From positions 1 through 38,634 of the forward strand of contig CAIKPM010000047.1 of the NCBI GenBank assembly GCA_903829325.1: 38,634 bases of DNA, read 5' to 3'. The DNA comes from an uncultured bacterium. Lineage in GTDB: Bacteria; Vulcanimicrobiota; Vulcanimicrobiia; Vulcanimicrobiales; Vulcanimicrobiaceae. The notes under the pieces are model-generated. The model had not been told where the DNA came from. It saw only the letters and a program-made list of their open reading frames with translations, and did no database searches. A program made the position numbers and the translations under genes. Below, piece by piece: positions 1 through 38,634 of this stretch; within the stretch, counting starts at the first letter, position 1, and every line of letters begins with the position of its first letter.

Positions 1-34
1 AACCACGACGACGAAGTAAATGTGATCTAGGCAT
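1..34 (-). CDS. possible start of a gene running off the left edge
   Basis: On the minus strand an ATG at 34-32 is preceded by GAGG five bases upstream and opens a frame (M-P-R-S-H-L-L-R-R-R-G) that stays open to the window edge. It lies downstream of and in the same direction as the cyclodeaminase gene. Only eleven residues are visible, so no function can be given and the start is uncertain. The rest of 35-154 holds no gene or clear terminator that I can see. Confidence 0.25.
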   Translation of the reverse strand, partial: MPRSHLLRRRG

Positions 35-154
35 GCAAACCTCGCAATGAGTGAGGGTATGCCTGGATTATCCCAAGATCAAATGGGCGACGCAAGACGG
101 TGTCAAAGCGACGCTTACATTCCATATGGTTTAGCGCCGATTGAAATGCCTGTG

Positions 155-2180
<2,026 letters not shown>

Positions 2181-2186
2181 CCACTG

Positions 2187-3431
2187 ATGAGTTATCGCCG
2201 TCTCTTTACGTCTGAATCGGTCACCGAAGGCCATCCCGACAAAATTGCCGATCAGATTTCGGATGCCGTGCTCGATGCGATTTTAGAAAAGGATCCGCAC
2301 GGTCGTGTTGCGGTTGAAACCTTTGCGATTACCGGGCAAATTCACATTGCGGGCGAGGTATCGACCACCACGTATATCGATATTCCCCGGATTGTTCGTT
2401 CGACAATTGCTGATATTGGTTACACCAAATCGAATATTGGGTTCGATGCCGATACCTGTGGAGTTTCGGTATCGATCGATGAGCAATCGGCCGATATTGC
2501 GATGGGCGTCGATCGTTCCTACGAAGCAAAGAAATCAGGTGCCGAAAATGATCCCTTCGCGCTGATTGGCGCGGGCGATCAGGGCATGATGTTTGGTTAC
2601 GCCTGCCGCGAAACCAAAGAATTAATGCCCTTGCCGATCACACTCGCGCATAATTTGACGCGCTTGCTCACCGCAGTGCGCAAAAATGGGCAGATTGGCT
2701 ATCTGCGTCCTGATGGCAAATCACAAGTCACGGTCGAGTACGATGGATTGCGCCCGGTTCGGGTTGATGCCATTGTGCTTTCCACCCAGCATGATCCAGA
2801 AGTGCCGCTCGATGTCATTCGTCACGAAGTCGAAGAGAAGATCATCCGACCGGTTATCCCAGCCGGTTTGATGGACGGGCAAACCCGCATCTATGTCAAT
2901 CCAACCGGGCGCTTCGTTATCGGTGGCCCCAAGGGCGATGCCGGTTTAACCGGTCGCAAGATTATCGCTGACACCTACGGCGGGATGGCTCGTCACGGTG
3001 GCGGTGCATTCTCGGGCAAAGATCCTACCAAGGTCGATCGTTCCGCGGCGTACGCAGCGCGTTACGTTGCGAAAAACATCGTCGGTGCAGGCTTAGCCGA
3101 TCGTTGCGAAATTCAAATCGCGTATGCGATTGGTGTCGCTGCGCCGGTGAGTGTTCTCGTCGAAACCTTCGGCACCGCGAAGATCGATGAAGCCAAAATC
3201 GCAGATCTCGTGAAGTCTCATTTTGACCTGCGTCCGGCGGCAATCATTCATCAGCTCGATTTGCGCCGGCCTATCTATAAACAGACCGCAGCCTACGGTC
3301 ACTTCGGTCGACCCGAGCTTGACCTACCCTGGGAGCGGCTCGATAAAGTCGCGCTGTTGCGTCACGCCGCCGGATTGGCGCCAGCAGGATCGGACGAAGA
3401 CCCCTTTTCAATCGCAGTCTTGACTGCTTAA
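2187..3431 (+). CDS. metK: S-adenosylmethionine synthase
   Basis: Makes SAM from methionine and ATP, a cytoplasmic tetramer in known members. The 414-residue protein shows the family landmarks in order: [17 protein letters not shown] near the N-terminus (His of the active site), [12 protein letters not shown] (about residues 130-141), and the glycine-rich [19 protein letters not shown] segment in the C-terminal third, which binds phosphates and K+/Mg2+. It begins six bases after the ahcY stop, with GAGG about 14 bases upstream of the ATG. The pair links SAM production with SAH removal. A strong intrinsic terminator follows the stop codon. Confidence 0.98.
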
Positions 3432-3718
3432 TTCGACCCTTCGCTCGTTTCAGACGCCGCATCGTGAAAGGTGCGGCGTTTTTTTGTCTCGTGTTGTTCG
3501 AGATCCTCGAGAAAATAGTAGACAATCTTTTTATCGGGAAATCCTACCTTGGCCAGTTGTCGCCCAGCGACCGTCACCACTTCGTGAATATTGCCGCTTT
3601 GTTCGGCGTAGGCGTAATGAACTGCGGTGTAGTCAGGATTGTTCGCGCTGGGATGCGGCGTCACGCCGATACCGCGCAACGGCGTCTGGTGACGATGTGG
3701 GCGATCAGGCGGCGGCAT
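3428..3718 (-). CDS. small unknown protein downstream of dnaB
   Basis: A frame of 96 residues starting at ATG 3718, which overlaps the end of dnaB by 14 bases (ATG 3730 is an alternative giving 100 residues). The N-terminal third is rich in Pro and His. The middle ([13 protein letters not shown], then [13 protein letters not shown] and [16 protein letters not shown]) reads like folded protein rather than a chance frame. No family is recognised. The last codons run through the metK terminator and end four bases inside the metK stop, so the C-terminal tail may be accidental or the terminator may serve as coding sequence on this strand. It would be translationally coupled to dnaB. Confidence 0.5.
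3454..3486 (+). terminator. intrinsic terminator of ahcY-metK
   Basis: A 10-bp stem, 3454-3463 pairing with 3470-3479 and including one G-U pair, has the six-base loop GTGAAA and is followed by an uninterrupted T run to 3486. It begins about 20 bp after the metK stop. Confidence 0.93.
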
Positions 3719-5081
3719 AGTGTGATTCATCCCCGTACGGCACGAAAAGCGTATGCTCTTTGAGGAAGCGCAGCTTGATGGTTCCCGTGGGGCCGGCGCG
3801 ATGTTTAGCGATAATAAATTCGGTGAGATCGGCTTCTGGGGTTTCGGGTTGATAATAGGCTTCGCGATACAAGAAGGCTACGAGATCGGCTTCCTGTTCA
3901 ATAGACCCAGAATCGCGCAAATCGGCGAGCATCGGGCGCTTATCTTGGCGTGATTCAACCCCGCGATTGAGCTGAGCGAGCGCAATAATAGGTACACGCA
4001 ATTCTTTTGCGGTGGCTTTGAGGACGCGGCAAATATCTGAGAGTTCTTCGTTACGGTTTGCGTTGCGATTGAGTGCACTCGGGCGTACTAACTGCAAATA
4101 ATCGATGAAGACAGCCGAGAGGCCTGACGATGCGTGTAGGCGGCGACAACGGCTACGCAATTCGGTGACGGTCACTGCTCCCGAATCATCGATAAACAGT
4201 GGCATTTCCGAGAGTAGTCCCATGCCGTAGGAGATTTTTTCCCAGTCCTCAGGGGCAAGATTTCCTTTGCGCAAGCGTTGAGCGTCGACTCTTGATTCGG
4301 CACATAACAAACGCGAAACGAGTTCATTATTGGTCATTTCGAGCGAAAAAATTGCAACTGGTAAGCCCGATTCGCGTGCTGCAGCCGCGGCCATATTGAG
4401 TGCTAACGCCGTTTTGCCCATGGCCGGACGCGCAGCTAAAATAATAAAATTACCCGGGTGAAACCCCGCGGTAAAATGATCAATATCGTGGTAGCCTGAA
4501 GTCAGGCCGGTTTTCTGGCCTTGCTCGTGATACAGCGTGTCGAGTTGCTCAAACGCGGGCTTGAGCAATTTGCTGATCGGTGTAAAATCACCGCGAGATT
4601 GGCGTCGACCAATTTCATAGATGAGCTGTTCACTCTTATCGAGCGCGGATTCGACGTCGTCTTCGCTTTCGAAGCCGAGACTCGCGACTTGCGAGCCGAC
4701 ATGAATGAGTCCACGGAGCACTGCTTTTTCGCGAATAATCCGCGCATAATATTCGGCTGAGGCAGCAGTCGGAATGGTCTCCATGAGGCTGGAGATATAC
4801 GCTGGGCCACCGATACGTTCGAGTTGGCCGCGCTGACGGAGTTCTTCTACCAGGGTGATTTTATCGAGTGGTTCGCCCTGCTCAAACAAGCGCAGCAGCG
4901 CGGTAAATAACAGCTCATGTACATGCGAATAAAAATCAGCCGGCGTCACGAGTTCGGTGACCAACGACATAATTTCGCGATCGATTAAGACCGAGCCGAT
5001 CAGTGCCATTTCCGCTTCAAGATTTTGCGGCGGAATGCGTTCGGCGGAAGAAGTACCGGTGATGACGCTGGTTTGTAGCAT
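3705..5081 (-). CDS. dnaB: replicative DNA helicase DnaB
   Basis: The hexameric 5'-3' helicase that unwinds DNA at the replication fork and recruits primase. The N-terminal helical domain starts with IPPQNLEAEMALIGSVL. The RecA-like C-terminal domain carries the Walker A loop ARPAMGKTA at residues 217-225, a Walker B strand in AVFIDYLQLV, and ADLRDSGSIEQEADLVAFLYR further on. Length (458 residues) is normal and no intein is present. It is the third gene after rpsR and rplI, as in many bacteria, and is separated from rplI by an 83-bp gap that holds a long hairpin. Confidence 0.98.
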   Translation of the reverse strand: MLQTSVITGTSSAERIPPQNLEAEMALIGSVLIDREIMSLVTELVTPADFYSHVHELLFTALLRLFEQGEPLDKITLVEELRQRGQLERIGGPAYISSLMETIPTAASAEYYARIIREKAVLRGLIHVGSQVASLGFESEDDVESALDKSEQLIYEIGRRQSRGDFTPISKLLKPAFEQLDTLYHEQGQKTGLTSGYHDIDHFTAGFHPGNFIILAARPAMGKTALALNMAAAAARESGLPVAIFSLEMTNNELVSRLLCAESRVDAQRLRKGNLAPEDWEKISYGMGLLSEMPLFIDDSGAVTVTELRSRCRRLHASSGLSAVFIDYLQLVRPSALNRNANRNEELSDICRVLKATAKELRVPIIALAQLNRGVESRQDKRPMLADLRDSGSIEQEADLVAFLYREAYYQPETPEADLTEFIIAKHRAGPTGTIKLRFLKEHTLFVPYGDESHYAAA

Positions 5082-5096
5082 GAGCGATTCTTATGA

Positions 5097-5132
5097 CAGA
5101 AGGGACCCCCGCAAATGCGAGCGTCCCTTCTG
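5097..5132. promoter_or_regulatory. long hairpin between rplI and dnaB
   Basis: CAGAAGGGAC (5097-5106) is perfectly complementary to GTCCCTTCTG (5123-5132), and the loop itself contains CGCA/TGCG arms, giving a long near-continuous stem. There is no T run on either side, so it is not a classic terminator. In the transcript it separates two ribosomal protein genes from the low-demand helicase gene, which suits an mRNA-processing or attenuation site. That role is inferred from position only. Confidence 0.6.
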
Positions 5133-5164
5133 GTTCGCTTTTGACCGACTCAGGCCTCGCAGGA

Positions 5165-5617
5165 TTACGCCGGAGCGGCGACGACCTGCAGCGACGTTTT
5201 CGCCGTGATATTTTTGCCCAACCGGACCGTGATCGGGTATGTCCCGAGCGATTTGATATTATCGGGCATTTCGATTTTATGGCGATCCACTGGGATCGAA
5301 AACTCCGCTTCAAGCGCATCGGCAACATGGTGGTTGGTCACGGTGCCAAACAGGCGGCCGTTCCCTCCACAACGCACAGGGACGCTGATCGCACGTGTTT
5401 CGAGGGTTTTCGCGAGGGCTTCGGCATCCGCGCGAGCCTCTGCTTCACGGCGTTGTTTCGCACGCTGCTGCGCTTGGATCACCGCTAGGGCGCCTTGCGA
5501 AGCTTCCGCGGCTAATTTGCGTGGGAAGAGGTAATTGTACGCGAAACCGTCTTTGACTTCGGCAACGTCGCCGCGTTTACCGAGACTCTTGACATCTTCG
5601 AGGAGGATTACTTGCAT
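5165..5617 (-). CDS. rplI: large ribosomal subunit protein bL9
   Basis: A 150-residue bL9. The N-terminal 23S rRNA-binding domain reads MQVILLEDVKSLGKRGD followed by GFAYNYLFPRKLA, which is the family signature. A long charged Ala/Gln/Glu/Arg helix connects it to the C-terminal domain beginning near VPVRCGGNGRLFGTVTNHH. The gene starts three bases after the rpsR stop, with no recognisable Shine-Dalgarno sequence, so translation is probably coupled to rpsR. Assignment is secure. Confidence 0.97.
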   Translation of the reverse strand: MQVILLEDVKSLGKRGDVAEVKDGFAYNYLFPRKLAAEASQGALAVIQAQQRAKQRREAEARADAEALAKTLETRAISVPVRCGGNGRLFGTVTNHHVADALEAEFSIPVDRHKIEMPDNIKSLGTYPITVRLGKNITAKTSLQVVAAPA

Positions 5618-5620
5618 CGA

Positions 5621-5869
5621 TTATTCGGAAGTGAAGGGCAGGAGGGCAATGAAACGCGAGCGTTTGATCGCAACAGTTAACAGACGTTGGTGCTTGGCGC
5701 AATTTCCAGAGATACGGCGGGGCAAAATCTTGCCGCGCTCAGAAATATTTTTGCGTAAGCGACTCACGTCTTTATAATCGATTTCGGTGATGCGCTCTGT
5801 ACAGAAAACACAGACTTTACGCTTAGGGCGGCGCTCTTTTTTCTGCACGCGCTTTTTGGTCACGGACAT
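5621..5869 (-). CDS. rpsR: small ribosomal subunit protein bS18
   Basis: An 82-residue bS18. The recognisable core runs from CVFC through [17 protein letters not shown] and [19 protein letters not shown] to the C-terminus. The CVFC pair plus the C and H of NCAKH make this the zinc-binding (C+) form. The usual upstream partners rpsF and ssb are missing: the next gene upstream is an AlkA-type glycosylase in the same orientation, after a 170-bp gap with tandem hairpins. Normally bS6 and bS18 are made together and feed back on their own leader, so regulation here may differ. Confidence 0.97.
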
Positions 5870-5924
5870 GTGGAAAATGGACCTTTCATGTAGGTGGGAA
5901 TGGCCGATAGAACGACCCTACACA

Positions 5925-5958
5925 CGTGAACTCGGTTCACGCCCCAGAACTCCTGGGG
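5925..5958. promoter_or_regulatory. tandem hairpins in the rpsR leader, including a GTGAACnnnGTTCAC palindrome
   Basis: Two adjacent perfect inverted repeats lie 56-89 bp upstream of the rpsR start: CGTGAAC (5925-5931)/GTTCACG (5935-5941), and CCCCAG (5942-5947)/CTGGGG (5953-5958). There is no T run. They could be RNA structure in the ribosomal-protein leader, or the first could be a protein-binding palindrome. The same 15-bp pattern GTGAACnnnGTTCAC recurs at 14143-14157 ahead of a different gene. I could not confirm the S6:S18 leader motif. Confidence 0.5.
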
Positions 5959-6042
5959 GATACTCACCCGATCCAGCGGGACCGGCGAGGAAGCATAGCA
6001 GGTACGGGTACGTGATCGCACCCCAATATCCCTGGGTTAGCG

Positions 6043-6678
6043 CTAGTATGTCACGGGGATCGGGTCAATGCTGTGCCAGAGGTACCAGGTGGCGACGGTA
6101 CGGTACGGGCGCCAGCGTTCGGCCAAATTGACCAAGGTGCTCGTTGGTGTCTTCACCCCGCCAAAATAATGGCGTTCGATGGCTTTGCGTACGCCAAGGT
6201 CAGCAATCGGAAAAACATCAGGACGCAGCAAGTGAAAAATCAAGAACATCTCGGCTGACCAGCGGCCGATCCCTTTGATCGAGAGCAGCTCGGCGATCAC
6301 GGTGTCGTCATCCTGACCGCGCCAAGTCTGTCTACGGCGTGCGGAAAAAAACAGCGCGAGTTCGCGCAAATAGAGTGCCTTCTGCCGCGATAGGCCGGCG
6401 CTGCGAAGGTCAGCTTCGCTCAGGGCGAGCAGGGTCGAGGGCAGCATCTCGTTTTGGAGCGCCGTTTTTAGTCGGTTCCAGATACTCTCGGCCGCGCTGA
6501 CCGATATCTGCTGTCCGACGATTGCCCGTGCCAGCGAGAAGAATGCGTTTCCCTTGCTGCTCAGGGTCTGACCTTGATAGCGGCTGATGAGCTGGCCCAA
6601 GATTGGGTCAACCTCGCTCAAATAGCGTTTTGCCCGGGGCCAGTAACTGGGTGGTTTGCGCAGAGGGGTGGTATGCAT
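6043..6678 (-). CDS. DNA-3-methyladenine glycosylase II family protein (AlkA-like)
   Basis: A base-excision repair enzyme that removes alkylated purines. The 211-residue protein has the HhH-GPD fold: GQQISVSAAESIWNRL near residues 55-70, the helix-hairpin-helix IKGIGRWSAEMFL at 134-146, and the catalytic Asp160 in FPIADLGVRKA. It lacks the N-terminal domain of E. coli AlkA and resembles the short Mag1/archaeal-type enzymes. The C-terminus (RWRPYRTVATWYLW) matches the family. It is transcribed towards rpsR but separated by 170 bp containing leader structure, so it is probably an independent unit. Confidence 0.92.
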   Translation of the reverse strand: MHTTPLRKPPSYWPRAKRYLSEVDPILGQLISRYQGQTLSSKGNAFFSLARAIVGQQISVSAAESIWNRLKTALQNEMLPSTLLALSEADLRSAGLSRQKALYLRELALFFSARRRQTWRGQDDDTVIAELLSIKGIGRWSAEMFLIFHLLRPDVFPIADLGVRKAIERHYFGGVKTPTSTLVNLAERWRPYRTVATWYLWHSIDPIPVTY

Positions 6679-6706
6679 CCGATATCCTCTAGGAACCCGA
6701 CTAGGT

Positions 6707-8029
6707 CTAGAACAGTGAACCCGGATCTTCGCACCAGAGATTCGTTGTCAGAATGGGCAGGAGCGGGCCACTGGGTTCGTTTGTGACAATCGCGGCATTC
6801 ATTTGGATTTGTTTGAGGAGGGTGTCCATCGCATGGAGTTGCTGGAGCTGACCGAGTTGGGTTGTGCAGACGTTGGCGGGCAGGATGGGATTCGATACCA
6901 ATTCAGGCGGTGCTGCAACGGTAACCGTTTGGCCTAAGAGTTGACCTGCCGCCGAGACCGCGTCGCCCTGCAGGCGAATATTGTCGTTGCGGTAGCCAGG
7001 CGGTGGTGTTGCCACGCTCTGCGTGATTTGCGGAGCAAGCCGTAGGAAGAGCGCTTGGCTACCAGGCGCATCAAAGGCATAGGCCGAGTCGCCAGTGAGC
7101 AGGCTCAGGAATTGGGCGAAGGTGCCGCCTAGCGAATGCCCAGCCAGGGTGATGTGCGCATGCGGGTGCGTGCTGGTGATCGTGTTGGCGAAGTCACGGA
7201 GCTCGGCGAAATCCTGGAGGAAAGCTTTTTCAAGCTTTGCGTTGAGTGGATCGCTGGGCGTGGTAAGGGCGTACAAACCGTCGCGCAGCGAAGTTTGGTC
7301 GGCAGCTGAGCCGCGCAGCGTAATCACGATTTGGCTGCCGTCGTCACTGCGGTAGGCGTTTGCGCTGGCTTCTACGCTGTTGCAGTGATAATGCAAGACG
7401 GTGCAGGTATTGCTCAGGAATTGATAGCCATCGGTCGCTGCATTCCCGCTGTAAATATTCCGGCTGAGTGTCGCGATGACCCGGAGAGAAGGCGGTGGTG
7501 CGGTTCGCACAATCAAGGGAACTGCGCCGAGCTTGACCCGGTGAGGTGGGCGTTGCCGCCAGCTCAAGACACCGAGGCGGTGTCGTTTGCCGAGATGTGG
7601 GGTCGCTTCGCCGAGGAGGGTGCTGGGTTGGGTGCTTAAGCCGCAGGTGGGGCTTACGGGGATGCTCTGGGGCGTAAAGAGCGCGGTTTTGCTGCCTGGA
7701 CTGAGCGGCGTGAAGCGGATATCCTCATAATAATGTTCGCCGGGCCGATGCGTGCCAATGTACGTCCCGCCAAGATCGTGGAATTCGTTGGCATTTGCAC
7801 CGCTGATGATGACGTGATTGGTCACGGTTCCAGCTGCACAGCTGCCGCCGTTCGAGCTCGATAGGGACAGTCCAAGCCCGCCGTACAAACGCAAAATCTT
7901 CGAGCTGCCCACGGGCAGATGTCCAAACTGTAGCTCCCCTGCGCTGGCTAGGCCACCGGCCCCTAGCCAAAGCAGCCCACCACAGGCGAGCCCAAATCCC
8001 CATTGTCGAACCACGTGCAACATATTCAT
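6707..8029 (-). CDS. secreted class 3 lipase-like alpha/beta hydrolase
   Basis: A 440-residue protein with a signal peptide (hydrophobic stretch at about 10-28, cleavage likely after ASA at 28-30). Residues 31-130 look like a beta-sandwich of the choice-of-anchor/ASH kind (ISGANANEFHDLGG, then DIRFTPLSPGSKTA). The rest resembles the Lipase_3 fold: VITLRGS (the oxyanion-side strand), then the nucleophile elbow GHSLGG with Ser299, followed by YAFDAPGSQA. A candidate Asp is in IRLQGDAV and a candidate His in QQLHAMDT, not confirmed. Substrate is unknown (a neutral lipid or other ester). An alternative start is ATG 8023. It is preceded by a terminator-like hairpin, so it is likely transcribed separately from the neighbouring secreted-protein gene. 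Confidence 0.82.
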   Translation of the reverse strand: MNMLHVVRQWGFGLACGGLLWLGAGGLASAGELQFGHLPVGSSKILRLYGGLGLSLSSSNGGSCAAGTVTNHVIISGANANEFHDLGGTYIGTHRPGEHYYEDIRFTPLSPGSKTALFTPQSIPVSPTCGLSTQPSTLLGEATPHLGKRHRLGVLSWRQRPPHRVKLGAVPLIVRTAPPPSLRVIATLSRNIYSGNAATDGYQFLSNTCTVLHYHCNSVEASANAYRSDDGSQIVITLRGSAADQTSLRDGLYALTTPSDPLNAKLEKAFLQDFAELRDFANTITSTHPHAHITLAGHSLGGTFAQFLSLLTGDSAYAFDAPGSQALFLRLAPQITQSVATPPPGYRNDNIRLQGDAVSAAGQLLGQTVTVAAPPELVSNPILPANVCTTQLGQLQQLHAMDTLLKQIQMNAAIVTNEPSGPLLPILTTNLWCEDPGSLF

Positions 8030-8071
8030 AATCGCTGATATCGGCGCTTGTCCAAAAAAACTTGCGCTCTC

Positions 8072-8118
8072 AAAAAATGGCAGACTATCGAGCGTTGCGT
8101 GACAAGGTGCTCGCTGCC
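8072..8118 (-). terminator. probable terminator after the CBM20-like/OstA-like pair
   Basis: On the minus strand, GGCAG plus CGAGC (8118-8109) can pair with GCTCG plus CTGCC (8093-8079, with a five-base bulge), followed by six T bases (8077-8072). It lies 8 bp beyond the stop of the CBM20-like gene and before the lipase start. The bulge makes it weaker than the other terminators here. Confidence 0.45.
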
Positions 8119-8125
8119 CGCAAGA

Positions 8126-8914
8126 TTATTGCCTGAACTGAAATGGGCGGCCGGTTTGTGGGGTTGGTATCGCGTTGGGGCCGGGTATGGTTCCGCCGCT
8201 GGGATTTTCGTCGCCCCAGTGGTAGACGGTGTCTTTGCGGCGCGCAACATCGAGGTTTTGCACGATGTAGGTGTGCGGCGGCCCTTCGAGCCCGTTTTCC
8301 TGGCGCTCTGCTGAGCGCCAGGTTCCGCGGGTGTAGCGGTACACAAATTTCGTGCCCGACGCTAGCGTGCGCGTGATGCGGAAATGGAGCGCGTCAACAC
8401 GGTCCATGCGCATTTCCATCGGATCCCAACCGCTGGCTTGGGTTGAGAAATAGACTGCGTCGGTAAAACTCGTGCTAGGAGGTACTTCCACGAGAAAGAC
8501 CACGAGTACCGGCTCACCCGTGAAACCCTCTTGATTGCCGAACTCTGGATTGGGTTTAGGGGCAGAAGCTGCAACCGCAAAGCGACGCACGTCATCCGGC
8601 GGCTTGCCACCAGTCACGTTCGGCAACGGAGTCGAACTCATATCTAATTCGACGATTTGCCCGTTTTCGCTAAAGCTTGCTTGGGCGTATTGCGCAGTCA
8701 CATCTTCGTCAACAGTGAGCCGACGATGGGTGCGAGCATCTTGGATCACGACCTGGGGTGCCAGTGGGTAGGCGTCGCCATTCGAAAAAAATGCGTAGCT
8801 CTGGGTGAGATCGAGCAAGCGCCCGCTCGTTGTGAGTGCGGGTGTTGTAGCGGCACTGCTCGCAAGTGGCAGCGCGCAGAGAGCAGTCAAAAAGAGGACG
8901 CGTATGGGCTGCAT
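8126..8914 (-). CDS. secreted protein with a CBM20/CBM48-like domain
   Basis: A 262-residue protein with a clear signal peptide (hydrophobic residues 5-20, cleavage near SSAATT). An N-terminal unknown domain (about 25-125) is followed by a beta-sandwich at about 130-230 whose pattern VPPSTSFTDAVYFST, then SGWDPMEMRMDRVD, FRITRTLASGTKFVYRYTRG and W-R-S-A-E-R is typical of starch-binding-like modules found beside secreted hydrolases. No catalytic domain is present. Its ATG follows directly on the TAA of the OstA-like gene (TAAATG), so the two are translationally coupled and the protein may work with that outer membrane protein. Carbohydrate binding is an inference from fold only. Confidence 0.72.
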   Translation of the reverse strand: MQPIRVLFLTALCALPLASSAATTPALTTSGRLLDLTQSYAFFSNGDAYPLAPQVVIQDARTHRRLTVDEDVTAQYAQASFSENGQIVELDMSSTPLPNVTGGKPPDDVRRFAVAASAPKPNPEFGNQEGFTGEPVLVVFLVEVPPSTSFTDAVYFSTQASGWDPMEMRMDRVDALHFRITRTLASGTKFVYRYTRGTWRSAERQENGLEGPPHTYIVQNLDVARRKDTVYHWGDENPSGGTIPGPNAIPTPQTGRPFQFRQ

Positions 8915-10705
8915 TTATCCACTCACTTGAAGGGCGAACGTGGGGCTAAAATGTTGTGCGCCAAAGTTGTAATAGTACGTGCGCGACAAGTCAACGCGTA
9001 AGTGCGGACGTAGTTGTGCGCGTACTTCACCGGTAATACTAAAAGGCGCTGGTCCGAATACGGTGGGCACTGTTTTCGGGAAATCGTTGGTCTCAGCAAA
9101 AATCAGCGAACTATTGAAATTGGGATTTGGTGTGTACACAAAACCTTGCGAGAGCGTGCGCAGTGTTGCAAATCCCGCAAATTCTGGATTCAGCCCGTCG
9201 GTCGGCATGGGATACACCAAGCGTTGCTGACTGCCGTATTGGTCGCCGGTATGCGCGATGGTATATGCTAAGTACGTCGACATTTTTGTGCCGTAGCTCT
9301 TACTTAGCGAAATTTTCGTGGTTGCGGTGTTAATTTGGTGCGGGAGCGAATACGATTTTCTTTGCGTGTCGAACGACGCATTGAGATACACATCATTCCC
9401 ATGCGAATCACGGCTGAGCCGATACGATGGCGTCGAAATCGTTCCGCCGATGAAGCTATACGTCATGGTGGGCACGCCGACGCCAATCAACGCCGCGCCC
9501 TGTGGGGTCAGCGGGGTGTAGGTAATGCTTCCTGGTGTTGAGCTTGCAGATGCTGGTAGAATGCCGAATTGATCGTGGTCATAATCGTAGCCGGAACGTA
9601 AACGGTATTTTAAAGGCAGCTTGGCTATTTTGTGGTCTTGACCGATCCACGCGAGTTGCATTTCGATCGGGTGATTGGGAATGAATACATGACTTCCATC
9701 GCCATAACAATTACACGCATTATTCGGATTGGCTAAGAGACTCTGATAGTATTGATCGATCGTGTATTGCAGATACGAATGCTTGAGTGCTTGAGTCGTG
9801 CGAATATCGAGATATAACGACGCATTCAATGGTTGCGAAAAACCATGTTGGAACGCTTGTTCTTGAGCAAAGGTTTGAATTTGTAAGGTGGGACTCAGGG
9901 TGTACGAACCCAGGAGGTTGTACTGTTTAAGCGAGTGGTTCAGCGGGCTGATTGAACCAACCAGGTAGGCTCTGGGACTCACCAGACGCTGCTCGATCGC
10001 ACCAAACACCCCGTTCCCTCCGCCAACCCGCAAATGGAAAGCGGTGTTCGCGTTGCCGCTCCCTGCAAAAGGGTACGAGGCATCAAAATTCGCACCCGCG
10101 AGCGAGTTCTGCGAAAAATTGGGGTTTGACGAGAGGTTGATGACATAATCCGGGACGGGCACCGTCACGACGCTCGTGTTGAGTTCGGACATAGCAAAGT
10201 GCACGTCGGATTTGGGATGGATCACGACGTCTTTGCCCACGAGTTGAGGATGCTTACTGAGGTTCTCGGGCAAGGCAAAAGCATCGCCCGGCATTTCGCG
10301 ACCAGCTATCGCTTGGCTGAATGTCTCATCAAGATACGTAATGTGATCAGGCACATGGTCTGAGGCGAGCACATATACCCGCTGGAATTCGAGAAAATTT
10401 GCTACGCCAGCAGCGTCGAGCTTCAGGTTGGGACCCTCGAGATGAACGTGCCCGGCGAGGAGATAGCGATTGGCTTTGAGGTCCATACTGAAGTAGCGTG
10501 CGGTTGCCTTCACTCCTCGCGGCAGCTCGAGCTCGACCTGCCCCCGTGCTACGATCGTGAAGTGATCGGCGTCGTAGATCACCTGAGCCGCATGTAGATG
10601 TAGTGTTTGGGGGAGCTTACTCACCGGCTCCGCGGCGCTAGTCGGAGTGACCAACAAGCCAGCAAGGAGCATCACGGCAAACAGCCGGCAACGATTCATT
10701 AGCAA
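8915..10705 (-). CDS. OstA/LptD-like outer membrane protein
   Basis: A 596-residue exported protein (TTG start; ATG two codons later is equally good). After the signal peptide (to about residue 25) comes an OstA/LptA-like N-terminal beta region: LHLHAAQVIYDADHF, VARGQVELELPRG, LLAGHVHLEG, repeats of short strands as in LptA and the LptD periplasmic domain. The remainder alternates hydrophobic and polar residues with many aromatic ends, as expected for a beta-barrel. LptD proteins insert LPS into the outer membrane and are usually longer (about 750 residues), so this may be a short LptD relative or a paralogue. CNCYGDGS at about residue 330 is a Cys pair inside the barrel region. The gene is translationally coupled to the CBM20-like gene. 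Confidence 0.6.
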   Translation of the reverse strand: MLMNRCRLFAVMLLAGLLVTPTSAAEPVSKLPQTLHLHAAQVIYDADHFTIVARGQVELELPRGVKATARYFSMDLKANRYLLAGHVHLEGPNLKLDAAGVANFLEFQRVYVLASDHVPDHITYLDETFSQAIAGREMPGDAFALPENLSKHPQLVGKDVVIHPKSDVHFAMSELNTSVVTVPVPDYVINLSSNPNFSQNSLAGANFDASYPFAGSGNANTAFHLRVGGGNGVFGAIEQRLVSPRAYLVGSISPLNHSLKQYNLLGSYTLSPTLQIQTFAQEQAFQHGFSQPLNASLYLDIRTTQALKHSYLQYTIDQYYQSLLANPNNACNCYGDGSHVFIPNHPIEMQLAWIGQDHKIAKLPLKYRLRSGYDYDHDQFGILPASASSTPGSITYTPLTPQGAALIGVGVPTMTYSFIGGTISTPSYRLSRDSHGNDVYLNASFDTQRKSYSLPHQINTATTKISLSKSYGTKMSTYLAYTIAHTGDQYGSQQRLVYPMPTDGLNPEFAGFATLRTLSQGFVYTPNPNFNSSLIFAETNDFPKTVPTVFGPAPFSITGEVRAQLRPHLRVDLSRTYYYNFGAQHFSPTFALQVSG

Positions 10706-10818
10706 AACGCACTGTGGTTGTGTAAAGAATATTGTAAACCCTCGGCGCGAGCTTGATATTTTTTATGTAAAGGCCGAAAAAAAGTATAGGTAATTTTGAC
10801 CATTGTGAGGATGATTTC

Positions 10819-11307
10819 ATGAGTGCGAGTATCCGTGGTATCGGAAGTGCCACATCCATCCTTGATGCGACATCCAGCCTAGAAGCCTGGTTCCAACGTC
10901 GGCAAAAGGAAGCCTTGCAACAACAAACGTCGGCTGATGCGGAGATTTTGGCGTCTTCCTCGGCTGGGACGTCGGTTTCTGGATCGCACAATCTTACTGT
11001 GAGCGTTCCCTCTGCAACGACGAATCAGCCTACGGGAACCCAGGCAGATCAGACCTCGGGCGCCCAAGTCGCTGGTGCTTTGCAGCGCCGTCCACCCGCT
11101 GATGCGAATCCGCAGCAGGGTGGCTCGCCGCCACCGCCGCCAGCACCGCCGACTCGGTCATCGGCAAAATCGAGCAGTGATGTGATCGCCTCGTTGGCGG
11201 CTCAGAACGATATCTTTACACAGATAACGGCAAATCGTTCCCAGCAGCCATCCAGCACTACCCCGCAGGATGCCACAACGACCGATCCATCGCCGCTCTC
11301 ACCCTAG
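10819..11307 (+). CDS. unknown low-complexity Ser/Thr/Gln/Pro-rich protein
   Basis: A 162-residue protein with a good ribosome site (GAGGATG about six bases before ATG 10819). The N-terminus (SIRGIGSATSILDATSSLEAW) is an amphipathic helix followed by a Gln/Glu-rich segment. The rest is Ser/Thr/Gln-rich with a poly-Pro stretch around residues 111-118. There is no signal peptide or membrane segment. A C-terminal helix (SSDVIASLAAQNDIFTQIT) is the only other ordered-looking part. The composition suggests an intrinsically disordered protein. I do not recognise the family. It diverges from the OstA-like gene across 113 bp, where TATAGG at 10785-10790 is a possible -10 box. Confidence 0.6.
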   Translation: MSASIRGIGSATSILDATSSLEAWFQRRQKEALQQQTSADAEILASSSAGTSVSGSHNLTVSVPSATTNQPTGTQADQTSGAQVAGALQRRPPADANPQQGGSPPPPPAPPTRSSAKSSSDVIASLAAQNDIFTQITANRSQQPSSTTPQDATTTDPSPLSP

Positions 11308-11436
11308 AGCGGGCTGCCGCAAGCAAGCATCACTGGCGCAAAATCCCTAACGGTGTGGATTGATGAGGTTGGTTGGTCTAGGTAAGATGGGTCCATTACT
11401 AGGATTGTTTGGTCCATCACCGGGGGAAAATGTTCT

Positions 11437-11820
11437 ATGATGTTGCTTGCGGCTTTCGTCTACTCGTCGTTACTCCATGGCCCGGTGTCAGCTGATCCGC
11501 TGACGATTGATTGCGCTCAAGTACTTCCCACGTATCGGAGCATGCAGCATGTCGTGAGTTTTCATCCGATCATGCGGGTATCTTTTCGTGTTGTCGCAGC
11601 AAAAACGGTCGATGCGGTGACGTTCGAGCGCTCATTTCCGGGGGGCGCGGTGAGAACGTATCAGCTCCACGGGACTTTCGCACCGGGTGTCGCGATCGAG
11701 GGGCGCGTGCTTGACCCTCATGCGCCTTCATCGTTTTTCTACAGCCCGGCGCATGTCAGCGATAGCTTGCATCCGCTCTACGTCCATTTTACTGATGGAT
11801 CGAGCTGGCACGCTCGCTAG
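11437..11820 (+). CDS. small secreted or periplasmic protein of unknown function
   Basis: A 127-residue protein with a short signal-like N-terminus (MMLLAAFVYSSLLHGPVSA) followed by a soluble beta-rich domain: VSFHPIMRVSFRVVAAK, VDAVTFERSF, TYQLHGTFAPGVAIEG, PLYVHFTDGSSW. GGGGGAAAA upstream of the ATG can serve as a ribosome site. It runs convergently into the 653-residue outer membrane barrel gene and the two stop codons overlap by four bases. No family is recognised. The 129 bp between it and the previous gene contain nothing else I can support. Confidence 0.55.
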   Translation: MMLLAAFVYSSLLHGPVSADPLTIDCAQVLPTYRSMQHVVSFHPIMRVSFRVVAAKTVDAVTFERSFPGGAVRTYQLHGTFAPGVAIEGRVLDPHAPSSFFYSPAHVSDSLHPLYVHFTDGSSWHAR

Positions 11821-13778
11821 AATTTCCAGCGTTGCTCGACGGTGATGGAATTTTCGCTAAAGGTCGTGCGAGCATTCGCTACAGGCGTAATCGGTGAGCC
11901 GGCGGTTTCGGTGTGACGAAGATTGATCAACAGCGCTTGTCGGCTGCTTTGATTGAGCACGACACCGCCAAAATAGACGTGTTGTGTTGTGCCGATCGAC
12001 GTGGCATACGTTCCGTGTACCGAGAAGAGACCGCTGCCGACAGAGTATTCCATATTTTGATTGATATGGTGCACGTACGTCGCGACGACTTGTGGTACGT
12101 GGAGGGCGACAATATCGGCGGGATTCCCGCTCGTGCTGCCTCGGTAGAGATTGTCTTGAACCATATCAAGCGTGAAGTCACCGATTTTCGGGTGCCAGGC
12201 TGCCCAAAGCGCATAGCGTTGCATGTTCCCTTGAGTTCCACTACCGCTTTGTTGCGGGGTGAAAAACGGTTCAACGAATCCAACTTGTTGTTCGCTTGCG
12301 ACGGTGGCTGCTTCGAGTTGTCGCGCGTTGGTGTACTCGGTATGAATCTCGAAGGGTCCACCATCTAAGGCATAACGGACTCGCACAGCTTGGCGGTTCG
12401 GGCCGATCGCGGTATTATCGACCATCTGTGAACTTCCACCCAGCCAATTGGTTGGCCATATCGCTGCTGCTGACCAGACGTTCGCAGCAACCGGATGAGG
12501 CACGATGATATCGGCGTAGCGGGCATTCATGCGAAAATAATCGAGCGCCGCGGTGGCCCGGCCTGTCTTTTTATTCAGTCCGAGATGCGTAAAATCGCCC
12601 TCCGTACCAGCTTGGTTATTGCTGGAAGAAGAAGTGCTGGCGGAGTACCACGAGCGTCCAACCTCGGCGACTCCATCCACGTGCTCTTTGGGTATTGCAT
12701 GAAACGTTGCTCGGGCTCCAGCGATCGATTCTTCTTGGCCCGAGAGCGTGCTGCTCGGCAGTGTGCCCACAACGCTGGACGTGAACTGGGGGTTGCTCCC
12801 CGACCCCGTTCCGACGGTGTAAGGGTTCCCACCGATAGCTGTATGCGAGTAATCCAGCGAATAGCGCGTTCCTTCGCCATGATCGAGGACGAGCGCGCCC
12901 ACCGAGGTTTGGGCATGATCACCGGCCGCAGTGGGGATGCTGCCGTTGGCGAGCTCCATCGTCGCGATGCCGTGTTTTGCGACGAGATCGAGTCCGCGCA
13001 GGTGAATCTGCGTATCGGTCGGTGACCAGAGGTCGCTGCCAGCCAAGGCTGATGAGAGACTCTCGGGGGGGGCGATCGCGATCGACGGTGCGATCGCGGT
13101 GAGGCCTGGTTGGACGAAGGCAAAGCGATCGGCTTGGCTGACATCGAAGTATCCGCCGGTTACTCGCAGATTACCATCTTTGGTGCCTGCATCCGCAGAG
13201 AGAATTTGGGCCGCGCTCGCCGAGACGCTATCACCACCGGCGCCTTGCGGGAAATTGAGCCCGGTCGGAATCGCCCCCGAGCCCATCTGCGGGTTTATCG
13301 CGGGGATGGGATTCTCGCCCCAGTAAAATGCATTATTGCCACTGCCGGTGACATACCCGACGCCCGTGGTGATGCCGATGTCGCCCTTTGTCCCGGTGTA
13401 ACGAAATGTCGAGCGCAAATCTGCGGCAAATGTTGCGCCTGGAAAGAGCGGCGAGCCACTGAAAAGGTCGTAAGGTGTATTCGGCGCAATTGGGCTGCCG
13501 TTCAGGTACGCTGCTGCGTCGCTTGAGAGCGTGCCAGGGCCGTTGGTTTGCCGGTCGATGAAGGTCGTCGAGAGGCTGTGGGTGATCGTGAGGCCGGTCT
13601 TGACCGGCGCTTGGGATGGCGTGGGGCTCGGTAGCGGGCTCGCGGTTGGCGTCGTGGGTAACGGTGTTGCCTGGCTTGCTGAATCTGCCAACGCAGGCAG
13701 TTGCGTCGTGAGCAAGATGATGGCTGTGCCGAGCGCTTTGCCGCTCGTACTCGTCAAGTGGTATCTTCCGTTACGCAT
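11817..13778 (-). CDS. outer membrane beta-barrel protein
   Basis: A 653-residue exported protein: signal peptide to about residue 31, a Pro/Thr/Ser-rich linker (TPTASPLPSPTPSQAP), then a long barrel-like sequence of alternating polar and hydrophobic residues with abundant Gly, Tyr, Thr and Asn. It ends in TVEQRWKF, a C-terminal aromatic strand recognised by the BAM machinery in diderms. AGGAGG stands four bases before the ATG. TTGTGA (13867-13872, minus) and GATATT (13845-13850) with a 16-bp spacer are a possible promoter. There is no plug domain, so it is not a TonB receptor; a porin-like role is plausible but unproven. A run of eight C in the coding strand (13065-13072) could slip. Confidence 0.8.
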   Translation of the reverse strand: MRNGRYHLTSTSGKALGTAIILLTTQLPALADSASQATPLPTTPTASPLPSPTPSQAPVKTGLTITHSLSTTFIDRQTNGPGTLSSDAAAYLNGSPIAPNTPYDLFSGSPLFPGATFAADLRSTFRYTGTKGDIGITTGVGYVTGSGNNAFYWGENPIPAINPQMGSGAIPTGLNFPQGAGGDSVSASAAQILSADAGTKDGNLRVTGGYFDVSQADRFAFVQPGLTAIAPSIAIAPPESLSSALAGSDLWSPTDTQIHLRGLDLVAKHGIATMELANGSIPTAAGDHAQTSVGALVLDHGEGTRYSLDYSHTAIGGNPYTVGTGSGSNPQFTSSVVGTLPSSTLSGQEESIAGARATFHAIPKEHVDGVAEVGRSWYSASTSSSSNNQAGTEGDFTHLGLNKKTGRATAALDYFRMNARYADIIVPHPVAANVWSAAAIWPTNWLGGSSQMVDNTAIGPNRQAVRVRYALDGGPFEIHTEYTNARQLEAATVASEQQVGFVEPFFTPQQSGSGTQGNMQRYALWAAWHPKIGDFTLDMVQDNLYRGSTSGNPADIVALHVPQVVATYVHHINQNMEYSVGSGLFSVHGTYATSIGTTQHVYFGGVVLNQSSRQALLINLRHTETAGSPITPVANARTTFSENSITVEQRWKF

Positions 13779-13949
13779 ACACCCTCCTGGAATAACTCTG
13801 CAACACGAAGCAGAGGATTATTCTCAAGATCGGCAATCGGAACGAATATCAGCAACGAATTACGTATCACAACAGTAATGATTTCATGTGATTTGTGTTC
13901 GGTAGTAATTATGCACGTGATTTTAAGCTTCAAATGCCAATAAAAAGAG
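13779..13949. other. intergenic region upstream of the outer membrane barrel gene
   Basis: No open frame or RNA gene is visible here. It is AT-rich and carries the ribosome site and probable promoter of the barrel gene on the minus strand, and ends at a bidirectional terminator. Confidence 0.5.
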
Positions 13950-13986
13950 CGGAGCCCCTCACATTGATGAAGGGCTCCGTTTTTTT
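13945..13986. terminator. bidirectional intrinsic terminator
   Basis: An 8-bp perfect stem CGGAGCCC (13950-13957)/GGGCTCCG (13972-13979) is followed by seven T on the plus strand (13980-13986) and by a T-rich tract on the minus strand (complement of AAAAA just before the stem). On the minus strand it lies five bases after the stop of the 37-residue protein gene, which it most likely ends. Confidence 0.9.
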
Positions 13987-13991
13987 ATTGA

Positions 13992-14105
13992 TTATTCTTC
14001 GTACTGCACCTGATTTTGTAGACACTCTGTGCAAACCATTGCGGGATCATCATTGCACAGTTCTGTATCGCACACTTGGCAGTATTCTAATTGGATGACC
14101 GGCAT
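13992..14105 (-). CDS. 37-residue zinc-ribbon-like small protein
   Basis: A short gene on the minus strand: ATG 14105-14103, TAA 13994-13992, with AAAGGTG eight bases upstream and a strong intrinsic terminator five bases after the stop. The product has CQVC near residue 9 and CTEC near residue 25, with an extra Cys17, and is acidic towards the end (QVQYEE). Two CxxC pairs 12 residues apart are typical of a zinc ribbon or treble-clef knuckle. Ribosome site, terminator and Cys spacing together make this a real gene although it is far below usual length cut-offs. Function is unknown; a small zinc-bound regulator or ribosome-associated protein is possible. The palindrome GTGAACGATGTTCAC lies 38-52 bases upstream. 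Confidence 0.75.
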   Translation of the reverse strand: MPVIQLEYCQVCDTELCNDDPAMVCTECLQNQVQYEE

Positions 14106-14142
14106 GCCTAAAACACCTTTGTTCATTAGGAAGATGAAAAGC

Positions 14143-14157
14143 GTGAACGATGTTCAC
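14143..14157. promoter_or_regulatory. 15-bp palindrome GTGAACnnnGTTCAC, possible operator
   Basis: GTGAACGATGTTCAC is a perfect dyad (six-base arms, three-base centre). It lies upstream of the 37-residue CxxC gene (minus) and about 120 bp upstream of the unknown-gene operon (plus), and has the same arms and spacing as the palindrome in the rpsR leader at 5926-5940. The spacing of three differs from the four-base centre of LexA boxes. Confidence 0.4.
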
Positions 14158-14276
14158 TCCAAATGCTTATCGGCATTTTTTGCTTATGGTTCAAGCGATA
14201 TGTATCGATCCGGTCAATATTTTTTTATTAAGACCGATGTTCATATTGGTATGCATCAAAAGAATGGGGAAAGTCG

Positions 14277-14555
14277 ATGAGTTATGATAGTGAAGACCAG
14301 CTCGCTGAACATCAGTTTATTGCGGCTGCGCTGCGCAAATGTCCCGATGCATTGCATGGCTCACGATCGGTACGTGTAACGCGAGTAAAGATTACCGAAG
14401 AAGCAGGTATTCACAACGTGCAAGAATCAGATGGTTTGGTCCATGGTGCAATCGTTAGTTTTGGAGTGCCTGAAGTGCTTCAATCGGTGTTTGTTTTTCT
14501 TGATGAAGCCCGCGAAGAACCGATGTATATGGCTCACGAATATCATCGTAAATAA
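14277..14555 (+). CDS. unknown protein, first gene of a small-gene operon
   Basis: A 92-residue protein with GGGGAAAG just upstream of ATG 14277. It has no signal peptide or membrane segment. Visible structure: an acidic helical start (MSYDSEDQLAEHQFIAAALRK), a beta-hairpin-like centre (RSVRVTRVKITEEAG), then SDGLVHGAIVSFGVPEVLQSVFVFLDEA, ending in MAHEYHRK. I do not recognise the family. It is followed after nine bases by the next unknown gene and begins a same-strand run that ends with a K+ channel. Confidence 0.6.
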   Translation: MSYDSEDQLAEHQFIAAALRKCPDALHGSRSVRVTRVKITEEAGIHNVQESDGLVHGAIVSFGVPEVLQSVFVFLDEAREEPMYMAHEYHRK

Positions 14556-14564
14556 AGCGTTCGC

Positions 14565-14864
14565 ATGACGTTCGAGCAATGGTCTGGTTTGCTCACGACA
14601 CGTCTGCGCGCGCAGTTTCCGCATCTCAGTGTTTTGCCGCGGCATCCCGGACTGTGCTATGTCAACGGGATTGCTGCGCTCGACTTGATTGAGCTCCAAT
14701 ACGGCACGGCGAGGATTGTCCGCCACAAAGATCCCCTGGTGCTGCGCGATGGCCAATTGATCGGCCGGCATAAGGGAGTGGTGCTTGAGCCGCGTGAGTT
14801 CGCGTTGGACGACGAAGATTTTCTCCACGCCCTGGCTTGTATGCGCGAGCACCTTGCAGGTTAG
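14565..14864 (+). CDS. unknown protein
   Basis: A 99-residue cytoplasmic-looking protein starting nine bases after the previous gene. It begins with an amphipathic helix (FEQWSGLLTTRLRAQFP), has several short beta-like segments around GIAALDLIELQYG and ARIVRHKDPLVLRDG, and ends with a helix (DDEDFLHALACMREHL). No known domain is recognised and no membrane segment is present. Position between other short unknown genes on the same strand suggests co-transcription. Confidence 0.55.
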   Translation: MTFEQWSGLLTTRLRAQFPHLSVLPRHPGLCYVNGIAALDLIELQYGTARIVRHKDPLVLRDGQLIGRHKGVVLEPREFALDDEDFLHALACMREHLAG

Positions 14865-14934
14865 GACGCGTTCGTTCTCGTCGCAGCGACCTTGGCTGCC
14901 ATGGGTTGCTTGATCGCTAGCCGAAACAGCGGGC

Positions 14935-15243
14935 ATGACTAGTGCAGAAGCGGCGACTTTGATCGACGCCTATTTTCTCGGTACCGAACGTAATCGTGAT
15001 GCCGTATTCAGCCAGCTGGGAGCATGGTCCCCGGAGATTCCCAGCGCGGTAGCTTTGGTGCGGGCAATTGCCCAAGTCGGCAGTCGAGCCGCCGACGAGA
15101 GCTTGATGGCGCTGCGCGCCGTCCTCGCTGGGCATCCCCCTTCGGATAATGCTGTTCAGATTATAAAGCGGGCGGTGCAAGCATTGCGCACAGGAGAAGC
15201 GCAAGCGCGTGCGCAGTATGAAGCGGCGGTAGCAGCGCCGTGA
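14935..15243 (+). CDS. unknown helical protein
   Basis: A 102-residue all-helical protein (ATLIDAYFLGTERNRDAVFSQLGAW, AVALVRAIAQVG, SDNAVQIIKRAVQALRTGEAQ, then an Ala-rich tail). The ribosome site before ATG 14935 is weak. Its TGA stop overlaps the GTG start of the next gene by four bases (GTGA), so those two are translationally coupled. Family unknown. Confidence 0.55.
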   Translation: MTSAEAATLIDAYFLGTERNRDAVFSQLGAWSPEIPSAVALVRAIAQVGSRAADESLMALRAVLAGHPPSDNAVQIIKRAVQALRTGEAQARAQYEAAVAAP

Positions 15244-15698
15244 AAGAACGGCCCAAACTCACGATTCTTTCCTTTGATGCGCTCCCCACCGCTGCGCAAG
15301 ACGAGCAACGCGAAGATCGTTCGCTCAATCTGGCTCTGCGCAGGCGCGGCGTGCAGAGCGAAGTCTTTCGTATTTTGCTTGGAGCTGATCGAGCGCAAGA
15401 GTCGCTTCTGGCTGAGCTGATCGCGGGCTTACCGCCGCATCCGTTAGTGTTCCTTGTGCGCGATCACGTGGAGCATCCGCTCGTGCTGCGTTTGCTCAGC
15501 GAGGCATTGCTTCGTGGGAAAGCCGAGATTCTTGTCGCCGCGAGCTCGCCTCCTCAGCTCGTCAGCGAAGGTGCAGAGCGAGTGAGCTTCTACCAGCTGC
15601 GCGCTGACGATCGGGGCGAAATCGAAGTCTTGGCTCAGGAGCTGCAGCAAAAGTCATCGTTTGTCGATACTTTGAAAGATGAACACCGAGCAGCCTGA
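15240..15698 (+). CDS. unknown protein coupled to the K+ channel gene
   Basis: A 152-residue soluble protein, GTG start overlapping the previous stop. It looks like an alpha/beta fold: LTILSFDAL (strand), an Arg-rich helix, HPLVFLVRDHVEHPLVLRLLSEALLRG, AEILVAAS (strand), then FYQLRADDRGEIEVLAQELQ. I do not recognise the family, but the alternation of hydrophobic strands with helices resembles small regulatory Rossmann-like domains. It overlaps the downstream K+ channel gene by 20 bases, so it could be a regulatory partner of the channel. That is inference from position only. Confidence 0.55.
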   Translation: MKERPKLTILSFDALPTAAQDEQREDRSLNLALRRRGVQSEVFRILLGADRAQESLLAELIAGLPPHPLVFLVRDHVEHPLVLRLLSEALLRGKAEILVAASSPPQLVSEGAERVSFYQLRADDRGEIEVLAQELQQKSSFVDTLKDEHRAA

Positions 15699-16485
15699 TC
15701 CAGAGATTCGCCTGCGCCGCTTTGAGCACTCTACGATCGTACCGATGTTAGTGCTCTCGGTGCTGTTTGTGCCTGTTCTCGTGATTCCATTGCTGTGCGA
15801 TCTGACCCCATGGCAGGACCATGTTTTTCAGGTCGTCGATTCGCTCATCTGGCTATGCTTTCTCACCGAATATGCGACCCGGCTCGTCTTGGCGCGCGAT
15901 CGGGTTCATTTTATGGCGACCAATCTGGTCGATCTCGCCATTATAGCCCTTCCGCTGATTCGCGTAGTCACGAGCATCCGGATGGTGCGCATCCTGCAGG
16001 CAAGCCGTATCGTTTTTGCTGGCCTGCGTGGCCGCAAGCTCGGTGACGATATGGTGAGTCACCATTCCGTCGCGGCGATGGCCTTCGTTATCGTGTCGCT
16101 CTCGGTGAGCGCAGCAGCCTTGGTCTATGACGTCGAGCGGCACGCGCCCGGTTCGCGCATCCACACCGTCGGTGACGCATTTTGGTGGGCGATCGTCACG
16201 GTGAGTACCGTGGGTTACGGCGATTTTTATCCGGTGACGACCGCCGGGCGGGTGATTGCCGGTTGCCTGATGTTTGTCGGCGTTTGCACGAGCGCACTTA
16301 TTGCGGCAGCTTTTGCCGCGATCTTCATTAAAGACAAGAACGAAGAAGAGTTCGATCCAAAGCTGGCTGCTTTAGCTGAACGGCTTGACCGAATCGACGG
16401 TCTGTTGTTACGGCTTGAGCTGACGGTCGAAAGCCACGAAGAAAAGGCTATCGAGCGTGAAGCTTTAGCCAAACAAAGTTCCTAG
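15679..16485 (+). CDS. voltage-gated potassium channel (six-segment ion transporter)
   Basis: A 268-residue inner-membrane K+ channel of the Kv type. S1 to S4 lie in residues 20-115; the S4 segment carries Arg95, Arg101, Arg104 and Arg110. S5 is at about 130-150, the pore helix (AFWWAIVTVS) leads into the selectivity filter TVGYGD at 177-182, and S6 runs to about 215. The C-terminus (ALAERLDRIDGLLLRLELTVE) is a coiled coil suited to tetramer assembly. Length resembles other compact prokaryotic Kv channels. It is the last gene of a same-strand run of unknown genes. K+ transport is a classic target of c-di-AMP, and cdaA lies nearby, but no direct c-di-AMP-binding domain (RCK_C) is present in this protein. 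Confidence 0.92.
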   Translation: MNTEQPDPEIRLRRFEHSTIVPMLVLSVLFVPVLVIPLLCDLTPWQDHVFQVVDSLIWLCFLTEYATRLVLARDRVHFMATNLVDLAIIALPLIRVVTSIRMVRILQASRIVFAGLRGRKLGDDMVSHHSVAAMAFVIVSLSVSAAALVYDVERHAPGSRIHTVGDAFWWAIVTVSTVGYGDFYPVTTAGRVIAGCLMFVGVCTSALIAAAFAAIFIKDKNEEEFDPKLAALAERLDRIDGLLLRLELTVESHEEKAIEREALAKQSS

Positions 16486-16511
16486 CGCGGGCGTCTTGAG
16501 TCGGGCGAAGG

Positions 16512-16760
16512 CTAGGCGGCGTTGCTCTTCTTAATCGCCGCGGCTAAGCGCGATTTCTTGCGAGCGGCCTTGTTGGGGTGAATAATCCCCTTCGCGGCGG
16601 CACGATCAAGTTGGCTTTCGACGGCAGAAACGAGGCCGGATTCGCCTGAAGCTTTCGCTTTCTTGAAGAGGGTCTTGAGGCGGGTCTTCACATCAAGGTT
16701 GCGCACGCGACGCTTTTCAGAGTGACGGACCCATTTGATTGCGGCTTTAATATTTGGCAC
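16512..16760 (-). CDS. rpsT: small ribosomal subunit protein bS20
   Basis: An 82-residue bS20. It has the Lys/Arg-rich N-terminal helix (PNIKAAIKWVRHSEKRR), KTRLKTLFKKAK in the middle and the signature DRAAAKGIIHPNKAARKKSRL near the end. I place the start at GTG 16760 because the family begins with M-(A/P)-N-I-K; the open frame further upstream is not homologous. There is no Shine-Dalgarno sequence: a -10 box lies only seven bases before the GTG, so the mRNA is probably leaderless. It lies immediately downstream of rsgA on the same strand. Confidence 0.95.
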   Translation of the reverse strand: MPNIKAAIKWVRHSEKRRVRNLDVKTRLKTLFKKAKASGESGLVSAVESQLDRAAAKGIIHPNKAARKKSRLAAAIKKSNAA

Positions 16761-16767
16761 GGGCGAG

Positions 16768-16797
16768 ATTGTATCACGAAGCGTTGGCGTGCGTCTA
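16768..16797 (-). promoter_or_regulatory. promoter of rpsT giving a leaderless mRNA
   Basis: On the minus strand TACAAT (16773-16768) is a 5/6 match to the -10 consensus, with TAGACG (16797-16792, 18-bp spacer) as the -35 element. Only seven bases separate the -10 box from the GTG start codon, so transcription would begin at or within a base of the start codon. The -35 element overlaps the end of rsgA. Confidence 0.65.
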
Positions 16798-17712
16798 TTG
16801 GTGGCGCTGATTTTTTGCGGACGCTTCCAAGCGCAGGTAGGCACGTTGGTACGACAGATAGCGCGAGGGGGCAATGTCTCCCGTGTCTCGGGCAGCGCGC
16901 AGCGCGCAGGCGGGTTCGTCGCGGTGGCGGCAATCGAGGAAGCGACAGTGGCCTAGGAGAGGGCGGAGTTCGCGCCAGAGCGTCGCGAGTTCAGTGTAGT
17001 CCACCCCCGCAAGCGAAAATTCGCCAATCCCCGGGCTATCGATACAGCTCCCGTTCGCAAAGCGGTGCAGGCGCCCACTGCTGGTGGTTTGGCGTCCTTG
17101 ACCACTGCGTTCTGACACTGCTCCGATGCTTGCTGTACCACCCAAGGCGCTAAACAAGGTGCTTTTCCCCACGCCCGAAGCGCCCACAATCAGCGTTTCG
17201 CGATGGTCGAGTTGCTGTGCAAGCGCACCGACGCCCTCGCCCTTGCGTGCATCAAGCGTCGTCACCGCATAGCCAAGTCTGCGGTAGAGTTCGGTGAGTT
17301 CGCGGACGGTATCCGCGCTGACCAGATCGGCCTTGGTGAAAATCAACAAGGCTTCCAGCTCGTGCAATTCACTGAAGGCGATCAATTCATCGATCATGGT
17401 CAGGTTGAGGGTGGGGCGATCAAAAGCTGCCGCAATGGCTAGGGTGGTGATATTCGCAGCCATGAGTTTTTTGCGGCCTGCCGGCGTGTGGCGTTCGAGC
17501 ACGCTTGTACGTGCCAGTCGTTCGCGCACAAACGCCGCCCCATTGCTTTGCTGCTCGGCGTAGACCCAATCCCCCGGAACGAGCATTTCGCGGGCTTGGG
17601 TTTTGCGCAGTTCCGCGCTGCATGGCACGCTCTCATCCTCGAAGAGTAGCCAGATATGGTTGCGGGCAATGCTGATAACCCGGGCCAAACGACTCGTTGT
17701 GTCGTTACGCAA
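16795..17712 (-). CDS. rsgA: ribosome small subunit-dependent GTPase A
   Basis: A 305-residue circularly permuted GTPase that helps late 30S maturation. An N-terminal OB-fold (to about residue 65) is followed by the permuted G motifs: G4 in LIFTKADLV, then G1 in VGASGVGKSTL, then G3 in DSPGIGEF. The C-terminal zinc finger has the spacing C-x4-C-x-H-x5-C in CRFLDCRHRDEPAC. Length is normal. Located directly upstream of rpsT, another 30S component, on the same strand. Its start is divergent from the unknown gene at 17750, with 37 bp between them. Confidence 0.96.
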   Translation of the reverse strand: MRNDTTSRLARVISIARNHIWLLFEDESVPCSAELRKTQAREMLVPGDWVYAEQQSNGAAFVRERLARTSVLERHTPAGRKKLMAANITTLAIAAAFDRPTLNLTMIDELIAFSELHELEALLIFTKADLVSADTVRELTELYRRLGYAVTTLDARKGEGVGALAQQLDHRETLIVGASGVGKSTLFSALGGTASIGAVSERSGQGRQTTSSGRLHRFANGSCIDSPGIGEFSLAGVDYTELATLWRELRPLLGHCRFLDCRHRDEPACALRAARDTGDIAPSRYLSYQRAYLRLEASAKNQRHQ

Positions 17713-17749
17713 GAGTGCGCTTTCTCGGTGCGGAAGGAACGGGGCAGAT

Positions 17750-18115
17750 ATGGGTGGTGTGGTGAGTCAGCGTCAATACTTTCGTGAAGAGCTTCCCGAA
17801 GGGTGTGAAGTCTTTGCTCTGGAGACGGAGAGCGCCGCAGCAGCCCAGGAACTAGCCGAGGCTTTAACCGGGGCTGGTGGGCTCGGTGGGATTCATCATA
17901 CCACGCTTGACGGCTCGATATTGATTGTTCAATATATTGGCGATTTGTTTCTGCTGTTTGACTTTATCGCGAGCACCGGCGTTGCCACCAAACGACGTGC
18001 ACTGCTCCCGCTCGATGATGCGAATCTGATGCGAGTCGCCAGTGTCCTCTGGCGCGACGAGCAGCTGAGCCCCGAGCGGATTCTTGAGCGCGCTGCGCTG
18101 TTAGCCGCTTCGTGA
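17750..18115 (+). CDS. unknown protein coupled to cdaA
   Basis: A 121-residue cytoplasmic protein. I chose ATG 17750 because AAGGAA lies ten bases upstream and earlier codons would overlap divergent rsgA. It has an N-terminal acidic helix (ETESAAAAQELAEALTGAGG), a beta segment (TTLDGSILIVQYIGDLFLLFDFI), and a helical C-terminus. The family is not recognised. Its stop overlaps the GTG start of cdaA by four bases (GTGA), so it is translated together with the c-di-AMP synthase and could influence it. That is inference from coupling only. Confidence 0.6.
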   Translation: MGGVVSQRQYFREELPEGCEVFALETESAAAAQELAEALTGAGGLGGIHHTTLDGSILIVQYIGDLFLLFDFIASTGVATKRRALLPLDDANLMRVASVLWRDEQLSPERILERAALLAAS

Positions 18116-18957
18116 TCCTCAATACCGTCCTGCAAAACATCCACTGGAGTGACGGCGTGGATATTTTGGCCACTGCTGGGCTGATCTATTCGCTGCTGTT
18201 ACTGATTCGTGGTACCCGTGCGGTGCATATTCTTACCGGTTTACTGGTCTTAGGTGCGCTCCTGAGTCTGGCTGATTGGCTCAACTTAGTGGTAGTGGCT
18301 ACCCTGCTGCGGTTTGTGCTGGTAGGAACCGCAGTGACCTTGCCCATTGTCTTTCAACCCGAATTACGTCGTGCCTTAGAGTCACTCGGTCGGGGTGGGG
18401 TCTTTGGGCGTAGCGGTGTGCAGCACGATGCGGAACATAGTGCGCAGCAGTTAGCGCAGGCCGCGTTCGCCTTAGCCCAGCTGCACGTGGGTGGGCTGAT
18501 CGCGATTGAGGTCACCAGTGGTTTGCAAGATGTTGCGGACAGCGGCACGCGTTTAGATGCCATTTTGAGCAGCGATTTAGTGACGACCATCTTTTCGCCC
18601 AAGGCTGCGCTCCACGACGGTGCGGTGATCGTGCGTGGTGATCGCGTCGTTGCGGCTAGCTGTTTGCTTCCTTTAGCTGAGGGCGGCCCGGCGCATGTGC
18701 AAGGGCGTCGGTTTGGTACCCGGCATCGCGCGGCCTTAGGGTTATCCGAACAGACCGATGCGGTCGTGATCGTGATTTCTGAGGAGACGGGTCATATCGT
18801 TGTGGCCCGGGGCGGCAAACTTTCACGGCTCATTGATGAAGAAGAGCGCTTGCGCAAAATTATTCTGGCGTGTTCGCGACCCCAGCGGGTAAGGACGGCT
18901 GCCAAATCGTGGTTTGCCCAACTACGTGCTCGGTTGCCCGTCGGCGCGGTGTCATAA
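18112..18957 (+). CDS. cdaA: diadenylate cyclase CdaA
   Basis: Makes cyclic di-AMP from two ATP. Three N-terminal membrane helices (about 18-35, 37-54 and 57-82) anchor it in the inner membrane. The cytoplasmic DAC domain follows with both catalytic motifs: DGA at 169-171 (in ALHDGAVIVRGDRV) and RHR at 204-206 (in GTRHRAALGLSE). 281 residues is the usual CdaA length. It stands in the common order cdaA-cdaR-glmM, though cdaR is only a stub here. The GTG start overlaps the stop of the preceding unknown gene. A c-di-AMP riboswitch lies after glmM, closing a local regulatory circuit. Confidence 0.96.
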   Translation: MILNTVLQNIHWSDGVDILATAGLIYSLLLLIRGTRAVHILTGLLVLGALLSLADWLNLVVVATLLRFVLVGTAVTLPIVFQPELRRALESLGRGGVFGRSGVQHDAEHSAQQLAQAAFALAQLHVGGLIAIEVTSGLQDVADSGTRLDAILSSDLVTTIFSPKAALHDGAVIVRGDRVVAASCLLPLAEGGPAHVQGRRFGTRHRAALGLSEQTDAVVIVISEETGHIVVARGGKLSRLIDEEERLRKIILACSRPQRVRTAAKSWFAQLRARLPVGAVS

Positions 18958-19115
18958 TGCGCTTGAAGCTGCTCTCGTTGGGTTTGGCCTTGATTGCTTG
19001 GGGCTACTTACGCTTTGTGCCAAATCCACTGTTGCCCACAACTGTCGAGCATCGTGTGCTACCTCCGCTGAGCCATGCCGATGATCGCCGATCGTGCTTC
19101 CATGCTGGTGAGTGA
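18957..19115 (+). pseudogene. truncated cdaR (YbbR) stub
   Basis: A 52-residue frame whose ATG overlaps the cdaA stop (TAATG). The start, LKLLSLGLALIAWGYLRFVPNP, is the membrane anchor that opens YbbR/CdaR proteins, and TTVEHRVLPPL resembles the first strand of a YbbR domain. A full CdaR has several YbbR repeats; here the frame ends 12 bp before glmM. A shift of one base near 19074 would extend the reading to a TGA that overlaps the glmM ATG (ATGA), as expected for an old coupled gene, but still gives fewer than 60 residues. CdaR normally binds and controls CdaA outside the membrane; this stub could only provide a membrane helix. Confidence 0.6.
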
Positions 19116-19127
19116 AGGGAATTTACG

Positions 19128-20495
19128 ATGACACTGCGTTTTGGTACCGATGGCATCCGTGGGGTTGCCCATCTTGATCTGACCCCTGAATTCGCCGTCC
19201 GCTTCGGGCGGGCGTTAGCGGCGCATCTTCCTCCTGGCCCGGTGTTGCTCGCTCGCGATACGCGCCTTTCGGGTGATATGCTCGAAGGTGCCTTGTTGGC
19301 AGGCTTACTGACGGCGGGGCGCAGCGTGGTTTCGGCTGGGGTTATGCCGACACCGGCGTTGGCATTTCTGACCAGGATCAGCGATGCGGTTTTAGGCGTG
19401 ATGATCAGCGCGTCGCATAATCCGGTCGATGATAACGGCTTCAAGTGCTTTGATGGGAGTGGCTTCAAGCTCTCCGATGAGACCGAACGGGCGATCGAGC
19501 AAGATCTTGTATCACCGACCCTACCTCGTGCGCTGCCTGCGACGCATCCCGGGTTGCGTCGTGATACCACCCTGGTAGAGCGTTATTCAGCGGAGATTCT
19601 GCGCGGTGCGACGAGCCTGCAGGGCTATACGGTCGTGATCGATGCGGCCTTCGGCGCAGCATATGCGGTGGCGCCTGCCGCCTTTACGGCCTTGGGGGCG
19701 ACCGTCCATGTGCTCAACGGTGAAGCCGATGGTGCGCGGATCAATGTTGATTGTGGGGCGACCGATCTGCGGATGCTCGCTGCCCGGGTACGCGAAATCG
19801 GCGGCGAGCGGGTGGTTGGAGTTGCCTTCGATGGTGATGCTGACCGGGTGCGCTTTGTCGATGAGCGAGGCACGAGCGTCGATGGGGATGCGATTCTGTT
19901 GGCCTTAGCTCGTGATCTGCACCAACGTGGTGAGCTGCCCGGGGCAACGGTCGTCGGCACGGTGATGAGCAACCTCGCTTTTGAACGCGGCCTCGAGCGT
20001 GAGTCTTTGCACCTACTGCGCACGGCGGTTGGTGATCGCTATATTTTGCAGGCAATGCAAGAACATGGCCTACGTTTTGGCGGCGAGCCATCTGGCCATA
20101 TTATCGACTTAGCTCGCAATACCACCGGCGACGGCCCTGGTACTGCGATTGCTGTCGTTTCACTGTTGGCTCGTCAGCACATTGCTTTGAGCGAGCTGGT
20201 GGGCGACTATCGACCCTACCCGCAGGTACTGGTGAACGTACCGTTGGCTCGGCGTAGTGCTTTGCACGAATCTCCTCGGGTGCTTGCTGCTGTCGCCGCA
20301 GCGCAAGCGCGTCTTGGCCCTGAGGGGCGTATTCTGATTCGGCCGTCGGGGACAGAGCCGCTCATGCGCGTGATGGTCGAAGGTGCTGATGAACACGCGG
20401 TCTCGCGTTTAGCGCACGAGTTAGCTGAAGAGATTCGCCTGTTGGCAGAGGAAGAAAAGGGGATTGGGGTAGCAGCGCAAATCTCCCCGGTGTAG
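19128..20495 (+). CDS. glmM: phosphoglucosamine mutase
   Basis: Converts glucosamine-6-phosphate to glucosamine-1-phosphate for UDP-GlcNAc, the precursor of peptidoglycan and lipid A. The 455-residue protein starts FGTDGIRGVAH, has the phosphoserine loop ISASHNP with Ser96 in residues 93-99, the metal loop DGDADR at 235-240, GGEPSGHII as the sugar-binding loop, and RPSGTEPLMRVMVE for phosphate binding near the C-terminus. GAAGGGAA provides a good ribosome site. In other bacteria GlmM physically inhibits CdaA, so its place after cdaA is meaningful. Confidence 0.97.
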   Translation: MTLRFGTDGIRGVAHLDLTPEFAVRFGRALAAHLPPGPVLLARDTRLSGDMLEGALLAGLLTAGRSVVSAGVMPTPALAFLTRISDAVLGVMISASHNPVDDNGFKCFDGSGFKLSDETERAIEQDLVSPTLPRALPATHPGLRRDTTLVERYSAEILRGATSLQGYTVVIDAAFGAAYAVAPAAFTALGATVHVLNGEADGARINVDCGATDLRMLAARVREIGGERVVGVAFDGDADRVRFVDERGTSVDGDAILLALARDLHQRGELPGATVVGTVMSNLAFERGLERESLHLLRTAVGDRYILQAMQEHGLRFGGEPSGHIIDLARNTTGDGPGTAIAVVSLLARQHIALSELVGDYRPYPQVLVNVPLARRSALHESPRVLAAVAAAQARLGPEGRILIRPSGTEPLMRVMVEGADEHAVSRLAHELAEEIRLLAEEEKGIGVAAQISPV

Positions 20496-20529
20496 TTTGC
20501 TGTGTATACAGCCGACAATATATGAGGGG

Positions 20530-20672
20530 GCATCGTGATGCCCTAAGAGCCGAGTTTGAAGCCGATGCTTCGAAGCGGGGGACATACCATCGGGGTGAAC
20601 GTGATCGCCGTAGATCGCGAGGGCATTCTTTCAGCCCTAATCCGTCAACTAACCCCGTAGGCTGCCGAAAGA
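20530..20672 (+). ncRNA. cyclic di-AMP riboswitch (ydaO-yuaA type)
   Basis: The leader of the NlpC/P60 gene contains the conserved blocks of this riboswitch in the right order: GCGGGGGA (20575-20582), ATCGGGGTGAAC (20589-20600), a GATCGCGAGGG segment, CTTTCAGCCC, then AATCCGTCAACTAACCCCG and GTAGGC ending at 20662. The Shine-Dalgarno GAGGAG (20671-20676) follows nine bases after GTAGGC and there is no T-tract terminator, so control is more likely by hiding the ribosome site than by termination. In known cases c-di-AMP lowers expression of the downstream gene, very often a wall hydrolase, exactly as here. Boundaries are approximate. Confidence 0.93.
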
Positions 20673-20681
20673 GGAGTCTAT

Positions 20682-21458
20682 TTGCGTTTTCTCATAGCGG
20701 GCGCCTGCGTATTTGCGCTGACGGTGGGCTTGTTCTTGCCTGCCTCGGCCGATGCACCGGCAGCTCAGTCCAACACGCTTGTTGGATCAGCTTCCAGTTT
20801 TGAAGTGACAGCGAATGGCGATGCTGATGTTACCCCGGCTAGTTTTGAAGTAGCAGCTGTTCCAGGAATTGCCACTGTTGCACTAGCGAGTAAATCGCCC
20901 ACGATCAGTGCCCCAACGTTCGGCGCAGATCAAATGATGTGGAATGTCGCGGTCCCTGTGCCCGCTTCCAAGCCTCTTAGCCCAGCGGCTAGCGCACCGA
21001 GCGCGCAAGCGCCATCATCTGCTTTGGGTTCTTTCGCTGGCAGTCTTATTCGGCAGACGCGCGGGATCGCGAGTCAGCTGACCGCGAGCGCTCTGCGCTT
21101 TGTTGGAACACCGTACATGTTCGGTGGCACTTCGTCGTATGGCTTTGATTGCTCTGGCTATGTGCAACATGTGTTTGCCCTGTTTGGAATCAATCTGCCG
21201 CGAACGGCCGATGAACAGTATTTAGTCGGACGCCACGTTTCGCAACGCGACATGGTCCGTGGTGATCTGGTTTTTTTCCAGACCTACGCGGCTGGCGTGT
21301 CACACGTTGGGATCTATTTAGGCAACGGCGAGTTCGTGCACAGTGGCAGTCGGGGCGTGCAGGTAAGTAATCTGAGCGATGATTACTGGTCGACTCGTTA
21401 CGTTGGCGCAACGCACATTCTCGGTGCGAGCGTGGTTGCTGCTCACTTTGTAAACTAG
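20682..21458 (+). CDS. secreted NlpC/P60 peptidoglycan hydrolase
   Basis: A 258-residue exported endopeptidase that cuts peptide stems of peptidoglycan. TTG start at 20682, six bases after GAGGAG. Signal peptide to about residue 23, then a Ser/Ala/Pro-rich spacer to about 120, then the NlpC/P60 domain: catalytic Cys157 in DCSGYV, His208 in SHVGIYLGNG, and His220 in FVHSGS as the third polar residue. The gene is directly behind a c-di-AMP riboswitch and downstream of cdaA-glmM, so wall cutting is tied to the second messenger. No SH3 or LysM domain is visible. Confidence 0.93.
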   Translation: MRFLIAGACVFALTVGLFLPASADAPAAQSNTLVGSASSFEVTANGDADVTPASFEVAAVPGIATVALASKSPTISAPTFGADQMMWNVAVPVPASKPLSPAASAPSAQAPSSALGSFAGSLIRQTRGIASQLTASALRFVGTPYMFGGTSSYGFDCSGYVQHVFALFGINLPRTADEQYLVGRHVSQRDMVRGDLVFFQTYAAGVSHVGIYLGNGEFVHSGSRGVQVSNLSDDYWSTRYVGATHILGASVVAAHFVN

Positions 21459-21465
21459 ACCTATC

Positions 21466-21804
21466 ATGTCCGAAGAAGAAGAACGACAAACAGCCGCTTT
21501 GTCATACCTCTTCTTTCCGCTTGCGCTCCCGGTGTTGCTTGATACCGGGAGCGAGCCGCGTAGTGCGTGGGCGCGCGCTCACGCTCGGCACGCTTTCTGC
21601 TTTGGTTTGCTTGCTTGTTGTCTACTGGCGGGAATCGCCCTCATTCCGCTCGTGTTGGTTGTGTCGATCGGACTGGATGTACAGAGTATTCTCTTGCTAT
21701 ACCCAATCTCGTTTGTCGTGGATCTTGTTGCGGTGGGTGTCGTGCTTTGGTATGGAATTCGTGCCGCGCGGGGTGCAGCGCGAGGAGAAGTGAGCCGATA
21801 CTGA
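21466..21804 (+). CDS. DUF4870/Tic20-like small membrane protein
   Basis: A 112-residue integral membrane protein, starting seven bases after the NlpC/P60 stop and so in the same riboswitch-controlled transcript. The opening EEEERQTAALSYLFFPLALPVLL, then RAHARHAFCFGLLACC, matches the pattern of DUF4870 proteins (helix, conserved R-x-H-A-x-x-A before the second helix). Three membrane segments lie at about 11-24, 43-66 and 76-96. Function of the family is unknown. Confidence 0.75.
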   Translation: MSEEEERQTAALSYLFFPLALPVLLDTGSEPRSAWARAHARHAFCFGLLACCLLAGIALIPLVLVVSIGLDVQSILLLYPISFVVDLVAVGVVLWYGIRAARGAARGEVSRY

Positions 21805-21831
21805 AAAAGACTCCACCTCTGTTGGCATTGT

Positions 21832-21904
21832 TGGGGCGTCGCCAAGTTGGTAAGGCACCAGATTTTGATTCTGGCATGCGTTGGTTCGAGTCCAGCCGCC
21901 CCAG
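21832..21904 (+). tRNA. tRNA-Gln (anticodon UUG)
   Basis: The acceptor stem TGGGGCG/CGCCCCA pairs fully, the anticodon stem CCAGA/TCTGG encloses loop TTTTGAT (anticodon TTG), and the T arm GTTGG/CCAGC encloses TTCGAGT. The U1-A72 pair is usual in bacterial tRNA-Gln. CCA is encoded at 21905-21907. A terminator follows immediately. Confidence 0.97.
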
Positions 21905-21913
21905 CCATATCTC

Positions 21914-21947
21914 CACCCTCCGCGGCGTTTACGCGGAGGGTGTTTTT
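21914..21947 (+). terminator. intrinsic terminator after tRNA-Gln
   Basis: CACCCTCCGCG (21914-21924) pairs perfectly with CGCGGAGGGTG (21932-21942), an 11-bp stem with a seven-base loop, followed by TTTTT. It closes the tRNA-Gln transcript, and probably any read-through from the NlpC/P60 operon. Confidence 0.95.
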
Positions 21948-21972
21948 GTATACTGGAGGCGAGAGGAGCATT

Positions 21973-23250
21973 GTGAGAACACGTCTTAGTCGCTTTTTGC
22001 AAAGCACGAGTGTTTGGCAGAGCCTGATTGTGTTTGTGGGCGTGATGCTTGCGAACGCGCTCGGCTATATCTACCACATGCTCTGTAGTCGTCGGCTCGG
22101 TATTGAGGAATATGGCGTTCTGGCAACATTGGTTGCGGGCTACTCGATGTTCGGCGCGGTCGTTGCTGTTTTGACGACGATCACTGCAAAGTTTACGGCT
22201 GAGTTTGTTGCGCTCGATGATCAACCGCGGATGCGTATGTTAGCGCGTACGATGATGCGGGTGTGCTGCTTGAAAGCATTGGCGGTTAGCGTGGTGGCGT
22301 TTTTCGCTCTGCCGGTGCTAAGCGTTTATCTGCATATCGATACGCCTACGTTAGCAGTGGGCATTGCTGCTATCGCTACATCGTTTCTCTTGCCGGCCTG
22401 GCGTGGAATGCTGCAAGGGCTCCAGGCGTATCGCGAATTAGCGATTTCGACGACGCTAGAAGCAATTTTGCGCGTGCTCAGTGGTGTTGCTTTCGCTTGG
22501 TGGGGCTACGGCGCGTTTGGAGCTATGACGGGTTTTGTTGTGGGCAACGTCTTCAGTCTCGCGTACACGTGGTACGCCTTACGCCGGCATGTTGCAATCG
22601 GTAACAACCAGATGCTGTTAGCTTTAGACCTGCGCCGCCTTGTGCAAACGAGTGCGCATATTGTGCTTTCGACCACCGCTCTAACCAGTATTGGTTTTGT
22701 CGATGTACTGCTCGCACGGCATTTTTTAAGTGCCCAAGATGCGGGTTTATACGGTGTGTTATCGTTGACTGGAAAAATTATTATTTTTTCGGTAAGTTTT
22801 TTGCCGACGATTCTGTTGCCGAAAGCGGTTGCACTGGTTGCGCGAGGTGAGTCTGCTCAGCAAATTCTCTGGCGCGCGATTACGGTTACGATCGGCTTTA
22901 GTGGGATCGTCGTTGCCTTGTATTTTGCCATTCCGACCTTGATTGTCAAAGTGATGGCGGGCTCCGCCTTCCTTGCTGTTGCGCCTTCGGTTGGGTGGTA
23001 TGGGGTCGCGACAGCGTTGCTTGCGGCGACAACCTTGGTGGCGACGTACAAAATTGGCATACATCAATTTGGCTTTATTCCAGGCTTATTGCTTGTAGCT
23101 GCTCTGGAGATCATGTTCATTTCTTACTTCCATCGAGATATTGCCATGATCGTTCAATTGGTGATTTGGGCGAATCTTGCAGCGCTGCTTGCAACGGTGC
23201 TGCCCGAGCGGGTTGCCAAGCGTGCTGCGGTCTCGCAGGGTATTGGGTAA
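21973..23250 (+). CDS. oligosaccharide flippase (Wzx/polysaccharide biosynthesis membrane protein)
   Basis: A 425-residue inner-membrane protein of the MATE/MOP flippase group, which moves lipid-linked sugar units across the membrane. About twelve membrane segments are visible. Typical features are an N-terminal helix followed by CSRRLGIEEYGVLATL, GMLQGLQAYRELAISTTLEAILR in the middle, and LPTILLPKAVALVARGE before the C-terminal half. I chose GTG 21973 because AGGAG lies four bases upstream; any longer frame would run back through the tRNA and its terminator. First gene of the polysaccharide locus, followed 22 bp later by a HAD phosphatase. Confidence 0.9.
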   Translation: MRTRLSRFLQSTSVWQSLIVFVGVMLANALGYIYHMLCSRRLGIEEYGVLATLVAGYSMFGAVVAVLTTITAKFTAEFVALDDQPRMRMLARTMMRVCCLKALAVSVVAFFALPVLSVYLHIDTPTLAVGIAAIATSFLLPAWRGMLQGLQAYRELAISTTLEAILRVLSGVAFAWWGYGAFGAMTGFVVGNVFSLAYTWYALRRHVAIGNNQMLLALDLRRLVQTSAHIVLSTTALTSIGFVDVLLARHFLSAQDAGLYGVLSLTGKIIIFSVSFLPTILLPKAVALVARGESAQQILWRAITVTIGFSGIVVALYFAIPTLIVKVMAGSAFLAVAPSVGWYGVATALLAATTLVATYKIGIHQFGFIPGLLLVAALEIMFISYFHRDIAMIVQLVIWANLAALLATVLPERVAKRAAVSQGIG

Positions 23251-23272
23251 AGCTGGCGAGAAGCGACGTGGG

Positions 23273-24022
23273 GTGAATGCTCCCTTGCCGCTTGCAGCGG
23301 TAGTCTTTGATCTCGACGATACGCTGCATGATGATACGCTTTCGTTCAACAGCGCCGCCCAGCACGTTGCAACGACCTGTTTCTCTGACCACGAGCTAGG
23401 CGCTCGAGCCGCCGCAGCTTACGTGCGCGAACTGGAGCGCTTCTGGCAAGCGCTTTCGGAAGCGAGTGTTTCGCGGAGTGTGGTTGGTATGCGCGAGCGG
23501 GTGTGGACGGTTGCTTTGGCGAGCATTCCTGACGCACCGCAGATCGGTGCGGAATGTGCCAAAGTCTACGACGCGTATCGGCGCGAGCATTTTGTGCTCT
23601 GGGATGGTGTACGTGAGCTTTTGTTGACCTTGCGGGGGTTTGGCTCTCGGGTGGGTTTATTGACGAATGGGTTTCGGGAGACGCATCGGGAGAAAATCGC
23701 TCTGCTTGGTTTAGAAGATTTGCTCGATGCCGTCATTATTTCCGACGAAGTCGGCATGGTAAAGCCGAACCCCGCGATTTTTCAGCTGATGAGCGAGCGT
23801 TTGGGTGTACCGGCAAGTCAGACAACGATGGTCGGCGATCGCTACGATAAGGATATTTTGGGCGCAAAGTCGGTTGGGATGAAAACGATTTGGCTGAACA
23901 TTCGTCAGGAGTCACTGAGCGCGACCGATCCCCAGCCGGAGCACACGGTTGCGGATTTCCGCGGAGTAGCCAATATTTTGCGCGCCACCATGCAAGCAAC
24001 ACCACTTGTTGAGAGGATTTGA
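23273..24022 (+). CDS. HAD-superfamily hydrolase (subclass IA phosphatase)
   Basis: A 249-residue cytoplasmic phosphatase-like protein. Motif I is FDLDDTL with nucleophile Asp13 and Asp15; motif II is LLTNGF; motif III is the Lys in MVKPNP; motif IV is VGDRYDKDILGAKSVGM. The helical cap between motifs I and II is of the YjjG/REG-2 kind. The start is not certain; GTG 23273 fits the family and lies 22 bp after the flippase stop. It ends one base before the ThDP-enzyme gene. In this locus it could dephosphorylate a sugar or nucleotide intermediate, but the substrate is unknown. Confidence 0.85.
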   Translation: MNAPLPLAAVVFDLDDTLHDDTLSFNSAAQHVATTCFSDHELGARAAAAYVRELERFWQALSEASVSRSVVGMRERVWTVALASIPDAPQIGAECAKVYDAYRREHFVLWDGVRELLLTLRGFGSRVGLLTNGFRETHREKIALLGLEDLLDAVIISDEVGMVKPNPAIFQLMSERLGVPASQTTMVGDRYDKDILGAKSVGMKTIWLNIRQESLSATDPQPEHTVADFRGVANILRATMQATPLVERI

Positions 24023-25837
24023 GTGTCGATGAAATATAGCGATCTCGTTGTCGAATGGTTGCTTGAGTTAGGTTACTCCCGTTGCTTTTTTGTTGCAGGC
24101 GGTAACATTATGCATTTGCTCGATGGAGTGCGCTCACGGATGGAGTGCATCCCCTTCGTTCACGAAGTCGCTGCGGGCATTGCTGCAGAAATTCATAACG
24201 AGGCATTACCTACCAACAGTCGTGACCGGGCGTTTGCCCTCGTGACAGCTGGGCCCGGTTTGACCAATATTGTGACGGCGTTCGCTGGAGCATGGTTAGA
24301 GAGCCGGGAATTATTGGTGCTCGGTGGCCAAGCAAAATCAAGTGATTTGGCTGACGGGGGCATTCGCCAGCGCGGTATTCAAGAAATTGATGGCGTGGCA
24401 ATTGTGCAATCGCTGTGTACGGTAGCGCAGCGGATTGAGCAGCCGATCAGTAAAGCGTCTTTTGTTGCGGCGATCGAACGTGGGCGGAGTTGTCGTAAAG
24501 GGCCGGTCTTTCTTGAATTTTGCCTAGACGCCCAAGGCGCGCCGGTCGACCGCGCTTACTTGGAAATGAGCCCTGCATCAACAACGCTTGCAGAGCAAGA
24601 ACAATCATTTGCCGTGCGAGCTACAACTGCTGCTCCGGCTGTTGCCGAGCGAATCAGGCAGTCGTTGCGACCGGTCATCTTACTTGGTGGTGGAGTCACA
24701 CGCGCAACTGCGGCAGCCGTTCGTGAGCAGCTTGAGCAAGCCAGTGTCGCCGTGATGACTACGTGGAATGGTTTGGATCGTTATGATGGCCGCGCGCACA
24801 ACTTTTTTGGCCGTCCCAATCAATGGGGGCAACGCCATGCGAATATCTTGATTCAGCAGGCAGACTTGGTGATTGCTTTAGGTACCCGCTTGGGCATGCA
24901 GCAAACAGGCTTTAATTGGCAAGAATTTGCCCCGAGCGCCACCATTGTGCAAGCAGAAATTGATCCAACCGAATTATCCAAAGGGCATCCGCGCGTTGAT
25001 ATGCCCTTGCAAGTTGACGCAAACATCTTGCTGACTGAGATCGTTCGTACTTCACTCGGTGATCACGCGGACTGGCTTGCTTTTGCTCGCGAAGTCCGCG
25101 AGCTTGTGCCGTTGGAAGATCCGCAAAATATCTGTCGATCAGGTTTTATTGATCCGTATCATTTTTGGACCGAGTTAGGAGAACTATGCTCTTCAGACGA
25201 TTTGGTCATCCCCTGCTCGAGCGGCGGCGCAGAAACGACCTTTATGCAAGCCTTTGTGCAAAAAAAAGGCCAGACCACGGTCAACGATAAGGGACTAGCC
25301 TCGATGGGATATGGCCTATCTGCAGCGATTGGTGCGGCGCTTTCTGATCATACCCGGCGGACGGTGAGTGTTGAGGGTGATGGTGGCTTTACCCAAAATC
25401 TCCAAGAGCTCGCAACGGTTGCTGTGAATCGATTAAATCTGAAATTCTTCATTTTTAGCAATGAAGGCTATGCCTCGATTCGGATGACACAGCGCAATTA
25501 TTTTGGTGGTCAATATCTTGGTTGTGATGTACGCACTGGACTTGGCTTTCCCGACTGGATGAAATTGATGGATGCCTATGGGTTACCATGTCTCACCTTG
25601 GATGGAACTCTAGGCTTTGCCACGCCCGGTTTTTCGGAGGCTTTTGCAGCTGTTGGGCCACAAATCTTTATTGTACCCCTTGATCCAGAGCAGACGTATT
25701 ATCCGAAAATTAACAGCAGAGTGACGGCTAACGGTAGCATGCAATCAGCGCCATTGCACTTGATGTCGCCAGACTTGCCTGAGAATATCGCTCGTCGAGT
25801 CTTGCGTTATTTCCCTGAAGTGGTAGTGAGTGGATAG
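24023..25837 (+). CDS. thiamine-diphosphate enzyme of the acetolactate synthase superfamily (candidate sugar-branching, YerE-like)
   Basis: A 604-residue ThDP enzyme: Pyr domain with the catalytic Glu48 in FVHEVAAG, a central domain (VILLGGGVTRA, then DLVIALGTRLG), and a PP domain with the metal and cofactor motif EGDGG (452-454) to SNEGY (Asn480). In a locus with rfbF, rfbG-like and rfbH it is a strong candidate for a YerE-type enzyme, which transfers a two-carbon unit from a 2-oxo acid to C4 of a CDP-3,6-dideoxy-4-keto sugar. An ordinary acetolactate synthase is less likely because no small subunit or ilvC is nearby. GTG 24023 has GAGAGG six bases upstream; ATG 24029 is the alternative. Family is certain, acceptor and donor are inferred. 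Confidence 0.85.
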   Translation: MSMKYSDLVVEWLLELGYSRCFFVAGGNIMHLLDGVRSRMECIPFVHEVAAGIAAEIHNEALPTNSRDRAFALVTAGPGLTNIVTAFAGAWLESRELLVLGGQAKSSDLADGGIRQRGIQEIDGVAIVQSLCTVAQRIEQPISKASFVAAIERGRSCRKGPVFLEFCLDAQGAPVDRAYLEMSPASTTLAEQEQSFAVRATTAAPAVAERIRQSLRPVILLGGGVTRATAAAVREQLEQASVAVMTTWNGLDRYDGRAHNFFGRPNQWGQRHANILIQQADLVIALGTRLGMQQTGFNWQEFAPSATIVQAEIDPTELSKGHPRVDMPLQVDANILLTEIVRTSLGDHADWLAFAREVRELVPLEDPQNICRSGFIDPYHFWTELGELCSSDDLVIPCSSGGAETTFMQAFVQKKGQTTVNDKGLASMGYGLSAAIGAALSDHTRRTVSVEGDGGFTQNLQELATVAVNRLNLKFFIFSNEGYASIRMTQRNYFGGQYLGCDVRTGLGFPDWMKLMDAYGLPCLTLDGTLGFATPGFSEAFAAVGPQIFIVPLDPEQTYYPKINSRVTANGSMQSAPLHLMSPDLPENIARRVLRYFPEVVVSG

Positions 25838-26798
25838 CGCGATGCAGACCACTGCGAAGAAGTTGATCTCGGTCGTTATTCCTGCGTTCAATGAAGAAGC
25901 ATGTGTGGACGAACTCGCAGCTCGCTTAAGCAGCGTTGCTGCAACGTTAGTCCCGACTTATGACTTTGAATTTATTATTGTCGAAAATGGCTCGGTTGAT
26001 ACAACTTATGCACATTTGTTGGCAATTCATGCGCGTGATCCTCGCTTCAAGATTATCCGTTTCTCGCGCAATTTCGGTATGGAGGGTGCGGTCACTGCTG
26101 GACTGCGCAAAGCTCAGGGTGCCGCCGCCGTGGTGATGTGTGCAGACCTCCAAGATCCACCTGAGATGATCCCAGAATTCCTCACCTATTTCGAGCAAGG
26201 CTACGACAACATTTACGGCCAGATCACGAAGCGTACTGATGAAGATTGGCTCCGCCAACGGCTCACGCGAGTATTTTATTGGTTGTTGCATCGTGCGAAT
26301 GGTGGCAAGGTGCCTCAGGGCGTGAGTGATTTTCGTTTAGTGTCTCGAAAGATGTACACGGTGCTCAACGCTTTACCTGAGCGTCATCGAATGCTCCGCG
26401 CAATGTGGGGCTGGATTGGTTTCCGTCATATTGGAGTTCAGTACGTTCGCCCGCCCCGCCATGGGGGCAAATCAACGTATGCGCTGTTCCGGAACATCTA
26501 CTTTGCCTTGCATGGGATTGCTGCATCGTCGATCACCCCGTTGAAGCTCATCCCAATCGCGGGATTGTCGCTCTCGGCATTATCGTTTCTTGCCCTGATT
26601 GTAATGACCGTGCGTTGGGTGGTAACGGGGGTACCCTTTAATGGATTCGGTACGATTGTGGCGTTGCAGCTCGGTTTATTCGGATTGCTCTTTTTGCTAC
26701 TCGGAGTGTTGAGTGAATACGTCGGGATGACGTTTGAAGAAGTTCGAGCGCGGCCGATATTTGTGACCGATGTCGAGCATGGGTTTGAGGAGAAATGA
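25830..26798 (+). CDS. family 2 glycosyltransferase with C-terminal membrane anchor (GtrB/ArnC/DPM1-like)
   Basis: A 322-residue enzyme that attaches a sugar to polyprenyl phosphate at the inner membrane. The GT-A domain starts with SVVIPAFNEEACVDEL, has FSRNFGMEGAVTAGL, and carries the DADLQDPPE-like motif as ADLQDPPE (Asp106 and Asp109). Two C-terminal membrane helices (about 238-262 and 272-296) are typical of GtrB-type enzymes. The product would feed GT-C membrane transferases, two of which are encoded in this locus. The GTG start overlaps the ThDP gene by eight bases; ATG 25842 is an alternative. Last gene of the flippase transcript. Confidence 0.9.
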   Translation: MDSAMQTTAKKLISVVIPAFNEEACVDELAARLSSVAATLVPTYDFEFIIVENGSVDTTYAHLLAIHARDPRFKIIRFSRNFGMEGAVTAGLRKAQGAAAVVMCADLQDPPEMIPEFLTYFEQGYDNIYGQITKRTDEDWLRQRLTRVFYWLLHRANGGKVPQGVSDFRLVSRKMYTVLNALPERHRMLRAMWGWIGFRHIGVQYVRPPRHGGKSTYALFRNIYFALHGIAASSITPLKLIPIAGLSLSALSFLALIVMTVRWVVTGVPFNGFGTIVALQLGLFGLLFLLLGVLSEYVGMTFEEVRARPIFVTDVEHGFEEK

Positions 26799-26838
26799 GA
26801 AACCAAATCTTTTTCTCCATTTTCTCCATTTAACTAAC

Positions 26839-26986
26839 GGGATATCGTAAGCGTTCAGCTACCCCCTGAACAAGGTCTGTGGGAGAGGTCACTGACTCGT
26901 TTTCTGGTCATCTGAGTCATCCAAATAGCTAAAAAAGTCTCCTGGACTACCCGACTGAGGGGGTAGCTGAGCGCTTACGGGATATC
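26839..26986. mobile_element. 132-bp IS66-type MITE with 8-bp target duplication
   Basis: Two copies of GGGATATC (26839-26846 and 26979-26986) flank a 132-bp segment (26847-26978) whose ends are near-perfect inverted repeats: left GTAAGCGTTCAGCTACCCCC, right (complement) GTAAGCGCTCAGCTACCCCC. A GTAAGCG terminus and 8-bp duplications are hallmarks of the IS66 family. The inside holds no open frame, so it is a non-autonomous miniature element. It sits between the GT2 stop and the stop of the convergent AT-rich gene. Confidence 0.88.
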
Positions 26987-26997
26987 ACTGGATTTTT

Positions 26998-29280
26998 TTA
27001 TTTGTTTTCTGCCAAGTTGTCCAGAGCGCTTTGTAAGACTGTCGGACATTGCGCTTGTGAATTCTCCCATTTTGGCTGGCGCTTTAATACTCTTAGAATG
27101 AAATTATCATACGCTGGCTTTAGTTTGATATGGGTTTGATTCTGGAGAAATTGAAGGAATTTCGGTAATTCATCACTATTCCCCGAGACTACAAATCCTC
27201 CGAATCCTGCAGCGCGTTGATCGGCGATTTTTTGGATATCTGCTAGAGGGACAACTGTTCCATCCAGTGCTAGACCTCCGGTGACCACGAAAGACGCAGC
27301 ATTGTAATGAGCAGCATGCGCAGCCAATGCATCGATGGTTTCGGGGCTGACCGCATTGTCGCTCCTTAAGCTATACGTCCCCTGCAGCGCATCTGAGCGA
27401 TTGTAAAAAAATCGGTTTATCTCCTGATATGCGCCATTGTCCGTCATACATTGTATGTATGCTGAAAAAGGTCGTTGGGGTACTACTCTACCGAGTAGGG
27501 ACTCATGTCCTGTATATACAGTTTGAGGAAGTGACATTTCAACAATTACCTTAGGTGGAGATTGACTGATCTTTCTGAAATCTGGCAATAGTGTATCGTT
27601 GGTCGCGAAATCAAACCATTGGACATATGTTGTCGTTTCTGGTAAACGATTGGTCAACATATAAAAAATTGGCATGTGGGGGTATACTAAAATTCGGTCG
27701 GTTGGTTGAGTCTCATGATCGACGACATGCACAATTGATTCGATCATGTGCATTCTGTCTGCTGTTAAGTGCATGCCTGAAAGGTATGGAAGCGTTGTTT
27801 TGGCGGAGCTGGAAAAGACTGGTGGTTCCTGCATGCCCCACCATGAATATGGGGTCGAGAGTTTTGTTAATTCTAATTTTGTTGTGAAAACGGCTGTTGC
27901 GATTGACACGGCGATTAAAGTTAGGTGTTGCCATTGAATTCCGAGTTTGCGAGATTGTTGTATACTGTGCTCAGTGCAAATAGCTAGGTAATATGCAAAA
28001 AATATTGCCATTCCCACAATGTTGAGTGCTGCCGTCATGCTGTGACCAAATAAAACCATGCCAAAAAGAATGATCCTGGTAACGGCAAATCCGTCTTGGT
28101 TTTTGTTCCTGGATACAGAAATTGATGTGGTTATAATGTCCAAAAAATAGCAAGTAAATGTGAATATGCAAGGCCATAAATCCCATAAAAATATATTGGA
28201 AGCGCTTAATATACCGTTAAGAACTATAAGTGTTAATATAATTGGTGATAGTGCCAGAAGAATAGTTAAGGAGTTTGAGCGGATCTCTGAGATTATGGAG
28301 AGGGATCCGATCGCACTAGCAGCGTTTTTTTGAATTTGAATTCGTTTTTTGATGTATAAGAATGCGGTGATCGTTAGTGAAATAAACGCTGCTATGAGAA
28401 ATCCTGGCACGATGGTTTGAAGGTTGTTTCCATCGTGAATTATGCGTGTTGATGCATAAAATGCGCTGCCTTTTGAGCCAATTAAAAAAAATGAGACGTA
28501 TCGCGACCAAAACGAACTGGATGGATCAAATAGTTTTAAAAAGATAATTCCAGTGAGCGTGAAGGCTAGCGTATATGCAATTCCAAGCACTGCAATCTTC
28601 TTTGTGCTGCTGAATGCCTTGGTGGCTGCTGATCGCAAAAAATTCGCCACTAATAAGATCGCAAATCCAATAAACAGCATAAGCCCAACATTTTGTTTTG
28701 TTAGCAGTAACATTTGCACGATTGCGCCCGCTGCAATTATTCTTACTAGGGTCGCTGTTTTCAGTGGACTTTTATCGAATATGGCTGGTGTCAGCAATAG
28801 CCAAAGGCCTATTGTAAGAAACAGCTGAACAATATCATGATAGTCCCCTGGTATATAGATTGGCTGAGTTGTCATAATTGTAAAAATGAATGCCGACGCG
28901 AAAGCTGCTGCTGATATAGACACAAATTGCCGTAGCCAGTAAAAAAGCATTCCTGCGTCCAGCAATGTGACTAATAAACCAATCAAACGATTTGCTGCAA
29001 AGTTGCTACGTGTTATAAAATCTAATAGGCGAAAATCCAGAATCGTCACAGGTGGAAGCACAAATGCTGCCGTGCTATATGCCTTGAGGCCATGTTTTTC
29101 AAGGTAAATGAGGGTTTCGTACCAACCTTCTGTGATGGGTAAAGACGTTAAGCAGACTATGACAGCGCCGACAAAAGCAACAAGCATTATGATTGCGGCG
29201 ATGGCAATCACGACGCGAGAATCAGGATCCTTGAGGCTTTTATCCGGACGCTGAGCCAGGATTGAAAACGGGTTTCTCAT
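26998..29280 (-). CDS. AT-rich GT-C-like membrane glycosyltransferase or polymer protein
   Basis: A 760-residue membrane protein with about twelve segments in residues 1-490, followed by a soluble C-terminal region. The first periplasmic loop has TEGWYETLIYLEKHG, an acidic motif position typical of GT-C enzymes that use polyprenyl-linked sugars. I chose ATG 29280 (GTGGAG just upstream); TTG 29301 would add seven residues. The base composition is clearly more AT-rich than all neighbours, the gene is inverted with respect to the locus, and an IS66-type MITE lies 20 bp past its stop, all signs of recent transfer. Specific function is unknown; a periplasmic glycosyltransferase is the likeliest reading. 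Confidence 0.65.
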   Translation of the reverse strand: MRNPFSILAQRPDKSLKDPDSRVVIAIAAIIMLVAFVGAVIVCLTSLPITEGWYETLIYLEKHGLKAYSTAAFVLPPVTILDFRLLDFITRSNFAANRLIGLLVTLLDAGMLFYWLRQFVSISAAAFASAFIFTIMTTQPIYIPGDYHDIVQLFLTIGLWLLLTPAIFDKSPLKTATLVRIIAAGAIVQMLLLTKQNVGLMLFIGFAILLVANFLRSAATKAFSSTKKIAVLGIAYTLAFTLTGIIFLKLFDPSSSFWSRYVSFFLIGSKGSAFYASTRIIHDGNNLQTIVPGFLIAAFISLTITAFLYIKKRIQIQKNAASAIGSLSIISEIRSNSLTILLALSPIILTLIVLNGILSASNIFLWDLWPCIFTFTCYFLDIITTSISVSRNKNQDGFAVTRIILFGMVLFGHSMTAALNIVGMAIFFAYYLAICTEHSIQQSRKLGIQWQHLTLIAVSIATAVFTTKLELTKLSTPYSWWGMQEPPVFSSSAKTTLPYLSGMHLTADRMHMIESIVHVVDHETQPTDRILVYPHMPIFYMLTNRLPETTTYVQWFDFATNDTLLPDFRKISQSPPKVIVEMSLPQTVYTGHESLLGRVVPQRPFSAYIQCMTDNGAYQEINRFFYNRSDALQGTYSLRSDNAVSPETIDALAAHAAHYNAASFVVTGGLALDGTVVPLADIQKIADQRAAGFGGFVVSGNSDELPKFLQFLQNQTHIKLKPAYDNFILRVLKRQPKWENSQAQCPTVLQSALDNLAENK

Positions 29281-29433
29281 GAACTCCACTCTTCTCTGCA
29301 AAGGCTATGAAGGCGACAGTGTGAACAGGCGCTCGGCTTCTGTCAACCATATTTCAGCCCCTTGTCTTCACGTTGATCTCGGCGGAGTCGACAGAAGAAT
29401 AGTCGACCAACGAAGGTGCTACATGGTGAGGTA

Positions 29434-30240
29434 ATGAAAAAACAATCCCAAATGAAAGTGGTGATCCTCGCTGGCGGCCTTGGTACGCGGCTCTCGGAAG
29501 AGACCAGCTCTCGTCCCAAGCCCATGGTCGAGATCGGTGATCGACCGATCTTACATCATTTAATGCAGATCTATGCCAGCGCAGGCTTCGATGAGTTTGT
29601 CGTTGCGCTTGGCTACAAACAGGAAGTCATCAAGGACTACTTTCTCTCACTCAGAGCGACGAGCAACGATTTTTCGGTCGATTTCTCGAGCGGAAACGTC
29701 GTCTACCGCGAGACCCCAAAGCTGGCATGGCGGGTTCATCTCGTCGATACAGGGCTCTCGACATTGACCGGTGGGCGCATCAAGCGTTTGGAGCAGATCA
29801 TAGGCCGTCAGACCTTCATGTGTACCTATGGTGACGGCTTAGCCTCGATTGATATCTCAGCCTTACTGGACTTTCATCGGCGTCAAGGTCGACTTGCGAC
29901 CGTGACGGCTGTGCGTCCACCCGCGCGATTTGGGACACTCGATATTGAAGGTGATCGTGTTGCTCGCTTCGTTGAAAAACCACAGACCAGCGAAGGTTGG
30001 ATCAATGGTGGTTTTTTTGTTTTTGAACCTGAGATCTTCGATCGTATCTCTGGCGACGATATGCCGCTAGAGCATGATCCCTTAATGTCTTTGGCTGCTG
30101 ACGGTCAGCTATCGGTTTACAAGCATGCCGGTTTTTGGCAACCGATGGACACCCTGCGTGAAAAAAATCTCCTTGAAGAACTTTGGAAATCTGGCAGTCC
30201 GCCATGGGTAAAACAGAGTGCAGCAATACCAGTGGGCTGA
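29434..30240 (+). CDS. rfbF: glucose-1-phosphate cytidylyltransferase
   Basis: Makes CDP-glucose from CTP and glucose-1-phosphate, the first step of all CDP-3,6-dideoxyhexose pathways. The N-terminus VVILAGGLGTRLSEET, then RPKPMVEIGDRPILHHLM is diagnostic for this enzyme (the SEET/RPKPM pair distinguishes it from other sugar nucleotidyltransferases). TYGDGLA holds the metal-binding Asp and EGWINGGFFVFEPEIF the sugar pocket. 268 residues from ATG 29434, which has AGG only two bases upstream; GTG 29416 is an alternative start. The end overlaps the rfbG-like gene by 23 bases. Confidence 0.93.
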   Translation: MKKQSQMKVVILAGGLGTRLSEETSSRPKPMVEIGDRPILHHLMQIYASAGFDEFVVALGYKQEVIKDYFLSLRATSNDFSVDFSSGNVVYRETPKLAWRVHLVDTGLSTLTGGRIKRLEQIIGRQTFMCTYGDGLASIDISALLDFHRRQGRLATVTAVRPPARFGTLDIEGDRVARFVEKPQTSEGWINGGFFVFEPEIFDRISGDDMPLEHDPLMSLAADGQLSVYKHAGFWQPMDTLREKNLLEELWKSGSPPWVKQSAAIPVG

Positions 30241-31216
30241 ACGCCAAGTTCTTGTAACCGGCGCGACCGGGATAGTTGGTTCATGGCTCTGCGAAGAACT
30301 AGTTCGTCGCGGCGCTTTTGTTGTGGCGATGGTTCGAGATGACGATCCGCAATCTCGTTTCTATACCGATGGGATTGCTCCGCGATGCACGATCATGCGT
30401 GGCGATCTTGTGCATTTTGAGCATTGTATGCGCGCATTGAATGATTATGAGATTGAAGTTGTCTTCCATCTCGGTGCGCAGACCATTGTCGGCGCGGCTT
30501 TGCGCGATCCATTGGATTGCTTTGAGTCAAATATTCGTGGCACGTATAATCTGCTAGAATCTGCCCGCAGACTCAATGGTCTTGTTCAGAGCGTTGTAGT
30601 TGCCTCAAGCGATAAAGCCTATGGCGATTCAGATATCCTGCCTTATACCGAGGATATGCCTTTACGGGGACGTCATCCATATGATGTTTCAAAAAGTTGT
30701 ACCGATTTACTGAGCGACACGTACGCGCATACCTATGGCATGAATGTGACGGTGGCTCGCTGCGGTAATATTTATGGTGCAGGCGATTTGAACTGGAGCC
30801 GGATTGTCCCTGGCACTATTCGTAGTCTCCTGTTGGGACAGCGCCCAGTATTGCGTTCGGGTGGAGGCAATATTCGTGACTATATTTATGTGCGCGACGT
30901 GGTTTCTGCTTATATTGCTTTAGCAGAGCAGAGTCATCGGCCAGAAGTAAAAGGTCAAGCGTTTAATTTTAGTCCAGAGACTCAGTTTACCGTTTTGGAT
31001 ATTGTTGCTGCGATTGCACGGGTTATGCAAGTGCAGGCAGATCCGGTCATTTTGAATAACGCGAAAGCCGAGATCTTGAATCAGACCTTGGATGCGGCCA
31101 AAGCCCGGCAAGTTTTACCTTGGACCGCGGCCTGGCGACTTGAGGATGGGCTGCGCGAAACGGTCGAGTGGTATCGTGCTCATTTGAGCACCGGCGCAGC
31201 TCTCGTCTCACACTAA
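30218..31216 (+). CDS. rfbG: CDP-glucose 4,6-dehydratase-like SDR enzyme
   Basis: A 332-residue extended SDR. The NAD loop is GATGIVG at 15-21, the dehydratase-type SSDKAYG is at 130-136, and the catalytic pair Tyr155/Lys159 is in [23 protein letters not shown] is very close to the RfbG-type signature (GNV.GGGDW..DR..PD). It should convert CDP-glucose to CDP-4-keto-6-deoxyglucose. The tail is somewhat divergent from classic RfbG and the protein is about 20-30 residues shorter, so the exact nucleotide specificity rests partly on its position between rfbF and rfbH. GTG start, coupled to rfbF. Confidence 0.83.
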
Positions 31217-31244
31217 ACTGATCTTTAAGGAACGTTACAACACG

Positions 31245-32597
31245 ATGCTTAGCGAACGCTCTTCATCACCTGCAGCGCAACAACTTCGTGCTGACATTCT
31301 CGGTAAGGTCCGTGAATATTTTGCTGCTGCATACGAAGACCGTGGTTTTGTTCCTGGCCAAGATACGGTGCCGGTCTCTGGACGAGTATTTGATGACGAA
31401 GAGTTTGTCGCTCTCGTTGACAGCTCGCTTGATTTTTGGCTTACCACGGGGCGTTATGCGGACAAATTTGAACGAGATTTTGCTCGGTGGTTTGGCATTC
31501 GTGAGTGCGTATTAGTAAATTCTGGTTCGAGTGCGAACCTAGTTGCACTTGCGACTTTAACTTCGCATGAGTTGGGCGAGCGGCGTCTACAGCCAGGCGA
31601 TGAAGTAATTACCGCAGCCGCTGGTTTCCCAACCACGGTTAATCCGATTGTGCAATTAGGTATGGTTCCCGTGTTTATCGATAGCGAACTGCTGACGTAC
31701 AACGCGGACTTGAGCCAGCTTGAGGCTGCTCTTTCACCTAAAACCAAAGCGATTATCATTGCTCATACCTTGGGCAATCCGTTTGATGCGCAGCGCGTTC
31801 ATGACTTCGCGCGTGAGCATGGTTTATGGATGATCGAGGACACGTGCGATGCTGTTGGTGCGCAGTATGCCGGGAAGCAAGTTGGCACATTTGGTGATCT
31901 TGCCACTGTTAGTTTTTATCCCGCTCATCACTTAACCATGGGTGAAGGTGGAGCTGTGATGATGCGTTCACCAAAATTGCGAAAAATTGCCGAATCTTTC
32001 CGTGATTGGGGTCGCGATTGCTGGTGCCCGCCAGGGAAAGATAATACCTGTGGCAAGCGTTTTGATTGGCAACTAGGTGAATTGCCTCACGGTTATGATC
32101 ATAAATATACGTATAGCCATCTTGGCTATAATCTAAAGCTCACAGATATGCAGGCAGCGATCGGGGTAGCCCAGTTAGCAAAAATCGACGGTTTTATTGC
32201 GAAACGTCGTGAGAATGCAGCTATCTTACATGAGTTGCTTTCACCGATTGATTGGTTGGAATTGCCAGGTGAACTCGAGCTGGCGAATTCATCTTGGTTT
32301 GGTTACCCTATTCGGGTGGCTGAAGATGCACCCGTTACGCGTGATGCATTGACAATGGCCTTGAACGAACGCAAAGTTGGAACCCGGCTTGTTTTCGCGG
32401 GTAATTTAACCAAGCAGCCTGCTTACCGAGATATTACCTATAGAGCGATTGGCGATCTTGCCAATGCCGATATCATTATGAATAGGGTCTTCTGGATTGG
32501 GTGTTACCCTGGCTTAGGACGGGAGCAACTGACGTATATTGCACAGACGATCGCTGCTGTTGGCGAAGAAGCACTGCGACACCCAGTTGCAATATAA
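31245..32597 (+). CDS. rfbH: CDP-4-keto-6-deoxy-D-glucose-3-dehydrase (E1, RfbH)
   Basis: A 450-residue PMP- and [2Fe-2S]-dependent C3-dehydrase of the aminotransferase fold. The usual PLP-binding Lys is replaced by His228 in [14 protein letters not shown], the hallmark of E1. All four cluster cysteines are present with the exact E1 spacing C-x57-C-x-C-x7-C: Cys201, Cys259, Cys261 and Cys269 (the last three in [11 protein letters not shown]). It removes the C3 hydroxyl of CDP-4-keto-6-deoxyglucose together with an E3-type reductase, which is not encoded in this window. AAGGAA lies about 12 bases upstream of the ATG. Assignment to this function, rather than to a sugar aminotransferase, is very strong. 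Confidence 0.97.
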
Positions 32598-32606
32598 TCC
32601 GGTATC

Positions 32607-33674
32607 ATGAATGGCTTTGCGCCACTTGGTTATCAGCGAATTATTGCTGATTTAGATGAGCAGCTGCAATACGTCGAGCCGGATCTGCGTTCTTTATCAG
32701 GATGCCATCTATTTCTGACAGGTGGCACTGGATTTGTCGGAAGTTGGTTGCTCGAGTCTTTATTACACGCAAATCAACGCTGTGATCTGGGCATCAGAGC
32801 CACGGTATTAACACGTGACCCTGCCGCTTTTGCGCTGAAATATCCTCATTTGGCCCAGAGTGCTCATCTTGATTTCGTGTGTGGAGATGTACGCGCTTTA
32901 CCTAGCACGTTGGGCAAATTTGATGCAATGATTCACGCCGCAACACCTGCAAGTGCGGATCTGAATCATAATGCGCCTTTGGAAATGCTTGACACCATTA
33001 TTGATGGTGGACGAGCAGTAATGGATTTGGCGGCTCAATCGGGGAATATTCCCTTGTTGTTCACCAGTTCTGGAGCCGTGTATGGCAAGGCGCCAGCAGG
33101 GCTATCCTCATTCACCGAAACGTATTTGGGCGGACCGGATCCGCTCTCTCCTAAGGTTGCTTATCACGAAGGCAAGCGAGTCGGAGAATTTCAATGTGCC
33201 GTAGCGCACCAACGTTCCGGAATTCAGCCAAAAATCGCTCGTTTATTCGCTTTTGTTGGTCCATATTTGCCATTAGATCGTCATCTTGCGGTTGGCAATT
33301 TTCTGGCCGATGTGCATGCTGGGCGTTCTATTTGTATGACTGGGGATGGAACGACAGTACGTTCATACCAGTATGCATCTGAGATGGCGACTTGGCTTTG
33401 GGCGATTTTGGTGCGCGGAGAGGCCTTGCGTGCATACAACGTGGGTAGTGAAGAAGCGGTCACGATGCGTGAGCTAGCAGAACTTGCTGCTGCGACTGTG
33501 AGCCCACGGGTCAGTGTCGAGGTTCGTGGTGTGTCTGTACCGGGCCAGCTTGTCGATCGATATGTGCCTTCAACGCAGCGTGCACGAGAAGAACTTGGGC
33601 TGCTTTCGCGTATTCCGATTCGTGAAAGCTTGAGCCGAACGCTAGACTATCTACGAGGTTATCAGGGGCATTAG
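32607..33674 (+). CDS. extended SDR (NAD-dependent epimerase/reductase), candidate final CDP-sugar reductase
   Basis: A 355-residue extended short-chain dehydrogenase/reductase. The nucleotide loop is GGTGFVG at 39-45, TSSGAVYG at 153-160 supplies the catalytic Ser, and Tyr186/Lys190 are in YHEGK. An N-terminal extension of about 30 residues precedes the Rossmann fold. In CDP-dideoxysugar loci the gene after rfbH usually reduces or epimerises the 4-keto sugar (abequose, paratose or tyvelose), and in yersiniose synthesis YerF reduces the branched ketone. Either is possible. The gene has no Shine-Dalgarno sequence, and TATAAT lies eight bases before its ATG, which may be an internal leaderless start or chance. 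Confidence 0.8.
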   Translation: MNGFAPLGYQRIIADLDEQLQYVEPDLRSLSGCHLFLTGGTGFVGSWLLESLLHANQRCDLGIRATVLTRDPAAFALKYPHLAQSAHLDFVCGDVRALPSTLGKFDAMIHAATPASADLNHNAPLEMLDTIIDGGRAVMDLAAQSGNIPLLFTSSGAVYGKAPAGLSSFTETYLGGPDPLSPKVAYHEGKRVGEFQCAVAHQRSGIQPKIARLFAFVGPYLPLDRHLAVGNFLADVHAGRSICMTGDGTTVRSYQYASEMATWLWAILVRGEALRAYNVGSEEAVTMRELAELAAATVSPRVSVEVRGVSVPGQLVDRYVPSTQRAREELGLLSRIPIRESLSRTLDYLRGYQGH

Positions 33675-33701
33675 TACTGGAGACTATAAACCTGTAACGT
33701 T

Positions 33702-34508
33702 CTACGCAACAACATTCTGTAATACGTGCCAGCGTTGTTCAAGCATTTCTATGCGCTTTTCATCTTCGCGGTGGATCGAACCATAATAGTCACGCTTGTT
33801 GATGAGCCATAAAAGCTCGAAATGGACTGCGTTGAGCAGACCTTGCTCAATCTTTTTATTTTCAACTGCTCGGCCATCGAAGACTACCTTACGAGTTTCA
33901 AAGCGATCGAGTTGAATCGCATGAATCTGCCTTAAGGCTGGGATGGCATCCCGCGATACGCCGCCACCAACCACGAGATCCAGCTTATGCATTGAGCACA
34001 GTTTCGCTACTTCACAAACTTGCTCGGTAATAAAATCTGTATTGATACTATCGCGATGAGCACCCAGTGAACCAACAAAATCAACTCGCCCAAACACAAC
34101 TCCGTTGACCCCGGGACGCTGAGCTGCTGTCTCTATGATGCTATGCCGGTTAGCATAAGCAGTGTTTGTTTCTATATTAAAGAGAAAATCCGTGTCAATG
34201 GCTTCGTCCGCGGTGTACACAGCGTCTTTTGCGGTCACAAATTTTGATAGCGCATAACTTGATTCAACCATCGGGGCAACAATATAACGCACTCCGATTT
34301 GTTTTGATTCCAGCAGATCACGAATTGCTTCACAGCCACCAATCTTTACCGTTAGCTGCAATCCAGCACTCCGAGCAATGTCAACTAAGCGGAGAAGCTC
34401 ATCGGTGCGCGTACCTTCAGCTTCAAACTCGGCTTTGACCGAGGCGTACCCATACTCTGCTGCGCCCCGTTTGAGGATTTCCGTCATCTGTCGCTCGGTT
34501 GAATTCAT
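33702..34508 (-). CDS. HpcH/HpaI-family aldolase (citrate lyase-like)
   Basis: A 268-residue TIM-barrel protein of the phosphoenolpyruvate/pyruvate-binding family. The conserved acidic residues are visible: [38 protein letters not shown], then NIETNTA with Glu113 and [14 protein letters not shown] with Asp143, the pair expected to hold Mg2+ and pyruvate enolate. Such enzymes join or split pyruvate and an aldehyde. Within this sugar locus, next to a ThDP enzyme, it may supply an unusual 2-oxo acid. It is convergent with the SDR gene and divergent from the following membrane-protein gene with only 30 bp between the two starts. No partner lyase subunits are present. Confidence 0.8.
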
Positions 34509-34538
34509 CGCTACTTACACCGCTCTTGAACTTACGAA

Positions 34539-36818
34539 ATGCTGAAGCTGCCTTATGCACCTCGCGCCTGTGTGCATCCTTCCAGGCTTAGTAAGGGGGC
34601 ACTCGTCACCTTCTTGCTCCTGCTAGCGGGCTTGCAGACAATGCTCATTCTTGCGAGCGGCCTCCCCACGTTGCGCCAGGATTGGTGGTTTCCCCACAGC
34701 AGTGCGGGGATGGCGAGTGTCGTGCACTGGTATGCTGACGGGTGGTCTCCGTATGGTTTTGGCAGCGTCCAGCCTTATCCGACGTTCTACCCGCTCTCCT
34801 GGCTCTGGTGGCTAGCAGGGGCACGGCCGTCTCCCTTGCTCGGCGTCGCAGTCTGCATCTTCATCACATTGCTTTGTGCAGGTTGGGCGGCGGTATCGTT
34901 GGCGCCTAGAAAACCTTGGTTCGTATGCTTCGCCTTGGCGAGCTTTGCGATGGCGAATCCTTGGGTGTACCAAGAATATCTCGTCGGCCATCTCTATATG
35001 GTTGCTGCTTACGCCTTGCTTCTGGCTCTGGTTGTGGAAATCGCGCGTCCGTCTCCCCGCCCTTGGGTACTGGCCTTGCTGGTCGCTGGCTCGATGATCC
35101 AACTGGAATTTGCGGTGTTGGTCTGCTTGCCGTTGAGCGCTTGGTGTATCAAGACGAAGCGGTTTCGAGCATGTGTTCTTTTGTGGATTTTTGCATCGCC
35201 GCTGATACTGGGGATTGCAGCTTCGTATGGTGTTATCCATGCAACCCCGTACGGACTCGATTGGCAATTTGCACAATCGGTTCATATAAATGAGGCATTC
35301 TTACTGCGTGGCTATCCATTCCATGAAAACACCGCACCATATTGGGCACTTGCTGCGTCGCTGAGTTTTGCTATCACTGCTGGCTTTGGGGCAATTTGCT
35401 GTGCGCGTGGTTGGTACGAGCGAGGGCTGATGCTCGCTGGCATCCTGTTAACTATTTATGCCAGTGGACTCGATAGCTTTTGGGGCTTTAGCTATCAATG
35501 GTTGGTGTTACATATCAAAGAAACGGGATTATTTCGCGAACTCTACGACTTGCTTGCATGTCTAGCGATTGCGATGGTACCAGCTTTGGCCGCTGCATAT
35601 CGCTCGTCTAAGTGGTTGGCTTGGCTTGGTGCCGTCGCGGGGAGTCTCTTCGTATTGAACTGGATTGCGCAGCCGATTGGGGCATACGCGCTTGCTGCAC
35701 AGAGCCTGCCTCATATCACACCCCCCCCCCAGCCACAGTATCGCGTCGCCCTCTTGCCGGCATTCCAGCCTCTCTCATATCGCGGGCTGGGCGCTGGTGC
35801 GGATCCCGATGCGTTCATCGAACCCGGCCGGGCGACACCGCTCAACGAATGGTTCCCCAGTTTCCCCACCGATGCTGCGCTCGCGTACGCTGAAGCTGGC
35901 CGATACGATTGGGTCCAGGCGCTTGGGGCCGAGGCTGTGATCCGACGGCCGTATTTTGCACAGACGCAAAATACCTATCGCCTCGCACCGACTCAACTGC
36001 CGACGGCTCTGAGCGGTCGCGTCACGACTCGGATCTTGCAACATCCGATAAACCTGTTTTCCCTAACAACTCTGCCTCTACAAACCGTGAGCGTTGGTGA
36101 TCGGCCTGATGAGCACGCCGTCTTTTTTGGTGATCTTTCTCCTGAACGCATCACGACACTGGTACCGAGTATGCTCACCCATGATCCGCGGCTTGATTGG
36201 GTCGATGCCCGTGTCGAGATTCCCAAGCATCCTCAGGAAGCATCAGCTTTGGGTGGTGTCGTCACGACGAGTACTCTGGCGTTTCGCTTGCCTTTGCCGG
36301 CACGTTCGAGCATCCTGGCACGCGCCGAGGGCGTCTTATGCGATGAGCAGCATCGTGTGATCATCAGCAAACCAGCACCCCTGCGCTGGTATCCCCTCCC
36401 AGTGCACGCCCACGCGCTCATCTGTCGTGGAAGGTGCATGATCGCACTGAGCGGCGATCCACCCGCTGGGCTACCCGAGCACGCGCTGCTCCCAGTCGGG
36501 GCGCTGCGTCCGCTCGATTTCCACCAGTTTACGCCGTGGCTTAGTGTCGTGCAGATCCCCGCACAGAGCGCGGCCAGCGTGCTTCGCTATAACACGCGTT
36601 ACGATCGTTATTGGTTCGCGTTCACCGAGCACGGGGCGCTCAAGCATTGGCGTCTGGATACAGCCATGAATGCCTGGACACTCACGCCGAGCGAAGAAGG
36701 CAAGCGTGTGATCGTTGTTCAGCTTATCGCGCTTTTGCAGGCACTGACAGAGTGGGTAGCGCTGTTGAGCTTACTTGGGGTGCTGTGGTGGGAATGGCGG
36801 ATAAGCAAACTGCGATGA
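34539..36818 (+). CDS. large GT-C-like membrane protein with a C10 tract
   Basis: A 759-residue membrane protein: about eleven segments in residues 20-400, then a soluble domain, then one C-terminal helix (about 728-751). The first extracytoplasmic loop (LRQDWWFPHSSAGM, HWYADGWSPYGFG) is typical in layout of GT-C glycosyltransferases and YfhO-like proteins. Nothing sharper can be said about substrate. Ten C in a row at 35721-35730 encode the Pro run in HITPPPQPQYR between the membrane and soluble parts, so a slip would truncate the protein there. GC-rich like most of the contig, unlike the other GT-C-like gene. The ribosome site is weak. Confidence 0.7.
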   Translation: MLKLPYAPRACVHPSRLSKGALVTFLLLLAGLQTMLILASGLPTLRQDWWFPHSSAGMASVVHWYADGWSPYGFGSVQPYPTFYPLSWLWWLAGARPSPLLGVAVCIFITLLCAGWAAVSLAPRKPWFVCFALASFAMANPWVYQEYLVGHLYMVAAYALLLALVVEIARPSPRPWVLALLVAGSMIQLEFAVLVCLPLSAWCIKTKRFRACVLLWIFASPLILGIAASYGVIHATPYGLDWQFAQSVHINEAFLLRGYPFHENTAPYWALAASLSFAITAGFGAICCARGWYERGLMLAGILLTIYASGLDSFWGFSYQWLVLHIKETGLFRELYDLLACLAIAMVPALAAAYRSSKWLAWLGAVAGSLFVLNWIAQPIGAYALAAQSLPHITPPPQPQYRVALLPAFQPLSYRGLGAGADPDAFIEPGRATPLNEWFPSFPTDAALAYAEAGRYDWVQALGAEAVIRRPYFAQTQNTYRLAPTQLPTALSGRVTTRILQHPINLFSLTTLPLQTVSVGDRPDEHAVFFGDLSPERITTLVPSMLTHDPRLDWVDARVEIPKHPQEASALGGVVTTSTLAFRLPLPARSSILARAEGVLCDEQHRVIISKPAPLRWYPLPVHAHALICRGRCMIALSGDPPAGLPEHALLPVGALRPLDFHQFTPWLSVVQIPAQSAASVLRYNTRYDRYWFAFTEHGALKHWRLDTAMNAWTLTPSEEGKRVIVVQLIALLQALTEWVALLSLLGVLWWEWRISKLR
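35721..35730 (+). repeat. homopolymeric C10 tract inside the GT-C-like gene
   Basis: An uninterrupted run of ten C, in frame in this sequence. Tracts of this length slip during replication in many bacteria and often switch surface-sugar genes on and off. Confidence 0.9.
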
Positions 36819-36848
36819 GTCCCCGCTTGTGCCGAAGAACAGACTGGG

Positions 36849-37496
36849 ATGAGCTTTGTGCCACAATTGCAAATTCTGCCAGCCCCTCAGCGACTTTTAT
36901 GGGATGAGTTAGCTGCTCTTCCCGAAGGCTTTATATTATATGGCGGAACAGCGATCGCGCTGCAATTGGGTCACCGTGAGTCGATAGATTTCGATTTTTT
37001 TGCTTTTAAACCGTTCGAGACGCTTGCATTACTCCATGAAGTTAATTTCTTGGTAGGCGCCCAAATTGTACAGCAGGCTAAGAATACGCTTACGTGCCGC
37101 GTAAATCGCGATGGAATTGTTTATGTCTCTTTTTTTTGTGTCCCACGCTTAAAGCAAATCTTGCCTCCACTCCGTGGAGACGGGGGCGTTCCGATTGCAT
37201 CGTTGCTTGATCTTGCGGGGATGAAAGCTGCAGTCGTTCAACAGCGACCAGAAGCCAAAGATTATATTGATTTAGATGCAATCATGCAGTCTGGTATTGA
37301 TTTACCTACTGCCCTAGCAGCAGCGCAAGCGATTTACGGTGACAGCTTTAATCCACAAATCACGCTCAAAGCTTTAAGTTATTTTGAGGAAGGTGATTTG
37401 GGACTTGTTTCTTTGCCAATAAAGCAGCGCATTCTCGCCGCTGTTGACCGGGTGGATTTAATGGCGTTGCCGCGGTTGAGAGCATTTACCCCATGA
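36849..37496 (+). CDS. AbiEii/AbiGii-type nucleotidyltransferase (toxin-like)
   Basis: A 215-residue protein of the minimal-nucleotidyltransferase fold. ILYGGTAIALQLGHRESIDFDFF (residues 29-51) has the GG-x-A-x-x-L, the HR and the D-x-D metal residues of the AbiEii/AbiGii group. The rest is helical, with SLLDLAGMKAAVVQQRPEAKDYIDL matching the family. Such proteins act as toxins in type IV toxin-antitoxin and abortive-infection systems by transferring nucleotides to targets such as tRNA. The gene overlaps the next short gene by four bases (ATGA), so they form one unit. It starts 30 bp after the GT-C-like gene, at the border of a mobile-looking region. Confidence 0.85.
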   Translation: MSFVPQLQILPAPQRLLWDELAALPEGFILYGGTAIALQLGHRESIDFDFFAFKPFETLALLHEVNFLVGAQIVQQAKNTLTCRVNRDGIVYVSFFCVPRLKQILPPLRGDGGVPIASLLDLAGMKAAVVQQRPEAKDYIDLDAIMQSGIDLPTALAAAQAIYGDSFNPQITLKALSYFEEGDLGLVSLPIKQRILAAVDRVDLMALPRLRAFTP

Positions 37497-37798
37497 AACC
37501 GTTTCCCCATGATACTGAGCTCGAGACGTTGGCACGCAACACGGTTTGGTTTAAATCGCCCGCGGAAACCTTGGATCAGCCTTACCATTTTATTGCACAC
37601 GTCCTTACCTATGGCACGCATGCGGATGTCCAGATCTTGCGCAAGTATGTCTCCGACGATGCTCTTCGGGAAGCACTGAGACACGCTCCACCAGGCATTT
37701 TTGATCCCCGTTCATGGGCCTATTGGCATCTGAAAACAGGCCAATATCCACCGCCGCCCTTGCCACAACGACGCTGCTGGACTGCTGAGTCTGAGTAG
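37493..37798 (+). CDS. short partner of the AbiEii-type protein (DUF6922-like)
   Basis: A 101-residue protein whose ATG overlaps the stop of the nucleotidyltransferase. The pattern WFKSPAETLDQPYHFIAHVLTYGTHADVQILRKYVSDDALREAL, followed by SWAYWHLKTG, matches short DUF6922-like proteins that are commonly found next to AbiEii-type genes. A role as antitoxin is likely from the genetic pairing, but the order (toxin first) is the reverse of classical AbiE. The tail (PPPPLPQRRCW) is probably unstructured. Confidence 0.72.
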   Translation: MKPFPHDTELETLARNTVWFKSPAETLDQPYHFIAHVLTYGTHADVQILRKYVSDDALREALRHAPPGIFDPRSWAYWHLKTGQYPPPPLPQRRCWTAESE

Positions 37799-37855
37799 CG
37801 TGAGTGCTGAGCCAGCTTCACAGTAGGATGCATTCTCCTATAAGCAGAACGGCGC

Positions 37856-37877
37856 GGGCTGGGGTCGGAGCCCTTTT
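37856..37877 (+). terminator. weak terminator-like hairpin after the toxin-like pair
   Basis: GGGCT (37856-37860) pairs with AGCCC (37869-37873) and is followed by TTTT. The stem is short, so this is only a weak candidate; a second, stronger hairpin follows. Confidence 0.4.
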
Positions 37878-37887
37878 ATGACTTGCG

Positions 37888-37935
37888 CCCGTAGCGTAGC
37901 TGACTACTGATAATCCGCGCCGCTACGGGGTTTTT
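37888..37935 (+). terminator. terminator-like hairpin with long loop
   Basis: CCCGTAGCG (37888-37896) is perfectly complementary to CGCTACGGG (37921-37929), with a 24-base loop, followed by TTTTT (37931-37935). It would stop plus-strand transcripts from the toxin-like pair before they enter the integrase remnant. Confidence 0.6.
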
Positions 37936-37975
37936 CACTTCTTCTGACCAGGGTGTTACCAAAAGGTTGGACCTT

Positions 37976-38430
37976 TCAGGAACATTCTGGACCGTCGCCG
38001 TTCATAAAATCGTCGAAGTAATCTGCCAGTTTATGTTGGTCTGAGGGTATGCTGTCTGAATAGGTGTTCAGCGTGATACTGGCCTGACTATGGCCCAGAC
38101 GAGCTGAAACCGCGTTAATGAATGCCCCACCCTTCAGAAGCCGTGTAGCGCAGGTATGCCTTGTCGCATGGAAGTGAAAGTCTTTTGAAAGACCTGCGTC
38201 CTTTAAGATGCTCTTCCACTTGCGCGTAAAGCTATATCTGTCCCATGGGCGTCCATCTTCTCGTGTGAAAACGTATGCATCATCTGCCATATCATCCGTA
38301 ATGATTGCTTGCAGTAGTTTGCACGTATACCGAGAGAGATAGATTTTTCGGCCTTCCTGGGCCTTTAAGCCCGTTTTAGGGGTAGGAGTGCCGCCCAAGG
38401 TGTCTAGAGTGCGCTGAAGATGTAACCGGC
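37976..38430 (-). pseudogene. tyrosine recombinase (integrase), 5' part cut off by an IS21-family element
   Basis: Only the C-terminal catalytic part remains, about 150 residues. LHLQRTLDTLGGTPTPKTG and GRKIYLS are the beta-hairpin that follows Arg I in phage-type integrases; then come HATRHTCATRLL (the H-x-x-R box), LGHSQASITLNTYSD (His and the nucleophilic Tyr). The Arg I region and the N-terminal DNA-binding domains are missing, because homology stops at the left end of an insertion sequence at 38431. The last four codons of the open frame come from that IS. The remnant marks an old integrative element; its own attachment site was not found. Confidence 0.88.
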
Positions 38431-38480
38431 TGTCCAGCGACAATTAGAAACGCCGGTTAACGACAATTAGAATTACCGGT

Positions 38481-38508
38481 ATGAAGGGCTAGCTTGCTAG
38501 CCCTTCAT
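38481..38508. promoter_or_regulatory. 13-bp perfect hairpin ahead of istA
   Basis: ATGAAGGGCTAGC (38481-38493) and GCTAGCCCTTCAT (38496-38508) are perfectly complementary around two bases. In the RNA this would block or slow read-through from outside into the transposase gene, a protection device known from other insertion sequences. That role is inferred. Confidence 0.6.
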
Positions 38509-38537
38509 CTCATGGCATCGTTCTCGAAGTGGGAAGG

Positions 38538-38634
38538 ATGAAACCCGACGGTGAGGTCCGATTGTTACTCAAACACATAGCCCAAGGCAAAAGCCAGGCC
38601 ATTGCCGCTGCCAAGGCTGGCATGTGTTGGTAAC
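38538..38634 (+). CDS. start of IS21-family transposase IstA (partial, possible frameshift)
   Basis: ATG 38538 opens a frame whose residues 6-29, EVRLLLKHIAQGKSQ followed by AIAAAKAGM, match the N-terminal helix-turn-helix of IstA proteins (usually GK(S/T)-x-x-x-AAAKAGM followed by the recognition helix). A stop TAA follows three codons later, one base before the contig end. Adding GT to make TGTGTTGGTAAC would give C-V-G-N and continue the expected helix, so a 2-bp loss or an assembly error at the contig end is likely. GTG 38529 is an alternative start. Confidence 0.6.

Follow-up and report, generated by a model that had tools for sequence, protein, structure and literature searches.

A c-di-AMP riboswitch within the cdaA operon of Candidatus Eremiobacterota: a probable translational OFF switch on an NlpC/P60 gene

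Results

A c-di-AMP riboswitch lies between glmM and an NlpC/P60 gene

The window analysed here, a stretch of 38,634 nucleotides, is a whole contig (G000:C47) of a metagenome-assembled genome from Candidatus Eremiobacterota (Vulcanimicrobiota), a little-studied group of soil bacteria. The genome, G000, is 1.89 Mb in size and 96% complete. The following elements lie on the forward strand of the window:

17750-18115 (+): gene for a 121-aa protein with no family assigned, overlapping the start of cdaA through GTGA
18112-18957 (+): cdaA, membrane diadenylate cyclase (c-di-AMP synthase; PF02457, TIGR00159)
18957-19115 (+): micro-CdaR, a 52-aa ORF recognised with an HMM built from the CdaR proteins of relatives
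19128-20495 (+): glmM, phosphoglucosamine mutase (TIGR01455)
20538-20678 (+): c-di-AMP riboswitch aptamer, ydaO class (RF00379)
20548-20551 with 20660-20663 (+): aptamer P1 helix, from the RF00379 match
20626-20632 (+): putative pseudoknot 5' strand UUCUUUC in a hairpin loop, from loop-tail complementarity
20667-20673 (+): putative pseudoknot 3' strand GAAAGAG, overlapping the first two Shine-Dalgarno bases
20672-20676 (+): Shine-Dalgarno sequence AGGAG, 5 nt ahead of a UUG start codon
20682-21458 (+): predicted exported NlpC/P60 endopeptidase (PF00877), with its UUG start at 20682
21466-21804 (+): small DUF4870-like membrane protein (PF09685, below cut-off), starting 8 nt past the nlpC stop
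21832-21907 (+): tRNA-Gln (TTG), probably the last element of the same transcript
21914-21949 (+): intrinsic-terminator-like hairpin of 11 pairs followed by a T run, the likely end of the transcription unit

The original prediction had named four parts in this order, a synthase, GlmM, a ydaO riboswitch and a wall hydrolase, and profile searches bear out both the identities and the order, with the three proteins above curated cut-offs and the RNA above its gathering threshold. CdaA matches PF02457 (DAC; 125.9 bits) and the equivalog TIGR00159 (206.5 bits, cut-off 188.8), and its translation contains the DGA and RHR motifs; a match to the N-terminal transmembrane domain CdaA_N scores 21.7 bits against the PF19293 cut-off of 23.8. 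GlmM reaches 490.6 bits with the equivalog TIGR01455 (cut-off 447.55) and the NlpC/P60 protein 118.8 bits with PF00877 (cut-off 23), the latter carrying FDCSGY and SHVGIYLG with the catalytic Cys and His. The RF00379 match on the forward strand is full length (positions 1-134) and not truncated, with a score of 72.7 bits, about twice the gathering threshold of 38, and an E-value of 3.6e-15; the span first proposed for it, 20530-20672, was off by a few bases only. A covariance score below threshold had been named in the original prediction as grounds for refuting it, and the match passes this check. From its class, we infer that this RNA has c-di-AMP as its ligand. A DUF4870-like gene had also been proposed downstream, and a gene is indeed present there, but its family score with PF09685 (21.5 bits) falls below the cut-off of 25. 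Similar second genes follow nlpC in many relatives, as judged by inspection.

Two small genes had been overlooked, the 52-aa CdaR remnant and the 121-aa gene overlapping the cdaA start. The 121-aa protein has no family match in Pfam or NCBIfam, and in 29 Eremiobacterota loci its orthologues end no more than 30 nt from the match to cdaA. Its AlphaFold model (pLDDT 76) predicts a ferredoxin-like alpha/beta domain, and a fold search returned generic ferredoxin-like matches only (best E 0.024). About 1.3 kb upstream of this gene, at 15679-16485, the window also carries an ion-channel gene (Ion_trans_2, Ion_trans); K+ is often under c-di-AMP control.

The cluster probably forms a single transcript that extends from the 121-aa gene through tRNA-Gln, as judged from the arrangement of signals in the sequence. 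Between 17700 and 22000 the only strong terminator-like site is the one after tRNA-Gln, at 21914, while promoter-like matches do not rise above background (1 found versus 1.7 expected); a promoter within glmM is possible. The aptamer begins 43 nt after the glmM stop codon (11-224 nt in relatives), an intercistronic position that would fit a translational control limited to the last genes.

The cluster may account for almost all of the c-di-AMP system recognisable in its genome

A search of the entire genome recovered one DAC protein, one RF00379 switch and one NlpC/P60 protein. The sole DHH protein found, encoded on another contig (G000:C41:28212-28631; L205), joins RbfA and an NrnA/DhhP-type DHH-DHHA1 phosphoesterase within a single open frame, and is the best phosphodiesterase candidate. 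TrkA_C (RCK_C) and PgpH-type 7TM-HD domains were absent from the same search, provisionally so in an assembly that is 96% complete. The cluster from cdaA to nlpC may thus represent nearly all of the c-di-AMP system that can be recognised in this genome. The original prediction went further and described a self-contained circuit. Synthase, GlmM, sensor and output do lie together, but the label overstates the case, since cdaA-cdaR-glmM is simply the standard make-up of a cdaA operon (PMC10243994), inhibition of CdaA by GlmM has been shown in Firmicutes only (PMC10243994), and the cluster contains no c-di-AMP phosphodiesterase gene.

CdaR is reduced to a transmembrane segment

In relatives, a CdaR of about 210-220 aa is encoded between cdaA and glmM, where the window has 170 nt. 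The 52-aa ORF found in this interval matches an HMM of the relatives' CdaR over residues 6-40 only (12.8 bits); the YbbR domains that lie outside the membrane are absent from it, and PF07949 has no match anywhere in the genome. The same reduction is seen in a second genome, G005 (L066; 28.7 bits over profile positions 1-48). Because G142, a congener of G005, retains the YbbR region, and because G000 and G005 stand far apart in a single-gene FastTree of GlmM, we rejected a single shared truncation event; the two reductions are likely to be independent losses. In Firmicutes, CdaR contacts CdaA through transmembrane segments (PMC10243994), so what the window retains is the part for which contact with CdaA is reported. 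This micro-CdaR may still control CdaA; the plain alternative is a degeneration in progress.

Linkage of the switch to cdaA is a trait of the lineage

Conservation of this layout across the class had also gone unnoticed in the original prediction. Our phylum sample comprised 148 genomes, with the switch in 98 and the cyclase in 130. Ninety-five tabulated genomes have both, on one contig in 79 cases, and in 78 of these 79 the switch lies 1716-4269 nt downstream of cdaA, in the same orientation; in the remaining genomes with both, cyclase and switch are mostly on different contigs. The usual order in relatives is cdaA, cdaR, glmM, switch, nlpC, and the longer gaps between cdaA and the switch are mainly due to a further gene, about 640-660 aa in length, that some genomes carry between glmM and the switch. 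The cdaA-linked switch is thus a lineage trait, conserved far beyond chance.

Conserved closeness could nonetheless be inherited passively. An nlpC-switch pair may have come to lie next to an ordinary cdaA operon in some ancestor, and descent alone may have kept the two together, their closeness meaning nothing for regulation; this reading is compatible with the same translational switch. We consider this a real possibility that nevertheless falls short of an even chance. c-di-AMP diffuses, so that closeness is unnecessary, and switch and cyclase are apart in G010, G021 and G037; in the first two of these it is the switch-nlpC pair that has moved away from cdaA, which indicates that adjacency is not required for function. 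Against passive inheritance, the position has been held over dozens of genera despite insertions and other changes of neighbours, and cyclase and switch are absent together from four genomes (G029, G030, G031 and G039, each 95% complete or more) among the first 41, of which 33 have the switch and 37 the cyclase.

The pattern fails outside this class: in four members of the phylum from other families (G042, G044, G045 and G064) switch and cyclase are on different contigs, and inspection points to alanine racemase, KdpA, a lytic transglycosylase and a universal-stress-like protein as the switch targets. As a wider comparison we used 26 genomes reached through more distant cdaA matches (Firmicutes, Chloroflexi, Bacteroidota and others), in which none of the 23 switches, from seven genomes, lies inside the cdaA-centred loci (up to 8 kb on each side where the contig allows).

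Further c-di-AMP switches were seen beside other genes. In another family of the same class (L040, L054, L060, L063, L064 and L065), extra copies precede secreted GHL15-like proteins, of which one was scanned and scored below the Pfam cut-off while the others are similar by inspection, and PF04185-type phosphoesterases. At L174 (G103) and L175 (G080) a c-di-AMP switch stands ahead of a glycosyltransferase gene, identified by a Pfam match for L174 and by inspection for L175.

Spacing, a putative pseudoknot and a UUG start codon point to control of translation

In 61 of 63 loci, P1 ends 12-24 nt short of the start codon. A terminator would not fit into this gap, and we therefore rejected terminator-based control in this class. 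Action on transcription could take other routes, namely ligand-dependent pausing, Rho or RNA decay, and such action has some precedent: the Streptomyces rpfA switch is reported to give premature termination (PMC10117811), and in distant members of the phylum terminator-like hairpins were seen by inspection after the aptamer, before kdpA in G044 and before the transglycosylase gene in G045. Nevertheless, the same short gap, a scan that found no terminator-like hairpin at the window switch, and a closest precedent that was measured as translational (PMC9960051) make a transcriptional mode unlikely here.

How the aptamer might instead reach the ribosome-binding site is suggested by its loop and tail. 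The crystallised ydaO RNA construct has the loop CUCCUUCG and the tail CGAAGGAG and a fold that includes a pseudoknot (PMC5393176); by our own reading, the complementarity of these two segments corresponds to that pseudoknot. The window loop at 20626-20632 is complementary to the tail at 20667-20673 at the same position, and such complementarity recurs in nearly all relatives. When the loops of 50 distinct switches were paired in free register with their own or with swapped tails, the mean score was 15.06 versus 13.90, and 0 of 5000 permutations reached the observed value, in a plain permutation that ignores kinship between the switches. Single cases show compensatory changes of loop and tail, for example UCUUUCC/GGAAAGA and UUCUUCC/GGAAGAA. 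Covariation in a fixed register, from a MAFFT alignment of loops and tails, is weak (80% paired versus 77% after shuffling, a value reached by 15 of 2000 shuffles), because the register of the pseudoknot differs from species to species by one or two bases; the free-register permutation is the stronger test. A pseudoknot in these switches is thus supported mainly by analogy with the known structure of the class. It adjoins or overlaps the Shine-Dalgarno sequence, and the overlap amounts to only about two bases, so occlusion would be partly steric. In plain ViennaRNA folding most of the Shine-Dalgarno site is base-paired even when no ligand is present; as a test of mechanism, folding with and without a forced aptamer was uninformative, both the pseudoknot and the ligand being outside its model.

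Of 63 switch genes, 51 have UUG as their first possible start codon, versus 7 of 62 glmM starts in related loci (Fisher p 7e-16, with kinship ignored), a conservation that could come partly from shared descent. A weak UUG start would make initiation dependent on the Shine-Dalgarno sequence, and hence on the switch.

A proposed translational OFF switch on nlpC

We consider it probable that this is an intercistronic c-di-AMP riboswitch in the cdaA operon that acts as a translational OFF switch on nlpC, a mode of control within the operon that the original prediction had not considered. The proposal starts from direct evidence for the aptamer, the gene identities, the conserved linkage, the absence of space for a terminator and the conservation of UUG. 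Ligand binding and co-transcription, the direction of control and its effect on the wall would then connect as follows. CdaA, encoded on the same mRNA, would make c-di-AMP; at high c-di-AMP the aptamer would fold and the pseudoknot would lock the tail beside and over the beginning of the Shine-Dalgarno sequence; ribosomes would fail to initiate at the weak UUG codon, and less NlpC/P60 wall hydrolase would be made. Through coupling, the downstream membrane gene would also be expressed less under these conditions. When c-di-AMP drops, the pseudoknot would open and the hydrolase would be produced.

The opposite polarity, an ON switch giving more hydrolase at high c-di-AMP, is very improbable: we found nothing specific in its favour, the c-di-AMP switches described in PMC9960051 and PMC6488665 are OFF switches, and a ligand-bound pseudoknot would cover the landing site of the ribosome. 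The rule put forward in the original prediction, that high c-di-AMP means less wall cutting, fits the precedents of C. glutamicum nlpC (PMC9960051) and Streptomyces rpfA (PMC10117811).

Across the class, the mRNA for the synthase holds a sensor of the synthase's product at a fixed site between two cistrons. An extension of this that we hold to be rather unlikely is that ligand binding also affects how stable the cdaA-glmM part of the mRNA is or how well it is translated, and that CdaR, shrunk independently in two lineages to a transmembrane micro-protein, perhaps still controls CdaA.

Discussion

The closest known system is RSnlpC of Corynebacterium glutamicum (cg2402; PMC9960051), in which, as in the window, an RF00379-class aptamer directly precedes an NlpC/P60 gene with no terminator. 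It is a translational OFF switch, for which its authors propose a pseudoknot-blocked ribosome site; the reporter protein was repressed with mRNA unchanged, and the effect was confined to the first gene (PMC9960051). The two systems differ in context: C. glutamicum uses the cyclase DisA, whose gene lies elsewhere together with radA, and its switch stands at the head of a separate operon of seven genes (PMC9960051), whereas in the window it lies between glmM and nlpC, behind cdaA. The Streptomyces rpfA switch likewise lowers a wall hydrolase, the direction that we infer for the window, but the hydrolase is a different one, its control is reported to be transcriptional, and the cyclase is DisA rather than CdaA (PMC10117811). 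In Bacillus, the ydaO/kimA and kdpFABC switches share the aptamer class and the OFF mode, but use transcription terminators and have K+ transport targets (PMC6488665).

On the side of the synthase, the Firmicute cdaA-cdaR-glmM operon has the gene order of the window, but is described as three genes, with neither riboswitch nor hydrolase, and its CdaR is full length; in lactic acid bacteria this protein carries three or four YbbR domains (PMC10243994). Inhibition of CdaA by GlmM is likewise known from this group alone. The class of the sensor, a hydrolase as its target and the translational OFF mode were thus already known, and it is the linkage to the synthase operon that is new. In the literature that we searched, which did not extend to subscription papers, we found no description of a c-di-AMP riboswitch inside a cdaA operon, and no mention of c-di-AMP or a riboswitch together with Eremiobacterota.

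The transmembrane-only CdaR offers a natural minimal version of the protein with which to find out what part of it acts on CdaA. In the literature consulted, c-di-AMP riboswitches control target genes that lie away from the cyclase; here a little-studied lineage keeps synthase, partner enzyme, sensor and wall hydrolase together as one conserved unit, and this unit predicts a simple rule for wall remodelling, by which high c-di-AMP would restrain the hydrolase.
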